A DNA stretch of 64,000 nt. It comes from a bacterium. Lineage in GTDB: Bacteria; Bdellovibrionota_C; UBA2361; SZUA-149; JAQTWB01. Below are positions 1-64,000 of this stretch, one piece after another. The DNA lies in the NCBI GenBank assembly GCA_028689495.1, contig JAQTWB010000005.1:1-64000 (forward strand). Reading direction: 5' to 3'. Both the position numbers and the translations under genes were made by a program. The stretch's first letter is position 1; each line of letters begins with the position of its first letter. The notes beneath the pieces were generated by a model. The model was not told the DNA's origin, searched no databases, and worked only from the letters and a program-made list of their open reading frames with translations.

Positions 1-850
1 AGTAGTTTCTGACGATTACTTCTTTGACGGGACCGCGTTTACTGGCAACCGAATTGACCTGTCTGCGGGCATCGACTTCCTCAATCCTAAATTCTTTGTA
101 AAGCTCATACACTAGCGGGGCGCTGGAATTCGAGAGCATGAACTTCACATCTTTCTCGTGAAGCGCCAGGCAGATATCGCGCAGTTCAGTTTGCAAGTCG
201 GCTGCAAATCCATCTTTGCTATAGGATGTGAAATTTGAAGTTGTGCTCAGCGGCACATAGGGCGGATCGAAATAAGCAAAATCGCCTTTTTTTGCGCTGT
301 TTAGCACAGAAGTAAATGGTGCTTGTTTAATTGTTACGTTCTGCAAAGCCTCGCTACAGAGCCACAGGTTTTCTTCGTCGACAATTGTCGGGTTCTTGTA
401 GTCGCCAAAAGGGGTGTTGAATTGGCCTTTGGAGTTTACGCGATAAAGCCCGTTGAAGCAGGTCTTGTTCAAGTAGATGAAGCGGCTAGCGCGTTTTACA
501 TTGCCCCATTTCTTGTAGTGAGGACTCCGATCTTTGTCGCGCAGTTCATAGAAGTAATTTTCTTCGTGCTGATGTTGTTTGAGGTCCTTAATTAGTGCTT
601 CGATATTGCTTTGTATTACTTGATAGGTGTTGACCAGTTCTTCGTTGATATCTGAAATAACGGCCTTACTTGGCTGTAGTGAAAAAAACAGAGCGCCTCC
701 GCCGATCATCGGCTCAAAGTAGCAGCCAAACTTTTTTGGCAGACGCGCCTGAAGCTCGGGCAGCAGCTGCCTTTTGCCGCCGACCCATTTGAGGAAGGGG
801 CGGGCTGAGGGGGTGTCCGGCGTGTTTTGTGTTTTGGTCAGCGGGTGCAT
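1..850 (-). CDS. dam: DNA adenine methylase (Dam family), 3' end beyond the window
   Basis: Transfers a methyl group from S-adenosylmethionine to adenine N6, probably in GATC. The reverse strand reads FLKWVGGKRQLLPEL near the start (the family's N-terminal FxxWxGGK element) and FEPMIGGGALFFSL (the SAM-binding FxGxG-like motif). AYFDPPYVPLSTTSNF, encoded near 240-285, is the catalytic DPPY motif. The frame stays open to base 1, so the C-terminus is missing. I chose the ATG at 848-850, which leaves about 16 residues before the conserved FLKW; a GTG about 30 bases upstream is possible. No endonuclease gene is visible beside it, so it may be an orphan methylase rather than part of a restriction system, but the left neighbour is unseen. 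Confidence 0.93.
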   Translation of the reverse strand, partial: MHPLTKTQNTPDTPSARPFLKWVGGKRQLLPELQARLPKKFGCYFEPMIGGGALFFSLQPSKAVISDINEELVNTYQVIQSNIEALIKDLKQHQHEENYFYELRDKDRSPHYKKWGNVKRASRFIYLNKTCFNGLYRVNSKGQFNTPFGDYKNPTIVDEENLWLCSEALQNVTIKQAPFTSVLNSAKKGDFAYFDPPYVPLSTTSNFTSYSKDGFAADLQTELRDICLALHEKDVKFMLSNSSAPLVYELYKEFRIEEVDARRQVNSVASKRGPVKEVIVRNY

Positions 851-963
851 GGATTTATCGGGTATTTTCTCAGGATCCACTTGGTTTATTGATAAGAGAG
901 CAGGCCACTTTTTTGGGCATATGGCAAGCACCTAGTGAACCTCTGCCGTTATCGGGAGTTGAC

Positions 964-1100
964 AGGCGCCTCACGATGCGCCCCTACGGGAAACAATATC
1001 AATCGGTAGGTCTGCTCGGATTGATGCGCAGGAAAGATATTGCAACTAATCTTATTTGCATAAACGATCGATCGCGGTAGGGGCGCCTCGCGAGGCGCCC
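964..1100. repeat. Inverted-repeat element in the dam-rhlE gap
   Basis: The gap between dam and the helicase (851-1151) holds no convincing gene. Two related GC-rich arms face each other: 964-987 and 1077-1100. The reverse complement of the first begins GTAGGGGCGC and ends GAGGCGCCT, and the second reads GTAGGGGCGCCTCGCGAGGC and ends GCCC. The right arm contains a perfect 20-bp palindrome at 1081-1100, about 50 bases beyond the helicase stop, so it may also act as a terminator for that gene. The structure resembles a small non-autonomous repeat; no transposase is present. Confidence 0.55.
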
Positions 1101-1151
1101 AGTATTTACCCAGCAATCAATCCGGCTTTAGTCTGCCGGATTTTGATATGA

Positions 1152-2429
1152 CTACCGCCTACGCCCGCCGCCGCCGTGGCGACCCGCACCGTGACCGCCA
1201 CGTCCGCCGCGGGATGGCGAAGAAGGACGACGCGAAATAGCTCCTGACCTTCGTTGCACGTATTGGGCGTGATTTTCGGCGATTGCTTCGGCGTGGTGTG
1301 AATGCTCGGTGTAAATATTGACCCTCCGCTGCAACAGTTTTTCGATGTCGGCGAGGTATTCTGATTCTTCGTGGTCACAGAATGACATGGCAATACCGGA
1401 TGTTCCTGCCCGGGCAGTTCGGCCAATGCGGTGAACGTAGCTCTCGGGCTCATTTGGCAGATCGTAGTTAATCACATGGGTAATGCCTTCAACGTCAATA
1501 CCGCGGGCCACGATGTCGGTGGCAACCAGCACGCGCAGTCTGCCATCGGTGAAGTCGGCCAGCGCTCTTTGTCGAGCATTTTGTGACTTGTTGCCGTGAA
1601 TGGCATCGGCCCGAACACGTTTTTCGTTCAGCTCCTTGGCCAGTCTGTTGGCGCGGTGTTTTGTGCGGGTAAAGACCAGCGCCCGTTCGATGTCGTGCTC
1701 GCGCAGGATCTCCAGCAAGAGAGAGCTTTTTTTGGTGCTTTCGACAAACAGCACCTGATCATCAATGCGTTCAGCAGTGGACGAGACGGGATTTACCTCT
1801 ACTTTGATTGGATTTGAAAGCATGCTGTTTGCAAGACCGGCAACTTCGTTCGGCATTGTCGCTGAAAAGAAGAGAGTCTGTCGCTGCTTTGGCAGGTGCA
1901 CGAGAATTTTTTGCACGTCGCGGATAAAGCCCATATCGAGCATACGGTCAGCTTCATCGAGCACGAGTATTTCCACCTGCTCGAGTTTGACGTGCTGTTG
2001 GCCGATAAGGTCGAGCAGGCGTCCCGGTGTGGCGATAAGAATGTCGACTCCGGGCAGAAGTGCCTGGACCTGCGGATTTTGGCCGACGCCGCCAAAAATT
2101 GTCGCATAGCGCAGGTTCAGGTGGCGGCCGTAGTTTTTGATGTTATCGGCAATCTGTAGCGCCAGTTCGCGAGTCGGTGTGAGGATCAGCGAACGTGCGT
2201 GTTTTCGATTGTAGCGTTGACGTGTCAGGTGTAGCCGTTGCAGCATTGGCAGGGCGAATGCTGCTGTTTTGCCGGTTCCTGTTTGGGCGCAACCGAGAAG
2301 ATCGCCGCCTTCCAGCAGGTGCGGTATTGATTGTGCCTGAATTGGTGTCGGGATTGAATAGTTTTCCTCGGTGAGGGCACGGAGGATCGGATCGATCAGT
2401 TGCAGATCGGGGAATGTTATGTTGCTCAT
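1152..2429 (-). CDS. rhlE: DEAD-box ATP-dependent RNA helicase, RhlE type
   Basis: Unwinds short RNA duplexes using ATP, with likely roles in ribosome assembly or RNA turnover. The helicase motifs appear in order: PTPIQAQSIP (Q motif, about residue 27), AQTGTGKT (Walker A, motif I), PTRELALQ (Ia), DEAD (II), SAT (III), then ARGIDVEGITHVINYDLP and HRIGRTARAG (V and VI). The last 40 or so residues are a basic, Arg/Gly/Ser-rich tail that fits the RNA-binding tails of RhlE proteins. Length (425 aa) is normal. It is transcribed alone and divergently from the membrane protein at 2649. Confidence 0.93.
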   Translation of the reverse strand: MSNITFPDLQLIDPILRALTEENYSIPTPIQAQSIPHLLEGGDLLGCAQTGTGKTAAFALPMLQRLHLTRQRYNRKHARSLILTPTRELALQIADNIKNYGRHLNLRYATIFGGVGQNPQVQALLPGVDILIATPGRLLDLIGQQHVKLEQVEILVLDEADRMLDMGFIRDVQKILVHLPKQRQTLFFSATMPNEVAGLANSMLSNPIKVEVNPVSSTAERIDDQVLFVESTKKSSLLLEILREHDIERALVFTRTKHRANRLAKELNEKRVRADAIHGNKSQNARQRALADFTDGRLRVLVATDIVARGIDVEGITHVINYDLPNEPESYVHRIGRTARAGTSGIAMSFCDHEESEYLADIEKLLQRRVNIYTEHSHHAEAIAENHAQYVQRRSGAISRRPSSPSRGGRGGHGAGRHGGGGRRR

Positions 2430-2648
2430 TATCTCTCGAGATGTGTTGGACTTGCCTGGACAGAAAACGCCACATGGACCGGAATATCATCACTTCAACT
2501 CTATTGCCGTGTGCCCCCTCCACGACATGATTTCAGCTGCTAAAAGTAACACTGAAACCTGTTCCTGAATTGCAAAGTCCGTCATTATCCGGGAGCTGTA
2601 AGAGCGGTGTAGCAGTAATTATCAATTTGCGCAACTCTAAGGTCGGGA

Positions 2649-4382
2649 ATGGTGGGAGGGAATGCTCGAAGCAAGCAGCTGATGTCGAGGCTAGAGGGGA
2701 ATTGGCCGGTTATGTTGTCGCTGGTGATAGTTGCGGTCTTTTATCTCAGTGTCGGGTTCTTTAGTATCAATATTCCCAACTCGGATGACTTTAATGTCTA
2801 TCTGGAGTTTTTGCTGAGATTACAGGGAACAACTGAGTTCGGGCAGTGGGCTACCCTGCTGTTCACCCCGCACAACGAGCATTACATTGTTGTGCCCCGT
2901 CTTGTCGCCTTGCTTCAGTGGTTGATTTGCGGAGAAATAAATTTTGTCTGGCTCAATATCATAGGTAGTTTGGCTCTGCTGGTTTGCCTGGTTTTATTCT
3001 ACTGCCAGTCAACCTTGGATCGTTGGAATCGAAGATATTTGTTCTTGGTGCTGTCCTTGATGATTTGTCATCCGCAGTATTCAGAGGCAACCATTTGGGC
3101 TACGGCGGCGCTTTCTAATCTCTGGGTGATTGCGTTTGCGATGCTTTCCTTTGCGATGGCAGGGAAAGGCACAGTTGCTGCGTTTGCTGAAGGGGGGTGC
3201 CTTGCCATCTTGGCAACCTTTACTCAGGGCAATGGTATTCTCGTCTTGCCATTGTTATTGCTGACTGAAGTATTCGCCGGGAGATTCCGCAGGGCAATTT
3301 TTGTAGCCGTTTTGTTTGTCGTTCTATTTTTCTTTATGCAAAGCGATACGGTTGGCCATCTGAATGGTTTAGCGGAACTTGGACTATTCCCGTATTTTAT
3401 ACAGTGCCTTGATTATAGTCTTACTTTTTTGGGTTCAACACTTTCGTTTGGTTCTCATCAAATGGCGGTGGGGATGGGATTTGTCGTTATACTCGGAGCT
3501 ATCTCGTTGACTTGGGTCCGTTATGACCAAATAAATGTGACGATTTTTAGTCTGCTTTTGTTCTGTATCGCCACAGCACTCGCGCAAAGTCTGGTGCGGG
3601 GCCATCTCGGAGTGGATTATGCTCTTGTTACCAGTCGCTATAAAATCGTTTCTATCGTTGCTTTTGCCTGCCTGTTTGCTGGAATTGTCGAATCCTCGAG
3701 TAATGTAGCCCGGCAGAGAGGGTTGTTGCTGATCGGGGTGCTCTGTGCTGGTGTCACCTGTTTTACATCATGGTTGAACAATTCTATAGAATTGCCGTTT
3801 CGACGACAATTTCTTGCCGACAGTCTGCAACGCTGGCAGCTTGTTGGCGCAGCACTTGAGCATCCGATGCCGGAGCTGGCGGATCGTATAATGCGGGAGG
3901 CGGTTGATGCCGGAATATACCATTTGCCTGCGGTCGGAAGGGGTGACTTACAGAGAGCTGCGCCGCTTGCCGGCGTGCCAGAGGCAAAAGGTCAGATCGT
4001 CCATGCACTTGAGCACCTTGTGCTGACAGATAGATTTCTTTTTATCCGCGGTTGGGCGTTTGTTTTCGGAGAAGAGAGCATTGGCAGTCGTATAAGTGTT
4101 ACGTTGGTCGGAGCTGAGAATCGTTACGTAATTCCGACTGCCAATCGCTTGAGGTGTGATGTTACGGCATATCATCGGGTGTACTTCGATCAGGGAAATC
4201 TCGATTATTCGGGATTTCAGGTTCTGCTTGAGCGCAAGGAACTCTTTGCCGGCAATTACCGAATTGGGGTTATGCTAGAAAAGGGAGACGAGAGACTGTT
4301 TGTTGATACTGGCAAAACTGTTGACATTTCGGCTGGAAATTATACTGCTCACACTTTAATTCCCCGATCAATAACACCTTAA
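2649..4382 (+). CDS. Polytopic membrane protein with a C-terminal soluble domain, possibly envelope glycan related
   Basis: Not recognised with certainty. Residues about 20-380 contain roughly ten hydrophobic segments (for example MLSLVIVAVFYLSVGFF near residue 22) with short loops, as in membrane glycosyltransferases or O-antigen-ligase-like proteins. The stretch NIPNSDDFNVYLEFL follows the first segment, where such enzymes often have an acidic first periplasmic loop. The last 130 residues are soluble and beta-rich (FLFIRGWAF, YSGFQVLL, AGNYRIGVML). I associate this kind of module with tails of large membrane proteins acting on surface sugars; that is inference. The ATG at 2649 follows AAGGTCGGGA. 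It stands alone on the plus strand between two minus-strand genes. Confidence 0.75.
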   Translation: MVGGNARSKQLMSRLEGNWPVMLSLVIVAVFYLSVGFFSINIPNSDDFNVYLEFLLRLQGTTEFGQWATLLFTPHNEHYIVVPRLVALLQWLICGEINFVWLNIIGSLALLVCLVLFYCQSTLDRWNRRYLFLVLSLMICHPQYSEATIWATAALSNLWVIAFAMLSFAMAGKGTVAAFAEGGCLAILATFTQGNGILVLPLLLLTEVFAGRFRRAIFVAVLFVVLFFFMQSDTVGHLNGLAELGLFPYFIQCLDYSLTFLGSTLSFGSHQMAVGMGFVVILGAISLTWVRYDQINVTIFSLLLFCIATALAQSLVRGHLGVDYALVTSRYKIVSIVAFACLFAGIVESSSNVARQRGLLLIGVLCAGVTCFTSWLNNSIELPFRRQFLADSLQRWQLVGAALEHPMPELADRIMREAVDAGIYHLPAVGRGDLQRAAPLAGVPEAKGQIVHALEHLVLTDRFLFIRGWAFVFGEESIGSRISVTLVGAENRYVIPTANRLRCDVTAYHRVYFDQGNLDYSGFQVLLERKELFAGNYRIGVMLEKGDERLFVDTGKTVDISAGNYTAHTLIPRSITP

Positions 4383-4430
4383 TCTTAAGCAGTATATTTG
4401 GAGCTGCGGAGCAGCGACAAGATAACTAGT

Positions 4431-4760
4431 ATACCCCTCTCGCTCCTTGCTATTACCCACAAGTTCCCGACCAGATTACCTTGTTGCGATTAGAGATCGA
4501 ACAGAGGTAAAGTTCTTGCAAAGTGGACGTATTTAAAATCACTCCCAGCATGTAGACGGCAATACCGGGGGTGCAGAGCTCCAGCTCTGCGCCAATTCGC
4601 GGCAGATTTGCAGCTTGGCGGGACATATGAATTGCAGCAGAGCTGGAGCTCTGCTGCCCCACTGAAGCCACTATTTTCGTTCCTGCAGACTTGTGGGTAA
4701 TAGCAAGCTCCCGCTCGGGTCAGTGGCGACGGCATCGGGAAATTCATAGTGGGAGGGGTA
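4431..4760. repeat. Nested inverted-repeat element, including a 67-bp dispersed repeat copy (4645-4711)
   Basis: The 418-base gap 4383-4800 has no credible gene. GCTATTACCCACAAGT near 4449 is answered by ACTTGTGGGTAATAGC near 4690, and outer sequences ACCCCTCTCGCTCC and GGGAGGGGT extend the pairing loosely. Inside are two GCAGAGCTCCAGCTCTGC-type palindromes (about 4573-4592 and 4634-4657). Bases 4645-4711 match 32100-32166 at 66 of 67 positions. The layout looks like a small non-autonomous mobile repeat with a cruciform-forming core. Two short minus-strand frames inside it are by-products of the repeat. Confidence 0.7.
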
Positions 4761-4800
4761 TAAAGCGTAAAGCTAATAGATAAATGCTGAGAGCTACAGC

Positions 4801-5628
4801 TTACTTGCGCTGTAGTTGACTGATGGCTTTTCCGGTCATTGTCACAGCCTGCATTGACTGCTGGTCGGAGGGCATGTTGGCCACTGCTTCGAGTCCTCCA
4901 GAGGGAGAGTTGAGCGAAGCCAGGGCATGGGATGCAACGCTTTTGCGCATCTCCTGATAGAGGTTAAGGAGTGCCGTGCTTTTGTCGTCGTCGTTGTTTT
5001 CCTTGATTGATTTTTCGGAGATCTTGATTCGGTTTTGCAGGAAATCTTTCAGATCTTTTACTGATATCTCACCCTTCTGCACATCTTCGCATAGTTCGAT
5101 ATAAGCGCGCATATCGGCATGAGTCTGGGCCAGTGCCGGCATGACGGCGGCATTTTCGTCTGTTGTTTGAGTCCCTTCGCGATAGGCAATAAAGCGGCTG
5201 TTGATTTTGGCTATTCCTTCCTGGTTACTCTGTGCATGGTCGAGACTTGCGCTGTTTGCCGCAAAGGTATTGCTATCGTCGAGGTAGATTAAACCTTTCT
5301 CGTGTTTAATTGCAGAGCCGTTGGTCAGGCGCAGCTGTTCGAGGCTTTGTAATTTTTCGTTGACCAGGGCTCTCTGTTCGGGATTGCAAGTCTCGTTCAA
5401 CAGGCTTGAGGCACTGCCGCAGTGAGTCGTCTCCAGAATTTTTTTTGCTGAATCGCTTTTAAATATAATGGCAGTGTTTTCAGCAAGAGACGCCTGCATT
5501 GTTTCTCTGACCATCGCTCGAAGTTCATCCTTTCCAGGCATGGATGAGTCGGCCGTTTTCAAGCCGGCTTCGGCTTTGTTTGGTTCGAGTAGGTTGAGCA
5601 GCTGCTCTTTTAGTTCAGTAAACACCAT
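4801..5628 (-). CDS. Hypothetical helical protein, 275 aa
   Basis: No family recognised. The product is soluble, with no signal peptide or membrane segment, rich in Ala, Ser, Glu, Lys and Gln, and predicted mainly alpha-helical, with likely coiled-coil stretches around residues 180-235. Only two cysteine positions stand out (HCGSASSLLNETC near residue 70). The start is supported by AGGGCTGAAATT just before the ATG. It is the first gene left of the NnrS gene on the same strand, about 90 bases downstream, and might share its transcript. Its composition resembles other orphan helical proteins in the window (34085-34498, 27553-27978), but I see no detectable shared motif. Confidence 0.7.
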   Translation of the reverse strand: MVFTELKEQLLNLLEPNKAEAGLKTADSSMPGKDELRAMVRETMQASLAENTAIIFKSDSAKKILETTHCGSASSLLNETCNPEQRALVNEKLQSLEQLRLTNGSAIKHEKGLIYLDDSNTFAANSASLDHAQSNQEGIAKINSRFIAYREGTQTTDENAAVMPALAQTHADMRAYIELCEDVQKGEISVKDLKDFLQNRIKISEKSIKENNDDDKSTALLNLYQEMRKSVASHALASLNSPSGGLEAVANMPSDQQSMQAVTMTGKAISQLQRK

Positions 5629-5720
5629 AATTTCAGCCCTTTGTGGCCCTTGAGGAGGAACTCCATCTCAATTTTTGAGTTATGGCAGGTCGGGCAGCAA
5701 TCGTGTCGCAATATTGCCTA

Positions 5721-6956
5721 TCAGATGAGATGTGGACTGATATTTTTTAGCGCGGCGCGAATTATTCGCCGTTCGGCCAATATGATGCCAAGTGCCCACC
5801 AGCTGACAACGATGCTGGCAAGAACCGATGTCAACCAGGGGAATGACCAACTGGGGCTAATTACTGGAAGCAGCCCGCGGTCGATGATGACAGGTTGCCA
5901 AAGGAGAAGGGCCAATTTGGTTCGTTCAGGCTTGAAATACTTTGTGCCACTCATTGAGGTGACTATTTGCCCACTTACGGCAAAGACGATAGTCGCCCCC
6001 CAGCCAAGAGCGATGATGTGAAGCAGGCCGTCTGAAACGATAGCTCCATAAATAACTCCGAGAGTCGTGCCTGTCAGAAGCCAAATGTAGCCGGTAACAA
6101 TCGCTATCCTGACAGGCGTGTCGCGGAAAAGACTGAGTTTCATTGGCAAGGCAAATAGTTCTGTGTGCCAGGTATAGCTGAGTGTCGCCAGGGTTAGCAG
6201 GCTAAGCCAGCATGTTGTCAGAGTGCTGTTTGTCTGTAACTTGGGGAATAAAATAAACAAAAGCCCGATGGTAAACACTCCGCTCAGTAGTCCGACAATT
6301 GCTGTGCCCGCTGTTCCCTGAAGTCGTTTACCGCCAGCGAAATTGACGACAAACTGTTCTCCCGCACCGAAAACAACCATCGTTACTGATAAGTTGAGGG
6401 AAACCAAGGCGGGGAATGGAAGGAAAAAGCTGGTCCATGGAGCAACGTTAAAGCCAACAAGACCAAGCAACATCAAAACTGTGGCTCGCCAGTTTGGTTT
6501 TGGCGCACTTCTGACAACAGCTAGCACATGAATGAAAGCGACAAGGAAGGGTAGCGTGAGCAAGCCGCGACTGAGGTTGTTTAAGCCTGGAATGAAGAAA
6601 ATAGTCAGTGAGGCGACAATCACTAAAGGCAGGAACAGAACGCGAGGTGAGGCGGACTGTGTTCCGCCAATTATTTTTCCTGCGGCCTGAAAAACAAAAC
6701 CGAGGATGAAGAGACCGAAGAACATGAAGAGCTGCAAGTAGGCATGTGACTCTCTTAGCGCCATGTAGTGTTGATATGGCGGAAGTTTGCCTTTGAGCAT
6801 CAGCCAGAGGTGAACACCGTGGTAGCCGATGCCGATAACGCAGGAAAGAGCACCAACGGTAAAGAATTTGTCGGCAATTGAGGCTGTGAGCAGCTTGCTT
6901 GTCAGGGAGCCCGTGTTGTCTTTTGCTCTGCCGAGAGAAATCAGCGCTTCTGCCAT
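5721..6956 (-). CDS. nnrS: NnrS family haem-copper membrane protein
   Basis: NnrS proteins are integral membrane proteins linked to nitric-oxide stress and denitrification regulons; their exact reaction is not settled. The 411-residue product has about twelve hydrophobic segments. Family-like features are GIGYHGVHLWLMLKG and ALRESHAYLQLFMFFGLFILGFV near the N-terminus, with His residues suited to metal or haem binding, and LLHIIALGWGATIVFAVSG near residue 330. The start has GAGG nine bases upstream. No nitrite or nitric oxide reductase genes lie nearby, so the context does not reveal its role here. Confidence 0.85.
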   Translation of the reverse strand: MAEALISLGRAKDNTGSLTSKLLTASIADKFFTVGALSCVIGIGYHGVHLWLMLKGKLPPYQHYMALRESHAYLQLFMFFGLFILGFVFQAAGKIIGGTQSASPRVLFLPLVIVASLTIFFIPGLNNLSRGLLTLPFLVAFIHVLAVVRSAPKPNWRATVLMLLGLVGFNVAPWTSFFLPFPALVSLNLSVTMVVFGAGEQFVVNFAGGKRLQGTAGTAIVGLLSGVFTIGLLFILFPKLQTNSTLTTCWLSLLTLATLSYTWHTELFALPMKLSLFRDTPVRIAIVTGYIWLLTGTTLGVIYGAIVSDGLLHIIALGWGATIVFAVSGQIVTSMSGTKYFKPERTKLALLLWQPVIIDRGLLPVISPSWSFPWLTSVLASIVVSWWALGIILAERRIIRAALKNISPHLI

Positions 6957-7109
6957 GGGATAGTCCTCAGTCTGGATTTTGGGAGATCGAGTCGTGGTCG
7001 GTGGATATCATTCCTGCTGGCGAAAGTCAGGTCTGATTTGAGTATTTTGGTGGGCAGCACGTAATAATCAATGAAGGGCAATGGAGGCGAAAACCTTTAA
7101 CAGTCAGGG

Positions 7110-7132
7110 CAGGCTTACGCTGGGTAAGCCTG
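7110..7132 (-). terminator. Hairpin downstream of the 7149 gene
   Basis: CAGGCTTAC and GTAAGCCTG form a perfect 9-bp stem with a 5-base loop, 17 bases beyond the stop of the minus-strand gene at 7149. The following bases on the minus strand are not a clean T run, so termination may be weak or factor-assisted. Confidence 0.5.
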
Positions 7133-7148
7133 CAGGCTGAGCAAAATA

Positions 7149-7958
7149 TTACTGACTGGCCGCCTCGTAACGCTTGATTACATCGAGAGCAATTTCCCTG
7201 TCTTCACCCTGAAATTGTGAAAGTGCCGCAGTAATTGCATTTTTTATACGGTCTGCCGAGATGCCATATTTTTCGTATAGCTCTCTGGTCGACATGGCAT
7301 TTATCCAGATAGCGCGGATAAAATACAGCAATATCTTTGGCGATGACTCCATATACAGTTGCGCGAGTCGTGTAAGCGACTCCTGATATTGCTCCGAGAT
7401 GTGAGACTCGGGAGTCGAGGTATTGAGAAAAAACTCAAGCCAGGTAGGAATTACAGGATTTAAAGGCATCAGTTGCATTGTATTCAGTGCCGTGACAGCA
7501 ATTTCATTTTGCATGCTGGCAATATTTGCCAGGCACCGGGTATTATCAGGATTGAGAGCCAGATAAATCATGCCTCCGTAAGTCCACGGATATACCTTGT
7601 CCGAATTTAGAATGAGAGACAGTATTTTTAATTGCATAGCGCATCCCTGGTCGTTCATTCGGAGAATGCCCAATGCTGAATCGGCCAGGCAATTGACTCG
7701 CTCCAGGCACTTCAGGAGAAAGAACAGCATCGGGTCGTCCAGCAGGTTATGCATTCTTGCGGCATGCGTAAAAAGTATATTGCGGGTTTCTTCGTCCCAC
7801 TGGGGAGCTGACATCTCCAGGCCTTGATCGGCATTGATTGCAGTAGCAATTTGCCGGAACGCCTTTTCATCCAGTGCCTCATTTTTCTTTTCAGCCAGGT
7901 ATTCGTTGAGAGTCGGCATTAATTGTTGAGCCAGTTGTTTTAAAACATTCGTATTCAT
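7149..7958 (-). CDS. Hypothetical helical protein, about 269 aa
   Basis: Not recognised. The product is soluble and mostly alpha-helical, with repeated hydrophobic/polar helices between residues 60 and 200 (FFLLKCLERVNCLAD, LIYLALNPDNTRCLAN) that could be a helical-repeat fold; that is inference. The C-terminus (EKYGISADRIKNAITAALS) looks like a small helix-turn-helix-like or adaptor segment. I use the ATG at 7956-7958, preceded by GAGGATCAG, rather than the longer GTG-initiated frame to 8009, which has no ribosome site. No signal peptide. It stands alone. Confidence 0.7.
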   Translation of the reverse strand: MNTNVLKQLAQQLMPTLNEYLAEKKNEALDEKAFRQIATAINADQGLEMSAPQWDEETRNILFTHAARMHNLLDDPMLFFLLKCLERVNCLADSALGILRMNDQGCAMQLKILSLILNSDKVYPWTYGGMIYLALNPDNTRCLANIASMQNEIAVTALNTMQLMPLNPVIPTWLEFFLNTSTPESHISEQYQESLTRLAQLYMESSPKILLYFIRAIWINAMSTRELYEKYGISADRIKNAITAALSQFQGEDREIALDVIKRYEAASQ

Positions 7959-8138
7959 GATCTGATCCTCGCTTTCAAGCAGTGAATTGAGGTCATGGCG
8001 TAAGCTCACCCGATAAAAAACTCAGGGGGATTATTTTCAACCTCAGGGCTGGTGTATGCCATCAAGTCAATTCACTGAAATAACGAAGACAGGTTACATG
8101 AAGAGAGTAGGAACCTTTGACCTCCAGTATGCCTGATT

Positions 8139-8241
8139 CACGGCTGAGGCTTGTCAGCCGTGGGTCGGGCACATGGATGTGTTCAACTACACTAAAGGGA
8201 ATCGGGTCTTGGAGACCCGCACTTGGTGAAAAAATTCAAGT
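8139..8241. other. Cluster of three hairpins in a gene-free gap
   Basis: The gap 7959-8386 has no believable gene. Three stems follow each other: CACGGCTGA/TCAGCCGTG (8139-8162, 9 bp, 6-base loop), CGGGTCT/AGACCCG (8203-8219, 7 bp, 3-base loop) and ACTTG/CAAGT (8221-8241). It could be an untranslated RNA or a leader for the minus-strand gene that starts at 7958. I match no known riboswitch. Confidence 0.4.
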
Positions 8242-8337
8242 TCTGTCTAATTATCACCATATTCCCCGTGTGTATAGGGTGTGGTTTTACGAGTGTAACA
8301 TCCTGGTTCGACCGGAAAGAGGACCATGGGACCGAAG

Positions 8338-8379
8338 CCGGATGCGAGGCTAATCACTAATCAAGTGAATCGCATCCGG
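8338..8379 (-). terminator. Long inverted repeat downstream of the 8387 gene
   Basis: CCGGATGCGA at 8338-8347 pairs perfectly with TCGCATCCGG at 8370-8379, and the loop contains a smaller TCACT/AGTGA stem. It lies immediately beyond the stop of the minus-strand gene at 8387, where a terminator would be expected. There is no T run after it. Confidence 0.5.
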
Positions 8380-8386
8380 AAAACCT

Positions 8387-9016
8387 TCAGTTGTTGATGA
8401 AACGAAAATGAGCTTGTCTGGTAATTATCAAGCCAGCTTTTACGCCAGGCAGGATTGATACGGCGAAAAGAATCACAAACAGTATTATTCCGGCTATTGT
8501 CAGATGCGTATTGCGTGTGGCAGCGAGCAGCACTGTCGCAGCAACGGCGGCCAAAGAAGAACGGCATAGTATGCCGTTCGCCAGACCGCAAAAAGCGTCG
8601 TATTCATCCTTGATATTATTATGCCTCGCGAGTTGTGCGTTGAACTCCTTCGTCCGCAGCCTGTAGGCAAAATAGCCTGATACCATGCTCCAGATTGTTG
8701 TCCATCCAGCGAGACCAATCAGTGTTCCACTTGCTACGCCAATGATCAGTGTGTGGAATAAAGACAGCTTGCTTTCACTTTGGAGCCCGTGCAATAGCAA
8801 AGGAACGCTAACCAACAGGCATAAGGGGAGGAGAATACCACTTATGTAATACAGCGATGCCTGCTTTAGATGCATGCGCGATCGCGGCCTTACTTTTTCC
8901 TGGTTTGTCGGCATCGGCAGGTTGTTCTGATCGAGCTCCAGGTAACCTTCAAAGCTGGTCCAGAGCCAATAGACATTTGCCGAAATAAACAGCAGGTCAC
9001 CAAAAATATTATACAT
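8387..9016 (-). CDS. Hypothetical multi-pass membrane protein, about 209 aa
   Basis: Not recognised. Four to five hydrophobic segments are visible: an N-terminal one (IFGDLLFISANVYWLW), residues about 55-75 (YISGILLPLCLLVSVPLLL), about 90-115, and two near the C-terminus (LAAVAATVLLAA, IAGIILFVILFAVSILPG). A cytoplasmic Arg/Lys-rich loop lies between the first two. I start at 9016 because GCGAGG stands directly upstream of that ATG. The longer frame to 9373 has no ribosome site, runs into the start region of the plus-strand acetyltransferase gene, and reads like non-coding sequence. Confidence 0.65.
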   Translation of the reverse strand: MYNIFGDLLFISANVYWLWTSFEGYLELDQNNLPMPTNQEKVRPRSRMHLKQASLYYISGILLPLCLLVSVPLLLHGLQSESKLSLFHTLIIGVASGTLIGLAGWTTIWSMVSGYFAYRLRTKEFNAQLARHNNIKDEYDAFCGLANGILCRSSLAAVAATVLLAATRNTHLTIAGIILFVILFAVSILPGVKAGLIITRQAHFRFINN

Positions 9017-9083
9017 AAAAACCTCGCAAAAACGGTCCAATGGGGAAGGGGGCTTCTCCACAGAATTTGGAAAGGTCAATATC

Positions 9084-9109
9084 GCCCACAACCAAGTTTG
9101 GTCGTGGGC
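9084..9109. other. Hairpin upstream of the 8387 gene
   Basis: GCCCACAACCAA and TTGGTCGTGGGC form a 12-bp stem with one mismatch. It lies in the 322-base gap between the minus-strand membrane protein start (9016) and the plus-strand acetyltransferase. I see nothing else in this gap. It could be in the leader of either divergent transcript. Confidence 0.4.
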
Positions 9110-9338
9110 TACCCGTATGTAGCATGATAGAGAGACGGAGAGGTCGAAGATGTACGCCCGATTGGGCCCAATTAGCACAAAAATAGTAATATGGGCAATC
9201 TGGGAGAACGGCATAGCAGTTCTGTGGTTTGAGCTGCAATCATTCGAGAGCAGAGTCTTGGTATTGGTCAGACTCCTGCGTGTAAGATCCCTTAGAGTGC
9301 TGTTTAATTCATGAACATTTGCAGATGAGTTGAAAAAC

Positions 9339-9947
9339 ATGAGTAATATCCGAATAGAGAGTTTCTCTGGCAAAGGGGTTGAGCCCTGGATAGATGACCT
9401 CGCTCGGTTGAGGATTTCGGTATTCCGTGCCTTCCCTTACCTTTACGATGGTTCTCTGGAATACGAATTGAAGTATCTGCAGACATATCTTCTCGCTCAA
9501 GACAGTATAGTCGTTCTGGCTTTTGCGGGTGATGATGTGATTGGAGCTTCGACAGCGTTGCCGTTGGTTGAGGAGATAGAAGAATTTCAGCAGCCATTCA
9601 TTCAGTGCGGAGTGGAGTTGGAGCAAATATTTTATCTGGGTGAGTCGGTGCTTCTCCCTGAATTTCGCGGGCAGGGGATTTATAAAGAGTTTTTCTCTCG
9701 GCGAGAGGCTCAGGCACTGCGCTTGGGAGGTTTTAGGCAATCAGTGTTTTGTGCGGTGCAGCGAAGCCTTGAGCATCCTTTGCGCCCGGCTGATTACCAG
9801 CCGCTTGATCTTGTTTGGGAAAGATTTGGATATTGTCGTCAACCATCATGGCAGACAATGCTGGCCTGGAGGGATCTCGGTGAGGCGGAGGAAAGCGAAA
9901 AGCTGATGATGTTTTGGAGTAAAGTCTTGGTGGAGGGGAGCTACTGA
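9339..9947 (+). CDS. GNAT-family N-acetyltransferase
   Basis: Predicted acetyl-CoA-dependent N-acyltransferase of unknown substrate. It has the GNAT fold order: an N-terminal beta-alpha part with RISVFRAFPYLYDG, a central YLGESVLLPEFRGQGIYKEF (the acetyl-CoA pyrophosphate-binding Q/RxxGxG/A motif as RGQGIY, about residue 108), and a C-terminal AVQRSLEHPLRPADYQPLDLVWERFGY. An in-frame TTG at 9330 is an alternative start. Its stop overlaps the start of the nitrilase gene (TGATG), so the two are translationally coupled. In some bacteria a GNAT domain and a nitrilase domain are fused in one polypeptide, so this pair probably works on one substrate in the cytoplasm. Confidence 0.85.
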   Translation: MSNIRIESFSGKGVEPWIDDLARLRISVFRAFPYLYDGSLEYELKYLQTYLLAQDSIVVLAFAGDDVIGASTALPLVEEIEEFQQPFIQCGVELEQIFYLGESVLLPEFRGQGIYKEFFSRREAQALRLGGFRQSVFCAVQRSLEHPLRPADYQPLDLVWERFGYCRQPSWQTMLAWRDLGEAEESEKLMMFWSKVLVEGSY

Positions 9948-10822
9948 TGAACCGGAATTGTAAATACCGCCTTGCCGCAGCGCAATACAAGATATCAAGG
10001 CACAAAAACTGGCCGAGTTTTGCCGGAAAAATTGCCGGTCTCGCAGTGCAGGCCACAGATTCTGCTGCTCGTCTGTTGTTGCTGCCCGAATATTTCAGCA
10101 TGGAACTTGCTGCGCTTTTTGCGGAGAAGGTGCAAAGCTCACTTTCCCAGCAGCTTGATTCCCTGCAAGAGCTATTGCCGGAGTTCTTGGGATTATTTGC
10201 AGGAATTTCACAAGAAGCAGGTCTGCACATCCTTGCCGGCACTTATCCTGTGCGGGTTGATCATGCCAGGTATGTAAACAGGGCATATTTTTTCTCGCCT
10301 GATGGATGTGTGCAATATCAGGACAAACTGCAGATGACGCGTTTTGAGAATGAGCAGTGGGGAATATCGGCAGGTGATGAAATCAAGGTTTTTGATAGTG
10401 AGTTGGGGAAGATAGGCGTTTCGATTTGTTACGATAGTGAGTTTCCGCTGATTGCTCGTCGGCAGGTGGAGCTTGGAGCTTCGCTGCTTCTTGTGCCAAG
10501 CTGCACCGATACTTTGGCCGGCTACCATCGGGTGCGGATTGGTTGCCAGGCCCGCGCACTGGAGAACCAGTGTTATGTGGCACATTCGACAACAGTTGGC
10601 GATGCCCCCTGGTTGGAGGCAATTGATCTTAATGTCGGTGCTGCTGCAGTTTATACTCCGGTTGATCGAGGCTTCCCTGATAATGGCGTGTTGGCGCTAG
10701 GAGAGATGAATCAAAGTCAAATGTTGTTTGCTGATGTGGATCTGGAGTCGCTGGACAGAGTGCGAAAAACAGGGCAGGTTTTTAATCACCGCGATTGGGA
10801 TAAGCAGAAGAACTTTCTGTAG
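9947..10822 (+). CDS. Carbon-nitrogen hydrolase (nitrilase superfamily amidase)
   Basis: Hydrolyses an amide or nitrile through a Glu-Lys-Cys triad. The triad is visible: LLLLPEYF (Glu, residue about 48), YQDKLQMTRFE (Lys, about 127) and GVSICYDSEFP (Cys, about 166). AQYKISRHKNWPSF at the N-terminus matches the family opening. At 291 aa it is a complete single-domain enzyme. The coupled upstream GNAT gene suggests an acetylation or deamidation step on a small amine-containing metabolite; the substrate cannot be read from sequence. Confidence 0.9.
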   Translation: MNRNCKYRLAAAQYKISRHKNWPSFAGKIAGLAVQATDSAARLLLLPEYFSMELAALFAEKVQSSLSQQLDSLQELLPEFLGLFAGISQEAGLHILAGTYPVRVDHARYVNRAYFFSPDGCVQYQDKLQMTRFENEQWGISAGDEIKVFDSELGKIGVSICYDSEFPLIARRQVELGASLLLVPSCTDTLAGYHRVRIGCQARALENQCYVAHSTTVGDAPWLEAIDLNVGAAAVYTPVDRGFPDNGVLALGEMNQSQMLFADVDLESLDRVRKTGQVFNHRDWDKQKNFL

Positions 10823-10854
10823 GTGGCGTAGGCAGGTTGTGAACGCATGATGTG

Positions 10855-10908
10855 CGGTAACGCTTCATTCTTGCGTTACCGTAGGGCGCGGGCCTTGTGT
10901 CCGCCCGT
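10855..10908. repeat. Hairpin plus dispersed repeat unit (copy 1)
   Basis: CGGTAACGC/GCGTTACCG (10855-10863 and 10873-10881) is a perfect 9-bp stem, immediately followed by GTAGGGCGCGGGCC and TTGTGTCCGCCC. The same GC-rich string, again preceded by a stem ending in TACC, occurs at 24062-24120. It sits between the convergent nitrilase and phosphoribosyltransferase-like genes, so the stem may double as a terminator. Confidence 0.65.
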
Positions 10909-10935
10909 CTGTGATGATGTCCTCGTTGATGCAGC

Positions 10936-11931
10936 TTAGCTTGCTAATTTGTTTATACGTTCAAGCATCTCATTGGCTACTGCGATAAGCGAGATATCGC
11001 CGTGCGCGGAAATCTGTCCAAGGGCGGGAAAACGTTCATCGAGGTAAGCTTGATAAGTCATTCCTTTTTCCCCAAGCTCATATACTCGCTGCCAGTAATC
11101 GCGCACATCTTCAAGATATTCCGGTAAAAAGAAGGCGCGGGATCCGGCATCGTAGATGGCACAGCGTTCAATCGGATAGGCAGGATTTTCGCCTTGTGAG
11201 GCGATAAACTCCTCCGCCATCAAGGATTCGCGACGCAGAAGATCCGTGCCGGGAATAGTAATATGGAGGTTGCTGTTTTTGTTGGCAACGCTAAAGCAGC
11301 CTTCGAGGAAATACAATGCGGTGCCTTGATAGTCAGGGAAGAGCGCGATGGCCTGTTTTTCCACTTCGCTGATGATATTCAGCGCAGCGTCACCGCCGAT
11401 GGTGAAGAAGCGAATGGACCGCAGTTTGGTGCCCTGTTCGCTGGCGGCGGAAAGGAAAAGCTTGAGGCCATGGCGCAGGCTGGTGCCGGTGGCAACAACG
11501 TCTCCAAATACCAGATCGCAGACAGGCGGCAGTTGAATTTTTCGGTAGTCAGCTTCAGTGATGTGCCAGGTGTCGCTTTCTGGAGTTTCTCTGACTCGTT
11601 GTGCCGAGATAAAGGCTGAAGCGTGGCGGTTCCAGCCATGGGCTTGTGCCAGGGCCTCACGCAGACCAAAGTTAAGGCCGCCGCGAAGAATGTTCAGCAC
11701 TACCGCAGAATCTTCGGCAATAGGAAGGGATGTGAATTGACTTTCTGCGGAGAGAATTCGCTGGCATGCGGTTTTCAGGGCGTCGGTATAATTTACTCCA
11801 ACAAAGAGGGAATCGTTGCAAATTCTCCGGCTTTCTGCGGAGGAAGTGATGAAGGTGTTTACTTTGCCCCTAGTTGAACAGCCATAAACAGCGCAGGATT
11901 TGTCTTTATAAAGAGGTGAGATCGACCACAT
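10936..11931 (-). CDS. Phosphoribosyltransferase-fold protein of unknown substrate
   Basis: The PRTase signature is present: VVLNILRGGLNFGLREAL (about residue 77, the flexible-loop side) and CDLVFGDVVATGTSLRHGL (about residue 138, the acidic-pair plus TGTS loop that binds the ribose-5-phosphate of PRPP). The C-terminal 150 residues are extra compared with classical PRTases and include FLPEYLEDVRDYWQRVYELGEKGMTY, so this is not a standard hpt, apt, upp or pyrE product. The start at 11931 lacks a clear ribosome site and may lie slightly inside. A Fur-box-like palindrome is 59 bases upstream. I infer nucleotide or cofactor salvage, without a specific substrate. Confidence 0.75.
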   Translation of the reverse strand: MWSISPLYKDKSCAVYGCSTRGKVNTFITSSAESRRICNDSLFVGVNYTDALKTACQRILSAESQFTSLPIAEDSAVVLNILRGGLNFGLREALAQAHGWNRHASAFISAQRVRETPESDTWHITEADYRKIQLPPVCDLVFGDVVATGTSLRHGLKLFLSAASEQGTKLRSIRFFTIGGDAALNIISEVEKQAIALFPDYQGTALYFLEGCFSVANKNSNLHITIPGTDLLRRESLMAEEFIASQGENPAYPIERCAIYDAGSRAFFLPEYLEDVRDYWQRVYELGEKGMTYQAYLDERFPALGQISAHGDISLIAVANEMLERINKLAS

Positions 11932-11989
11932 TGCTATAGATATTTTATTGGGTGATTAACATGTTTAAACTAATTTTGGACAAAAACAA

Positions 11990-12002
11990 GATAATCATTA
12001 TC
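11990..12002. promoter_or_regulatory. Fur-box-like palindrome
   Basis: GATAATCATTATC is a perfect 6-1-6 inverted repeat and equals the inner part of the classical Fur consensus (GATAAT-C-ATTATC). It lies 59 bases upstream of the minus-strand phosphoribosyltransferase-like gene, in its likely promoter region. The third hexamer of the full 19-bp box is not conserved. Confidence 0.5.
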
Positions 12003-12008
12003 GGAAGT

Positions 12009-12039
12009 TACATGGCTCAGGTAAACCCTGAGCCATGTA
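12009..12039 (-). terminator. Strong hairpin terminator after the 12047 gene
   Basis: TACATGGCTCAG and CTGAGCCATGTA pair perfectly over 12 bp with a 7-base loop, eight bases past the stop of the minus-strand gene at 12047. It closes the three-gene unit 15581-12047. Confidence 0.75.
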
Positions 12040-12046
12040 GTGTAGT

Positions 12047-14023
12047 TTACCTGTCGGCAAAATTACCAACTGGCTTGTCGTCCGTACCAGGCAGGCCCCA
12101 TTGTGTTACCACAACGTTTGCTTCTGGTGTTCGTTCAAAGTGATTGCCATCGTCTGGTCGGTATACAGTCAGGCGATCGCGTGAATCATCAGAGCTTTCA
12201 CCAGCTTCAACGATTCCTGGGATATCGCCCGGCAGGCCGAAGGGGACAACTATTGGTACGTTGTTTGAGCTGAAACGGATAAACCAGTTTCCATCGCGAT
12301 AAACAGATACGTCGTCAATGTCATCTCCGTCAAAATCACCTAGCAGGAAGTCGTCTCCGGGGAGTCCGAACTGCTCGGCGTTACCAGCTCCGGAATTGCC
12401 TGCCAGTGCTCCTTCGCGGTTAAACCCACTGGATGAGTAGAGGGTGTACCAGATGCCAGTATTTTCGTCGATGACAATCATATCCGCTCGACCATCGCCA
12501 TCTCGGTCGGCGACTTTCGGAGTATGGCTTGGCAGCCCCCATTGGCGAACGAGCAGGTGAGATGAGCTTGCTCCGTATGCTTGCTGGATGTCTCCTCCGC
12601 TGGAGAGAAAGACGAACCAGAGGCCATAAGTTGGTCTCCAGACTGCGAAGTCAGCCAGGCTGTCTCCATCAAAATCACCAGCAAGCGGTACGTCTCCAGT
12701 CAGTCCCCACTGGACGATTCTTGCTACCTGAAAACCGGTGCTGGACAACTTGATGAACCAGGTTCCAGTTGAAGGTCTCCAGACAGCGAGATCGGTCTGA
12801 CTGTCTCCATCGTAGTCAGCCGGGACCGTGACATCTCCAGGAAGCCCCCATTGTATGCTCTCGAAATTACTGGTGGTCTGTTCGTCTGCACCGCGATAAC
12901 GAATAAACCAGGAGCCAAGCGAGTCGCGATAGATAACCTTCTCCGAGTGGCCATTATCATCGAAATCGTTGCTGGAGTTACCGCTTTTGATTGAGATACG
13001 GCGGGCAACCAATGAGTTATCATTTTGTCTTTCCGCCTTTAGTTCGACAACGGTGCCGGTTTGAACATCAGATAATTGAGCAGCCACATTATGTTTACGG
13101 CGAACGATAGTCTGTCCGTTTATCGCAGCGGTTACTCCTCGGACTGTAATGCTGCTGTCGGAGATCAATGACACAGGACCCCGGACCTCTACTTCGTTGC
13201 CATCATGATCTTCCAACTCAATTTTTCTGGCAATGAACAAGTTGCCTTCCTGAATAAACTTGATTTCAACCATTGCGCCAACACTAAAAGAATCGATTGT
13301 TGTTGGGAAACTGTTTTCATCTTCAAAGCGTGTTGTCGCGGTGACCGAGTAATCACGACCATCTACAGTTATAGAAGTTGGACTGATTGAGGCAATTCTT
13401 CCCACTACTTCGACATCGTTGATTTTGTCAGAAAAGTCATCCCCATCATCGTTTCCATCGTCATCTCCGCTGGCGCTGTCTTCTCCGAGTTTCAACTTAA
13501 TTTTGTTGGCGATCGTTGGGGATGAAGAGCTGAATTTGACCTCAACTTTGCTGCCGATTGTGATTGCTGAAAATAAAATGGCCTGTCCGTTGGAATCGGC
13601 AATCAATGTGCTGTTGTTGATGTCGAAACTTTGCCCTTGAAGAGAAATGCGACTTGCGCTGATTTCGGTAACCAGGCCTTCAATTTCTTGCAATAGGGAG
13701 CTGTTCGACTCATGCTCCAGTTCCAGAGAATCGGCAATGAGGGAGCCACCAACAAAAATACCCTTTGCTTTCACTCCGTCTCCAACAGTAAAGGCAGTGT
13801 AGGATATGTGATGACCAAATCCATCTTCAAACTCAGTGGAGTTATTGATTAGATATTCGACAGCATCGACAACAAAAGACGAACTGCTTTTTGTTGTCAA
13901 TATTCCGCGAGTGATGATGTCCGAGTCATCCGCAGAGGCGAGGTTTGTGTATAACGTCAGCGAGAGCAGTAGTACGCTGACCCTACTTAGGGTTTTGCTT
14001 AAAATTGTTGTTGGTATTTTCAT
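12047..14023 (-). CDS. Secreted protein with four DUF5666 repeats and a C-terminal FG-GAP/VCBS-like beta-propeller
   Basis: Residues 1-31 form a Sec signal peptide ending near NLASA. Four related domains of about 70 residues follow (roughly 37-105, 113-180, 205-275 and 280-350), each with a GxVxxIsxxxItVxGxxxxI pattern typical of DUF5666. Residues about 365-655 contain five or six blades with WGLPGD or QWGL and calcium-loop motifs DYDGDSQTD, DFDGDSLAD, DRDGDGRAD and DFDGDDIDD, as in integrin-like propellers. It is probably exported and calcium-stabilised, with an adhesive or carbohydrate-binding role as inference. The start has AAGGGAATT upstream. It is last in a unit with the lipoprotein and the DUF6502 gene. 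Confidence 0.85.
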   Translation of the reverse strand: MKIPTTILSKTLSRVSVLLLSLTLYTNLASADDSDIITRGILTTKSSSSFVVDAVEYLINNSTEFEDGFGHHISYTAFTVGDGVKAKGIFVGGSLIADSLELEHESNSSLLQEIEGLVTEISASRISLQGQSFDINNSTLIADSNGQAILFSAITIGSKVEVKFSSSSPTIANKIKLKLGEDSASGDDDGNDDGDDFSDKINDVEVVGRIASISPTSITVDGRDYSVTATTRFEDENSFPTTIDSFSVGAMVEIKFIQEGNLFIARKIELEDHDGNEVEVRGPVSLISDSSITVRGVTAAINGQTIVRRKHNVAAQLSDVQTGTVVELKAERQNDNSLVARRISIKSGNSSNDFDDNGHSEKVIYRDSLGSWFIRYRGADEQTTSNFESIQWGLPGDVTVPADYDGDSQTDLAVWRPSTGTWFIKLSSTGFQVARIVQWGLTGDVPLAGDFDGDSLADFAVWRPTYGLWFVFLSSGGDIQQAYGASSSHLLVRQWGLPSHTPKVADRDGDGRADMIVIDENTGIWYTLYSSSGFNREGALAGNSGAGNAEQFGLPGDDFLLGDFDGDDIDDVSVYRDGNWFIRFSSNNVPIVVPFGLPGDIPGIVEAGESSDDSRDRLTVYRPDDGNHFERTPEANVVVTQWGLPGTDDKPVGNFADR

Positions 14024-14044
14024 GTAAATTCCCTTTATTGTTTT

Positions 14045-14719
14045 TTACCGGTCTTCATCTGTTAATTTGTCTTCCCTTTCATCTTCATTTTTATCTTCTT
14101 CGTGGGCATCCTCGAGCTCTTGTTCCTGTTTATCGTCCGAAATTTTGTCTGTTTCCTGCTCGTTTATCTTGTTTTCATCTTCGTTAACCCCGTCGTTCTC
14201 GTCATCCTCGGTTTCATTTCGATCTTCCAGGTGATCATCTGAACTTTCGTCTTCCGATTCGTTTTCGTCGATTTTTTCGTCGTCAGAATTATTCTTGTCC
14301 TCGTTGTTATTATCATCGTTATCATCGTCTTCTTCGATTCTTGTCTGTCGTATATCAGATGAATCTTCATCAATCTGAAAGTCAGCGATGATGCGCGATG
14401 TTGTTGGTTGGATGTTAGTCACGGTTGAGCTGTAGGACGATGACGGAGTGTCGAAAAGATAGGTCAGGGTGTCTCCATGAGCGTTTGATTCAAAGCTATA
14501 GAAGCCATCATTATCCGTATAAGCTGAATCACCTGACTCAGCTATCGAGACTAGCGCGCCAGAGATCGGTTCGCCCGTGAGGGAGAGGAGGATGCCCTCA
14601 TGCTTTAATCCACCTGTTCCACTGGAGCCACCGCCGCATCCGCAGATTAGCAGCAAGCTGAAGAGTATCAGAGCTAGCGGCACTTTTCGTAACAGGAAAT
14701 TAGCTGTTTTCTGTTTCAT
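14045..14719 (-). CDS. Lipoprotein with a carboxypeptidase-regulatory-like domain and a long acidic tail
   Basis: The N-terminus LALILFSLLLICGCGGG is a lipoprotein signal with the lipidated Cys near residue 27 or 29. Residues about 38-110 resemble a carboxypeptidase-regulatory-like beta-sandwich (GEPISGALVSIAESGDSAYTDNDGFYSF). From about residue 120 to the end the sequence is almost only Asp, Glu, Asn, Lys, Ser and Gln (over 100 residues), an extreme low-complexity acidic region that could bind calcium or other cations outside the cytoplasm. It overlaps the upstream DUF6502 gene by 20 bases and is followed 21 bases later by the DUF5666/propeller gene, so the three are cotranscribed. Confidence 0.85.
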   Translation of the reverse strand: MKQKTANFLLRKVPLALILFSLLLICGCGGGSSGTGGLKHEGILLSLTGEPISGALVSIAESGDSAYTDNDGFYSFESNAHGDTLTYLFDTPSSSYSSTVTNIQPTTSRIIADFQIDEDSSDIRQTRIEEDDDNDDNNNEDKNNSDDEKIDENESEDESSDDHLEDRNETEDDENDGVNEDENKINEQETDKISDDKQEQELEDAHEEDKNEDEREDKLTDEDR

Positions 14720-15581
14720 TTTTATCTCTCTGCTGTTCGTTTATTATTGGCGTCGCCAGGTCTGGTGGGGCTTCTGTGATGCTAAAAGAACCCAGAACAA
14801 CTTTAGCGGCAAAAGTTTCCCCGGGAGCTTTCGGGTTGATATCGCGGTCGAAGTGCGAAAGGAATATTCGCGCTCGTTGGTGGAGGTCTGAGCCTTCATG
14901 GAGTAGCCAGTCGCGAATTTCTGGCAGATGGTCCGCGGCGATATTGTCGTATTCGGTGCGGATGTGCAGGTTTGCGGCCATAGGGCGACTGTTGTCACCG
15001 ATATTCTCTTCAACAGCCTCTGAGAGAGACAGGATGTCTTTAGCCAAGAGTTCATAAGCGGAGATACTGTCCGTTTTAAGGTTCTCAATGTTGGCCATAA
15101 GTTTTAAGCCAGACTCAGTTTTCTGTGCGGCCCCTGAGCGCTCAAGTTCAAAGAGTACAGAATAAGGGTTGAGATCGCTGCTGACTGAATTGACCAGTTG
15201 ATTGAACTCACTGTTTTTCCCGAAGTAGGCAAGGTTTTTTGGTTGGCCTGATGGATCGCGGAAATCAGGCATCGTTTGCCAGTTGTTCAAGATACGCTGG
15301 ATTACGCTGAGAGTTCGTCTCTGGCTAAGGCCAGGGCGATTTTCATCGGCCTCCTTTTTGATGCTGGCGATGTCCTTTCGGTGCACTCCGGTCATGGCTG
15401 AGATGCGGGAAATACTTGCGGTATCTCCTTGCCTTTTAAGTTCATCACTTGCTTCTTCCACCAGCAGTGCTTTTATCAAATCGAGCAAGGTCTGGAGGTG
15501 CAGGGAGTGGCGTAGGGCAAGGCGTATCGCCGGGCGCAACATGGTGCTGATAAAGTCAGTGATGCGATTGTCCTGTGCCAT
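14700..15581 (-). CDS. DUF6502 family protein
   Basis: The family has no established function. Features matching it are the opening MLRPAIRLALRHSLHLQTLLDLIKALLVEEA, the central TGVHRKDIASIKK (a helix-turn-helix-like segment near residue 65-80), a middle ILNNWQTMPDFRDPSGQP, and the end DIAADHLPEIRDWL. The HTH-like part suggests a cytoplasmic DNA-binding regulator of the two secreted proteins encoded downstream; this is inference. I use the ATG at 15581, giving the normal family N-terminus; a GTG at 15632 would add 17 residues. A perfect GTGGGAA palindrome sits just before that GTG and may be its own operator. Confidence 0.75.
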   Translation of the reverse strand: MAQDNRITDFISTMLRPAIRLALRHSLHLQTLLDLIKALLVEEASDELKRQGDTASISRISAMTGVHRKDIASIKKEADENRPGLSQRRTLSVIQRILNNWQTMPDFRDPSGQPKNLAYFGKNSEFNQLVNSVSSDLNPYSVLFELERSGAAQKTESGLKLMANIENLKTDSISAYELLAKDILSLSEAVEENIGDNSRPMAANLHIRTEYDNIAADHLPEIRDWLLHEGSDLHQRARIFLSHFDRDINPKAPGETFAAKVVLGSFSITEAPPDLATPIINEQQRDKNETENS

Positions 15582-15615
15582 TGTCGCCAGCGGTGAGCTC
15601 CGGTTTGTATCGTGA

Positions 15616-15632
15616 GTGGGAATTTTTCCCAC
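15616..15632. promoter_or_regulatory. 17-bp palindrome upstream of the DUF6502 gene
   Basis: GTGGGAA-TTT-TTCCCAC is a perfect 7-bp inverted repeat with a 3-base centre, 35 bases upstream of the ATG at 15581. It could be an operator for the unit 15581-12047 or a leader hairpin. Confidence 0.4.
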
Positions 15633-15849
15633 TATGTTACATGCTGCCCCAGGTTGGCTCTTGAAGTCAACTGGATAGTTGTTTTACCGCAAAATTTTCT
15701 CAATATCTCATCGCTAAATGAGTTGAGGGGGGGTATTTGTCGCTTGTCTGCCGTTGTCGCTTTGTGTTTAGACTCCCGCTTGAGGTCGTTGGCTGATGCA
15801 AGCGGGGAGTTGCATATCACTCTCTATAATTCATTCAAGTGGAGGTTCC

Positions 15850-16038
15850 ATGAATAAGCTTTTGATAATTAGTGCAATAATATTAACGAGTACGTTGGTC
15901 GCGGCTTGTGCCACAAAGAACGTTACGCCGTCTGAGTGCGGTTGCCGCCGGCCTGCTGCCAAGTGTGAGTCCTGCCAGTGTCAGGATCACAGCCAATGTA
16001 CATCTGAGAAGAATTGTGGCTGTACGGGAAAGAAATAA
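15850..16038 (+). CDS. Small cysteine-rich lipoprotein, metallothionein-like
   Basis: A 62-residue product with a lipoprotein signal (MNKLLIISAIILTSTLVAAC, lipidated Cys at 20). The mature part is only about 42 residues but holds eight more cysteines in CxC and CxxC patterns (ECGCR, KCESCQCQ, QCTSEKNCGC). Such density suggests metal binding at the envelope, possibly zinc, copper or cadmium. The start at 15850 has an ideal GGAGG five bases upstream. It converges with the amidohydrolase gene. I know of no named family for it. Confidence 0.8.
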   Translation: MNKLLIISAIILTSTLVAACATKNVTPSECGCRRPAAKCESCQCQDHSQCTSEKNCGCTGKK

Positions 16039-16099
16039 TAAAAAGATAACAGGCTGGAGTATTCCGGGGGAGGCGCAGGTTGTTTGGTCAGTTAAACAA

Positions 16100-17428
16100 T
16101 CAGCCTGCTTCGCCGCTGGACGACTCGCCGCTGGATGACTCGGGGCATGATGTCTCTTTATTGGATATCTCTCCACTGAGTATCTCACCACAAAGCATTT
16201 CGGTGGCGTCCAGCAGAAGCTGACACCCTTTTTCGATATCTTCCGGCGGACAGAATTCCTTGATTGAGAGACCTTCTCCTCCTGGGGTGCGGATATAGAT
16301 AATCGCTTTTTTTGACCATCCGGCAAAAACAACGCTGTCATGCCAAGCTCCACTGACGAGACTCGGCGCGTCCCAGCCGCGAGCCAGCGCCATTTCTTGC
16401 ATTTTATTGGCGATATTTTCGGTGCAAACCACGGGCTGACCGAGTGCGACAAGTTCAATATCGAGAGGCAGTGCTCGTTGTCCGGCGATCTCCCGACAAC
16501 GGGAGAGTATGCGTTCTGATGCCATGTCGCGGCGTCCTTCGACAAAGTCACGGATGTCGAGGTAGAGCTCGGTTCGGTCGCTTATGACATTGGTAGCATT
16601 GGGAAAGTTGTGAATTCTGCCAACCGTGGCGACTGGCCAACCTGCCGATGAGCAGCTTTTTACTTCCTGTTCCACAGCGATAATAATTTCTGCGGCACCA
16701 ACCAGGGCGTCGTGGCGAAAGAGCATTGGTGTTGTTCCGGCATGAAGCGCATGGCCATGGATAGTCAATTTATGGCGAATTACGCCGGCGACCTGAGCGA
16801 CTATGCCTGCCGGACTATCCAGTGATTCAAGTGTTGTGCCCTGTTCCGGGTGAACCTCCAGGACATGAGTAAACTGAGGTTTTTTATTGATAGGCTTGAG
16901 GCCATAGGCGAGAAGTCTTTCGCGATGTTCATTCAAGGCGTCGGCAGCCGAGATACCAAAAGCATCGTGAAGCCGGTTTAATTCCTGGTCGCCGATGTGT
17001 CCGCGCCAGAGTCTACTTCCCAGAGCTCCGCTGCCGAAACGGACTGAGTGGCCACAGGCGAAGCATACCAAGTGCAGGTTGCGCTCCAGAGGCAGCTTAT
17101 CCTGAAGAAAGATGCGAAGAATCTCCAGACCAGCGGCAGCGCTCAGTGCGCCATCATAATGTCCGCCGTCAACTACGGTATCCAGGTGGCAGATAATGGC
17201 AATTCCTGCTGCTTCGGGGGTTTTGCCGGGAATGGTCGCAATAATATTGGCGAACTGGTCACAGCCAATTTCTATTCCCATTTGGCGGATTTCGTCGATG
17301 AGGATTTTTTGCGCATCAAATTCTTCGGTGGTTAGACCCAGTCGGCGGACTCCGCCCGAACCTGTACGCCCGGCGGAGGAGAAGCGCTCAATGAGGCTGA
17401 GTATATTTTCCAGGTTGATTTGCGCCAT
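16100..17428 (-). CDS. M20 family amidohydrolase (N-carbamoyl-amino-acid hydrolase/hydantoinase-like) with altered active site
   Basis: The family hydrolyses N-carbamoyl or related amide bonds using two metals. Conserved parts are ICHLDTVVDGGHYDGALS (His and Asp metal ligands, about residue 80), EVHPEQGTTLES (about 195), GHALHAGTTPM (dimerisation-domain region) and GAWHDSVVFAG (C-terminal His). The segment normally carrying the catalytic Glu-Glu pair (NEEGSRF) here reads FACGHSVRF, so both glutamates are replaced by Gly and His. The enzyme may be inactive, use a different metal arrangement, or have another role. The C-terminal 20 residues are a Ser/Glu/Gly-rich tail. No Shine-Dalgarno is seen. 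Confidence 0.85.
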   Translation of the reverse strand: MAQINLENILSLIERFSSAGRTGSGGVRRLGLTTEEFDAQKILIDEIRQMGIEIGCDQFANIIATIPGKTPEAAGIAIICHLDTVVDGGHYDGALSAAAGLEILRIFLQDKLPLERNLHLVCFACGHSVRFGSGALGSRLWRGHIGDQELNRLHDAFGISAADALNEHRERLLAYGLKPINKKPQFTHVLEVHPEQGTTLESLDSPAGIVAQVAGVIRHKLTIHGHALHAGTTPMLFRHDALVGAAEIIIAVEQEVKSCSSAGWPVATVGRIHNFPNATNVISDRTELYLDIRDFVEGRRDMASERILSRCREIAGQRALPLDIELVALGQPVVCTENIANKMQEMALARGWDAPSLVSGAWHDSVVFAGWSKKAIIYIRTPGGEGLSIKEFCPPEDIEKGCQLLLDATEMLCGEILSGEISNKETSCPESSSGESSSGEAG

Positions 17429-17648
17429 GTTCAGTATATAACTTAACTGTTTTGAAGCACTATTCAGGCATGTGGCAAGATAGCTTTCATGCGATTTTAA
17501 TTTTATATCAAGTCAAAAACCCAACTACGATTCAATCTGATCTGCTGATTCCAAAATTTTGATTTTTTCAGCCTTAATCCGGATTGCTTGAAACGTGTCA
17601 GGGTTTGTTTATCCTTTTATTGGTATCATTGTCACTAAATAAAATCGC

Positions 17649-18296
17649 ATGGTTATGAGGAGAAAGCAGAAAATTCAGACCGTGGACAGGGCTCGGCTGG
17701 TTGGCGATATGCTTCAAGCCTTTTATCCCAGTCCAGAGGTGCCTCTCAATCATACCGATGCTTATACCCTTTTGATTGCGGTCTTATTATCGGCGCAGTG
17801 TACAGACAAGCGGGTCAATATGGTTACCCCAGCCCTCTTTGCCCGTGCCTCCCGACCAGAAGGGATGGTTCAACTTGAAGTGGCGGAAATTCAGCAAATA
17901 ATCCGTCCCTGTGGCCTTTCGCCGCAGAAGGCAAAAGCGATTCACGGATTGTCAGTTTTACTGCTGGAACGGCATCGAGGTGAGGTGCCAGCTTCACTTG
18001 CCGAGCTTGAAGCTCTTCCGGGGGTTGGGCACAAAACCGCATCAGTTGTAATGTGTCAGGCTTTTGGTCAGCCGGCCTTCCCTGTGGATACACACATTCA
18101 TCGACTTGCATATCGCTGGGGGCTGTCTTCCGGGAAGAACGTTCGGCAGACTGAGCAGGACTTGAAAGGTCTTTTCCCCGAGGAACGCTGGAACCGTTTG
18201 CATCTGCAGATTATTTACTACGGTCGTGAATATTGCCCGGCTCGCGGTCATGTCGTTGCGGATTGCCCGATATGTAGCAGGTTGGGAGTTGATTGA
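17649..18296 (+). CDS. nth: Endonuclease III (base-excision repair glycosylase/lyase)
   Basis: Removes oxidised pyrimidines and cuts at abasic sites. The helix-hairpin-helix LEALPGVGHKTASVVM (with catalytic Lys, about residue 121) and the catalytic Asp in FPVDTHIHRLAYRWGL are clear. The C-terminus reads CPARGHVVADCPIC, only three cysteines with unusual spacing, rather than the four-Cys (6-2-5) motif that holds the usual [4Fe-4S] cluster. It belongs to the Nth variants that lack a standard cluster motif. It stands alone between two minus-strand genes. Confidence 0.92.
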   Translation: MVMRRKQKIQTVDRARLVGDMLQAFYPSPEVPLNHTDAYTLLIAVLLSAQCTDKRVNMVTPALFARASRPEGMVQLEVAEIQQIIRPCGLSPQKAKAIHGLSVLLLERHRGEVPASLAELEALPGVGHKTASVVMCQAFGQPAFPVDTHIHRLAYRWGLSSGKNVRQTEQDLKGLFPEERWNRLHLQIIYYGREYCPARGHVVADCPICSRLGVD

Positions 18297-18442
18297 AATT
18301 TACCTCACAGCTGATTTGATAAGACATTAAGGTTCGAAGCGACCGCAACAGGGCCATCACAGAGTGCAAACCATAACGGCAGAATTTTGTTGAAAACGGT
18401 CGTTGCATTCGTAAATTCGCGGGTGAAACCTGTTTCAGCCGT

Positions 18443-18468
18443 GAACTTACGTGCAATTTCCGGGTTAG
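18443..18468. repeat. Short dispersed repeat (copy of 32208-32233)
   Basis: GAACTTAC, GTGCAATTTC and CGGGTTAG run together here and recur at 32208-32233 with three substitutions over 26 bases. It lies between nth and the chemoreceptor gene (18297-18487), where I see no gene. Confidence 0.5.
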
Positions 18469-18487
18469 GTAGATAACCGGCCTGTCG

Positions 18488-20716
18488 TCATATCTGAAAA
18501 CGAGCAACCAGCGACTGCAGTTTGTCGGCCACTTTTGCCAGCGATGATGAAGATGTTTTCGTTTCGTCAGCAGCATTTTTGGTGTTGCCGGCAGCGCTGG
18601 CGACCAGCTCAATCGTCGAGGCTATTTCATTGGCGCTGGTAGCCGCGATTTCTACATTGTGGCTGATTTCTTTGGTGGTGACTGATTGTTCTTCCATCGC
18701 TGCGACGATTGTTGAAGTTGTATTGTTGATGCGGTTGACGATGTCGGTTATCGCCTTGACGCTTGTGATTGCTTCGGTTGCGTCATTTTGAATCGCTTCG
18801 ACTTTCATTCTGATGCTGTCGGTCGCTCCGGCGGTTTGCGAGGCGAGCTCTTTTACTTCCTGGGCGACGACGGCAAAACCCTTGCCGGCTTCTCCGGCCC
18901 GAGCGGCTTCAATAGTAGCGTTCAGGGCGAGCAGGTTTGTTTGTTCGGCTATTGAAGTGACAAGATTGATTACTTCAACAATCTCTTCACTTGAGGTGCC
19001 AAGGGTGAGAATGTTTTTGCCTGCGTCATCAGCCATACGCGATGCATCGTTGATAATGCCCGCGGCAACAGTTGTGGAACGGGTTATCTCGTTAATTGCC
19101 GCGCTCATTTGTCGTGTCCCGGCAGAAACTGATTCAACATTGACACTGACATCCTTTGCTGCCTGCGAGACTTTTTCAGCCTGCTCTGAGGTACGAGAGG
19201 CGTCGCGCAGGACATCGTCGCTAATAGCCTGGAACCTGCTTGATGCCGAAGACAAGTCTTCAGCATTGATGGCGATTTGTTTCAGACTGTCGGCCAGGTT
19301 GCCGGCGGTTGTATTTAATGCATTTTTCAGTTCGCCAAAATCTCCACTGTAGTTGTTGTTGATGCGGATGCGCAGGTCGCCTGCGGCGATGGCGATTAGA
19401 GATTGGCGAATGTCATTGACCGGGGCCGAAATAGCATTGAGCATTTCATTTACCCCGAGACAGAGTGTTTGGTATGCACCAGAAAATCGGCTGACATCTG
19501 CACGTTGGTCAAGTTTGCCGATTTTTGCACTTTCAATCAGAGTTTGAATTTCCCGAAGAAGTTGTTGGAGGGTTCTTTCGGTTTGCGTAACGCTTCCTTC
19601 CAATACGCCAGTGACATTGTTTCTCTGGGAAGATGTTTGTTCGCTCAAGTCTCCGCGGGCCAGCGATTTGATCCGCGAGGCGACAGCGGCCAGGTTCTCG
19701 ATCATTAACGAAAAAGCGACTCCCAGGTCACCTTCATAGCGGTGGCTTAGTAGAGGGCTGTCGAGATCGTCTCTGGCGATTACTCTGGCTTGAACAGTCA
19801 GGATTCTCAGATTCGCAGTCATCTTCTCAAAAGCCACTGCGAGGTCTCCGCTAAATCCGGAATCGCTGTGGGCGGCTTCGTCAAGTGTTTGTCCGCTATT
19901 AATTTTTCTTTCTACTTCTTCAGCATCAAGGCGTCCTTCGGCGATATTTTCAGCAATTGTTGATATTTTGCCAAGGTAGTCGAGGATGCTGTTGAATACA
20001 CCGGCAAGAACACCGATTTCATCATTTGAGCGGACGGATAGTTTCTTTTGTTTGATTTTCCCTGAAGCAATTTCTTGACCCAGGCGAACGACCTCATCAA
20101 TTTGGGCAAAGTTTTTCATTAACAGGAAACAGAATGTCAGAGCGATAATGGCGGAGAGAACGCCGAGAAAGATTTGCTGCTGGATCATGGTCTCAAACAT
20201 AGCAGTAGACTGCTCGGCAAACATGAGCACGGTGTCGTCGGCTGTTTTGTGGAATTCCTGTCCTTTCTCCATCATCATTACGAGTTTCACAGGGTACATT
20301 GGATCTGTAACCGGGGTTTTGAGGTAATCGTCGGCAAGGGAGTTGACCTCCAGTGACATGGCTTTCTGTTTTTTTAGTTGAGCGTCAAGTTCTTTAGTTG
20401 GGGCTGGAGGAAGTGCAACGGTTTCACTACCGGATACAATCTCTCCACCAATGGTGAGTTTTTCCAGGGCCGTGGCCATGAGTGCCCTTGTGTCCTTGTA
20501 GTCTCCGAATTTATAGCCACTGGCTTCTATCAGGACCTCTTTCAGGTGGCGTTGGTTGAGCATTCGCTGGGCGCCTGCGACGTCAACGATATGTCCCACT
20601 GTTTTCGACTGGGTGATTGAGCTGATTGTGAAAAAGACGATGGCTGTCAGAGCGGCAAGGAAAACCAATGGGATAAAGAGAATTTTTGTTTTGAGACTCA
20701 GATGTTTTATTCGCAT
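18488..20716 (-). CDS. Methyl-accepting chemotaxis protein with PilJ-type sensor
   Basis: Membrane receptor likely signalling to a CheA/PilL-like kinase for twitching or chemotaxis. Order: TM1 (residues 12-32), periplasmic PilJ-like domain with [12 protein letters not shown] (the PilJ/NarX-type signature, about residue 43), TM2 (about 182-202), a HAMP domain and at least two further HAMP-like helical repeats (to about 480), then a methyl-accepting domain with the conserved tip ending [18 protein letters not shown] (about 620). No CheB/CheR docking pentapeptide at the C-terminus. It stands alone; a minor-pilin cluster occurs at 35.5-37.9 kb. Confidence 0.92.
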
Positions 20717-20873
20717 GGCAACCAGTCAAAGAGGGTTTGTTTTCCGATGAATTTTTGGGCCAGAGATATGGTGCCTTATTTCGTGTTACCGACAGAGGTC
20801 ACCAACTATTATGATTCAGATTGTCGGCCAAGAGGTGCGGTAAAGGTGTATTTAAGGAGGGGGGCGTGCGCAT

Positions 20874-20902
20874 CCGGGCTAATAGCGCAACACTCCCACT
20901 TC
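20874..20902. repeat. Dispersed intergenic repeat, family with 31885 and 56483
   Basis: CCGGGCTAATAGCGCAACACTCCCACTT (two parts: CCGGGCTAATAG and CGCAACACTCCCACTT) resembles 31884-31915 and 56480-56512, which share the core CGCAAYAYTCCCAYTT. All three lie in spaces without genes. Confidence 0.4.
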
Positions 20903-20958
20903 AGGTCGGTTGACGACCCGAAGCAGATAAAGGCGCGAGTAGAATTACCGGAATGGGA

Positions 20959-21426
20959 TCAGGCTTCGCAGCAGCCGGGGGGGCAGATACTTGAGCAGCT
21001 GATGATTTCCAGTTCTGAGCGGGAAAACGGGTCGCGAATGTCGCGCAGCGCCAGTCTGACGCCTTCAACCTCGTCATAACGGAAAGGTGATGCAATCAGT
21101 GAGCTTTCGTTGAGCAGGGATGATGTCGAATCCAGAAGTTGGCTCAGGGCGGATTCATCTTCGACAATCAGACCTTCTTGATGCTGATAGAGCTTTTCTG
21201 GCAGCCCGGCATGAAGCAGACCGGTGAAGAAAGTTTCAGCTGCTTCTTCAGGAATATTCCCTTCAAACGCCTCAAGTATCCAGCCGCTGTCGAGCAGGAG
21301 GAATACAGCGAGGCTGTCGGCGCGCAATTTCATTTTCAGGCAGCGCAGGCAATCGGGGATTGTCGAAGAAGAATCTGAATTGTTTTCGCAGCAGCAGCTT
21401 GTCGGGAGTGAAACTATCTCTTTCAT
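20959..21426 (-). CDS. Hypothetical protein, 155 aa, with terminal cysteine clusters
   Basis: Not recognised. The product has Cys clusters at both ends (TSCCCENN near residue 10, CLRCLK near 26, and CSSICPPGCCEA at the C-terminus), suggesting metal or redox binding. The middle (SLAVFLLLDSGWILEAFEGNIPEEAAE and RYDEVEGVRLALRDIRDPFS) could be a small GAF/PAS-like fold by pattern of hydrophobicity, but that is weak inference. There is no signal peptide. It lies 50 bases downstream of the SDR gene on the same strand. Confidence 0.65.
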   Translation of the reverse strand: MKEIVSLPTSCCCENNSDSSSTIPDCLRCLKMKLRADSLAVFLLLDSGWILEAFEGNIPEEAAETFFTGLLHAGLPEKLYQHQEGLIVEDESALSQLLDSTSSLLNESSLIASPFRYDEVEGVRLALRDIRDPFSRSELEIISCSSICPPGCCEA

Positions 21427-21475
21427 GTTTGGAGCCTTTTTTGTGATTTTTCAGTCAATACTACCTGAAGCTTTG

Positions 21476-22300
21476 TTATTCAACCCGGGAGAGGAGTGAA
21501 TCCAGAGTTCGTCCCGGTAGTATGCGTTTCATGACAGCAAAAAAATTGCTCGGCCAGGTAACCCGGTACCTAAGTTTTGGGTTGGTGGATTCCAGGGCGT
21601 GTAGCAATGGTGCAAGACAGGCTTCAGCCGGTAAGGTGCCGGGAGCAGCGGGTCCTTCTTTGGTCAAGCGGGCGAGGGTCGCTTTATAGCCGGCGGCAAA
21701 AAAACTTTTGTCCACATCGATATTTCGTTCCAGGGCAGCAAGGGCGTTTTTGCGGAAGTTGCTTGTAATTGGGCCTGGTTCAAGAATAGAAACATGAATC
21801 CCTGTGCCTTTTAGTTCCAGGCGCATTGTGTCTGTAAGCCCCTCAAGAGCGTGTTTACTGGCGTTGTAAGCGCCGCGAAAGCGAAGAGAGACAAAACCGA
21901 GTAAGGAGCTGTTTTGAATAATTCGTCCTTCGTTGTGTTGGCGCATCTGCGGGATAAGTCGTGTTGTCAGGTCGTGAGTCCCAAAAAGGTTGGTTTCAAA
22001 CTGTTCGCGCAGGCAATCCCGCGTCAGGTCTTCGACTGCTCCTGGTTGGCCGTAGGCTCCATTGTTGAACAGGCCGTAGATACGTCCATTGGAGACATTC
22101 ATGCCCCAGTCAACGGCTGTGGCGATTGAAGATGGTTGCCTTAGATCTAGCATGTGAGACTGGAAGCCGAGTTCGCTGAGCTGGCGTACGTCTTCTTCTC
22201 GGCGTGCGGTCGCCAGCACTTGGTAGCCTCTGCTTTTCAGGCCCATGGCTACGGCGCGACCAATGCCTGACGAACAGCCAGTTATGAGAATTGATTTCAT
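21476..22300 (-). CDS. Short-chain dehydrogenase/reductase (SDR)
   Basis: NAD(P)-dependent oxidoreductase of the classical SDR type. The cofactor motif ITGCSSGIGRAVA (TGxxxGIG) is at residue 6, NNGAYG at about 79, the catalytic Ser near NSSLLGF, and YNASKHALEG (YxxxK) at about 145. The Ser-Tyr-Lys order is complete. Similarity of the C-terminal half (VSILEPGPITSNFR) fits broad-specificity ketone or steroid-type reductases. Substrate unknown. The start at ATG 22300 follows TCAGGAGAATACCA, a good ribosome site. Confidence 0.9.
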   Translation of the reverse strand: MKSILITGCSSGIGRAVAMGLKSRGYQVLATARREEDVRQLSELGFQSHMLDLRQPSSIATAVDWGMNVSNGRIYGLFNNGAYGQPGAVEDLTRDCLREQFETNLFGTHDLTTRLIPQMRQHNEGRIIQNSSLLGFVSLRFRGAYNASKHALEGLTDTMRLELKGTGIHVSILEPGPITSNFRKNALAALERNIDVDKSFFAAGYKATLARLTKEGPAAPGTLPAEACLAPLLHALESTNPKLRYRVTWPSNFFAVMKRILPGRTLDSLLSRVE

Positions 22301-22476
22301 TGGTATTCTCCTGAGTTATGCGGGTAAAGGCTAGCTCGGAAATCAGTTGAAAGCTAGCCGAAAATTCAAGGAAAGTATTTTTGCAGATCGAGAGAATGTG
22401 GGATGCCGGTAAGATATTTTTAACCTTAATAATGAAAACCTTAGAATCATTTCTCGACATCAGCTATTTAACGAAG

Positions 22477-22507
22477 CGGCAAAGCCTGTATTGTGCAGGC
22501 TTTGCCG
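22477..22507 (-). terminator. Terminator after the 22515 gene
   Basis: CGGCAAAGCCTG and CAGGCTTTGCCG form a perfect 12-bp stem with a 7-base loop, eight bases beyond the stop of the minus-strand gene at 22515. The following bases on the minus strand start CTTCGTT, a short U-rich tail. Confidence 0.75.
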
Positions 22508-22514
22508 GACTAAT

Positions 22515-22976
22515 TTAGGCATGTGACATCAGTCTCGCGTGTTGCAATGTCTGAAGCGTCAATGCTTCACTGAAATCAGTGTTGTCAATCAGTTCAACGC
22601 CCTTTACGCCTTCCGTCTTCATTTGCTTCAGGACAGTTTCGTCCATCAAGTCATATTCGGACTGGTGTGGATAATCACCTGGAGATTCCAGCACCAACAA
22701 ACGATCGGTCAGTAGCAACGAGTGCTTGACGACAATGCAGCGGTCGCAGGTGATCAGCATCACATCTTCTCTGCGCTGGTCGTTATTGTTGTGACAGGCG
22801 ACGACCAATGTGCTCGCCGGGCAGTGTTCATCAAGCCATGCCTGGTATTTAACCAGAGCTGCAAGGCATGCTGGGAGTTGGCACAATTCGCCTGGCCTAC
22901 CGACCTCGGAGACAACCAAGCTGTTTCCTGCGTAGGCAGAAAAATTAACTTCACGACTATCGTATTCTAACAACAT
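22515..22976 (-). CDS. Hypothetical protein, 153 aa
   Basis: No family recognised. Soluble, mixed alpha/beta, with a hydrophobic core strand near residue 90 (DRLLVLESPGDYPHQ) and an acidic C-terminal half (KTEGVKGVELIDNTDFSEAL). Four cysteines (CQLPAC, CHNN, CDRC). The start at 22976 is set by AGGAGGTTTT before ATG; the longer open frame lacks this. Followed by a strong terminator. Its role is unknown. Confidence 0.65.
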   Translation of the reverse strand: MLLEYDSREVNFSAYAGNSLVVSEVGRPGELCQLPACLAALVKYQAWLDEHCPASTLVVACHNNNDQRREDVMLITCDRCIVVKHSLLLTDRLLVLESPGDYPHQSEYDLMDETVLKQMKTEGVKGVELIDNTDFSEALTLQTLQHARLMSHA

Positions 22977-23062
22977 AAAACCTCCTGGGTTTATCTTACC
23001 GGAGGAGGGAAATTCCACCGGCAAGGAGCCAAGTTTCTTTCTACCCGTTGCAGGAATGGAGG

Positions 23063-23191
23063 GGGGAAGTTAAGAAGACCCAGCAAAGGAGCCCCGAACT
23101 CCCCGGCTTAAATAGCATCTTTTAGGTAATAAAACAGCTTTTGACAGTTGAGAAAGTCGTCATCTGACCCGGGACTTACGAAGTCTCGGGT
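23063..23191 (+). other. Candidate structured leader of terC
   Basis: Two stems precede the gene: GGGGA-A-GTT pairing with AACTCCCC (23063-23104, one bulged base) and ACCCGGGACTT/AAGTCTCGGGT (23167-23191). terC genes are often under the manganese-sensing yybP-ykoY riboswitch, but its conserved core cannot be recognised here. Confidence 0.3.
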
Positions 23192-23223
23192 AAAAAAGCA
23201 ATTATTTCAGGTGGTTTCAACTA

Positions 23224-23943
23224 ATGATACTGGAAAATATTTTCACTCTTGAATCTTTGGCCGCTCTTGCCACCTTGACGCTTCTCGAAGTTGTGCTGGG
23301 AATCGACAATATTGTTTTTATTACAATTCTTGTTTCTCGCCTGGAAAAATCCCAGCAGGCGATGGCGCGAAAAATTGGCCTGGCGCTGGCGATGCTGATG
23401 CGCATTGGACTGTTGCTATCACTTTCCTGGGTAATGAGACTTTCCGAACCGCTTTTTTCTTTGCTTGGGCATGGGATATCGGGAAGGGATTTGACCTTGC
23501 TTGTAGGAGGAATGTTTTTGCTGGTGAAAAGCACATTGGAGATTCACAAAAATATCGAAGGGGAAGAGGAGCATTCAGCTAATGGGGCACGGAAAGCGTT
23601 CTGGTCGGTTATTGTGCAGATAATGCTTCTCGATATAATTTTTTCTCTCGATTCTGTGATCACTGCTGTGGGAATGGCGAATCAGCTTTCAATTATGATT
23701 GCCGCAGTGGTCATCGCTGTGTTTGTGATGATGATGTTTGCTGGTCCGGTCGGTGACTTTGTGACCGAGCACCCGACAGTGAAAATGTTGGCACTTAGTT
23801 TTCTGATTTTGATTGGTATGGCACTTGTCGCCGATGGCATGCACATTCATATTCCCAAGGGCTACATTTATTTTTCTATCGCTTTCTCTTTGTTCGTCGA
23901 GTTCCTTAACCTTAAAATGCGTAAGAGCAGGGTTATCGGTTAA
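23224..23943 (+). CDS. TerC family integral membrane protein
   Basis: TerC-family proteins are inner-membrane proteins implicated in metal (often manganese) export or metallation of exported enzymes. The product has seven hydrophobic segments with the family's charged motifs in membranes: LEVVLGIDNIVFITIL (about residue 20) and LLDIIFSLDSVITAVG (about 135), plus a cytoplasmic loop with KNIEGEEEHS near residue 105. AGGTGG precedes the start. At 239 aa it is the short form without a CBS or CorC domain. It is monocistronic. Confidence 0.9.
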   Translation: MILENIFTLESLAALATLTLLEVVLGIDNIVFITILVSRLEKSQQAMARKIGLALAMLMRIGLLLSLSWVMRLSEPLFSLLGHGISGRDLTLLVGGMFLLVKSTLEIHKNIEGEEEHSANGARKAFWSVIVQIMLLDIIFSLDSVITAVGMANQLSIMIAAVVIAVFVMMMFAGPVGDFVTEHPTVKMLALSFLILIGMALVADGMHIHIPKGYIYFSIAFSLFVEFLNLKMRKSRVIG

Positions 23944-24061
23944 GGGGTTGTTGTTGTCATGTGCCCATCAGCAGTAACGTTTAGATTATTGCTGTCGTTT
24001 TCTGTAGCGACTGTGTTTCCCGTCAAGACGGAATGTTATTAAATGGCGTTAAATTTTTCGG

Positions 24062-24120
24062 GGTAGACATTTCAGATTGATGTTGGTGTCTACCGTAGGG
24101 CGCGGGCCTTGTGTCCACCC
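24062..24120. repeat. Hairpin plus dispersed repeat unit (copy 2)
   Basis: GGTAGACA/TGTCTACC form a stem ending in TACC, followed by GTAGGGCGCGGGCC and TTGTGTCCACCC. This mirrors 10855-10908 in arrangement though the stem arms differ in sequence. It lies in the gap between terC and the epimerase gene. Confidence 0.65.
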
Positions 24121-24188
24121 TGCTGTGTCGATGTTGTCACTGATGTCGGAAATTGCCAAACTGGCTGTTGTGCTCGTAGATTTCCGGG

Positions 24189-25247
24189 TTAGGCAGCATC
24201 GACCATAATGCCTGAGTACCTTGTAAGTTCTTCAAGGCCTTGACGGAAATTTGTTCGGGGTTTGAAGCCAAGCAGTTTTTTCAGCTGAGATGTTTCGGCA
24301 TACGAAGACCGGGGCTCACCTGGTGTAAATGCCGAGGTTTGCAATGATTTCCCCCTGATTCCGCAGATATCGGACAGTTCTTCTGCCGCTTCCCAGACAA
24401 GGCGGGCGTTGCCTGAGCCGACATTCAGCAGGGTGAGCTCCGGTAAGTCAGCAAGCAGGCAGGTGAGAGTAATTTCCACTGCGTCAAAAACGTGGATGAA
24501 GTCACGACTGCAGTTACCGAACTCGGGAAGGATGATGTGTTGCTTGTTTAGCAGGTTTTGGTGAATATCAGCGAGAATTTCTTTGCCGGGATTATTTCGC
24601 CAGTCGCCTGAACCAAAAACGTTGAAATAGCGGAGAATAGTCGTGCTGACGCCAGTGTGGAAAGCGAACTCTGATGCGGTGTCTTCTACTGCTGCCATGC
24701 TTTTTGCGAAGACTGAAGATGGTGCTCTGCCATTTTCTTCATTATTCGCCAGGCCAATTGCCGGAGACCCGCAGCGCGGGCAGTGAACGTCAAATTTTTT
24801 CTGTTCGAGGTCGCTGGTTTTGCGAGTGCCGAAGAACGATAACTCACAAGCAGAACAGCAGTGCTCTCCTTCTCCGTAGACCTGGCTGGTCGAGGCGACG
24901 ATTACTTTTTTCAGGTGATGAGAATGGCGTGCCAACTCGCGGAAGATGAATCGGGAGCCGTATGAATTGGTTTGTATCGCCTCGGCGCCATTGTTATATG
25001 AGCCGGCCAGGTGAATAACCGCATCGGCTTTCTCAAGGGCGCTGCGGATGACCAGTCTGTTGCGGAAGTCTCCAGGAAGGTATTCGAGGTCTTGAGTGTG
25101 TTGGTACAAGGAAGTCGCAACCGTCGTCAGAGTGCGCGGGTTCGTGATGTCGATATTGGTTATCTTGAATCCAAGAGGCAGCAATCTGGCAATTAGATGA
25201 GAGCCGATAAATCCGCTTCCCCCGGTAATAACAACGTGTTTGATCAT
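24189..25247 (-). CDS. NAD-dependent nucleotide-sugar epimerase/dehydratase with zinc-ribbon insert
   Basis: Extended SDR: GGSGFIGSHLIARLL at the N-terminus binds NAD, and the conserved Tyr/Lys region reads SSVFAKS (the usual YxxxK Tyr is replaced by Phe in SVFAKS). Between them, at about residues 125-165, is an insert with CCSACELSF and HCPRCGSPA, a Cys4 zinc-ribbon. Epimerases related to dTDP-rhamnose 4-epimerase carry a similar insert. I chose the ATG at 25247 (MIKHVVITGG), preceded by GGGGGCTGAA. It probably makes an activated sugar for surface glycans. The neighbours give no clear pathway. Confidence 0.85.
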   Translation of the reverse strand: MIKHVVITGGSGFIGSHLIARLLPLGFKITNIDITNPRTLTTVATSLYQHTQDLEYLPGDFRNRLVIRSALEKADAVIHLAGSYNNGAEAIQTNSYGSRFIFRELARHSHHLKKVIVASTSQVYGEGEHCCSACELSFFGTRKTSDLEQKKFDVHCPRCGSPAIGLANNEENGRAPSSVFAKSMAAVEDTASEFAFHTGVSTTILRYFNVFGSGDWRNNPGKEILADIHQNLLNKQHIILPEFGNCSRDFIHVFDAVEITLTCLLADLPELTLLNVGSGNARLVWEAAEELSDICGIRGKSLQTSAFTPGEPRSSYAETSQLKKLLGFKPRTNFRQGLEELTRYSGIMVDAA

Positions 25248-25391
25248 TTCAGCCCCCACAGTTAACCACACCGCACCACAACCGACCGAATCCGTGCAAG
25301 AATCGTTCCGTGGTGTTGAGGTCAGGCTGTGGTGTTTTTGTGTGTGATTACAAGGAGCGAGCCCTGTGGATTTTTGCTTTGGGCGGGGCTT

Positions 25392-25407
25392 TGTACAAAC
25401 TTGTACA
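25392..25407. promoter_or_regulatory. Perfect palindrome TGTACAA-AC-TTGTACA
   Basis: A perfect 7-2-7 inverted repeat lies in the gap 25248-25540, about 145 bases upstream of the epimerase start. It resembles a classical two-fold operator. No matching regulator gene is adjacent. Otherwise I see nothing in this gap. Confidence 0.5.
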
Positions 25408-25540
25408 TTTTCTTGTCATCGAAAGAGTGCGCTACGCAATAATGTGTACCAGCTCAGACATCTGTAGGCTCCGGGAGTGGTGATTCCTTTGACCGCGCTC
25501 AGGTATCTGGTTTTTGCTATCAGCATCAAGGATGTGTGTT

Positions 25541-27376
25541 TCAATATCCCCTTATGTCATCCAGTCGCTTTTTTACGGACCTCTCTACTTCCGGGTTCTG
25601 GATTAGCTCCGGGGCATGGTGTGGTTTGCGCCGAGCATCGATCACCAGCGGTCCGTGGCAGCCCCAATGTTTGTTTGTCGTAAATTCTTTGATTCCATGA
25701 ATATCGCTGGCAGGGTTTGAGCGGGTAAAAGTAATCCAAAGGAAGTTTTTAAGGCTGCTTGCGCAAAAATTGCTGTCGTCGCAGATAACAATCAAGGCGG
25801 GTTCCTCCCCTGGCCAGGCGGCTGAGTAGTGCGAAGTGAAATCTTTTACACTTGTTATTCTTTGTTCGCTGGAGGTGATTTTGGGGCCAGTGAGGCAGAT
25901 GACTCCCGGTAACGCAATTTTAGGATTGCTGAATTCTTGAGGAAGTCCGAGGTCGTCTGTCAGCGATGTAAGTAATCTGCGTCGTTCCGTGCCGCAAGCT
26001 GCAATAACAACCTTTGAGCCGCTATTGACCCCGCATCCAGAGTAATCAAGCGTATCAATGGTAGTGCTCGTTTGAAAATGAAGGTCGCGGGACCAGTTTA
26101 CTCGGGATAGTAGATGGCAGAAAAAGTCATGGATATTGTCGACGGCTAATGTTGGGTTATCTTGGTCGGCGCATATTAAAAGGTATTTGGCCAGAGAACA
26201 TTGACCGAAGCCGAGGATAGCGTTGGCTTGTGTCAATAGTTCCTGAGGGGCCTCGAGTTTTTGGTATGGCGTGTAGCGCTCGCTACCAATGGCTAGAAGC
26301 AGAGGGTGTACTCCTGCCTCGTCTACGGCGTGTATCGCCTTTACGCCGGGCAGCTCAATCGGAACTATCGGGGAAGTTATTTCGTGAATCAGCTGGCCAA
26401 ATGAAGTGTCTTCCTGAGGAGGTCGTCCCACTGCTGTAAACGGCCAGATGGCTCCCTCGCGGTAATAAACTCCATCAACGTCGAGATAAGGAAAGTCGTG
26501 TTTCAGGCTGTAGTAGCCGAGATGATCGCCAAACGGCCCTTCGGGTAAAGTTTTCTCGGGGTCGATTGTACCTGTGATGACAAAGTCGGCGTCGGCGGAG
26601 AAGAGGTAGTTATTGTGGCGGAAGTAGCGAAAATTTCTGCCGGCCATTACGCCAGCAAAAAGCAGTTCACTCAGTCCTTCAGGCAGAGGCATGACCGCTG
26701 CCAGAGTATGCGCTGCCGGACCACCGACAAACACCGAGACGCGGAGTTTCTGCCCACGGCTTATTGCCTTGCTGTGATGGACGCCGATACCACGGTGAAT
26801 CTGGTAGTGCAGCCCCGCTTGTTCATTGAGATGATAGTCGTTGCCAGAGATTTGTACTCGATACATGCCAAGGTTACTATGCCAGATGCCAGGTTTTTCC
26901 GGGTCTTCACTGCAAACCTGGGGCAGAAGAACAAAAGCGCCACCATCGTCGGGCCATGAATGAATTTGCGGCAGAGCGGAGAGAGTGGTTTTTTTAAACC
27001 GGCGCATGCCCGCAATGCAGGGGACGGGAATCGCGTGTAGGGCAGAAAAAAGAGCGGCCATGCTGGTCAGAGGCTCTCGTCCGAGGTCTTTAAGGAGATG
27101 ACCAGGATTCGCTTTATAGCGGACAAGTTTTTTGACATGTGAAAGGTGGGGCTCAAGCAGGAGGTGGGCACGTTTTTTTGTCCCGAAGATATTGCATATT
27201 GCCGGGAATGGGGAGCCTTTGACCCGCTCAAAAAAGACAGCTGGACCTTCGGCTTGGAATACCTGGCGCTGAATTTCGCTCATCTCAAGGTAGGGATCGA
27301 CTTCGTCGCTAATGCGCAGAAGCTCCCCGGCCTTTTCTAGTTGATGGATCAGGGCCTGCATGGGGGTAGTTAACAT
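25541..27376 (-). CDS. UbiD family prenylated-FMN decarboxylase, long (about 610 aa) type
   Basis: Reversible decarboxylation of an aromatic or polyene acid with prenylated FMN. Clear parts are EGPAVFFERVKGSPFPAICNIFG-like opening (about residue 42), AGLHYQIHRGIGVHH and GQKLRVSVFVGG (cofactor/metal region, about 190-220), and LPEGPFGDHLGYYS with the catalytic Glu. The length and the long C-terminal part fit the UbiD-like decarboxylases of menaquinone (futalosine) or quinone routes rather than the ubiD of E. coli (about 500 aa). The start is uncertain: ATG at 27376 is used, ATG 27409 or TTG 27421 are possible. No ubiX is adjacent. Confidence 0.85.
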   Translation of the reverse strand: MLTTPMQALIHQLEKAGELLRISDEVDPYLEMSEIQRQVFQAEGPAVFFERVKGSPFPAICNIFGTKKRAHLLLEPHLSHVKKLVRYKANPGHLLKDLGREPLTSMAALFSALHAIPVPCIAGMRRFKKTTLSALPQIHSWPDDGGAFVLLPQVCSEDPEKPGIWHSNLGMYRVQISGNDYHLNEQAGLHYQIHRGIGVHHSKAISRGQKLRVSVFVGGPAAHTLAAVMPLPEGLSELLFAGVMAGRNFRYFRHNNYLFSADADFVITGTIDPEKTLPEGPFGDHLGYYSLKHDFPYLDVDGVYYREGAIWPFTAVGRPPQEDTSFGQLIHEITSPIVPIELPGVKAIHAVDEAGVHPLLLAIGSERYTPYQKLEAPQELLTQANAILGFGQCSLAKYLLICADQDNPTLAVDNIHDFFCHLLSRVNWSRDLHFQTSTTIDTLDYSGCGVNSGSKVVIAACGTERRRLLTSLTDDLGLPQEFSNPKIALPGVICLTGPKITSSEQRITSVKDFTSHYSAAWPGEEPALIVICDDSNFCASSLKNFLWITFTRSNPASDIHGIKEFTTNKHWGCHGPLVIDARRKPHHAPELIQNPEVERSVKKRLDDIRGY

Positions 27377-27552
27377 TGGTTGAAGGTGAAGGCTGTTAAT
27401 AAAGTGCATCGACCCGGGCAAACAAAGAAACTTCTATTTTGCCAATATCCGATAAACAGGGTGAGTTTTTGCAACGAAATTGTCGCAAAAATGAAGCATT
27501 CCTGTTCGGCCACATGACAAGTGGGTGAATATACCTGAGCCGAAAAATACTG

Positions 27553-27978
27553 TTGGCGACGGAGCCCACGATAGCAGAAACGGTATCACCAGACAGCTGG
27601 CAACTTAACTATATGCAAAGTCAAAAATTCACAAAAGCTACGGCAAAAAGCAAAGCTGATTTTCAAAAGGCGATGCAGCGTGAAATGCGGCAAATGCGTC
27701 AGGGCATTTCCGATGTCGCTGTTAAGGTCGCCATGCTTTCTGAGGCAGACTGTCGCCATATTCATTTTCGTCGTCTGGTGGTTGAGACCCAAAAGGCTTT
27801 GCTGCAATTAGAGCAGCTCGAGCAACAAGGCGATATTCAGGATGCCCATCTTTTGTTGCAAAAGGTCGGTTTACAGTTGGCCGGGTTGAGAGAACTCGCT
27901 GGTATCCATGACGTAAATTCTGACACTGCGCTTTCTGTGGATAAAAAACTTTATATCCGGCCCCACGAGTTGGAATAA
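27553..27978 (+). CDS. Hypothetical helical protein, about 141 aa
   Basis: Not recognised. Highly helical, rich in Gln, Ala, Lys and Leu, with a coiled-coil-like stretch at residues 85-125 (RLVVETQKALLQLEQLEQQ, LLLQKVGLQLAGLREL). The frame opens with a TTG at 27553; an ATG at 27613 would remove 20 residues, and neither has a strong ribosome site. No signal peptide. It converges with the transglycosylase gene. Coding status rests on a stop-free length and plausible composition only. Confidence 0.55.
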   Translation: MATEPTIAETVSPDSWQLNYMQSQKFTKATAKSKADFQKAMQREMRQMRQGISDVAVKVAMLSEADCRHIHFRRLVVETQKALLQLEQLEQQGDIQDAHLLLQKVGLQLAGLRELAGIHDVNSDTALSVDKKLYIRPHELE

Positions 27979-28013
27979 TATCTAGTGCTACTATTTCCGG
28001 GTTTGTTTTGGTT

Positions 28014-28802
28014 TCAACCTCTATTTTCGGGAAGAGTTAATTCCGCTACCAGCTTGTCGGCCAATAATCGGTAGGCATTGTCGGCATATTTGCGCGCTTC
28101 GCTGCCTGAGCCGTTATAACATCGAAAAGCGTTCCACACCTTAATTGATGTTTTCAAGTTTGCCGGCTGCCGGGAGAGGCAGTTTTTGTAAATTTTTGCG
28201 CCGAGTTCGACATTGTAGGGGCGATAATAAAGATCGAGCCAGCTATTATTTGTGCGTTCCAGGCGGTTAAATTCGTGAACCCACCATCCGGCGACCTGCA
28301 TGATGCCGTGCGAGCTGGAAAGCATCTGGATCTCTAGTTCTTCCCGGCCAAGGGCACGTGCTCGTTTTTGCCAGACTGCTTCAAAACGCGGTGTTACGTT
28401 TCGTTCGTAGCCACTTTCTTTTTCGGCAATGACTTCAATGATAGGAGCAGGGATTCCCGTCCGTCGACTGGTCTTGCTGATGATGCCCGATAGTGCGCCG
28501 GTATCGGAGGAGACCATGGCCAGGAAAGTGTCCCTGTCTTCAGGCGGTATCGCAGACAAATTTTTCTTATATGTTTCTATTAGAGCCTGGCCTTTTTTCC
28601 ATGGGCCGATACCATTAACCGTGAGGAAGTAAGTGACTCGACCGTTGCGGTCCGCCCAAGCGATGAATGAGATAAACAGCAGTGTGCTGAATATCAGCAA
28701 AGCCAGCTTCGATTTTCCGGACTCGGGATTCGTTTCACTTTCAGCGCTGGGAGGGTGTCTCATTTTTTTTTGTCGAAAAGTAAACCGGAGTGATGAAGTC
28801 AA
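28014..28802 (-). CDS. Membrane-anchored lytic transglycosylase (SLT/GH23-like)
   Basis: Predicted to cleave peptidoglycan glycan strands. An N-terminal hydrophobic segment (residues about 33-50, LALLIFSTLLFISFIAW) anchors it in the inner membrane, with the domain in the periplasm. Catalytic-site features are VIAEKESGYERNVTPR (catalytic Glu, about 115), SSSHGIMQVAGWW (GxMQ motif, about 148) and CYNGSGSEARKYADNAYR (NGGxxxxxYA-like, about 223). The start is unclear (TTG at 28802 or ATG at 28763). It sits 17 bases from grxC on the same strand. Confidence 0.88.
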   Translation of the reverse strand: MTSSLRFTFRQKKMRHPPSAESETNPESGKSKLALLIFSTLLFISFIAWADRNGRVTYFLTVNGIGPWKKGQALIETYKKNLSAIPPEDRDTFLAMVSSDTGALSGIISKTSRRTGIPAPIIEVIAEKESGYERNVTPRFEAVWQKRARALGREELEIQMLSSSHGIMQVAGWWVHEFNRLERTNNSWLDLYYRPYNVELGAKIYKNCLSRQPANLKTSIKVWNAFRCYNGSGSEARKYADNAYRLLADKLVAELTLPENRG

Positions 28803-28819
28803 GCAGGGGCGTCGCGGCG

Positions 28820-29071
28820 CTATTCCAGTAGCCGATCGAGTTCGCCGTTTTTTTCCAGGGCATGGAGGTCGTCACAGCCACCGACAAAGGTTTCACCTAC
28901 GAATATCTGGGGGACGGTTCGCATGCCGGTTTCGCGGACCAGTTGGCTGCGCCTTTCGTGGTCCTCGCTCAGGTCAATTTCTTCGAATGCCAGGTTTTTT
29001 CGGGAAAATAACTCCTTGGCCTTGACGCAATAGGGACAGTAGTTTGTTGTGTATATGGTGATTTTTTTCAT
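28820..29071 (-). CDS. grxC: Glutaredoxin 3
   Basis: Small thiol-disulphide oxidoreductase, 83 aa, with the dithiol active site TTNYCPYCVKAKELF at residue 9-14, the cis-Pro motif MRTVPQIFV (about 51) and GGCDDLHALE near the C-terminus, all GrxC features. It transfers electrons to protein disulphides using a thiol such as glutathione. The same window encodes a bacillithiol pathway, so the physiological reductant is open. It precedes the transglycosylase in a likely two-gene transcript. Confidence 0.93.
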   Translation of the reverse strand: MKKITIYTTNYCPYCVKAKELFSRKNLAFEEIDLSEDHERRSQLVRETGMRTVPQIFVGETFVGGCDDLHALEKNGELDRLLE

Positions 29072-29175
29072 TTCCCCTGCCTTCCGCTAATTGTTTAAGC
29101 TCTCTAGCAGACATACCGATAATTCTCCATAGCGGGAGCCGTAGGGAAACTGGTTTGGGAATACATGAATGGTTT

Positions 29176-29748
29176 ATGATTAACTGGAAAGATAAAACAT
29201 ATTACGAAATCTTGCGTATCGACGAGAAGGCGACGCCTGAGGAAATAAAGGCGGCTTATCATGATATCGCTCGTGTTTATCATCCTGATTCGAACTTTTT
29301 TGATGAGATACTTGGACAGGTGGGGCCAACAGCTCAACAACCAGCAGTTAAACAACCAGTAGTTCAACAAACAAAACCGGACGAGTTTTTTCATCTTCTG
29401 ACGGAAGCTTACGCCACCCTGCGCAATACGAAAAAGCGTGAAATTTATGATCGTAAGCTTAACGAGAAGCGTGGAACGGCGGAACCGGAGATGCGTCCGC
29501 CTCCGGCTCCACCCGCAGCTCCGAAACCGATATCAGCTGCACCTCCGCCAGCCGGGAGGCCATTGGCCGAAGCTGTTCAGAAACAGAGTGATAGTTGTGA
29601 TGTTGCCAGAGGACGCTCCGGGAAGGCCGAAGTTTTTGCGGGCGCAACGCCTGCTGTTGCCGTTCATGGGGGGCGAGCCAGCAGAATGATATTTTATGTT
29701 TTGCCGGCTCTTCTGCTGGTGTTAACCGTCTTTTTTTTAGTTGAGTGA
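29176..29748 (+). CDS. J-domain protein with proline-rich linker and C-terminal membrane anchor
   Basis: The N-terminal 90 residues form a J domain: TYYEILRIDEKATPEEIKAAY and the HPD tripeptide in RVYHPDSNFF (about residue 37-40) that activates Hsp70. An insert of Gln/Pro-rich sequence splits the usual loop (VGPTAQQPAVKQPVVQQT). A Pro/Ala-rich linker (EPEMRPPPAPPAAPKP) leads to a terminal hydrophobic segment (MIFYVLPALLLVLTVFFLVE), so it is probably tail-anchored with the J domain in the cytoplasm. The ATG at 29176 is used instead of an upstream TTG. A FliL-like gene begins six bases after its stop. Confidence 0.85.
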   Translation: MINWKDKTYYEILRIDEKATPEEIKAAYHDIARVYHPDSNFFDEILGQVGPTAQQPAVKQPVVQQTKPDEFFHLLTEAYATLRNTKKREIYDRKLNEKRGTAEPEMRPPPAPPAAPKPISAAPPPAGRPLAEAVQKQSDSCDVARGRSGKAEVFAGATPAVAVHGGRASRMIFYVLPALLLVLTVFFLVE

Positions 29749-29753
29749 ATGAA

Positions 29754-30194
29754 ATGGGGGTCGAGAACGTGAAAGTAGCCAAGTTGATTAAGTCGATAGT
29801 GGTTTGTTTGGTTGTTGTTGCTGCAATGGCGGCTTATCCCGGCGGAGCGTATGCCAATAGTGGTGCTGGAGGTGGGGGTAGTGAGGAAGGAGAATTTTCA
29901 ATGCTCTCGCTTGAGACTTTTATTGTGAACCTTAAGGAGCGCGGCTCTCTGTTGAAGGTAAAGATGGATTTGGTGATGGACCCCGAAGCAATCCCCGAGG
30001 GCTTGGAGCTGAAAAAATTTGTCGCACCGATTCGCAATGAAGTGATTTATGTCATCAGCAACAAAACCGCAGAGGATGTACTTTCGTCTGCCGGTAAGGA
30101 AAAAGTGCGAGAAGAAATCAAACATCGTATCGATAAGCTCCTGGGGGGCGAAATGACAAGCGATATATATTTCACCGAATTCGTTGTTCAGTAA
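29754..30194 (+). CDS. Secreted FliL-like protein
   Basis: FliL normally stabilises the flagellar basal body. The product has an N-terminal hydrophobic signal (SIVVCLVVVAAMAAYPGGAYA, split residues about 11-31) and then a FliL-like domain: SLETFIVNLKERGSLLKVKMDLVM, EVIYVISNKTAEDVLSSAGKEKVREEI and a C-terminal TSDIYFTEFVVQ that matches the family ending. In classical FliL the N-terminus is a membrane anchor; here it may be a cleavable signal with a Gly-rich linker. No other flagellar genes lie in the window. The start could instead be GTG 29745 or GTG 29769. Confidence 0.8.
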   Translation: MGVENVKVAKLIKSIVVCLVVVAAMAAYPGGAYANSGAGGGGSEEGEFSMLSLETFIVNLKERGSLLKVKMDLVMDPEAIPEGLELKKFVAPIRNEVIYVISNKTAEDVLSSAGKEKVREEIKHRIDKLLGGEMTSDIYFTEFVVQ

Positions 30195-30246
30195 GATTTT
30201 AGCAACATTCGGGTTAGTGGGGTTTTGATAATACTGCGGGTTAGAC

Positions 30247-30618
30247 CTATTGCCTGACGCTGCGTCGATAGTCTGTTTCAGCTATTTTTTTTTTAGCGCT
30301 GCCCATCGCAACTGTAGATTCATCATTATCACTCAAAGCGACAAGTGCATCTCGGGTCAGAAAATCGATAAAGTGTCGTTTGTTTTCAAAGTGAGAATCG
30401 GGTTGTTTTGAAACAGTGAGCAAGGTCATTGCCAGAGCCAGTCGTTCTCGTTCCTCCAGTGTGTGTGAGAGTTCGCGAATCGTTTCCGCCACCTTCTTGG
30501 TGTTTTCTACCGTAATTGACAGCTCGTCGCGATTGTCGTCTTTGAGCATGAAGGCCTTATCAAGCAGAGCCAGGGCATTATGGAAACTGGAAACTTGTGT
30601 TGAAGGGCTGACTCTCAT
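30247..30618 (-). CDS. Hypothetical helical protein, 123 aa
   Basis: Not recognised. Soluble and mostly helical (VENTKKVAETIRELSHTLEE, EERERLALAMTLLTVSK), with a basic C-terminus. The start has GGAGGGATGC directly upstream. Its first base overlaps the end of the next gene upstream (ATGA junction at 30615-30618), so it is translationally coupled to the beta-helix-like gene. The two probably act together. Confidence 0.7.
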   Translation of the reverse strand: MRVSPSTQVSSFHNALALLDKAFMLKDDNRDELSITVENTKKVAETIRELSHTLEERERLALAMTLLTVSKQPDSHFENKRHFIDFLTRDALVALSDNDESTVAMGSAKKKIAETDYRRSVRQ

Positions 30619-31145
30619 GCATCCCTCCTTTCACTGTTTTGTTTGGTGGATATTTTATGTGCGATAACTTCACAGTCGCTGTCAATAGCATTAGCCTGGA
30701 CTTTGGCGGCGATTACGGACGAGCCGGAAGTCAGGTTATTGGCTTTTAGCTCCGCGGCGGTGATTTCGCAGTTGCTGAAGTTATTGCCTTTTATTTGCGC
30801 TCCGGTGATTTTCGAGTCGGCGATGTTGCCGCTGATGAGAATTTCTCCGCTGGCGACAGGACTGACATCAACCGTTGTCCCAGCTATCTTGAATCGTCCG
30901 CCAGACGACGCTGTAATTGAACAGTTTTGAATTTGTTTGTCGTTGTTGATGGCAACATTTGGTGCGATGATTTCTGCTCCTTCTGCAGGGGTGCCCTGAA
31001 TAGTGACATTGCGATTAAATTTGTTCAGTCCCGGCTTCAGGTCAGATGCTGCTACCTCAATGCCCACTCCTGGAGCTTGGGGCATGGAGAGCGCTTCCTT
31101 GGTCTCCGTTCTTGGGGGTTTGACTCTATCGTCGAACGTGTTCAT
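30615..31145 (-). CDS. Hypothetical protein with beta-solenoid-like repeats (polymer-forming, bactofilin/FapA-like appearance)
   Basis: Not assigned to a family. After a charged N-terminus, residues about 40-165 show short repeats of alternating hydrophobic and polar residues with periodic I/V and N/G (IIAPNVAINNDKQIQNCSI, ISGNIADSKITGAQIKGNNF, AAELKANNLTSGSSVIAAKV), a pattern typical of right-handed beta-helices such as bactofilins or FapA domains. It may form a scaffold or filament; that is inference. The start at 31145 has AGGAGG six bases upstream. It is coupled to the helical gene at 30618. Confidence 0.7.
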   Translation of the reverse strand: MNTFDDRVKPPRTETKEALSMPQAPGVGIEVAASDLKPGLNKFNRNVTIQGTPAEGAEIIAPNVAINNDKQIQNCSITASSGGRFKIAGTTVDVSPVASGEILISGNIADSKITGAQIKGNNFSNCEITAAELKANNLTSGSSVIAAKVQANAIDSDCEVIAHKISTKQNSERRDA

Positions 31146-31261
31146 CAAAAACCTCCTGATTGCACATGGTTGTGCTGCTATACACGAGCCTGGGTATTTA
31201 CGTGCACTATCGGGTTACTTGCCTGTCAGAGGTTATGATGATCATTAAATGAATCGTGCCG

Positions 31262-31780
31262 CTATTTTCCTGTAATAAATTTACGTAATTTTGCTGTATA
31301 GCTTTGACAGTTATCAAACCGCGATTTTGGCGATAGGGGACGCGTCAGCCAGTCGATTATCGGTGAAAGCATGAGATATGATTGTGGTTTGACGGCGGTA
31401 ATTGCCTGGGCGGCTTTCGCGGAATCGTAACACACCGGATCGAATACATAGTTGTGTAACTGCATGTTTTCGCTAAACAAGCCATGCGGGCCATAACCAA
31501 TGTTATCGCCATTATCGGCAAAGTAGCCGTGTTCATGCAGGGGCTCAAGGTTAGCTTTACCTAGCATGGGACTCTCTAGCGGACGTTTGTTTACTGCCTT
31601 TAGGCCGCTCAGGGGTCGTTTGCCAAAGTAGAAACAGCTACAGGCGTTTCTGATCGAGATGGACTTGCGCAGTGACTCCGGGTCATTCTTATCGGCCGGG
31701 AGAGATCGGGCCGGCGTGTCCAGCTTTGGAATAAACGGCAGTTTTTCTTGCCCTGTCATCTGGCAGGAAAGTTCATCCAT
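31262..31780 (-). CDS. Hypothetical protein, 172 aa
   Basis: Not recognised. Soluble, no signal peptide. It contains NACSCFYFGKRPLSG near residue 46 and HEHGYFADNGDNIGYGPHGLFSE (read as two parts, about 83-105), an aromatic/Gly-rich middle that looks like a small binding domain, and a basic C-terminus (AKLRKFITGK). Start ATG at 31780; ribosome site weak. It is followed upstream by a 513-base repeat-rich gap. Confidence 0.55.
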   Translation of the reverse strand: MDELSCQMTGQEKLPFIPKLDTPARSLPADKNDPESLRKSISIRNACSCFYFGKRPLSGLKAVNKRPLESPMLGKANLEPLHEHGYFADNGDNIGYGPHGLFSENMQLHNYVFDPVCYDSAKAAQAITAVKPQSYLMLSPIIDWLTRPLSPKSRFDNCQSYTAKLRKFITGK

Positions 31781-31880
31781 ATCAATTATCCTATGTTGGA
31801 TTGTTTGCGGTTCGCATTACCACCATCTTCGCACCATATTCGTCCGGGGTGATGATTGGGTTGCATGAGATTGTAGTCAA

Positions 31881-32166
31881 TCCTGGCGAAATGTTAATTT
31901 CGCAACACTCCCATTTAGCGAGCTTGCAGTAAGCTCAGCGGTGCAAATGAGGAAGGCAGGCGCCTTCCTCTCCCAGTGGCAGGCGAAGCCTGACGGGGTG
32001 GTCTCTCCCTCTCCATGTAATTTGCACCACCCCGCCCTTCGGGCACCCCTCCAAAGAGGGGAATTTTTTCAGACTGTTTACGTATTCCATATTCCAATTG
32101 GAGCTCTGCTGCCCCACTGAAGCCACTATTTTCTTTCCTGCAGACTTGTGGGTAATAGCAAGCTCC
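31881..32166. repeat. Composite repeat region, including 67-bp repeat copy 2 (32100-32166)
   Basis: The gap 31781-32293 carries no convincing gene. At 31884-31915 is a copy of the CGCAAYAYTCCCAYTT family. Then come GAAGGCAGGCGCCTTC (31952-31967) and CACCCCGCCCTTCGGGCACC (about 32027-32047), GC-rich hairpin-forming strings. Bases 32100-32166 repeat 4645-4711 with one difference (G/T). Together they look like an accretion of intergenic repeats. Confidence 0.65.
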
Positions 32167-32207
32167 ACAGAGGGGGATTTATTTCCGTATGCGGTCAAGT
32201 CAGATGG

Positions 32208-32233
32208 GAACTTACATGCAATTTTCGGGCTAG
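32208..32233. repeat. Short dispersed repeat (copy of 18443-18468)
   Basis: GAACTTAC, ATGCAATTTT and CGGGCTAG differ from the copy at 18443 at three of 26 positions. It precedes the holB stop on the minus strand. Confidence 0.5.
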
Positions 32234-32293
32234 CCCGGAAGTCGCCGCTGCAGTAGGGGCATAAAAGAGTGCACAGTGTAGCGATTGAATCGA

Positions 32294-33280
32294 TTAAATC
32301 GCCGCCATCCGCAGGAAGAGGTTTGCCAGCAGCACCGGTTGCGAGAGATTTCTTTCACTGGCTTGTTGTTTGTCTTCCAGAGCTTCAAGCAGGAGGTTGG
32401 CCCAGCTTTCGCGTTGGGCAGGAGGAGCTTTACGCATTTCGTGGCCGAGGAAGTGAAATATTGAACTCCAGGTTAGATCGGAATCATTTTTAGTTTCGCT
32501 GAGTTCCATTGCGGTGGAAAGATATTCTGCGGTTGATGATTTGCAGGAGACGAGTGATTTTAGTTGGCTGTTGATTGTTTGAAAGCGGGCCGAGATATTT
32601 TTTAGATGAGCGCTGGCTTCTTTGGTTGAGCTGAAAATCAGGGTTTTGTTGTCAATGAATTCACCGAGGCCCAGTGCGGAAAGATCGCCCGGGCACAGCG
32701 CTGGCAGGGTCTGTGCCTGTTCGTCGGGCAGGCCTAGGACACGGGCAATATTGGCGATGATTTGTTCGATTTCACGTTTTTCGAGTTCGCCGAAATTTAA
32801 TTTTTGACAACGTGAAATGGTTGTTTCCAGCAGCAGATGCGGGGCGCTGGAGATGAGAATAATCAGACAGTGTGAGCCGGGTTCTTCAAGAGTTTTCAGC
32901 AGCGCATTCGCTGCCGGGATGCTCATTTCGTGAGCTTCGTCGATAATGGCAACGCTCTTTTTGCCCATGAATGGTTTAAGTTGCAGGCGAGTAATCAGCT
33001 CGCGAACATTTTCTATACTGATGTTTTTTTTACCGGCTTCCCGTTGAAGGACGTGCAGGTCGGGATGGTTGCCGGCTCGGAGCAGGGAGGCTGTGTTATC
33101 ATTTGTTCCGCCAGAGAGGACTTCACGAGCCAGAAATTGGGCGACTCGTCGTTTGCCGATGCTTTTGGGCCCCTGAAAGAGCAGGGCGTGAGCCATGCGC
33201 CCGCTGATTAGTTGTTGGGTAATGGTCTTTCGTGCCTCATTGTGGCCTATAAAGTCGTCGTTGTTAAGCTCGTTGAACAT
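32294..33280 (-). CDS. holB: DNA polymerase III clamp-loader subunit delta'
   Basis: ATPase-fold (RFC-like) clamp-loader subunit that helps open the sliding clamp. It has HALLFQGPKSIGKRRVAQF (P-loop-like, residue about 32) and the SRC motif in TTISRCQKLNF (arginine-finger region). The region that in E. coli holds a zinc-binding Cys4 module here has no cysteines (VLSGGTNDNTASLLRAGNHP), so the zinc module is absent. It lies 13 bases downstream of tmk, the usual gene pairing. Confidence 0.9.
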   Translation of the reverse strand: MFNELNNDDFIGHNEARKTITQQLISGRMAHALLFQGPKSIGKRRVAQFLAREVLSGGTNDNTASLLRAGNHPDLHVLQREAGKKNISIENVRELITRLQLKPFMGKKSVAIIDEAHEMSIPAANALLKTLEEPGSHCLIILISSAPHLLLETTISRCQKLNFGELEKREIEQIIANIARVLGLPDEQAQTLPALCPGDLSALGLGEFIDNKTLIFSSTKEASAHLKNISARFQTINSQLKSLVSCKSSTAEYLSTAMELSETKNDSDLTWSSIFHFLGHEMRKAPPAQRESWANLLLEALEDKQQASERNLSQPVLLANLFLRMAAI

Positions 33281-33293
33281 CGGATGTCACCTG

Positions 33294-33941
33294 TTAGCGG
33301 GAATTAGCTGTCAGTTTTATCAGGGCTTCGACGTGGCTTGTTGCTTCATTGATAACATCGGTCAGGGGTTGACTGGCGTTTATGACACGGAAGCGCTGAG
33401 GGTTTTTTTGGGCCAGGACAAGAAAGCCATTACGGACTGCTTCGTGGAATTCCAGCGTTTCAGCCTCAAAGCGGGTCCAGCTTGCTTGGTCTTCGCCACG
33501 GCGAAGGGCGGCGCGTTCAAGGCCGGTCTGAACGGGGAGATCGAGTAGCAGGGTCATGTCGGGAGCAAGGTCAGCTGTGGCGATGGTATGTAACCTGCTC
33601 AGCAGCTCAAGTGAGACTCCCCTGCCATAGCCTTGATAGGCCAGTGTGGAATCTGCATAGCGGTCCGAAAGAACCACTGTGCCGCTGTCCAGAGCCGGCC
33701 TGATTACTTGAGCGATGTGCTGGGCGCGGTCAGCGGCAAAAAGCAGCAGCTCGGCCAAGTGGCAGGGAGCAGGAGTGGTCTGCAACAAGATACGACGGAT
33801 CTCTTGACCCAGCTCAGTGCCGCCCGGTTCTCTGGTTTGTAATGCCGGGCAGTTCTGTTCACTGAGAAATTTGCCGATTGCTGCAATCACACTTGACTTG
33901 CCAGAGCCTTCGATGCCTTCGAATGTAATAAAAACAGACAC
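33294..33941 (-). CDS. tmk: Thymidylate kinase
   Basis: Phosphorylates dTMP to dTDP using ATP. P-loop FEGIEGSGKSSV at residue 6, TREPGGTELGQEIR at about 36 and DRYADSTLAYQGYGRG at about 92 are the defining elements. At 215 aa it has the normal length. It is directly followed by holB in a two-gene unit on the minus strand. Confidence 0.95.
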   Translation of the reverse strand: MSVFITFEGIEGSGKSSVIAAIGKFLSEQNCPALQTREPGGTELGQEIRRILLQTTPAPCHLAELLLFAADRAQHIAQVIRPALDSGTVVLSDRYADSTLAYQGYGRGVSLELLSRLHTIATADLAPDMTLLLDLPVQTGLERAALRRGEDQASWTRFEAETLEFHEAVRNGFLVLAQKNPQRFRVINASQPLTDVINEATSHVEALIKLTANSR

Positions 33942-34084
33942 TTATCGTCACCTTAAGTGATGGGAAGAATAAAACTACTCTAGAGGCTACAGCTTTAGCC
34001 TACGGCAGCATAATAGTCACGACCCTCTTTGAGTCCAAGATAGAGGAGAATTAATTACCATTTAAGATGCAGTTTGGAGTTTAC

Positions 34085-34498
34085 ATGGCAAATTTGGCCC
34101 CGGATAACGCAAATAAGGTACCAGGAACCGGTAATCTTGAGACAGATGTGTTGACGGCCGGAAAAGCGGCAGCGCTGGCGAAGTTCAAGAAAGAGTTGAA
34201 TGGTGAAATGAAGTCCTGCGAGAATGACCTCCGTAAAGAGCTTTCCAATCAGCTGAAGGCGGAGCACGGTTTACCTTCGGCTCCGGATCGGGAGGTCAGC
34301 AAATATGATCCACAAAAATTCGCTGCAATGCAGCATGATTTTAAGGCCGCGCAAAAGGAGAATAAGGATATTTACAGCAGTATAGAGCAGAAAGCCAAGG
34401 CTGACGCCCATCTGCAGTGCACTGCGGAAAGGAAAGCTCGTCTTCAAGAGAAAGAAGCTGAGCTTGAGCAGGTAACTGCAAAATTGCTGAAGAAGTAG
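34085..34498 (+). CDS. Hypothetical coiled-coil protein, 137 aa
   Basis: Not recognised. Lys, Glu, Ala and Gln-rich, no hydrophobic core or signal, with long predicted helices (residues 20-60 and 95-135, for example ERKARLQEKEAELEQVTAKL). The ATG at 34085 has GGAG seven bases upstream, better than the ATG at 34067. It converges with the response-regulator gene. Similar orphan helical proteins occur at 4801-5628 and 27553-27978. Confidence 0.65.
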   Translation: MANLAPDNANKVPGTGNLETDVLTAGKAAALAKFKKELNGEMKSCENDLRKELSNQLKAEHGLPSAPDREVSKYDPQKFAAMQHDFKAAQKENKDIYSSIEQKAKADAHLQCTAERKARLQEKEAELEQVTAKLLKK

Positions 34499-34594
34499 AA
34501 GCCGCGTTCAAAATTGGATAGCGGCGCTCGGAAGCTAAGGGGGCTCCTGAGCACGGAGGTCACTTTTTTGAGCTGTGACGAGTAACCCGGTCCC

Positions 34595-34975
34595 TTAGAG
34601 ATATCCCAGTATCAGCTTGATACCGGCAAGCAGTTGCCGGGTCGTAAAGGGTTTGGTGATGTAATATTCGACGCCGTAGTCTTTGTAGCCTACCAGCAAG
34701 TCATCCGGGTCGCCCTTGGCGGTGAGGAAAATCACCGGGATGTTTTGTGTCTCCGGATGTTGTTTCAGTCGGACAAGCACATCATAACCGCTCATCACGG
34801 GCATCATGATATCGAGAATAATCAGAGCGGGAGAAATGGACTTGAGCCTTTCCAAGGCCTCTTCTCCTCCTGAGGCGTCCTGCACCTCAAAGCCGTGACC
34901 TTCGAGAATTGTGCGCACCATGGCTCTTCCATCGTCATCATCGTCCACTATCAGGATTGTACGGTTCTCAGACAT
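34595..34975 (-). CDS. Single-domain response regulator (receiver only)
   Basis: CheY-like receiver: TILIVDDDDDGRAMVRTILE (acidic pocket), phospho-acceptor Asp in LIILDIMMPVMSG (about residue 53), switch Thr in IPVIFLTAKGDPDDLL, and Lys in YYITKPFTTRQLL. No output domain. The start at 34975 has AGGAGCAAACA before ATG. The partner kinase is not adjacent; it might serve the PilJ-type chemoreceptor system, which is inference. Confidence 0.92.
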   Translation of the reverse strand: MSENRTILIVDDDDDGRAMVRTILEGHGFEVQDASGGEEALERLKSISPALIILDIMMPVMSGYDVLVRLKQHPETQNIPVIFLTAKGDPDDLLVGYKDYGVEYYITKPFTTRQLLAGIKLILGYL

Positions 34976-35269
34976 TGTTTGCTCCTTCAGATTACCGGGT
35001 GCTTTATTCCCATAATTCATTTCGTCACAATCCGGGATGGGGCTTTAACTTTTTTCTCCGGGAGAGCTGAAAAAGTTTTTTTACACGGTATAACTTCGCC
35101 CTTCGAGCGATTGTATACCTGCCGACTTCTGTCCGTATGGTTTGACTTCCTCTGGCAGGGCCGATATAGGAACCGCTTGCCCATTGAGGGATAATAAGCA
35201 GCAGGCGTTGCTTATTGCTAAATTTCAATAATTCCGGATAGTTATCCTGGCTGACGAGAGACTGGTAAC

Positions 35270-35422
35270 ATGAGAGACAAGATAAAGTTGGTATCTACTG
35301 CCGATACAGGTCACTTTTACACTACGACCAAGAACAAGAAGAAGACCACAGAGAAGATTCAAATGAAGAAGTTTGATCCGGTCGCCCGTAAGCACGTGAT
35401 CTACAAGGAATCCAAGATCTGA
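35270..35422 (+). CDS. rpmG: 50S ribosomal protein L33
   Basis: A 50-residue product starting [20 protein letters not shown] and continuing [20 protein letters not shown], then [10 protein letters not shown]. This is the cysteine-free L33 type with GHFYTT and the KFDP..RKHV ending found widely in Proteobacteria. It is too short for most gene-length thresholds but is unmistakable. rpmB is not beside it. A small ATAAGCA/TGCTTAT stem lies 55 bases upstream. Confidence 0.95.
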
Positions 35423-35446
35423 TCAGGATCTGGCGCATCTTTTTTT
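35412..35446 (+). terminator. Terminator overlapping the end of rpmG
   Basis: CCAAGATC and GATCTGG pair around a short loop with one bulge, and the sequence then runs into seven T residues at 35440-35446. Location just after the rpmG stop (35422) fits a rho-independent terminator. Confidence 0.6.
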
Positions 35447-35489
35447 GAATTGATTCCAGGTTTCGAGCCCGGATGGTGCGACATTTGGG

Positions 35490-36293
35490 CTAATCGATTG
35501 TCATCGAGGTAATCTGGTTTTTTCCCGCCAGGTTTATTGTTTCGGCAATGGCGCCTTCGGGGAAGGCGATTTGTTTTCCCTTTGGGATCGAGGTGTCGTT
35601 TTGTTTTTCGTAAATAGAACCGAATTCACTTTTTAAAATGAGCTGTGAACCTTCTGCCATGTATATGGTTCGTGGGTCGTAGGTCATGTCTCCAGCGCTG
35701 ATAATTTCGCTTACGGCATTTTCATTGAGTATCATTCCGGCTGATATATCTGCATGGTTGCGAATAATCAGGAGATGCTCGCTCGTTTTCTGGTTAAAAG
35801 TCAGCGGTTGCTCAGGTCGGAAGAGCTCTTCAATAAAAGTTCTGCTTCCAATATCGCGGCTGATTATTTGGCAGCGCTCCTTCCGGCAATTATCTGACAA
35901 TATCTTTTCCCCCGTCCAGTAAGTTCGCCCCAGTCCGTTTTTGTGTGTAAATGCTGATTCTACGGTAGTGCTTGGGCACCGATAAAGGGAGCCGGCCAAA
36001 GTCAGGTTATCGCTTATCGGCAGACAGTACCTGAGATAGTTTCCGTTCTTGTTAATCTCTCTTTCAAGGGAAAGGATGTTGTCAAACGCCGCAGCTTGTT
36101 TGCTGATCTGGCGAGCGGAGAGTGATGTCAGTTGTGTGTGCTGCATCACCTGGTGATGCAGCCGCGCGCCAAGAGCTGTCAGCAAAGCAATTATAAAGAG
36201 TGTGCTGAGCAATATAAATCCGCGGTTCTTTATGTTTTGTTTTGTTATTTTTTGGTTGTCCATTTCGTGGCGGCTCATTTTTCGGTGATTCAT
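35490..36293 (-). CDS. PilX-like minor pilin/pilus assembly protein
   Basis: A class III type signal: a basic N-terminus then NRGFILLSTLFIIALLTALG, the prepilin cleavage pattern (G before F, residue about 24) followed by the hydrophobic helix. The remaining 220 residues are a variable soluble domain. Last of four adjacent minor pilin genes; its start overlaps the upstream gene's stop (ATGA). The set probably primes type IV pilus or pseudopilus assembly. Confidence 0.75.
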   Translation of the reverse strand: MNHRKMSRHEMDNQKITKQNIKNRGFILLSTLFIIALLTALGARLHHQVMQHTQLTSLSARQISKQAAAFDNILSLEREINKNGNYLRYCLPISDNLTLAGSLYRCPSTTVESAFTHKNGLGRTYWTGEKILSDNCRKERCQIISRDIGSRTFIEELFRPEQPLTFNQKTSEHLLIIRNHADISAGMILNENAVSEIISAGDMTYDPRTIYMAEGSQLILKSEFGSIYEKQNDTSIPKGKQIAFPEGAIAETINLAGKNQITSMTID

Positions 36294-37180
36294 TTCGCAG
36301 GCAGTTCAATGGAGTCCAGTGGGTCAAATAGCGGAAGCTGCGCCGGTAATTTCACTTGTCTTGATGTTTTATTGGCGACTGAAAACCCGGCATTTAGCCA
36401 GGTGGTGTCATTTCGTGAGATTAGTTCTGCATTTAATGATGTTATCTCTTTTAGTGTTTTTTGATTTGCCTTGTTCAGCAATGAGCGACGGTGCAGCGTT
36501 TTTTCCCGGTCAAGATATATAAGGTCTGCTGAAACAAGAGAGATAAAAGCGACACTAGCGCTTAAAGGAAGTTCATCTTCTCCGCCAACGTTATTCTCCT
36601 GCCAGAGAGGCGTGCGTTCGGCGCCGAGCAATTTGTAGGGCCTGCGACAGTAAGAATCCGGAGACATCCTTTTTAGATTCAGTGCAAACGAAAAAATCGG
36701 AGAATTGTCTACTTCGTTTTGCCCAAGAAACACCGGGAGCCAGCTGTCTGAGATTTCAGAAAGGCCTTTACCGCTATTCAAACAAAAGATGTTCCCAGCC
36801 TCCGGGTGGCGCACAAGCTGTTTGTCAGCATCGACCTCCAGGGCCAGAATGGCATCGCTTTGGTCGGCACTTTGTGCGATGGTCAGCCGTTCCGCGACAC
36901 TCCTGCCCGGGGAGGTCTTTACACAGATATTGTTATTGCAACGATAGGTATGTAGCGAGGGGATTAAGCGATTTTTTAAGGTTGCTGAGCTAAGCGAGTA
37001 TAGAATTTGGCTGGCATCAAGTGCTTTTTGTTGTAGCTTGACCTGATCGTTTGCTGCCCGCAGCGCGATTAGTGATGATTGTCCGACTCGCAAGCCGATA
37101 GCGCTTATCAGTGAAAACAAAAGCATGCCAAGCATCAGTTCCATCAGGCTGTAGCCTGCGTGATGATTTTGATTGCTCAT
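36290..37180 (-). CDS. PilW-like minor pilin
   Basis: Prepilin N-terminus AGYSLMELMLGMLLFSLISA: cleavage before the Tyr, Glu at +5 of the mature protein and a hydrophobic helix, as in type IV pilins. The large soluble part (about 270 aa) has several cysteines (RCNNNICVK, FCLNSG, YCRRP) suited to disulphides. It overlaps both neighbours by four bases, showing translational coupling. Confidence 0.8.
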   Translation of the reverse strand: MSNQNHHAGYSLMELMLGMLLFSLISAIGLRVGQSSLIALRAANDQVKLQQKALDASQILYSLSSATLKNRLIPSLHTYRCNNNICVKTSPGRSVAERLTIAQSADQSDAILALEVDADKQLVRHPEAGNIFCLNSGKGLSEISDSWLPVFLGQNEVDNSPIFSFALNLKRMSPDSYCRRPYKLLGAERTPLWQENNVGGEDELPLSASVAFISLVSADLIYLDREKTLHRRSLLNKANQKTLKEITSLNAELISRNDTTWLNAGFSVANKTSRQVKLPAQLPLFDPLDSIELPAK

Positions 37181-37413
37181 GGCAGGATATCCTGTTGAAA
37201 TTTTTCCAGCGAATCTTCGATGGCCTTCGCGGCAAAGGCGTTTTTTTCGATAATGTTCGTTTCTGCCAGTCGCAGATGACTGATCTGGCTGGCGAAAAGC
37301 TTGTGTGAACCTGCGGCAACAATGGAGAGCAGGCCAAGGGCGAACAGAGCTTCAATTGCCGCTGACCCGAGATTATGTTCTTTGTCTTTTTGAATGAGTT
37401 TTCTCATGGGCAT
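37177..37413 (-). CDS. PilV-like minor pilin, short
   Basis: Only 78 aa. Residues 12-30 contain a prepilin-like stretch (LGSAAIEALFALGLLSIVAA: Gly before Ser, Glu at +5 and a hydrophobic helix). The C-terminal part is one charged helix (HLRLAETNIIEKNAFAAKAI). Shorter than usual PilV, it may be a minimal core subunit. Overlaps neighbours on both sides. Confidence 0.75.
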   Translation of the reverse strand: MPMRKLIQKDKEHNLGSAAIEALFALGLLSIVAAGSHKLFASQISHLRLAETNIIEKNAFAAKAIEDSLEKFQQDILP

Positions 37414-37874
37414 TCAATGATGGTTTCTCCGCGCAGAGACTGGGTGAGACGACATGTTTTGCTTTCGTTCCATGTGATTTCGGCACTACCGGGACTTGCG
37501 GTCCGTCCGGGATAGTAGGTCAAGAGATGGTAATCGCCGGCAGTGTTGCCAAAGCGGGATTCGTCGACTCGGCTTCCCCGGGGTAGTTGCAAGGATGGTT
37601 CATTGTCATCGTTCGATGAGGTGACGGCGATGGAACCCGCGCCTGGTAAAAATTTCAGGGTAATGATTTGCCGGTTCAGCTGGGACTTCAGTCGCAGGTT
37701 GTTGAGGACAATCTCAAGTCCCTCGGGAGAGAGAGTGTTATTTGATACATTGGCCAGTGATGGCAGTGAAATGAACATCAGAATGGAAAAGACAGCCAGG
37801 GAACAGAGAAACTCCAGCAGGCTATAACCTCGTGAGTATGGTCGGGGGTTGTTGGAAGTTGGTATTATTGCCAT
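37404..37874 (-). CDS. FimU/GspH-like minor pilin
   Basis: Prepilin signal YSRGYSLLEFLCSLAVFSIL with Gly before the first mature residue and Glu at +5. The 156-residue length and GspH/FimU pattern (beta-rich soluble part ending in TWNESKTCRLTQSLRGETIIECP-like residues, Cys pair near the end) fit a pilus tip or initiation subunit. First gene of the minus-strand pilin group, divergent from proB. Confidence 0.8.
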   Translation of the reverse strand: MAIIPTSNNPRPYSRGYSLLEFLCSLAVFSILMFISLPSLANVSNNTLSPEGLEIVLNNLRLKSQLNRQIITLKFLPGAGSIAVTSSNDDNEPSLQLPRGSRVDESRFGNTAGDYHLLTYYPGRTASPGSAEITWNESKTCRLTQSLRGETIIECP

Positions 37875-38131
37875 GTGGATAGTCGGTTTCGCGTAAGTTG
37901 TTATTTGGCGTAATTGTCGGGGGTTTGTCGCCGAGTCCGGTCGGAATAGTCCTGCCAGGTTTTATCAATTTCTCAGTCCCGGTATTAACGTTGATGTTCT
38001 GCCTTCCGTTTCATTGGCCTGTCTGGTCTGTTTTTGGTGGTCTCTCTGTGCTAGTCATCGGCAGGCAGGAGATGGCGCGGTCTTTAAGGCAGAAGAACGC
38101 TGAAAATAATTCTGAAGGAGAATCGGTATTT

Positions 38132-39313
38132 ATGGCCGGAGAGAGTAGGGGGTATCGCACGGCGCTGGCGCAGGCGAAAAAAGTTGTGCTCAAGGTAGGC
38201 ACCCGGGTTCTTGTTGACAGCCGTGGCCGCCCCTCTGATGAGCGATTCCAGGCGCTTGTCGATCAGATTGCTGACCTGACCAAGAAAGGCATTACGCCGG
38301 TGCTTGTTACATCGGGTGCTGTTGGCGCGGGAATGCAGGCGCTGGGCTGGACATCTCGGCCGACCGATTTACACGACTTGCAGATGGCAGCCGCGGTTGG
38401 TCAGTCGCGTTTGATGTCGCGATACGAATCGCTGTTTGCCCGACACGGACTTGTTGTGGGTCAGGTGCTTTTGACCGCCGATGATTTGAAGAATCGCACT
38501 CGCCATCTTAACGCGAGAAACACTTTGAACAATCTGCTGCGCCACGGTGTTATACCGATTATCAATGAAAATGATGTCGTCTCGGTGAATGAGATAAAGG
38601 TCGGCGATAATGACATGCTTGCTGCTTTGACCTCAATACTTGTTGACGCGGATTTACTTGTTCTGCTGACAACGACCAACGGCTTGAAGCGTATGGGGGT
38701 TAGCGAATCGGGGAGAAAAACCTCAAAGCGGATTCCTTACGTTGAAAGAGTAACACGAGATGTGTTGAAACTTGCTGGCGGCAAAGGCAGTGAGTTGTCG
38801 ACAGGTGGTATGGCGTCGAAGCTCCAGGCAGCGGCTCTGGCGGCTCGGGCTGGTGTTTGTGTGGTGATTGGCGATGGTCGCAATAACAATACCGTTCAGC
38901 GCTTGCTCATGGGAGATGACGTTGGCACCTTAATTGGCGCAGCGGATAATTTTTCGGTTGTTGGCGATCGCGGCAAGAAACGCTGGCTTGCGTTTTTTCA
39001 TCGCACCCGGGGCGCGATTGTCATTGATGACGGAGCTGTTCGGGCATTGGAAGAGCGGCAGAAGAGCCTGCTACCGGTCGGTGTGCTTAAAGTAGAGGGG
39101 AGTTTTGGCGTTGGCGAGCTTGTCAGTGTGCGTTGTCGTCAGGGGCGGCTGATAGCTCGCGGGCTGACTGAATTTGACTCTGAACTTATTCTGAAGATTA
39201 AAGGCAGGAAAACGGGTGAAATCACCGAGGTGGCAGGCATCAACAGCAGCGGAGAGGTGATTCATCGCGATAATCTGGTGATTTTGCGCAGCAAACATGG
39301 AGATGTGGCATGA
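38132..39313 (+). CDS. proB: Glutamate 5-kinase with PUA domain
   Basis: First step of proline synthesis: phosphorylates glutamate. Amino-acid kinase fold is clear: KKVVLKVGTRVLVDSRG (residue about 16), VTSGAVGAGMQALGW, INENDVVSVNEIKVGDNDML, and KGSELSTGGMASKLQAA. A C-terminal PUA domain (about residues 290-390) makes the full length. The ATG at 38132 has GGAG upstream; the open frame to 37898 continues further upstream but would add a hydrophobic stretch not seen in ProB. The stop overlaps proA by four bases. Confidence 0.93.
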   Translation: MAGESRGYRTALAQAKKVVLKVGTRVLVDSRGRPSDERFQALVDQIADLTKKGITPVLVTSGAVGAGMQALGWTSRPTDLHDLQMAAAVGQSRLMSRYESLFARHGLVVGQVLLTADDLKNRTRHLNARNTLNNLLRHGVIPIINENDVVSVNEIKVGDNDMLAALTSILVDADLLVLLTTTNGLKRMGVSESGRKTSKRIPYVERVTRDVLKLAGGKGSELSTGGMASKLQAAALAARAGVCVVIGDGRNNNTVQRLLMGDDVGTLIGAADNFSVVGDRGKKRWLAFFHRTRGAIVIDDGAVRALEERQKSLLPVGVLKVEGSFGVGELVSVRCRQGRLIARGLTEFDSELILKIKGRKTGEITEVAGINSSGEVIHRDNLVILRSKHGDVA

Positions 39314-40581
39314 GCGTTCAAGCAGAAGTTTACGAAATTTGTAAATCGGCACGGTCGGCAAGTCGGGCGATGATGCGTCTGACTACTGCGGACAAGAATC
39401 GTGTTATTGAAGCAATGGCAGTCGCCCTTGATGAAAGGCGTGAGGATATCAAGAAGGCCAATGCGCTTGATTTGGCCGAGGCGCAGGCTGCCGGGGTTAA
39501 GGATTCGCTGATTGATCGTCTGATGCTCGATGACAAGCGCATTGATGCGATGATTCAGGGAGTGCGCGAGGTTGCGGCTTTATCGGACCCATCTGGTGAG
39601 GTTGTCAAAGAATATCACACGCCAAGCGGACTTTTTATTCGCAAGGTTCGTTGTCCAATCGGTGTGATCGGCATTATTTATGAATCTCGCCCCAATGTTA
39701 CAGCAGATGCCGCGGTGCTCTGTTTTAAAGCGGGCAATGCGGTTATTTTAAAAGGTGGCAAAGAGGCAAAGCATTCCAACCTGGTAATTGCTGAGGCTCT
39801 TATAGCTGGTGGTGTCAAAGCGGGGATGCCGGAAGGGGCGGTGCAGTTGATTTCAATCACCGATCGCGACGCTGTGCGGGCGCTTGTGCAGATGACAGAT
39901 TTTGTTGATCTCGTTATTCCGCGTGGCGGCGAGAGTTTGATTCGCGCCGTTACCGAACAGGCCCATGTGCCGGTAATCAAGCACTATAAAGGTGTCTGTC
40001 ACCTTTATGTCGACCGTGCTGCGGTTGACAGTGTGGCGCTTGATATTGCCGAAAACGCCAAATGTCAGCGTCCAGGAGTTTGTAACGCAATTGAGACATT
40101 GCTGGTTCATAGCGAGATAGCGGCGCGATTTCTTCCTGCGCTTTACAGTCGTTTGCTGGCGCAGGGTGTTCAGTTCAGGCTGGACGAAGAGTCGATGAAG
40201 CATTTTCCGGAAGGAAGTAGGGAGAAGGCGCAACTGGCGACCGAAGCTGACTGGTATGAAGAATATTTGGATCTGATTATTGCGGTGCGTGTTGTTCCGT
40301 CGGTGGATGTGGCTATTGAACATATTAATTTTTACGGTTCTCATCACTCTGATTCGATAATCTCCACCGACGAGGATGCTGTTGCCAAATTTTTGCTCGA
40401 AGTCGATTCAGCAAGTGTTTATGCTAATACATCAACCAGATTTACTGATGGTGGGGAGTTTGGTTTGGGGGCGGAAATTGGCATCAGCACTGATAAGTTG
40501 CATGCGCGAGGGCCGATGGGAGTCGAGGAGCTGACAACCAGCAAGTATGTCATCATCTCGGATGGTTTGGTGCGCAAATAA
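39310..40581 (+). CDS. proA: Gamma-glutamyl phosphate reductase
   Basis: Second step of proline synthesis, making glutamate-5-semialdehyde with NADPH. Aldehyde-dehydrogenase-like fold; CPIGVIGIIYESRPNVT (about 118), the catalytic-cysteine region NAKCQRPGVCNAIETLL (about 252) and the C-terminal GPMGVEELTTSKYV are conserved. Starts at the ATGA shared with the proB stop, so the two are coupled. Confidence 0.96.
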   Translation: MSVQAEVYEICKSARSASRAMMRLTTADKNRVIEAMAVALDERREDIKKANALDLAEAQAAGVKDSLIDRLMLDDKRIDAMIQGVREVAALSDPSGEVVKEYHTPSGLFIRKVRCPIGVIGIIYESRPNVTADAAVLCFKAGNAVILKGGKEAKHSNLVIAEALIAGGVKAGMPEGAVQLISITDRDAVRALVQMTDFVDLVIPRGGESLIRAVTEQAHVPVIKHYKGVCHLYVDRAAVDSVALDIAENAKCQRPGVCNAIETLLVHSEIAARFLPALYSRLLAQGVQFRLDEESMKHFPEGSREKAQLATEADWYEEYLDLIIAVRVVPSVDVAIEHINFYGSHHSDSIISTDEDAVAKFLLEVDSASVYANTSTRFTDGGEFGLGAEIGISTDKLHARGPMGVEELTTSKYVIISDGLVRK

Positions 40582-40595
40582 ATGTGGAGTTTTTG

Positions 40596-41075
40596 ATGAG
40601 TAAAGAGCAAAAAAAATCGGTGTTGTTTGTCTGTTTGGGTAACATCTGTCGCAGTCCTCTGGCCGAGGCCGTTTTTCGGCATCAGATTAAGGAGAGAGGG
40701 GTTGAACATTTGTTTCGTGTGGAGTCCCGCGGTACCGGAGGTTGGCATGTTGGCGGCCCAGCGCATCCTGTGACATGCCAGACAGCAGAAGGCTTTGGCA
40801 TCGATATGAGCACTCACCAGGCCCGTCAGGTCAGCCAGCAGGATTTGCGAGAATTCGAGTTGGTTGTGGCTATGGATGCCGATAATTATAGCAATCTTGT
40901 GCGCATGGGAGCCGTTGAAGGGGAGCAGCTGGTGTATTTGCGAGCCTGGGATGAGCAGGCTGGCGCAGATATTTCAGTTCCCGATCCTTATTTCGGTGGT
41001 GCGGATGGTTTTGTCGTTGTGCACAAAATGATTGAGCGCTCCTGCAGCAACCTACTCGATGCTCTGTTGGGGTAG
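40596..41075 (+). CDS. Low-molecular-weight protein tyrosine phosphatase
   Basis: Dephosphorylates phosphotyrosine (or phosphoarginine). The catalytic P-loop VCLGNICRSPLAEAVF (C-x5-R-S, residue about 13) and the general acid Asp in ISVPDPYFGG (DPY) are both present; length 159 aa is typical. The ATG at 40596 follows GGAG six bases upstream; an alternative GTG start at 40584 overlaps that site. It lies 14 bases after proA and may be cotranscribed. Possible role in capsule or arginine-phosphate regulation, not shown by context. Confidence 0.93.
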   Translation: MSKEQKKSVLFVCLGNICRSPLAEAVFRHQIKERGVEHLFRVESRGTGGWHVGGPAHPVTCQTAEGFGIDMSTHQARQVSQQDLREFELVVAMDADNYSNLVRMGAVEGEQLVYLRAWDEQAGADISVPDPYFGGADGFVVVHKMIERSCSNLLDALLG

Positions 41076-41175
41076 CGGCTAAAATCCATCGGGTTTATCG
41101 TCTTCGCTTGTCCTGTCGCTCGAATCCTGATAGCTGAAACCTGTTTGTAAAGTTGTTGCCTATTCTGGAGATCCT

Positions 41176-42621
41176 ATGAAACGTCTTGTTGTCTTTTTAT
41201 TGCTTATCCTCCTCCCTGTCGTTGCAGCATTGTCTTTTTCTCAAAGCCGTTCATTTATTTTCGACAGTCTCGGGCGTTTTGAAAAAGACAAGCCGGAAAT
41301 AACCCTTGAGGGAGTTCCTGCCTCGGTTGGTCGCAGTGGTTTTAAACTTGCAGCAAAAGCTTCAGATGCCGGGGCAGGGATTACGCACATTGCGATAGAG
41401 ATGCGCGATGGGGACAAGGTGACACCGCTTGGCGAATGGAAGTCTGATGGTAGTGCAAAACTTGGTAATGCGATGGCTGAGGCAGAAATCACTGAGGCCA
41501 TGCTTGAAGAGCTATCTTCCGATGTTGTTGAGTTACGGGTGACAGCATCTGATCGTGCTTTCATTTCCAATGGCGAAGAAAAACTGGCTCAGGTGAAAGT
41601 CGATTTGAAAAAGCCTTATTTGAGCGTTATACCCGACCAACAGAATGTGACTCAAGGCGGGGCTGGCATGGTGCTCTTTGAGGCGGGAGATGACAGTCAG
41701 TTTACAAGTTTTGTTCGCATCGGTGAGATGAAGTTTCCTGCTCATCCGCTTCGCGCTGGCGATACTCGCCAATTCGCGGCCTTGTTTGCGGTTCCTCGAC
41801 TGTTTGATTCAGCGGTTGATGCTGCGGAAGTTGTTGTTCGCGATGTTGCTGGCAATGAGACTGCGCGTCGTTTTCCGTTACGCGTGAAGAAGGTTAATTG
41901 GCCAGAAGACAGCATTACGCTAAGCAAGAATTTTGTTGAGGATAAAATCATTTCTTATCTTGCCCCAGAATATTACGAGTCTCTTGAAAATACATCTGCA
42001 GTAAAGAGTGATGAGAGAAAGGCAATGCGGGCCCGTCTGCGCAGTGAAGATGAGGCGAGTTACATCAGCAGTTTTCGCGATGTAAATGAGAAGTATCGTC
42101 GAGCGTTGGGAGTGAAGCTGGTTGAAATATCGGCAAGCAGCGATCCGGAGTTTCTTTGGGATTCATCGTTTGCCAAACCAATGAAGGGTGCGATTACGGG
42201 TCGTTTTGGTGAAGAGCGAGATTATCACTATCAATCGCAAATAGCAGGCTACTCTCTGCATGAAGGGCTTGATATTGCATCGCTTCAGGGAGCTGCGGTG
42301 TATTCGACGAATAAAGGTAAGGTCCTTTATGCTGGCTCGTTGGGGATATATGGCAACGCAGTTGTAGTTGACCATGGTCGTGGACTTAGCACGCTTTATG
42401 GCCACCTTTCGCGCATTGATTGCAATGTTGGTGATGTTGTCGACACTACAACACAGATTGCTGCAAGCGGCGCAACCGGTTTGGCTGGAGGAGATCACTT
42501 GCATTTTGAAATGCGTATCGCCGGCGTTCCTGTGACCCCGTACGAGTGGCTTGATTATCAGTGGATTGAAGATCACGTGCTGGCTAAGCTGAAGCCGGTG
42601 GAAGGCCAGATAAACGGTTGA
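41176..42621 (+). CDS. M23 family metallopeptidase (periplasmic peptidoglycan hydrolase)
   Basis: Cleaves peptide bridges in peptidoglycan using zinc. N-terminal signal or anchor (residues 1-20), two or three beta-sandwich-like domains (about 30-250, with DGDKVTPLGEW and DVAGNETARRFPL), then the M23 domain: HEGLDIAS (HxGxD, about residue 356), YGHLSRID and HLHFEMRI (both zinc/catalytic motifs, about 413 and 441). All three metal or catalytic motifs are intact, so it is likely active. Followed by a strong convergent terminator. Confidence 0.93.
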   Translation: MKRLVVFLLLILLPVVAALSFSQSRSFIFDSLGRFEKDKPEITLEGVPASVGRSGFKLAAKASDAGAGITHIAIEMRDGDKVTPLGEWKSDGSAKLGNAMAEAEITEAMLEELSSDVVELRVTASDRAFISNGEEKLAQVKVDLKKPYLSVIPDQQNVTQGGAGMVLFEAGDDSQFTSFVRIGEMKFPAHPLRAGDTRQFAALFAVPRLFDSAVDAAEVVVRDVAGNETARRFPLRVKKVNWPEDSITLSKNFVEDKIISYLAPEYYESLENTSAVKSDERKAMRARLRSEDEASYISSFRDVNEKYRRALGVKLVEISASSDPEFLWDSSFAKPMKGAITGRFGEERDYHYQSQIAGYSLHEGLDIASLQGAAVYSTNKGKVLYAGSLGIYGNAVVVDHGRGLSTLYGHLSRIDCNVGDVVDTTTQIAASGATGLAGGDHLHFEMRIAGVPVTPYEWLDYQWIEDHVLAKLKPVEGQING

Positions 42622-42665
42622 GTGGTTGTAGGCAGTAGTGGCGAAATCCTTTTCGGCTAGTTTAT

Positions 42666-42748
42666 AAGCCTCTGCGGCGCGATGCGTCACAGGGGCTTTT
42701 TTTATAGCGGCTTTTTTATAGCGGTCTTTTTATAGCGGCTTTTTTATT
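42666..42748. terminator. Bidirectional terminator with T-rich tandem repeat
   Basis: AGCCTCTG and CAGGGGCT (42667-42697, one G-T pair) form a stem after the M23 gene. Then about four copies of a 14-15 base unit, TTTTTTATAGCGG, follow between 42695 and 42748. Copies differ mainly in the number of Ts. It separates two convergent genes. Confidence 0.7.
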
Positions 42749-43194
42749 TACCTATCTTCGTATTTTTTTAAAAAATGCTCCAGGTCGGTCAGAGGAAGTG
42801 TTTTCGAGACAAGTAGATGATCGATTTTTTTGCTCACGTCCGACAACTGCTGTTCAGTATAGATTGGCAGCTGGCAGGTAACCCAGCCTTCGTCGTCTAG
42901 ACGATTAAGAAACTGCTCTATTCCCTTAAGACTGAAGTCCGTATTGTCGGGCCGGCTAATCACCCATTTTAATTCGTCTATGCGGGCGCGATGTTTTTGG
43001 GGGTTCTTGGCCGCCAATATGCGCTCCTCGAGAACTTCAATTGTTCTGATTTGACAGGGTTGTTCAAGGTGCGGAGCGAATGCGGTATTGTGGTACCATA
43101 AATCATACAAAACCCATTTTTCAGCACCGCGTGGCGCATTCAGACTTACCATTGTTGCCAGTTTTTTTATCAATTGCTCTTTATATTTTCTCAT
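42748..43194 (-). CDS. Hypothetical protein, 148 aa
   Basis: Not recognised. Soluble, no signal peptide, with an aromatic stretch WVLYDLWYHNTAFAPHLEQP (about residues 27-46) and helical C-terminal half ending HFLKKYEDR. A conserved-looking GWVTCQLPIYT (about 105) might form a binding site, but I cannot assign it. The ATG start at 43194 has GGGAG about six bases upstream. Convergent with the M23 gene. Confidence 0.65.
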   Translation of the reverse strand: MRKYKEQLIKKLATMVSLNAPRGAEKWVLYDLWYHNTAFAPHLEQPCQIRTIEVLEERILAAKNPQKHRARIDELKWVISRPDNTDFSLKGIEQFLNRLDDEGWVTCQLPIYTEQQLSDVSKKIDHLLVSKTLPLTDLEHFLKKYEDR

Positions 43195-43441
43195 TTCGTT
43201 CTCCCGGGTGATTTGGCTGGAAAACGGTAGTTACGTCCTTAAGTGCAATGACTTAACCGATATCTAGTCAAATCACCGGTGGATTACGAAAATTTAGAGA
43301 AAACAAAACCTCAGTGTTAACCTTTTGCCACTTACTGTTTCCTTGGTGTTATTCAAGAAAACAGCAGTGGGACTCGGGTGGAATTGCCATCCGAGTTTAA
43401 ATCTACCGCAGAGTAAAAATAAAAGAGCAGGTGCTGAAATT

Positions 43442-44194
43442 CTAGTCCTGGAGTTTCCAGTAAATAATTTTACTTTCCAGCCAGCAGATAGCTCCAAAAA
43501 GACCAAGGCTGCCAAGTGACATCAATACAATAACTGCGAACATCAGAGGTGTTTGTAGATAATACGAGGCGGTGTTTATTAGGTATCCGGCTCCCATTGA
43601 TGATCCTGTGAATTCCCCAACGATCGCTCCAACTATTGAGAGAGAACTTGCTACTTTCATGGATGTGAAAAATTGCGGAAGGGATAATGGAATGGAGATT
43701 TTCAGCAGTAGTGTCCTGCGGGAGATGGCAAGAGAGGAAAGGTAGTCTCTGGTGCTGCGGTCGATATCAGATAGACCGTTTACCGATCCGACCAAAACGG
43801 GAAAGAACGAGAGCAGGGCGGCGACGGCAATTTTTGAACCACAACCACTGCCGAACCAGAGTACCAGTAGTGGGGCAACGGCGATCACTGGAACGGCTTT
43901 AAAAGCAATGGCCAGAGGGTAGATGGTGTTTTTCAAGGTGCTGTTAAGGGTCAATAGCAAGGACAGGAGATAGGCACTTGATGCGCCGAGGATGAGTCCG
44001 GCAGTAGCCTCGAATAGTGAAATCGCGCAGTGATAGATAATGGTATTCAGGTTCGAGTATAGCGCAAAGAATATTTCTGTGGGTGCTGATAGCAGCAGGC
44101 CGTTGACGGGAGTCCAAATCAGACAAGCCTGCCAGATTATCAGAATGATAACTATTGCCACTATGGGGGGCAGGATTTTTTTTAATGTAGGCAT
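43442..44194 (-). CDS. ABC transporter permease (nitrate/sulphonate/taurine-like)
   Basis: Six transmembrane segments. The EAA-like coupling loop is seen around LAISRRTLLLKISIPLSLPQ (about residue 165), with the upstream LFEATAGLILGASSAYLLS typical of SsuC/TauC permeases. Overlaps the ATPase gene by 13 bases. Third gene of the transcription unit substrate-binding protein, ATPase, permease. Confidence 0.88.
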   Translation of the reverse strand: MPTLKKILPPIVAIVIILIIWQACLIWTPVNGLLLSAPTEIFFALYSNLNTIIYHCAISLFEATAGLILGASSAYLLSLLLTLNSTLKNTIYPLAIAFKAVPVIAVAPLLVLWFGSGCGSKIAVAALLSFFPVLVGSVNGLSDIDRSTRDYLSSLAISRRTLLLKISIPLSLPQFFTSMKVASSLSIVGAIVGEFTGSSMGAGYLINTASYYLQTPLMFAVIVLMSLGSLGLFGAICWLESKIIYWKLQD

Positions 44195-44949
44195 TTTCGT
44201 ATATCCTGCACTGATTTAAAGAAAGCCAGGCAACTGGTGTCGCGCTCCATATTTTTTATTGGCAGTGCGATTGAATTTTCAGCAATAATTTTTGTGGGTT
44301 TGTTTGACAATACCAGCACTCGGTCAGAAAGTGTCACTGCTTCTGATATGCTGTGTGTCACCATCAGTGCGGTCAAGTTAAGAGATTTGCATATACGCCA
44401 TAGAACCTGCTGGAGGTTTGATCGTGTTACTTCATCAAGGGCCGAGAACGGTTCGTCGAGCAGTAGCACTTCAGGCCCTGATACAAGTGCGCGGGCCAGA
44501 GAAACGCGTTGCTGCATGCCGCCAGAAAGTTGATGGGGGAGAAGGTTTGCATATGCCGCCATGTCGACAAGCTCCAAGGCTTTTAAGGTATTATCGATCA
44601 TATCTCCCTTTGACATTTTAACTAACTCAAGTGGAAAACGAACGTTTTGGAAAACAGTGAGCCACGGCATAAGAGCGGGGTGCTGGGGGACATAACTGAT
44701 TATCGCTTTTCTATTTGAAGTAAGATCCCTTCCGTTGTCCGAATTGTTGTCGAATTTGATTTCTCCTGAATCAGGGGCATCAATGCCGGCAACAATTTTC
44801 AGAATTGTGCTTTTGCCGGCGCCACTTGGGCCGATGAGTGAGACAAATTCTCCGCTTTTAACAGTCAGTGTTATGTCGTAAAAAACTGGCAGTAGCATTT
44901 TTCCAGAGTTGAATGATTTTGACAGTTGTTGAATTTCTATTGTTTTCAT
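44182..44949 (-). CDS. ABC transporter ATPase (nitrate/sulphonate/taurine-like)
   Basis: Nucleotide-binding subunit with GPSGAGKST (Walker A, about residue 40), LSGGMQQRVSLARAL (signature, about 140), VLLLDEPFSALDEV (Walker B) and TALMVTHSISEAV (switch His). It powers uptake with the permease at 43442 and the binding protein at 44946; it overlaps both neighbours. Confidence 0.93.
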   Translation of the reverse strand: MKTIEIQQLSKSFNSGKMLLPVFYDITLTVKSGEFVSLIGPSGAGKSTILKIVAGIDAPDSGEIKFDNNSDNGRDLTSNRKAIISYVPQHPALMPWLTVFQNVRFPLELVKMSKGDMIDNTLKALELVDMAAYANLLPHQLSGGMQQRVSLARALVSGPEVLLLDEPFSALDEVTRSNLQQVLWRICKSLNLTALMVTHSISEAVTLSDRVLVLSNKPTKIIAENSIALPIKNMERDTSCLAFFKSVQDIRKCLH

Positions 44950-45929
44950 CGTTCAACCGCGATCACTTGGTAGAGGGTATCAAGTCTCATTGTGTTTTTT
45001 ATTACTCCCTCAGCCCTTAGTCTTTCATAGGTGCTGTTGAACATTTCTTCATCCATGTGACCTGCCGGGTAAGTAGATGATGAGCTGGTAACAGCATTGT
45101 ATAATGCCAGCCGTTTTTTATTGAGTTCTCGGTCCAAGGAAGGATCTCTTTTGAGGAGGGATGTAATTGCCAGGTCGGGATTTACCAGTGTGGTATCTAT
45201 GCCTCTGTAAGTGGCGCGGAGAAATTGGCGAACAAGATCTTCATCGCGATTAAGAGTAGTTTCACTGACAAAAATTGTATAACCGTGTGTGATAATGCCG
45301 CTGCTTTCAGGGTTGATGACGTTAATTTTTACCCCTTTTGCCGGAAGGTCAAGGCCGGCTGTGGTGCGGAAAGCCCACTGAGCATCGATTCCGCCTGTCA
45401 CCAGTTGGTTGTAGTCAAATCCGACATCAACCTCAGTAACGTTAATTCTGTTTTTGTGGATGAAGGAGCGAATCACATCTGTTGAGATATGCCCATAAAA
45501 CATGCCGACCTTCTTGCCCTCGAGTTGTTTAATTGAAGTAATACCTGATTCGGCAAGGGTAATCAGGCAGGGGAAGTTTGAAGCGCGATGTAGTATGGAA
45601 ACTGCTTTTATGGGTACCCCATTGTCTCGTGCGACAATTAGTGTGTCGGGTCCGCCGAGGATGCCAATTGTATCGGCGCCACTGGCAATCATTTTTACCG
45701 GGTTGAGCTCTCGCGAACCAGGAAGGAACTCGACATTGAGTCCCTCTTCTTCGTAGTAGCCATTATCCAGAGCCACGTAGAGTGGGGTTTGTGCCGCTTC
45801 GATTACCGGGATCGGCAGGCGCACGGTGATTTTACGGGTCGGTTCCGCCTGAGCGAAGAAGGCGATTGTCGGAAGGCTAGCCAATACGCCGATTGCTAGA
45901 ATTGACCTGGCGAATGTTCTGCGGTGCAT
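44946..45929 (-). CDS. Periplasmic substrate-binding protein (NMT1/SsuA-like)
   Basis: Export signal with an RR pair (HRRTFARSIL) and a hydrophobic core, possibly Tat- or Sec-dependent. The mature part reads ITVRLPIPVIEAAQTPLYVAL and LNVEFLPGSRELNPVKMIAS, matching the family that binds sulphonates, nitrate or thiamine precursors; GILGGPDTLIVARDNGVP is the second-lobe element. The start at 45929 has AGGAG upstream; the frame to 46010 includes the divergent promoter space. The ligand is unknown. Its 5' region faces the TrmB-type regulator at 46176. Confidence 0.88.
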   Translation of the reverse strand: MHRRTFARSILAIGVLASLPTIAFFAQAEPTRKITVRLPIPVIEAAQTPLYVALDNGYYEEEGLNVEFLPGSRELNPVKMIASGADTIGILGGPDTLIVARDNGVPIKAVSILHRASNFPCLITLAESGITSIKQLEGKKVGMFYGHISTDVIRSFIHKNRINVTEVDVGFDYNQLVTGGIDAQWAFRTTAGLDLPAKGVKINVINPESSGIITHGYTIFVSETTLNRDEDLVRQFLRATYRGIDTTLVNPDLAITSLLKRDPSLDRELNKKRLALYNAVTSSSSTYPAGHMDEEMFNSTYERLRAEGVIKNTMRLDTLYQVIAVER

Positions 45930-46000
45930 CGTTTTAAGTTCTCCTACATGGATATGTTTGATAGTGGAGTTATGGCGGATTTGCGGTATGCTGTCATATT

Positions 46001-46074
46001 TGTCGACCAAATCGTAATTAATGCATCTAACTCTCTGTAATTATGTGCTAACTATGTTGTCGGAAATGTCGACA
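46001..46074. promoter_or_regulatory. Two GTCGAC-centred palindromes in the divergent promoter
   Basis: TTTGTCGACCAAA-like sequence at 45999-46011 and the perfect palindrome TGTCGACA at 46067-46074 lie between the binding-protein gene and the TrmB-like gene. They are candidate operators for that regulator. Confidence 0.45.
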
Positions 46075-46175
46075 GTGTGCCGTGTGTGCTTCAGTCCGGA
46101 TGTTGCAGGTAAGCCCCTTGTGAGGCTTGAGAGGAATCAGGCGTTTTTTTAACGCCAGTGTAGAAGGATAGGTGG

Positions 46176-46934
46176 ATGAAGATATCTGAGTTGACGAGGC
46201 TCCTGTCAGATCTCGGTCTTAATGAGAATGAGGCCAACACTTATATTGCCGCCCTGCCGCTTGGCCCAACGACAATTATCAGTTTGTCGCGGATGACACA
46301 GATCAAACGAACCACTCTTTATACAGTTTGCGATTCGTTGCAGCAGAAGGGCTTGATACGCATTGAGGAACGTGGCTTCAAGCGGAAGTTTGTCGCTGAA
46401 TCTCCGGAACGGCTGGAGACACTTTTAGAGTCGCGTAAAAACAGCCTTCAGAAAGCTCTTCCAGATCTCAGGTCGCTTTTTCAGCCAACCGGAGGAAGTA
46501 CGCTCATACGTTATCATGAGGGACTTGAAGCGACCAAAGCGCTTTATCTGGATCTGTTGCGGGAGGTCAGGCCCGGTCAAGATTACCTTGTCATTGGTAA
46601 TCAGGAACAGTGGTATGACCTGGACTCTGGATTTTTCCGGCGTTTTATCGAAAAGCGCTCTCGTCTCAATTTTAAAATACGATGTTTGTTTACCGATACC
46701 GAAACTGCACGAGAGCACATCAGACAGCAAAGGCAGAATGCGCAGGAGATACGACTTTTACCTTCCAGAACGACTATTTCAACAAATCTTGTGATTGTTC
46801 CCCATCAGGTGTTGATGCATCAGTTAACACCTCCAGTCATGGCCATGGTAATTCAGAATAAGAGTATGATCCAGATGCATCGCGAGCTCTTTGAAGTGAT
46901 GTGGCAGGAAGCGGGGAACAATTTAATAGAGTAA
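46176..46934 (+). CDS. TrmB-family transcriptional regulator 1
   Basis: N-terminal winged helix typical of TrmB: LLSDLGLNENEANTYIAALP, then TQIKRTTLYTVCDSLQQKGL (recognition helix region, residues about 40-60) and a coiled region. The C-terminal half (about 110-250) is a PLD-like/TrmB ligand-binding fold, with LTPPVMAMVIQNKSMIQM near the end. TrmB proteins sense sugars or other small molecules. It is divergent from the first ABC operon and 36 bases upstream of the sucrose operon's last gene in the opposite orientation. Start after AGGTGG. Confidence 0.88.
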   Translation: MKISELTRLLSDLGLNENEANTYIAALPLGPTTIISLSRMTQIKRTTLYTVCDSLQQKGLIRIEERGFKRKFVAESPERLETLLESRKNSLQKALPDLRSLFQPTGGSTLIRYHEGLEATKALYLDLLREVRPGQDYLVIGNQEQWYDLDSGFFRRFIEKRSRLNFKIRCLFTDTETAREHIRQQRQNAQEIRLLPSRTTISTNLVIVPHQVLMHQLTPPVMAMVIQNKSMIQMHRELFEVMWQEAGNNLIE

Positions 46935-46969
46935 CGCACGTCGAATTTGGGAATTTGTATGGCGTTTTG

Positions 46970-48928
46970 TTATATCCGATCGGTCAGCCAGTAAAAGTGC
47001 AGCGGTGGAATCACCAGTTGATCGCCAAAGGAGGCAGGCGCGGAATTGCTGCAGAGATCTCTTAATGAACCACTGCGGAACATGCCGCGATTACCGAGGC
47101 GAGTAAGGTTCATGTGTTGTGGCGACGAGTCGAAATTGCAGACTACGAGTATATGAGACGAGGACTGTTCAGGTTGACTACGCCAGAAGGCGAATAGATG
47201 CGGGTTATAGAGTTCAATAAGATCACGATTGTTGAAGTCGGCGAATTCCGGGATTGTCTTCCTCAGGGCAATTAGGCGTTTGAGTGATTCGAAAATGCGG
47301 TTTTCTACTGTGCCATTCTTCTTTCGCAGTTCAGCTTTATCCCAGTTGATTCGTGGCCTGTGCATCCAGCGGTTATCGTGAGCTTTGCTTTCTTCTTTGA
47401 GGAAGGAGCAGTCATTCAGAGTGCCGATTTCATCACCGTAGTATAGGAGAGGAATGCCGCCAAAGGAGAGGATCAGACTGTGTAGCAATATGATTCTTTT
47501 TATCGCATGGTCGATTGCTCGCTGATCGCCTGTCCCGAGAGCGGTTTCCAAGCCAGCCAGGGACGCCAGAGATCCTGAAATTCGCGCGTCACCGGTTTTC
47601 GGGTTATTACCGAAAGGCAATCCACGGGCATTTGAGCCTTTGAAATTACCAGTGAGGTAGTTGACAAGAAACTTGCGGTGCTCATGAGGGTTGTAGCCAC
47701 AGGCGATAATATCGTTATCATCGAACCCAAGGCCGATATCGTCGTGACAACGGATGTAGTTGAGCCAGGTCGCCCGATCGAGTTTGTCAGGGAGGCTGCG
47801 GATGCCGCAATTTAAAAGCTTTGCATTGTGGGTTGCCACCGCATCCCAGAGTAGCGCCATAAGCGTTGCATTGTAGGCAATTTCACATTCTTTGGCATTC
47901 ACCGCGTCTTCACCGAAGTATTTGATGATTTCAAGTGGTGCGACGATTGCTTCGGCGATAAAAACAACACCTGGTGCGACGACTTGGCAGCAGTCCTTCA
48001 TCAGCTGTAGTATGAGGTGTGCTTCACGTTCGTTTTGGCAGCTGGAACCGATCTTTTTCCAAAGGAATGCTACGGCATCGAGCCGAATAATATCTGCGCC
48101 TTGGTTGGCCCAAAAAAGAATTATATCGATCATTTCAATAAAAACGGACGGGTTGCTGTAGTTCAAGTCCCACTGATAATTATTGAATACTGTCATTACC
48201 CAACGATTCATCTCCCCGTCCCAGGTGAAGTTTCCCGGTGCCGTTTCAGGGAAAATTTCCGGCATGGTTTCTTCGAACATGTCCGGAACATCACGGGTTT
48301 CAAAAGTGTAATAATAATCGCGGAATTTGCTGTCTCCGGCACGAGCTTTTTTGGCCCATTCATGTTCGTTTGACGTGTGGTTGACGACTACATCAAGGGC
48401 CAGCAGCATATCGCGCTTGTGCATGTTGCCGGCAAGTTCTTGAATGTCCTCTAGTGTACCGATGCGTTCGTCGAGATCGCGAAAGTCGCTAACCGCGTAG
48501 CCGCCGTCGCTCGCTCCTTCGGGACATTTCAGCATCGGCATGATGTGAAGCATGTTTATGCCAAGTTCCTGCAAGTAGGGAAGGCCAGCGCGAACACCAT
48601 TCAGATTGCCGGCAAATCCGTCGGCATAAAGGGCCATCCCCACCCATTGTTGATTAAGGAACCAGTTGTGGTCCTTTTCCCGTTCCTTGTCGGTGATTTC
48701 CAATTCTTCTGCTCGGCAAAGATATTGGTTGGCCATGACAGATACGAGTTTGACCATTTGCTCTTTAAAATCGGCCCGCTTTCCGTAGAGCAGATAGAAC
48801 AAGGAGTATATCGCATAAAAATTCGCACCGAGGCGTATGTAGAAATAGCGTAGGTCCTGGCGCCGCACCTCGGGTTTAAGCTCATCAAGTATTTCGTTTA
48901 GCAGCGAGTGGGAAACCTGTTCGTACAT
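46970..48928 (-). CDS. ams: Amylosucrase (GH13)
   Basis: Splits sucrose, transferring glucose to a growing alpha-glucan and releasing fructose. GH13 residues are visible: LALDVVNHTSNEHEW (about residue 180), IIRLDAVAFLWKKIG (nucleophile Asp), VFIAEAIVAP (acid/base Glu) and YIRCHDDIGLGF (conserved HDD). The 652-residue length and N-terminal helical domain fit amylosucrase rather than simple sucrose hydrolases. The fourth gene of the sps-spp-fruK-ams operon, with 66 bases after fruK. A close relative activity (sucrose hydrolase) cannot be excluded. Confidence 0.9.
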   Translation of the reverse strand: MYEQVSHSLLNEILDELKPEVRRQDLRYFYIRLGANFYAIYSLFYLLYGKRADFKEQMVKLVSVMANQYLCRAEELEITDKEREKDHNWFLNQQWVGMALYADGFAGNLNGVRAGLPYLQELGINMLHIMPMLKCPEGASDGGYAVSDFRDLDERIGTLEDIQELAGNMHKRDMLLALDVVVNHTSNEHEWAKKARAGDSKFRDYYYTFETRDVPDMFEETMPEIFPETAPGNFTWDGEMNRWVMTVFNNYQWDLNYSNPSVFIEMIDIILFWANQGADIIRLDAVAFLWKKIGSSCQNEREAHLILQLMKDCCQVVAPGVVFIAEAIVAPLEIIKYFGEDAVNAKECEIAYNATLMALLWDAVATHNAKLLNCGIRSLPDKLDRATWLNYIRCHDDIGLGFDDNDIIACGYNPHEHRKFLVNYLTGNFKGSNARGLPFGNNPKTGDARISGSLASLAGLETALGTGDQRAIDHAIKRIILLHSLILSFGGIPLLYYGDEIGTLNDCSFLKEESKAHDNRWMHRPRINWDKAELRKKNGTVENRIFESLKRLIALRKTIPEFADFNNRDLIELYNPHLFAFWRSQPEQSSSHILVVCNFDSSPQHMNLTRLGNRGMFRSGSLRDLCSNSAPASFGDQLVIPPLHFYWLTDRI

Positions 48929-48994
48929 TTGGTTGTGTTTTTTTGCTGGTCAAAAATTCGAAGCGGCATGTCTGTGAATTAAGTTTGCCACAGC

Positions 48995-49888
48995 TTAACT
49001 TAATATGTCGCGATAAAAATTTGGGTCAGTTGTTGTTGCTCCACGCAGGCCGACGATGCGCGAGGCGAAATTCTGGGCCGCCTGGAGGCAGGACTCAGTA
49101 TCTAAACCTTTAATAATCCCGGCGAGACATATTGAGGCGAAGGCGTCTCCGGCGCCGATAGTATCGACGGCGCTATTCTGGTCGGGCGTAACCGAAAAGA
49201 TTTGCCCCTCGTTATCCAAGGCGATTGCCCCATTTTCGCCAAAGGTGATTATCAGCAGCGCTAAGCTATATTGTTGAACAAACGCTCTGGCGGCATCGAC
49301 ATTCCAGCCTTCATGGCCGGAGAGTAGGGTCCATTCACTGGCGTTTAGTTTAAGATAGTTGGCTCGGTATATAAGATCGTGAATTTGTTCCTTGCTCCAC
49401 CATGGGGCCCGGAGGTTCACATCAAAAAACACCTTGACATCAAGTGCCTCCCGCAGTTTCTCGAAGGTCGAAAGTGAGCAGTTATTCCTCAGGGCCAGGC
49501 TTCCGTGATAAAGGATGGTGTCGTTGCCGGACTCTTTTGCCTGACGGCTGAGGCTCGCCAGGTGTTCGTCCCAAGTGATGAAGTCGTAAGCTACTTCAGA
49601 AACAATATCGTAAGCTGGTTCACCGTCGTTGAGAATGACTGATACCACTCCGGAAGGATGGATCTGGTCTGTCTGAACAGCCGAACTATTCATACCCCAG
49701 TTGGTCATATTTTCTTTAATCTCGTGACCGTTATCGTCGTCTCCAATGCGACTGACAAGAACTGGTTCAAGACCGATCGCCTGAAGGTTCCAGGCAACGT
49801 TGAAGGGAGCACCGCCAAGGACCTTTTGCCCGTCGGGGAAGCAGTCATAAAGAACTTCGCCGAAAATAAAAATTTCAGTTTTGTTCAT
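48995..49888 (-). CDS. fruK: Fructokinase (PfkB/ribokinase family)
   Basis: Phosphorylates fructose released by amylosucrase. N-terminal FIFGEVLYDCFPDG and GGAPFNVAWNL (sugar-binding, about residue 25) and the C-terminal DTIGAGDAFASI (anion hole and catalytic Asp) are the PfkB signatures. The start at 49888 has GGAGACATGCA before ATG and overlaps the end of the upstream spp gene by 14 bases. The gene symbol follows the name used in known sps-spp-fruK-ams operons. Confidence 0.9.
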   Translation of the reverse strand: MNKTEIFIFGEVLYDCFPDGQKVLGGAPFNVAWNLQAIGLEPVLVSRIGDDDNGHEIKENMTNWGMNSSAVQTDQIHPSGVVSVILNDGEPAYDIVSEVAYDFITWDEHLASLSRQAKESGNDTILYHGSLALRNNCSLSTFEKLREALDVKVFFDVNLRAPWWSKEQIHDLIYRANYLKLNASEWTLLSGHEGWNVDAARAFVQQYSLALLIITFGENGAIALDNEGQIFSVTPDQNSAVDTIGAGDAFASICLAGIIKGLDTESCLQAAQNFASRIVGLRGATTTDPNFYRDILS

Positions 49889-50747
49889 TGCATGTCTCCA
49901 GTAGGTAAGCGTTATAGTCCGGGAAAAAGTGTGCAACGCCTTCAATGATACCAGCGGAGTAATTGCCATTCATTCCGAGATATCCTCCGGTTGCCACATA
50001 AAGGGATTGTCCCAGATTTCTCGAGTGGGATAGCCGATGCGCTTCTTCTTTTACGGATGTCGAGGCGTTGGCAACAAGGACAGACGGTAAATGGCTAATC
50101 ATTACGTCTAAGTCGTTTCCACTGTCGCCGGAAAATATTGTTTGCTCGTGGCTGTGGCCAAGCTTGCTAATTAGGTGTTCTACTGCGCGGAGTTTGCTTG
50201 CGGCGATTGGCAATATGTCCAACAGGCCGCGCCTTTTTACCTCATCGATACTGCCGACAACGGTAGCTTCGAACGAGAGCATGTCAAGTGTCTGTTTTAC
50301 TCCCGATACGAGCTGATTCGAATTTTCGCCAATTTGAAAATAATAGCTAAGTTTGAATCGACTCTGTTTTTCCGGTTCTTGCAAGGTTAGGGGTGTTAAG
50401 GCTGTGCAGGAAGTATCTCTGAGCTTTTGGTCCAGTTCCAAAGGAGTTTCAAATGGCCAACATTTCGCCAAAATGTTCGACCACTTTTCATCTTCGAGGA
50501 ACAGGCCCTGCTGTCGGACGAAGATTCTCGTTCCCACGTCACAGACGATGCAGTCCGGCTGCGGCAATTCGAATCTGCTAATTGCCTCGATTGTCAGCGG
50601 AAAGCTGCGCCCGGTCACATAGGCAATGCTGACTTCCGGCAATGTGGAGAGGTGGCGGAAGATTTCCCGCGCCATGGGTGATTCAGCTTCGTGACCATTT
50701 GGGATTAGGGTGCGATCGAGGTCGGTGCAGATAAACAAAGGTTTCAT
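49875..50747 (-). CDS. spp: Sucrose-6-phosphate phosphatase
   Basis: HAD enzyme that removes phosphate from sucrose-6-phosphate. FICTDLDRTLIPNG (motif I, DxD), YVTGRS (motif II) and FSGDSGNDLDVM (motif IV GDxxND) are all intact, so this is probably the active phosphatase. It follows sps by 21 bases and overlaps fruK, in an order that fits synthesis of sucrose as compatible solute. Confidence 0.92.
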   Translation of the reverse strand: MKPLFICTDLDRTLIPNGHEAESPMAREIFRHLSTLPEVSIAYVTGRSFPLTIEAISRFELPQPDCIVCDVGTRIFVRQQGLFLEDEKWSNILAKCWPFETPLELDQKLRDTSCTALTPLTLQEPEKQSRFKLSYYFQIGENSNQLVSGVKQTLDMLSFEATVVGSIDEVKRRGLLDILPIAASKLRAVEHLISKLGHSHEQTIFSGDSGNDLDVMISHLPSVLVANASTSVKEEAHRLSHSRNLGQSLYVATGGYLGMNGNYSAGIIEGVAHFFPDYNAYLLETCNEQN

Positions 50748-50768
50748 GCGGCAGCTCAGGACAATATA

Positions 50769-52928
50769 TTAATCATTTGATTCCCCAGCTGTCGTCTCTG
50801 GAGGAGAGCAGCGATCGAAAAAATCGTAATAGTCGATGGCCTCAAGAATCCCGCCGGCATGGGCGCGACTTGCAAAGTAAATGTTATCTGCCTCCTTTAA
50901 CTGTGACAGTTCTTCCTGGTGGCGGTTTTCAACAACTACCGCCAGTGTATTGCCAAGCATCATGTCTTCGTCGGCGCCGGAGCCCCCCGCCGTGAGAATA
51001 TGGTCAAGGGCAACTCCCCAACGGGCAGCGAAATAGCGGAGTGCCAGTCCTTTTGAGGCTCTTATAGGCAGGATGTCAAGGAATTGCCCGAAGGAGAAGA
51101 TGACATTAACCGAAAGATCTTCACGGTGCAGGATGTGCTGAATCTCTTCCAGGGGTGGAGCGATGTCCGGATTAATGAAATAACTTATTTTGAAGCGCCC
51201 CTGCTTTTCTTTAGGCTGAAGCACGATGCCCGGAATGTCCGTCAATGCACGACGAACCAGTTGCGGAGTCCAGCCCTTTTCGATATGGCGGCGCCAGACA
51301 AGATCTTCATTCAACTGCGGTGCGTAATATATTTCTGTCCCAAGGCTGGTGATCAGCACATCTGGCTCTGGAATGCTGTTTTTTCGCATTACCTTCAGCG
51401 CTGAGCTCAGGTGGCGACCAGTGGCGATGCCAAAGTATATCTTTTTGCGATGGCTGCGGATTTGCCGCACAAGTTCCGGCAGTTCTTCGGTATTGCCCAG
51501 GAGGTTTTTATCGAGATCGGAAAATAGCGCCCGGTCATTTTTCGACGCCGGAGGTCGGCTGTCACTGCGGACGATTGGTGGTGCGGCAGATGCCAGCACG
51601 GGTTTGAGCATCTGCAGGTATTGCCTGGCGTGGGCCGACCAGGAATAAAATTGTGTTACACCTGCGATTCCAGAGGAGGAATACGAATTCCATTTGTTGT
51701 TGTCGGTAATGATCGCGTAGCAGGATTCGGCAATAGCTTCAGCATCAAGCGGATCTACCAGAATGCCGTTTTTGCAGTTGCCGATGATATCGCGCGGTCC
51801 CCCGTCTTCGGTCGCGACAATTGGCAGCCCGCAGGCTGCCGCTTCGATAAGAGTAAGGCCAAAGGGTTCGGTGAGGGCCGGGTTGACAAAGACACCGCGG
51901 CTAAGTGCGGCCAAACGGTATAGCGTAGAGATGTCTTCGGACTGATGATGTTTCGGGTAAGCGACTTTTCCGTAGAGGTCATAGAGGTCAATCAGCTGGA
52001 AAATTTCCTGTATAACTTCTTGTGAGCCAGTGTCCATTTCGTTGATATCGTCGCGATTTCCGGCGACCAGCACGAGATTCGCGACTTCCTGTAGTGCTGG
52101 TGACTCGCCAAAAGCACTAATCAGAGTCGAAAAGTTTTTACGGGCATCGGGCCGAGCAATCGCCAGGACGATTGGTTTTTCGGGTGATTGCAGGAAACGC
52201 GTTAGCTCCGCAGTAATATCGCTTTGCCATTCATTGCCGTCACTTGGGTAGAAGTGTTCGAGATTTGTCCCTGGTGCGATGACGTGCATTACTTGTGGCT
52301 GGTAAAAATCGTAGAGCTCGTATTGCTCCTCGATTTCCTGATGCGTGCTGGTAATAACGCGGACTGCTGAGGCCAGCGTAGTTTCTTCAGCTTCGATCCG
52401 CCGAGTCATATTGTATCGTTCTTCGATGAAATCGCGTTCCAGCCCAGCAGCAATCAGGCGCCTTCTTTTGACGCGACCGAGCGAGTGGCCGGTGTGAACC
52501 AGCGGAATGCCGAGGATGTGCGAGAGTTTGCTACCGACATAACCGGCATCCGCATAGTGGCTGTGCAGTAGATCGGGCAATCTGGATTGAGTTCTCAGGT
52601 ATTCGACGGCATTGTCGACATAACTGTCGAGATGATCCCAGAGCTGTTCTTTGGCGATATATTCATCAGGACCGGCGTCAAGTCTGACAATGCGCGATTT
52701 CTGGGAAATTATTTCTTCTTTTTCGCTGTATGCGCTGTCAAGATTCTCATCGACAATTCGTCGTGTCAGCAAATCAACCTTGGAAATGCCTTCAGTCTTT
52801 CCGAGAGCCTCGGCAAGTTCGATGACATATTTTATCTGGCCACCGGTATCGGGATCTCGGCCAAGCTCGGGATTGTGGGCCTTGATTAGCCCGTGGATGC
52901 TGATGAGGCAAATGTATAAATCGGACAT
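50769..52928 (-). CDS. sps: Sucrose-phosphate synthase with degenerate phosphatase domain
   Basis: Makes sucrose-6-phosphate from UDP-glucose (or another NDP-glucose) and fructose-6-phosphate. Residues about 1-455 are GT4 type: GLIKAHNPELGRDPDTGGQI (donor-site region), HSHYADAGYVGSKL, GTNLEHFYPS, and NPALTEPFGLTLIEAAACG. Residues about 475-715 form a HAD-like domain: LFSDLDKNLLG keeps DxD, but the GDxxND motif is AGGSGADED, lacking one Asp. Activity of this second domain is doubtful, and a separate intact spp follows. First gene of the operon. Confidence 0.93.
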   Translation of the reverse strand: MSDLYICLISIHGLIKAHNPELGRDPDTGGQIKYVIELAEALGKTEGISKVDLLTRRIVDENLDSAYSEKEEIISQKSRIVRLDAGPDEYIAKEQLWDHLDSYVDNAVEYLRTQSRLPDLLHSHYADAGYVGSKLSHILGIPLVHTGHSLGRVKRRRLIAAGLERDFIEERYNMTRRIEAEETTLASAVRVITSTHQEIEEQYELYDFYQPQVMHVIAPGTNLEHFYPSDGNEWQSDITAELTRFLQSPEKPIVLAIARPDARKNFSTLISAFGESPALQEVANLVLVAGNRDDINEMDTGSQEVIQEIFQLIDLYDLYGKVAYPKHHQSEDISTLYRLAALSRGVFVNPALTEPFGLTLIEAAACGLPIVATEDGGPRDIIGNCKNGILVDPLDAEAIAESCYAIITDNNKWNSYSSSGIAGVTQFYSWSAHARQYLQMLKPVLASAAPPIVRSDSRPPASKNDRALFSDLDKNLLGNTEELPELVRQIRSHRKKIYFGIATGRHLSSALKVMRKNSIPEPDVLITSLGTEIYYAPQLNEDLVWRRHIEKGWTPQLVRRALTDIPGIVLQPKEKQGRFKISYFINPDIAPPLEEIQHILHREDLSVNVIFSFGQFLDILPIRASKGLALRYFAARWGVALDHILTAGGSGADEDMMLGNTLAVVVENRHQEELSQLKEADNIYFASRAHAGGILEAIDYYDFFDRCSPPETTAGESND

Positions 52929-53214
52929 TTATCCGTAATTATTAGCGATCGATTTTATTTTGATTGCGTTGATTGCTTGTCAGCATACACGGCAGATCTC
53001 AAATTGCAACCCAAAAGTTTTGAGGCTAATTGGCGATAGACAAAAATTACCAACTTCTATTTGTTCTCCACAAATTTTATTGATTGAAGATGCTCCAAGA
53101 AATGCCGATTCAGTTCTGATGTTTTGTTTACAATTTAGCTATACCGGATGTTGTGAATAAGCCCATCGCGAGGTTGTGAAGTTTGTGCCTATAAAACGTG
53201 GTTGTCTTGTCTGG

Positions 53215-53934
53215 TCAAGTATAACTTGGACTATTAGCTTCCTCGGGTGCTTGATATGGTAACTCGGAGATCTCACCTGACTTCATGCAGAGGTGCCGAG
53301 TAATGATACTGGAAAGGTCTTCCGGTTGGTGCGAGACTGCGATCATTGTTATGTTCGTAGGCAGTGTGCTCAGAAGTGTCCTTATTTTTACAATCGATGT
53401 CTTGTCGAGGTTTGCGGTTATCTCGTCGAGAAGTAATATTTCTGGTTTGAGTGCGAGCGTGCGGATAATTGAGAGCCTTCTTTTTTCGCCTCCAGATAGT
53501 GTTTCGGCCAGATCATTCTGTTTGTGGAGGAGGCTGGCCTGGTCAATAAGTTTCATCGCCCGACGATTGGCTTCTTTTTTCGAGAGGCCTATCACATAGT
53601 GAAGTGGAACCGATATATTTTCTTTTGTGCTCAAATGAGGCCATACGGCATCTTGTTGCATAACGAAACCGAGAATACGTTGCTGGTAAAATACGTTCTT
53701 GATGTGCGTGGTGCAGTTTGGGCTGAATGAGTTGTTACCTATGCGAATAACTCCATTTTCGTATGACTCCAGCTGGCTGATACAGCGAAGTAACGTTGAT
53801 TTGCCACTTCCGTTGTTCCCTGAAATGAGGATACGCTCACCAGTATTGACCTCCAGTGTGATGTGATTCAGCACAGCGAATTTTTTGTATCTCTTGCATA
53901 GGTCTCTGATGGAGATGCAGACTGTTTGATTCAT
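53215..53934 (-). CDS. ABC transporter ATPase (polar amino acid type)
   Basis: Walker A SGNNGSGKSTLLR (about residue 40), signature LSGGEKRRLSIIRTL (about 145), Walker B ILLLDEITANLD and switch His in AVSHQPED. It pairs with the permease at 53957 and binding protein at 54621. The gap 52929-53214 on the sucrose side has no gene; I see no strong promoter there. Confidence 0.92.
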   Translation of the reverse strand: MNQTVCISIRDLCKRYKKFAVLNHITLEVNTGERILISGNNGSGKSTLLRCISQLESYENGVIRIGNNSFSPNCTTHIKNVFYQQRILGFVMQQDAVWPHLSTKENISVPLHYVIGLSKKEANRRAMKLIDQASLLHKQNDLAETLSGGEKRRLSIIRTLALKPEILLLDEITANLDKTSIVKIRTLLSTLPTNITMIAVSHQPEDLSSIITRHLCMKSGEISELPYQAPEEANSPSYT

Positions 53935-53956
53935 AGATTCGCTCGTTGTTTGTAAT

Positions 53957-54616
53957 TCACAATCCAGTTGTCAGTAGCTTGGGAATGAATCGTGCCAGCG
54001 CAAAAATGAGTGCTTCGGATAAGAAGACCACTATAATGTATATACAAGCAATCCCGGTATATATCTCCAGAGGCATGAATGTTTCGGAAATAATCGTATT
54101 ACCTGTATGCATCAGTTCGTTAAGGCCGATGATGCTTGTCAGCGATGTTAGTTTAATAACAGTTATGAACCATGAGCTGATGTCCGAGATGGAGTTACGG
54201 ATTACTTGAGGAAATATTACGATCAACAGGATCGTTTGTTTGTTGAAGCCAAGAATTTTTGCCGAATCATATTGTGATGCCGGAACGCTGTTAATGCCAC
54301 TACGGATGGCGTCCGCGAGGAAAGGTGCAATGTTTAATGTGAGAGCGATAACGGAGGAGCTAAATGCAGTTAGCTGGAATATGGAGTTAGACGGTATTGC
54401 GTAATGAAGCCAGATGAGCAGTGCCAGTGGAGGGATAGATTTAAACAATTTCACATAACACTTTATAACGCCTTTTGTCACCACTCCGCCTTCTAGGTCT
54501 GCAGCCACTAATAAGCAGGCGAGTGCCGTTCCTAGTGTGCAGATAGTGATACTGAGAGCTGCGGTCGTAAACAGGCCTTTCAGCAATGCGGGAAGGGAAA
54601 TGACAAGAGTTCCCAT
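53957..54616 (-). CDS. ABC transporter permease (HisM/GlnP type)
   Basis: Five transmembrane segments, with the coupling loop around ASQYDSAKILGFNKQTILLI and VIFPQVIRNSISDISSWF, typical of polar amino-acid permeases. The ATG at 54616 has AGGAGTAACCAA before it; the longer frame to 54679 lacks that. Located four bases after the binding-protein gene. Only one permease gene is present, so it may form a homodimer. Confidence 0.88.
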   Translation of the reverse strand: MGTLVISLPALLKGLFTTAALSITICTLGTALACLLVAADLEGGVVTKGVIKCYVKLFKSIPPLALLIWLHYAIPSNSIFQLTAFSSSVIALTLNIAPFLADAIRSGINSVPASQYDSAKILGFNKQTILLIVIFPQVIRNSISDISSWFITVIKLTSLTSIIGLNELMHTGNTIISETFMPLEIYTGIACIYIIVVFLSEALIFALARFIPKLLTTGL

Positions 54617-54620
54617 TTGG

Positions 54621-55454
54621 TTACTCCTGCGCAAAGGTAGTTGTTTTGTGGAGCCAGTGAGCTTTGTACTTTTTTTCAAGTTCGATAAGGCGTCCAGATG
54701 TTTTCATCACTTCGAGGGCATTCTCAATAAAGTTGAGAAGTGAGACGTCGTTCTGTCTGACGGCCCATGCGACCGCATTTAGGTTTAGGGGTGGGCTTTG
54801 AAATTTGATTTCGACATTGTCGTGATGTTCCGCAAACCGTTTCACGTTCCAGGAGTCGCTTATCGCCATGTCAGCTCTTCCGTTCTGCACCTCAAGGTAG
54901 ATACGGGACAGGTCTCCCCCTTCAACTTCCAGGACATTAAGATTCGCCTTTGGTAGAAATTTCTTTGCATATTCGTGTCCAGACTCACCCAACGCAACTG
55001 CGATTGTGACGGCTGGATCGTTTGCTTCTGATATTTTCTGAAAACGCAATTCCTGCTTTCTTACCAGAGCGCTGTCGCCAAGATAGAGAAGCGGTTCTGT
55101 AAATGCGACAGCAAAGGCCCTTGATGTTTTAATGAAATAGCCAGTAGCAACCAGGTCGCAGATCCCTGATTGCAGCGCTAGAGCGGCGGTGCCCCATGAT
55201 TGTTCGTGGTAGCGTGGATAGACATGATTCTCTGAGAGGATCTCTTCCAGAGTTTCGATCATATGTCCTTTTAGCTTTCCGGTTGTGCTGTCCTTAATAA
55301 CCATTGGAGGCATTGTGACATAGCAGACTTCAATGCGTTTTTCGCGTTTGATCTTCTCCAGAGTGTCGGCATGCTCTCGTTGTGATGGCGAGCAGCCAGT
55401 TGGGGCTAATAAGAAAAGGGTCGTTGCAACTAATTTTTGGGCTAATGATTTCAT
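54621..55454 (-). CDS. Extracellular solute-binding protein, family 3
   Basis: A signal sequence ending FLLAPTGCSPS suggests a lipoprotein, though the -3 residue is unusual. The mature protein has IEVCYVTMPPMVIKDSTTGKL and LKGHMIETLEEIL near the start, VATGYFIKTSRAFAVAFTEP, and a C-terminal half with ADMAISDSW. It fits amino-acid or small-molecule binding proteins. The start at 55454 trims the longer frame to 55529. The ligand is not readable. Confidence 0.85.
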   Translation of the reverse strand: MKSLAQKLVATTLFLLAPTGCSPSQREHADTLEKIKREKRIEVCYVTMPPMVIKDSTTGKLKGHMIETLEEILSENHVYPRYHEQSWGTAALALQSGICDLVATGYFIKTSRAFAVAFTEPLLYLGDSALVRKQELRFQKISEANDPAVTIAVALGESGHEYAKKFLPKANLNVLEVEGGDLSRIYLEVQNGRADMAISDSWNVKRFAEHHDNVEIKFQSPPLNLNAVAWAVRQNDVSLLNFIENALEVMKTSGRLIELEKKYKAHWLHKTTTFAQE

Positions 55455-55651
55455 GTCCGGATTTATCCTGGTTTTACTGAGCCGGTTGATCTGTTCGGGT
55501 GGAGCGATCTTCCTTCTTAGCTGCCCCACAGAGAGGAGGTTTCAGTGTTCTCTTGTGATAAATATCTTATTGATATAGGAATCATTGTCCATGCTGACCG
55601 ACGAGACTGTGAGCAGTGTCGGGAAATTGTATAGTTTTTAGTTAGTTAGGT

Positions 55652-55671
55652 GTTGACGATGAATCGACAAC
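55652..55671 (+). promoter_or_regulatory. Imperfect palindrome just upstream of TrmB regulator 2
   Basis: GTTGACGAT-GA-ATCGACAAC pairs at 8 of 9 positions. It ends eight bases before the ATG of the TrmB-like gene, so it may be an autoregulatory operator. The core partially recalls the GTCGAC sites near 46000. Confidence 0.45.
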
Positions 55672-55678
55672 GGATGAG

Positions 55679-56449
55679 ATGATCACTGAATATTTCCACC
55701 GACTTGGGTTTCACGAGAATGAAACACATGTTTATTTGGCTCTACTTGAGGTCGGGGAGGCGACAGCGAGAGATCTTTGTCGCTCAACTTCCATTGCTCG
55801 GACGACCGTTTACTCAATCCTCTCCGGGTTAGTTGAAAAAGGTTTAGTCTCGACCAACGTCTCCGGGACAGTGACCAGGTATGTGGCCAGCGGTCCTGCT
55901 GCTTTGCCGCAACTAATGGAGAGAGAGCAGGTGGAGGCATCTGGGCGTGTCGCGATATCAAAGCAGCTTGGAGCGCTTCTTGAGCCTTACTTTGCGTCTT
56001 TTAATCTTCAGGTACCAAAACTGAGTTTTTTTAATTCCGAGGCAAACGTCCGGCAGATGCTTGTCGAACGCCTTCCAGATTGGGAAGAGGCGATGAAAGC
56101 AGCAGACGGAGTGTTGTGGGGGTACCAAGATTATTCGTTTGTTGAACATTACAGTGAGTGGCTTGAATACCATTGGAAGCGAAAGGACGATTACTACCCA
56201 GAGATGAAAATCCAACTATTTTCAAACATTGTCGGCCCTGAGGAGAAGTTGACAGGTAGAGTGCTAAATCGAACGATACGCCAGCTACCCACAGGGTTTC
56301 GGTTTAGCAGTACCCTTTGGATAATGGGAGATAGAATTGTGACAATTCGCACTGACAAGCGGCCTCATTATGCCTTTCAGATCAGCGATGATGCATTTGC
56401 AGCCAATTTGCGGGAGGTTTTTCGGCTATTATGGATGTTGACGAGCTGA
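55679..56449 (+). CDS. TrmB-family transcriptional regulator 2
   Basis: N-terminal wHTH: FHRLGFHENETHVYLALLEV, then TSIARTTVYSILSGLVEKGL (recognition helix, about residues 40-60), and a C-terminal ligand-binding part (about 110-255) with VLWGYQDYSFVEHYSEWLEY and VTIRTDKRPHYAFQISDDAF. Similar in layout to the regulator at 46176 but with clear sequence differences, so they are old paralogues, not recent copies. Divergent from the second ABC operon. Its effector is unknown. Confidence 0.87.
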   Translation: MITEYFHRLGFHENETHVYLALLEVGEATARDLCRSTSIARTTVYSILSGLVEKGLVSTNVSGTVTRYVASGPAALPQLMEREQVEASGRVAISKQLGALLEPYFASFNLQVPKLSFFNSEANVRQMLVERLPDWEEAMKAADGVLWGYQDYSFVEHYSEWLEYHWKRKDDYYPEMKIQLFSNIVGPEEKLTGRVLNRTIRQLPTGFRFSSTLWIMGDRIVTIRTDKRPHYAFQISDDAFAANLREVFRLLWMLTS

Positions 56450-56479
56450 GATAGTAGTTTTTACCTCTATTCTACATCC

Positions 56480-56512
56480 CTGGTGAAATGATAATTCGCA
56501 ATATTCCCATTT
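56480..56512. repeat. Dispersed intergenic repeat (family with 20874 and 31884)
   Basis: TGGTGAAATGATAATTCGCA then ATATTCCCATTT resembles 31884-31915 (about 28 of 33). It lies in the 224-base gap before the methyltransferase-like gene, where I see no gene. Confidence 0.5.
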
Positions 56513-56673
56513 CCCGCAGGAATTTGGCTAGCGTAGCTCGCTCAATGCAGGGTCTCATACCGGACTCAGCCGCTTGGGTCATTGGTCTGTCTGCGGCTTA
56601 TTAGCCTTAAGCAAAGTCGTCCCATATACCGATATGTAATCAGGTAATATCACCGAGGTTTGAGGTATAGCTC

Positions 56674-57462
56674 ATGCGCCGATTACATTTGTGGGAATTT
56701 TGTGACCAGTCCTGGGTAAGTGGTCCGTTGCGCGAGAGCTTTATGGCTGTCCTGAATACGGTGCTGCCGCTGACCCGGATCTATCGCGGCATGGAGAAGG
56801 ATTACGCAGACTTCGCCAAGCGACTTGGAACTGACAAGATTCTCGACATCGCCTCAGGTTCTGCCGGACCAACGGATAACCTTCTTCGCGATGCGCGAAG
56901 ATCGGGTTTGAATTTGCCGAAGATTGTCGTCTCAGACCTGTTTCCTCAACCGGAGCGATGGCAGCAACTGAAAACAGAATTTGGTGAAGAAGCTTTCGCT
57001 TACATCGAATCGCCGTTTTCGTTTGCTGATGCCGCTCGCGGTGAGTTTCCCGCGGTTAGTATTATAACGGCACTTCATCATCTGCGACCCGAGGATGCTG
57101 CGGAATTGCTGCAAGATATGGTGAGAAACGGCAAGAGCATTTTTATTGCCGAGCCTTACCCGCGCAGTGGTTGGGACCTGTTTCGCGTGTTCTTGCCGCT
57201 CGCTCTACCCCTTGCTTTTTTTGTGCCTTTTCTGAGGCCGATGTCCTTCGCCGCAAAACTCTGTTGTTTCTCCGGTATCACGCCATTCATGATTTACATT
57301 GATGGTCTGGTCAGTGTTTGCCGGATTTATAATATTGACGAAATCAGTGCGATGCTGACGCCGGAGCTTAGCGAGAAGGTGATAATTTCAGCGCAATATT
57401 ATCCGGCAATCGACGGCATTATTGGTGGAAAATCATTTTCGATTAGCATTGTGCAGAAGTAA
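56674..57462 (+). CDS. SAM-dependent methyltransferase-like protein
   Basis: Residues about 52-70 read DKILDIASGSAGPTDNLLRD, a class I methyltransferase motif I (the E/DxGxG-like loop, here DIASGSAGP). SDLFPQP (about 90) and ITALHHLRPEDAAELLQDM (motif IV, about 130) follow. The C-terminal part has two hydrophobic stretches (FRVFLPLALPLAFFVPFL and AKLCCFSGITPFMIYI), unusual for a soluble enzyme and suggestive of membrane association. Start ATG at 56674 follows GAGG. Substrate unknown. Confidence 0.75.
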   Translation: MRRLHLWEFCDQSWVSGPLRESFMAVLNTVLPLTRIYRGMEKDYADFAKRLGTDKILDIASGSAGPTDNLLRDARRSGLNLPKIVVSDLFPQPERWQQLKTEFGEEAFAYIESPFSFADAARGEFPAVSIITALHHLRPEDAAELLQDMVRNGKSIFIAEPYPRSGWDLFRVFLPLALPLAFFVPFLRPMSFAAKLCCFSGITPFMIYIDGLVSVCRIYNIDEISAMLTPELSEKVIISAQYYPAIDGIIGGKSFSISIVQK

Positions 57463-57471
57463 GGCCACCCA

Positions 57472-58791
57472 TCAGACCATAAATGACGGTTGTCCCGTCG
57501 CTTCCAGCACCCGGTTCCAGGTGTGACCATCGGGGTCGAGTTGTTTGCGTTTCCCGGCGATGAGGGGCAGAGGAACGTGGACGAAGTGGCCGTTCCAGTG
57601 TCCGATAACGAGGTTTGTTTTTCCAGCCATTCCGGCATGGGTGGCGTGCTGACCGAGAACCATACAGAACTCTGAATCGAAGGCATTCGCCGGCAGGCTG
57701 CGAATCAGATAACTGGGGTCGATATATTTTAGGCCGACAGGGATGTTTTGTTCCTGGAAGTACTTTTTAATGCAGTGGCAGAGATAGATACCAATATCGT
57801 TGAAAATAATATTGCCAGAGGCATCGGCTTTTTGTTTCATCGAGAAGAACTCCTGTCCGGCGCCTTCGGCGATGACGATTACTGCGTGGTGGCTTTTCTC
57901 CAGCCTCCTTTGCAGATGTTTCAGTAGTCCGTTCTGACCTTCCAGAGAAAAGGGCACCTCGGGGATAAGGCAGAAATCAACATCGGAGTGGGCGAGGCTA
58001 GCATGAGCGGCAATGAACCCCGATTCTCGTCCCATTAGCCGGACAACGCCGACACCGTTCCAAACGCATGATGCTTCGACATGGGCAGCGGTTATCGCCC
58101 CCCAGGCCTCATCGACTGCTGTGGTAAAGCCAAATGTTCTTTCGACCCAGAGCAGGTCGTTGTCGATGGTTTTGGGAATGCCGATGACGGCGATATCGAG
58201 GTTTTGTCGGATAATTTCCTGTCCGAGACGGTAAGCGCCGCTCAACGTGCCATCTCCACCAATTGTAAAGAGAATTTTTACCCCATAGTGTTTAAGCACA
58301 GAAATCATTTCTTCCGGTTCGCGCGGGCCGCGCGAGGTGCAAAGAATACTGCCACCTTCTTCGTGTATGCCGTCGACGAATTCCGGCGTAAGCAAGTATG
58401 GCTCGTGACGGTCGTTGGAGATCCCCTGGTAGCCATAGCGAAAGCCGTAAATGTTCCTCACCCCGTAGCTTCGACTTAATGTCAAGGTGATTGAGCGGAT
58501 AACATCGTTAATTCCCGGGCACAGTCCACCGCAGCTGACGATTCCGCAGTTAATTTCTTCAGGGTTGAAATATATTTTCTCCCGTGGCCCGGCTTGTTCG
58601 AAACTTAGTGGGGCTACCCCGGACTTGCAGATTGAGAAAATTTTCTCGGCACTATTTTCAATCAGAACACGCGAATTCTCTGGCACGAAAAAGCCAATAC
58701 GGTTTGAGATCGGCGATTTATGGCTGGGCTCGCCGAGGCTGTCGCTGTTGAAATCTGCCGGTCCAAATTGGTGGCTAGCATGGTTAGTCAT
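57472..58791 (-). CDS. 6-phosphofructokinase, ATP-type (group X)
   Basis: Phosphorylates fructose-6-phosphate. GIVSCGGLCPGINDVIRS is the phosphate-donor loop, LFTIGGDGTLSGAYRL has Gly in place of the Asp that marks PPi-dependent enzymes, and GIPKTIDNDLLWVERTFGF has the Lys seen in plant-like group X enzymes, which together suggest ATP dependence. LMGRESGFIA is the sugar-phosphate region. Length 439 aa fits that group. Seven bases downstream of the IMPase-family gene in the same operon. Confidence 0.9.
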   Translation of the reverse strand: MTNHASHQFGPADFNSDSLGEPSHKSPISNRIGFFVPENSRVLIENSAEKIFSICKSGVAPLSFEQAGPREKIYFNPEEINCGIVSCGGLCPGINDVIRSITLTLSRSYGVRNIYGFRYGYQGISNDRHEPYLLTPEFVDGIHEEGGSILCTSRGPREPEEMISVLKHYGVKILFTIGGDGTLSGAYRLGQEIIRQNLDIAVIGIPKTIDNDLLWVERTFGFTTAVDEAWGAITAAHVEASCVWNGVGVVRLMGRESGFIAAHASLAHSDVDFCLIPEVPFSLEGQNGLLKHLQRRLEKSHHAVIVIAEGAGQEFFSMKQKADASGNIIFNDIGIYLCHCIKKYFQEQNIPVGLKYIDPSYLIRSLPANAFDSEFCMVLGQHATHAGMAGKTNLVIGHWNGHFVHVPLPLIAGKRKQLDPDGHTWNRVLEATGQPSFMV

Positions 58792-58798
58792 TGGTCAT

Positions 58799-59668
58799 TC
58801 ACTTATCGTTTAAGGATGGTTGCCTGTAGAGAATCATGTTTTGTATTCGCTGAAAGTCCTGAGATTGGCATACGATATAGTAGTCGTGTATGCGCCAGTT
58901 TCTGTTTTTCGGGTTGCCCTGAAACTTCTCAACTGAAAACTCTTGCAGGATGTCACCGGTTCGCAGGTTGTGGAGCTCCATCCCGGCCCGTTTGACTAAC
59001 GGCCAGGCGCCGGCCAGATCCCAAAGGTTGGCATAGAACAGTCCACCAATCGCTCGTCCGGCGAGTGGCCAGCACAATGCGGCAACGGCACTGCCGGGAA
59101 GAATCAGACTATGGGAAGAACTTTGCCATTTCAGTTCACCAAGGAACGGGTCGAGCCCGATAAAAACAGGATTTGTCCGGGAGAGTGAAGCAAATGTGGC
59201 GATTTTGCGGTGACTTTCGTTGACTGTAAAGGCCTCGCTGATCAGGAACCCCTCATCTCCATCGTCGTAGAACAATTCGCGCAGTGCTGGAAAGTAGACA
59301 GCCCCGAGCCAGGGCTTGCAATCTTTCAGGATGCCAATCGAGATGCCGTATTGGAAATGTCCGGCGCTATAGACTGTAGTGCCGTCAATCGGATCGACGA
59401 CCCAGAGATACTTCGCCCGCGTAATTTCCGGGCTTACCAGCAGCTCATCAAGATTTGCTTGTTCTTCGTCTACTAAAAGATGCTCCGCCGAGGTTAAAAC
59501 ATTCCGCAGTTTATGGTTGAGTAACTCGGATATTTCCTTATCGGCCTCGGTGACTCGGGAGCCATCGCTTTTGTAGGTTACGCAATGGCCATATTGTCGC
59601 CTGCGGGCGATTTCTCCCGCTTCGCGGCAGAAGTCTAAAATAACTGTGCAGGCATCGGACTGATTCAA
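58799..59668 (-). CDS. Inositol-monophosphatase-family phosphatase (CysQ-like)
   Basis: Metal-dependent phosphatase of the IMPase fold. The LWVVDPIDGTTVYSAG motif (DPIDGT, about residue 90) binds the metals, and the region DLAGAWPLVKRAGME near the C-terminus is the second conserved block. Substrate may be PAP, an inositol phosphate or a fructose-1,6-bisphosphate; the adjacent phosphofructokinase makes the last plausible but unproven. The start overlaps the bshA stop (ATGA). Confidence 0.88.
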   Translation of the reverse strand: MNQSDACTVILDFCREAGEIARRRQYGHCVTYKSDGSRVTEADKEISELLNHKLRNVLTSAEHLLVDEEQANLDELLVSPEITRAKYLWVVDPIDGTTVYSAGHFQYGISIGILKDCKPWLGAVYFPALRELFYDDGDEGFLISEAFTVNESHRKIATFASLSRTNPVFIGLDPFLGELKWQSSSHSLILPGSAVAALCWPLAGRAIGGLFYANLWDLAGAWPLVKRAGMELHNLRTGDILQEFSVEKFQGNPKNRNWRIHDYYIVCQSQDFQRIQNMILYRQPSLNDK

Positions 59669-60849
59669 GCGAGAACCTCATGATAAAGTTGTTCATATCG
59701 AGCGACCGTCTCCCGGGCACTGAAATTTTCAGTTGCCCGCAGTCGCGCAGCCTCTCCCATTGTCGTGCGGAGTGAGCTGTTACCGGTCAAAGTCGCCAGG
59801 TATTTTGTCAGCATTGGCAAGTCTCGCAGAGGAGCGAGAAAGCCACTGACGCCATCTTCAACTACCTCCGGGACTCCACCGACTCGATAAGCGACCACTG
59901 GAATTGCGCAAGCCATGGCTTCAAGGGCAGCGAGACCAAAGCTCTCGTTTTCGCTTGGGAAGAGGAAGATATCGCTTGCCTGTAGCAGTGGTACCATATC
60001 GGTCGCTTGTCCCGGAAATATTACTTTATTTTGTATGCCAAGAGTTCTGGCCAGTGATTCAGCTGCCGGGCGGTCCGGGCCATCGCCAATCATCAGCAGA
60101 CAGGCATTATCGCTGGAGCATGCCTGATGAAATGCCCGCACGGCATCGGTGACACGTTTTAGAGGGCGGAAATTTGAGGCATGGCAAATGACGACCTCGG
60201 GCAGTTTGATGCCCAGAAAATGTTCAATATGTTCACGGGCTTGTGCTTTATTCCCGGGGTTAAATGTCGCACTGTCGACAAAGTTGGGGATAACGCTGAT
60301 TCTCTTGGTGCAGGGGATATCGAGGAAGTCGCAAGTTTGTTCCTTCAGGTATTCAGATGGAGTGATAATTGCATCACTTTTCATAATCGAGAAATGGGTT
60401 ATCGGTTTATAGCTGGGGTCTCGTCCTACCAGTGTGATATCTGTGCCGTGCAGTGACGTGATGATTTTAATCTTCTCATTGCCGATGATCTCACGCGCCA
60501 GACATGCGCTGGTTGCATGGGGAACAGCGTAGTGGACGTGCAGGATATCCAAATTGAAACGATTGCAGACTTCAACCATTTTTGAAGCTAGCGCGACTGT
60601 GTATGGTGGATAATCAAAGAGCGGGTATTCGCGAATTTCCACCTGATGAAAAAATATCCGACCATCGTCATTTCTCAGACGAAGCGGGATATCGTAACCG
60701 ATAAAATGGACGATATGTCCACAGGGAGCACAGCTTGTTGAGTGGGCGAGGTGTTTCCCGAGTTCGGCAGCGACCACACCGCTTCCGCCTGCTGTAGGGT
60801 AGCAAACCATGCCAATGCGGAGCGGACGTTTCATATTGCAGCAGCTCAT
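59665..60849 (-). CDS. bshA: L-malate glycosyltransferase BshA (bacillithiol step 1)
   Basis: Joins N-acetylglucosamine from UDP-GlcNAc to L-malate. It opens with MKRPLRIGMVCYPTAGGSGV (GT4 start, TAGGSG donor loop), contains LHGTDITLVGRDPSYKPI and a C-terminal PSENESFGLAALEAMACAIP (the E-x7-E GT4 motif). The HGTDITLVG string is characteristic of BshA. The ATG at 60849 has AGGA eight bases upstream; a later ATG (MKRP) is also possible. Neighbours bshB1 and bshC make the assignment strong. Confidence 0.93.
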   Translation of the reverse strand: MSCCNMKRPLRIGMVCYPTAGGSGVVAAELGKHLAHSTSCAPCGHIVHFIGYDIPLRLRNDDGRIFFHQVEIREYPLFDYPPYTVALASKMVEVCNRFNLDILHVHYAVPHATSACLAREIIGNEKIKIITSLHGTDITLVGRDPSYKPITHFSIMKSDAIITPSEYLKEQTCDFLDIPCTKRISVIPNFVDSATFNPGNKAQAREHIEHFLGIKLPEVVICHASNFRPLKRVTDAVRAFHQACSSDNACLLMIGDGPDRPAAESLARTLGIQNKVIFPGQATDMVPLLQASDIFLFPSENESFGLAALEAMACAIPVVAYRVGGVPEVVEDGVSGFLAPLRDLPMLTKYLATLTGNSSLRTTMGEAARLRATENFSARETVARYEQLYHEVLA

Positions 60850-60886
60850 TTAACTTGTCCTTTATTTGGCATTTTCGAACAGCCAG

Positions 60887-61684
60887 TCAGCCAGTCAGTT
60901 CATCGGGGAAGAATAACGCACCTTTGCCGGGGCATTGTTTGAAATATTCACAGGGGTCGTCGAGTCGTAAGACGTTTTTAACCAGGTATGGCTCGCCCGA
61001 GGGGCAGCCAATCATCATTCCGTAGTAGCTGTCACGAGCTATAACGCTGGACAGTGAGAGAGCAGAGGAGGCGAGAGTCGCTGGCAGCTCCGAGTTGTTG
61101 CCGTCGAGACCAAACTGGGTTTTGTGAGCGCGGATTGCCGCCATTTTTTGTTCAGCAACCGCGGTTATGTCGACGATAAAGCTTGGGCGAAAAGCAAAGC
61201 GCATCTGGTAATAAATTGTTTGCAGTGCCGTATGGGCCTCGCCGCAATGCGATTTGAAATTGCGCAGGCCGGCGAGAAAAATCGCGCGGGTGAGGAGTTC
61301 GCTTGCCGCTCGATGATCCGGGTGGCGGGTCGATTGACAGGGAAGGGCAACTGTTTGCGGACGATGGCGGCGGATGATGCGAACAATTCGCTCGATTTGA
61401 CTTTCGCCATCGGGGAGAATCGCCGAGCCATCGGCAGAAATTCCGCAGTCGGGGAGTTCGGCGTTGATGCGAAATGTCAGGCCGAGGATCTCCGAGGCGT
61501 TTTTTGCCTCATCTTGTCTGATAGCGACGGTGCCTCGCGAGGAGCATTCGCCGAGCGTCATGTCGACAAGTCCGACCTGATAACCTTTGGCGCTCATTGA
61601 AGCCAGCAGGCCACCGCAGCAAATTTCAGCATCATCGGGGTGGGGGGCAAAAGCGAGCAGGTCGCAGTCAAACATTTCTTTCAT
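60887..61684 (-). CDS. bshB1: N-acetylglucosaminyl-malate deacetylase BshB1 (bacillithiol step 2)
   Basis: Zinc LmbE-like deacetylase. FAPHPDDAEICCGG (PHPDDAE) and TRHPDHRAASELL (HPDH) hold the catalytic Asp and zinc ligands; LGECSSRGTVAIRQDEA is a family block. The ATG at 61684 has AGGA upstream, and is preferred to the frame reaching into bshC. Lies 13 bases after the bshC stop. Confidence 0.93.
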   Translation of the reverse strand: MKEMFDCDLLAFAPHPDDAEICCGGLLASMSAKGYQVGLVDMTLGECSSRGTVAIRQDEAKNASEILGLTFRINAELPDCGISADGSAILPDGESQIERIVRIIRRHRPQTVALPCQSTRHPDHRAASELLTRAIFLAGLRNFKSHCGEAHTALQTIYYQMRFAFRPSFIVDITAVAEQKMAAIRAHKTQFGLDGNNSELPATLASSALSLSSVIARDSYYGMMIGCPSGEPYLVKNVLRLDDPCEYFKQCPGKGALFFPDELTG

Positions 61685-61697
61685 CGGCTGAAGTCCT

Positions 61698-63374
61698 TTA
61701 TGGTAAGTTGCCTGGCCCGGTATCCTCAATTTGTAGGAGCTGATTATCCGGCTTTATCGGGTCGATTCGTTGATAAACCATTTGGGGAAACCCGGGGCCA
61801 TATTTGCACAGGGCAAAGAGCAGCGAAAGGTTTCTCTCCTGCGGGGCATTGTCGGGCATGAGGATGTCGGCAAGTTTGCTCAGTCGCGACCTTCGCACCG
61901 ATTGTTTTTCTTTTAGTGCATTGGCGTATTTCTGGTAGAGGCCAGCAAACTGCTGGAAAAAGCGGTTGCTGAATGTATCGACCGATTGTCCTAGTGCCGG
62001 ACTTATTTCGCCGAAGTCCTGTTTTAATTCTTTAAAAATAGCCACGAATTTGTCTGACGATTGCTCTTGCTGTTGACTCGCCTGTTTGTCGATTGCGCTG
62101 TCTGCTTCATTCAGGACTGCCGGATTTTCTAACACCTCGGATGCATCGAGTTCGGTGTCGGCGAGCAGACGTTTTGTCTTGGCATCGATAACTGTAAAGT
62201 GCGGACGGGGGGCAACAAGCGGCATTTCGATGTCAAAAAGTGGATAAAGCGTTGCTGATTGCGCCAGATAGCTGACCTCGGCTGGTCCGCCGATATAGAC
62301 TGCTGTAGGGAAAAGAGAATCCTGGAGGAGCGGGCGAAGCAAAGCAGAGGGGCTGAAAAGCTCTGGCCTGGATTTGGCGAGAGAAAGCATTTCCGGGAGG
62401 CTGATGTCCGCTGTTTGTTGGTTCGATCCTCGGTTACCGGGCGTTCTCTCAAGTAAGCAGGAACCGTCTTTTACCAGCAGGCGGGAGCGAGATTCCGTTT
62501 TCCCCAGCGGGTGAAAAAAACAAAGCGGCGAGTCAGCTTTGATTGGCACTTGAGTGGCATAACCAGCCAGGGCGAGGTCGTCAGAGCGAGTGAGTAGGGC
62601 GCTTTCGATTTCTCGGAAATTGTTTATTGTCCGTGTGAAAATATTCGGGCGTGGGTCGTCAGGGTGGACTCTGGTGTCAGAGGATGGTCCATTGATCGAG
62701 TCAAGCTTTGTCGGGTCGAAAAAAAGGATGCCCAGTTGATCCGTGCAGATATTTAGCACTGCGCGGAAAGAATCGACTGCGTTGGTTGACTGGGCTAGTC
62801 CGTCGTCAAGTAGGCTGAAAATCTGCTGTGTCTGTGGAAGCCAGGACAAGGAGCTTTTCAGTTCGGCGATTGTGTTGGCAAAAGGTGTTTGGAACTGGCG
62901 AAAAGCGGTGGAAATCATGCTTTCATCATCGCCGAGATTCACCTCAAATCGCTTTCGTGTGCCTTCGGCGGAAAGATAGTTGATGTGGTTAATCTCCCGC
63001 ACCGAGTGGTCTTCGGTCTGCAACCAGTAAATCGGCACAACCGGAGTATCGTTCAGCTGTTCGAGGTATGTCGCCCAGCGGGCTGTGGCCAGGCATTTGT
63101 AAAGCACCATCAGCGGGCCGCCGAGCAGTGCCGCCTGTTGGCCGCTGACTGCGGCGGTAACGCCGGGTTGGGAGAGTTTTTTCAGGGTACGCTCGACTGC
63201 GCTGGAACGTTGCTTGTTTTGTTGTTCCAGGTTCGAACGGACAAAGGCACTGAAACCTTTTTGGCTCCGCCGAAACATGATTTCACGTGTATCTTCGGCC
63301 GAGTTGAACGCGTGGCTGAAAAACTGGTTGAGCGCTTTTGGGTTCGCGCGGTAGTCTTTGGAGAATGATCTCAT
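61698..63374 (-). CDS. bshC: Cysteine ligase BshC (bacillithiol step 3)
   Basis: Adds cysteine to glucosaminyl-malate to finish bacillithiol. The opening SQPGVTAAVSGQQAALLGGP (about residue 70) and the block PVVPIYWLQTEDHSVREINH (about 110) match BshC's conserved VxTGQQ and FW.AtEDHD regions. The C-terminus (DTGPGNLP) and 558-residue length fit the family. With bshB1 and bshA it gives a complete pathway in one transcription unit. Confidence 0.93.
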   Translation of the reverse strand: MRSFSKDYRANPKALNQFFSHAFNSAEDTREIMFRRSQKGFSAFVRSNLEQQNKQRSSAVERTLKKLSQPGVTAAVSGQQAALLGGPLMVLYKCLATARWATYLEQLNDTPVVPIYWLQTEDHSVREINHINYLSAEGTRKRFEVNLGDDESMISTAFRQFQTPFANTIAELKSSLSWLPQTQQIFSLLDDGLAQSTNAVDSFRAVLNICTDQLGILFFDPTKLDSINGPSSDTRVHPDDPRPNIFTRTINNFREIESALLTRSDDLALAGYATQVPIKADSPLCFFHPLGKTESRSRLLVKDGSCLLERTPGNRGSNQQTADISLPEMLSLAKSRPELFSPSALLRPLLQDSLFPTAVYIGGPAEVSYLAQSATLYPLFDIEMPLVAPRPHFTVIDAKTKRLLADTELDASEVLENPAVLNEADSAIDKQASQQQEQSSDKFVAIFKELKQDFGEISPALGQSVDTFSNRFFQQFAGLYQKYANALKEKQSVRRSRLSKLADILMPDNAPQERNLSLLFALCKYGPGFPQMVYQRIDPIKPDNQLLQIEDTGPGNLP

Positions 63375-63385
63375 TTGCTTTTGTT

Positions 63386-64000
63386 TTACTCGTGCGCAGT
63401 CTGGCTTGCGTATCTTTGCTGCAGTTCTTCGGCAAGCTGGCGGTGCAGTTTTTTCTCTTCCGGGTTATCGAGCTCGGCGAGGCGATTGTTAGGGAGTTGT
63501 TTGAGAAAGGCTTCAGTTCTCTCGGCGGATTGGCAGATCGCCCGTTCCAGTGCTTCGGATTTGTCGATCATCTTCAATATGTGAATCACCGACTTCTGGG
63601 CAGTTACTGCCGGGTAGTCAATTTTGCCCATTCCGTAAAGCAGGTAATCGGCTCCGGCCTGCATTGCCGTCAGCGAGTTACTTTCAAATGTGTTTTGTCC
63701 GAGGGCGTTCATTTCCAGAGCATCGGTAAAAACTGTGCCAGAAAAGCCAAAAGAGCTGCGCAGAAGTTCGTTGATGATTTTCCGCGAAAGTGTTGCCGGG
63801 TATTCGGGATCAAGGGCGGTGTAGACGACGTGGGCTGTCATCATCGCCTTGATGCCCGAGTCGACAGCCTGACGAAAGGGCACGAATTCGCAATTCTCCA
63901 GTTCGTCGAGGCTGACGCTGACAGTTGGCAGTTTGAAATGTGAATCGGCAAATGTTCGGCCATGGCCAGGGAAGTGCTTGCCGCAGGCGATAACGCCGGC
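63386..64000 (-). CDS. nagZ: Beta-N-acetylhexosaminidase (GH3, NagZ-like), 5' part beyond the window
   Basis: Removes N-acetylglucosamine from peptidoglycan fragments during cell-wall recycling. The reverse strand at 64000-63930 reads IACGKHFPGHGRTFADSHF, the KHFPGHG signature with the DSH general acid-base loop, and SGTVFTDALEMNALG (nucleophile Asp) follows. The beginning (about 170 residues) is outside the window. Its stop is 12 bases before the bshC start, so it heads the bacillithiol operon. Confidence 0.9.
   Translation of the reverse strand, partial: AGVIACGKHFPGHGRTFADSHFKLPTVSVSLDELENCEFVPFRQAVDSGIKAMMTAHVVYTALDPEYPATLSRKIINELLRSSFGFSGTVFTDALEMNALGQNTFESNSLTAMQAGADYLLYGMGKIDYPAVTAQKSVIHILKMIDKSEALERAICQSAERTEAFLKQLPNNRLAELDNPEEKKLHRQLAEELQQRYASQTAHE

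Follow-up and report, generated by a model that had tools for sequence, protein, structure and literature searches.

A conserved palindrome and an inferred autoregulator, DUF6502, in an operon for exported GTG-motif proteins

The DUF6502 operon and its upstream palindrome

We analyzed a window of 64,000 nucleotides from a bacterium of the Bdellovibrionota_C (GenBank assembly GCA_028689495.1, contig JAQTWB010000005.1, positions 1 to 64,000). Within it, three genes on the minus strand form one tight operon (Table 1): a DUF6502 gene, a gene for a putative lipoprotein with a GTG motif and a long acidic tail, and a gene for an exoprotein with four DUF5666 domains plus FG-GAP repeats. The first two genes overlap by 20 nt, and the third starts 21 nt later. 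The operon lies behind the palindrome AGTGGGAA-AAA-TTCCCACT. An 8-bp perfect arm in such a 220-bp stretch appears in 11 of 1000 shuffles, and the genome has no other copy with 0 or 1 mismatch. Sites with two mismatches are near the level of the backward-pattern control (16 against 10), so we found no wider regulon of this palindrome in its own genome. A search for a sigma-70 promoter near the palindrome returned no convincing hexamers.

Table 1. Features of the DUF6502 operon (positions in the window; residue numbers refer to the respective protein)
Positions	Strand	Feature	Remarks
15615..15633	.	Palindrome, putative operator	Centered 43 bp upstream of ATG 15581
14700..15581	-	DUF6502 protein, inferred DNA-binding autoregulator	293 aa; alternative start GTG 15632
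15342..15413	-	First predicted helix-turn-helix (HTH1) of DUF6502	Residues 57-80; includes residues 67, 69, and 70
15099..15209	-	Second predicted, winged-helix-like unit (HTH2) of DUF6502	Residues 125-161; includes residue 138
14045..14719	-	Putative lipoprotein, first cargo	224 aa; homologous gene order in relatives
14612..14638	-	GTG motif C-GGGSSGTG	Residues 28-36, directly after the lipobox
14405..14596	-	CarboxypepD_reg-like domain, below the curated cut-off	Residues 42-105
14048..14371	-	Acidic tail	Residues 117-224 (108 residues), 51% D/E
12047..14023	-	Exoprotein, second cargo	658 aa
12995..13906	-	Four DUF5666 domains, modeled as small OB barrels	13724-13906, 13526-13681, 13217-13402, 12995-13183
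12050..12853	-	Six QWGLPGD-type FG-GAP repeats with four DxDGDxxxD loops	Related third genes have another C-terminal domain here
12009..12039	-	13-bp perfect hairpin after the operon	No T-run

The family assignments were made by profile searches. The DUF6502 protein matches PF20112 at 87.5 bits (curated cut-off 27) over residues 13-271. The exoprotein matches PF18914 (DUF5666) over the cut-off in four stretches (137.7 bits) and FG-GAP_3 at 31.3 bits (cut-off 26.9). The putative lipoprotein shows only a resemblance to carboxypeptidase regulatory-like domains, with two scores below the curated cut-offs (25.9 against 32.3 bits and 26.8 against 32.2 bits). Its lipid anchoring is inferred from a hydrophobic segment and the lipobox ICGC, as read from the sequence, although a Cys at -2 is unusual.

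The preliminary description of this unit is thus confirmed as an observation, but with two corrections. First, the DUF6502 gene probably starts at ATG 15581, which fits the family N-terminus, and not at GTG 15632; the palindrome then lies upstream of the gene rather than inside it. Second, what had been called a strong terminator is a strong hairpin (-24.8 kcal/mol, z -5.9), but neither strand has a T-run after it and a terminator scan did not list it, so it is not a standard intrinsic terminator.

Conservation of the palindrome and predicted fold of DUF6502

The same palindrome (RTGKGAAAWTTTCMCAY) lies just upstream of DUF6502 genes in four lineages: the Oligoflexia-like lineage and alpha-, beta-, and gammaproteobacteria. 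It reaches 12 bits in 96 of 203 cases, against 3 of 203 for the reversed pattern, 5 of 197 farther upstream, and 8 of 1015 shuffled sequences (i.e., controls of 1-3%). Of eight perfect copies in 1.26 Mb, seven lie in DUF6502 upstream windows, where 0.26 would be expected. It should be noted that about half of the DUF6502 genes have no recognized operator, including the second copy in this genome and that of R. etli, and that paralogues carry different palindromes. The DUF6502 gene of Azospirillum lipoferum 4B (AZOLI_RS20800) has a perfect operator. For the scan of the genome collection, a first DUF6502 alignment proved too divergent, whereas a narrower alignment worked.

The AlphaFold model of DUF6502 (pLDDT 85) has two helix-turn-helix units. 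However, there is no significant match to a known regulator fold or to a helix-turn-helix family (including MarR). The top Foldseek hits were HetR-like, but with E 0.06 and TM 0.26 this similarity was rejected as evidence. Variation in the palindrome tracks residues in the predicted units: residues 67, 69, and 70 follow the inner bases, and residue 138 the outer base. We treat this covariation as suggestive only, because sister pairs showed no effect for residue 69 (four K/R contrasts) and tree-independent pairs were too few (three to five, mostly in the same direction, not significant), and these tests are too small to confirm the contacts.

DUF6502 was found in 76 of 274 sampled genomes of the class of a gammaproteobacterial center, 14 of 80 in the order of a Burkholderiales center, 11 of 61 in the order of a Jannaschia center, and 32 of 97 relatives of this genome, with up to 23 copies in one genome. 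A PADLOC search returned no match, giving no support for a role in anti-phage defense. In the literature searched, we found nothing relevant on DUF6502 (PF20112), the GGIGGTG motif, or the operator, and DUF5666 appeared only in lists in the papers examined.

Exported cargo with a shared GTG motif

The gene after DUF6502 encodes an exported protein with a GG[G][STI]xGTG motif, a feature absent from the preliminary description. The next gene is exported with the motif in 148 of 199 loci (four of the 148 divergent), against 50 of 1014 controls. In 46 genomes, 29 of 30 CGGG[ST]xGTG sites lie within 1 kb of a DUF6502 gene, none was found in 14 genomes without DUF6502, and the only two such sites in this genome both follow DUF6502 genes. 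The motif sits just after the signal peptide, lipobox, or prepilin segment, and Burkholderiales cargo carries up to six tandem copies. The cargo itself varies (lipoprotein, Flp-type prepilin, DUF5666, FecR, or a lipoprotein of 63-66 residues). Annotated DUF6502-DUF5666 pairs with a 4-nt overlap occur in R. etli, M. iwaonis, and A. lipoferum. Hence the linkage of the two families, whose absence had been named beforehand as grounds for rejection, is conserved.

The modeled DUF5666 domains match the small OB barrels of CusF (TM 0.72 by target, rmsd 1.6 A, E 2.5e-3) and PilY2 (0.65-0.67). A CusF-like Met/His/Trp metal site was not found, as the four domains contain no Trp and a single Met. In a model of the full exoprotein (mean pLDDT 45), only the first three DUF5666 domains are confident.

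A probable local regulator-exoprotein module

The interpretation that we favor, with reasonable confidence, is that the operon is a local, self-regulated regulator-exoprotein module, one example of an apparently undescribed and widespread proteobacterial kind. In this view, DUF6502 binds the palindrome in front of its own gene, probably as a dimer with one half-site per subunit, with HTH1 inferred to read the inner TG[G/T]GA bases and HTH2 the outer base. It would thereby set expression of its own operon, most likely as a repressor, although repression rather than activation rests only on the position of the site close to the start of the gene. The output would be exported cargo marked by the motif just after the export or anchor signal (here the putative CGGGSSGTG lipoprotein, followed by the DUF5666/FG-GAP exoprotein), and overlapping reading frames would keep regulator and cargo in step. 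The operon structure, the conserved palindrome, the linkage of regulator and cargo, the specificity of the motif, and the prediction of a helix-turn-helix fold come directly from the computations, whereas direct binding, dimerization, and repression are inferred.

The earlier interpretation, a calcium-rich surface complex controlled by the DUF6502 protein, is partly supported. Its regulatory half is supported and generalizes, as far as a conserved palindrome and a predicted fold allow. What is shared among the loci is an export signal plus the GGxxGTG motif.

As in autoregulated regulators encoded with their target genes (e.g., winged-helix repressors), a palindrome lies just upstream of the regulator gene, the regulator is first in the operon, and a helix-turn-helix is predicted. 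What differs is that DUF6502 matches no named family and that the cargo is an exported protein with a shared short motif. In pairs of a regulator and an exported peptide such as Rgg-SHP and PlcR-PapR, too, a regulator gene lies next to a gene for an exported product, and some DUF6502 cargo is very short, but no TPR-type regulator is predicted here, most cargo is large, and there is no evidence of a returning peptide.

Of the alternatives, the one that survives best, still tentative, is that the motif is a sorting, processing, or attachment tag read by an extracytoplasmic partner encoded elsewhere, with DUF6502 a plain local regulator that has stayed linked to tagged cargo. The position of the motif, its repetition, and its persistence while cargo bodies differ fit this idea. 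However, no partner gene was found beside the modules, the tag is kept across soluble, lipid-anchored, and prepilin-type cargo that do not share a known route, and its tight tie to DUF6502 is not explained.

It is also possible, though unlikely on present evidence, that DUF6502 is in addition the sensor of its cargo, binding the GGxxGTG segment of cargo not yet exported, which would change its DNA binding and couple production to export. The motif is the only element shared by otherwise unrelated cargo, occurs almost only beside DUF6502, and survives in the shortest lipoproteins, and overlapping frames put regulator and cargo in the same place. Against this, there is no evidence of contact, the motif is outside the cytoplasm after export, and the tandem copies fit an outside structural or binding role as well. 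In its broadest form, equally unlikely, DUF6502 proteins would be dedicated sensor-regulators of a tagged class of exported proteins, each matching production to export of its own cargo, whether lipoprotein, prepilin, OB-fold, or FecR-type protein.

More doubtful still is that the palindrome belongs to another regulator and that DUF6502 has a different cytoplasmic role, such as helping its translationally coupled cargo; the lack of a significant match to a known regulator family allows this, but the different palindromes of paralogues, the tracking of DUF6502 residues by the operator, and the uniqueness of the site in the genome speak against it. A calcium-rich complex as the shared function, suggested by the DxDGDxxxD loops and the acidic tail, is not supported, because the calcium loops and propeller were seen only in this copy, third genes of related loci lack the FG-GAP part, the acidic tail is variable and many cargos lack one, and there is no sign of complex formation.

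These results give a testable function to a widespread family for which none has been described, and tie a second such family, DUF5666, to it. They predict both an operator and a cargo tag (GGxxGTG). If the tag proves to be the ligand of the regulator, it would be a new way of coupling gene expression to protein export.

The operon and its palindrome

The operon comprises, in order, a gene for a DUF6502 protein (PF20112, 87.5 bits against a cut-off of 27), a putative lipoprotein gene, and a gene for a protein with four DUF5666 domains and FG-GAP repeats, all on the same strand (see table). The first two genes overlap by 20 nt, and the third starts 21 nt later. The start codon proposed for the DUF6502 gene in the preliminary description (GTG) lies inside the palindrome. 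However, the family alignment fits the ATG given in the table, which places the palindrome, AGTGGGAA-AAA-TTCCCACT, outside the gene and centered 43 bp upstream. Residues 117-224 of the lipoprotein are 51% D/E, and the exoprotein has six QWGLPGD-type repeats and four DxDGDxxxD loops. The hairpin after the operon is real (-24.8 kcal/mol, z -5.9), but it lacks the T-run of a standard terminator. A 61-aa, Cys-rich putative lipoprotein (MNKLLIISAIILTSTLVAACATKN...CGCRRPAAKCESCQCQ...), without a Pfam match, is transcribed divergently from the operon.

Coordinates of the genes and sites discussed (L numbers are DUF6502-containing loci used for comparison)
Feature	Location	Coordinates	Strand
Palindrome	window	15615-15633	
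GTG start of the preliminary description	window	15632	-
DUF6502 gene (ATG start at 15581)	window	15581-14700	-
Lipoprotein gene	window	14719-14045	-
DUF5666/FG-GAP exoprotein gene	window	14023-12047	-
Cys-rich putative lipoprotein gene	window	15853-16038	+
Second DUF6502 gene of the same genome	L047 (contig C15)	6244-7119	
Putative lipoprotein, 63 aa	L176	2232-2423	
Putative lipoprotein, 66 aa	L177	1292-1492	
Third gene of a three-gene locus	L120	6303-7403	
Lipoprotein gene of another, shared kind	L148	7106-7846	
Lipoprotein gene of another, shared kind	L149	2240-3007	

Taken alone, the palindrome is only modest evidence, given that 11 of 1000 shuffles of the 220-bp stretch hold an equally long one, and the genome itself has no second copy within one mismatch. 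It is comparison that makes the case strong. In 1.26 Mb of DUF6502 loci (some overlapping), seven of eight perfect TGGGAA-N(1-5)-TTCCCA copies correspond to DUF6502 upstream windows, where 0.26 would be expected. Overall, a palindromic weight matrix (RTGKGAAAWTTTCMCAY) reaches 12 bits in 96 of 203 upstream regions, against 3/203 reversed sequences, 5/197 stretches taken 400-640 bp upstream, and 8/1015 shuffles. It should be noted that the matrix was trained on these sequences, so the controls, rather than the raw counts, carry the weight. The pattern is found in the Oligoflexia-like lineage (58/137) and in alpha- (14/17), beta- (12/19), and gammaproteobacteria (12/30), although the class names rest on the titles of the center records and one or two loci may be filed under the wrong class. 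In a further scan, the 18/613 hits upstream of other genes probably include windows that overlap DUF6502 promoters. About half of DUF6502 genes have no recognized operator. Some paralogues carry other palindromes (e.g., TTAATTTGCATAATTTATGCAAATTAA in locus L103 and ACCTTTAAAATAATTAGTTATTTTAAAGGT in locus L123).

Predicted DNA recognition by DUF6502

The AlphaFold model of the DUF6502 protein (mean pLDDT 85.2) has a helix-turn-helix (HTH) at residues 57-64/68-80 and a second unit at 125-133/139-148 that is followed by a beta hairpin, a winged-helix pattern. No known family or fold matches significantly (HetR-DNA complexes rank first in the fold search, at E 0.06, and HTH_29 matches weakly in 3 of 39 members). 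We then asked, in 59 and subsequently 104 regulator-operator pairs, which of about 260 protein columns best predicts each operator base. Operator position 6 is best predicted by residue 69, position 7 by residue 67 (residue 62 in the smaller set), position 8 by residue 70, and position 2 by residue 138, all of which are in or next to predicted HTH elements. At position 5, residue 69 ranks first in the smaller set and third in the larger. In the larger set, half-site GGA goes with K69 (59 against 6 for R69), and TGC or TGT with R69 (39 against at most a few for K69). Sister-pair and tree-independent tests have too few contrasts to confirm this, and thus the covariation is suggestive only.

DUF6502 is strongly expanded in some relatives, with 23, 19, and 17 matches in one genome each (genomes G009, G038, and G012). 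In the genome studied here there are two DUF6502 genes. The second lies close behind another gene, has no recognized operator, and is followed by a CGGGTTGSG lipoprotein with an acidic tail but no DUF5666. In two other loci (L148 and L149), a lipoprotein gene of another, shared kind (SLPYDxxKPR...) directly precedes DUF6502, and in Rhodobacteraceae (L162, L163, and L164) a fasciclin-domain lipoprotein (PF02469 in L163) is divergently transcribed next to the DUF6502 gene, on its upstream side.

Motif-bearing cargo and DUF5666 linkage

The gene after DUF6502 usually encodes an exported protein. Its conserved element is a short motif after the signal peptide, lipobox, or prepilin segment, which reads CGGG[ST]xGT[GS] in the lineage studied here, and EGGIGGTGIVG and relatives in alpha-, beta-, and gammaproteobacteria. 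With a loose expression, the motif stands in an adjacent gene in 99/136, 14/16, 14/18, and 21/29 loci (the lineage studied here, alpha, beta, and gamma, respectively), against 50 of 1014 control ORFs with a hydrophobic N-terminus; three of the gammaproteobacterial misses read GGGETGTG. The 37 of 136 loci in the lineage studied here without recognized motif cargo are explained partly by missed small genes and contig ends. The genome is a draft in 216 contigs with 5% estimated contamination, most relatives are metagenome assemblies, and gene calls were made mechanically.

When searched as DNA in 46 genomes, CGGG[ST]xGTG occurs 30 times, 29 of them within 1 kb of a DUF6502 gene (25 downstream, 3 divergent, and 1 upstream). 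The exception is near a contig edge with no DUF6502 visible, and the 14 genomes without DUF6502 have none. In the genome studied here, a slightly wider pattern occurs twice, after each of the two DUF6502 genes. Codons differ between copies, so the conservation is at the protein level.

In contrast to the motif, the cargo bodies are unrelated. They include carboxypeptidase-regulatory-like lipoproteins with acidic or Ser-rich tails, Flp-type prepilins (37 loci by a loose rule that admits a few false ones, with Flp_Fap matches below cut-off), DUF5666 proteins, FecR-domain proteins with repeated GIGGTG, and 63-66-residue lipoproteins ending in GIGGTGC and up to three more residues (e.g., the tiny putative lipoproteins that follow DUF6502 in L176 and L177, which end in GIGGTGCGID and GIGGTGCP). 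Lipoprotein and prepilin cargo interchange at least five times on the regulator tree.

Of 30 DUF5666 places in the relatives of this genome, 14 lie within 2.5 kb of DUF6502, all on the same strand. Similar three-gene loci (DUF6502, a motif lipoprotein with its own DUF5666, then a DUF5666 protein) occur in at least six other genomes. In alpha-, beta-, and gammaproteobacteria the next gene is often a DUF5666 protein, commonly with a 4-nt overlap, as in Rhizobium etli CFN 42, Methylocystis iwaonis, and Azospirillum lipoferum 4B. Of these, A. lipoferum has the perfect operator, M. iwaonis a good one (17.8 bits), and R. etli none of this type. Modeled DUF5666 domains match the small OB barrels of CusF and PilY2, but a CusF-like metal site is absent. 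The operon described here is atypical in the FG-GAP end of its exoprotein, because related third genes have another, Cys-containing C-terminal domain. In L120 and its counterparts in L077, L107, L118, L121, L122, and L159, this is a conserved region without a Pfam match (EYKxDLR...KKGxCDxD, two Cys).

A probable autoregulated module with exported output

Regulators encoded with their targets are already known, but this family, its operator, and its tagged cargo appear undescribed. In the literature searched, from which most papers of subscription journals are missing, no paper mentions DUF6502, PF20112, or the operator, and the string GGIGGTG was found only in a review of antifungal peptides. 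DUF5666 does appear in published papers, although only in gene lists in those examined.

In the most likely explanation, DUF6502 binds the palindrome near its own start and autoregulates an operon with overlapping frames, the output of which is exported, GTG-tagged protein. The operon, the conservation of the operator, the linkage to cargo, and the fold prediction were all obtained by computation, whereas binding, dimerization, and repression are inferred. There are two main options for what reads the tag: it may be DUF6502 itself, sensing cargo that has not been exported, or it may be an extracytoplasmic partner.
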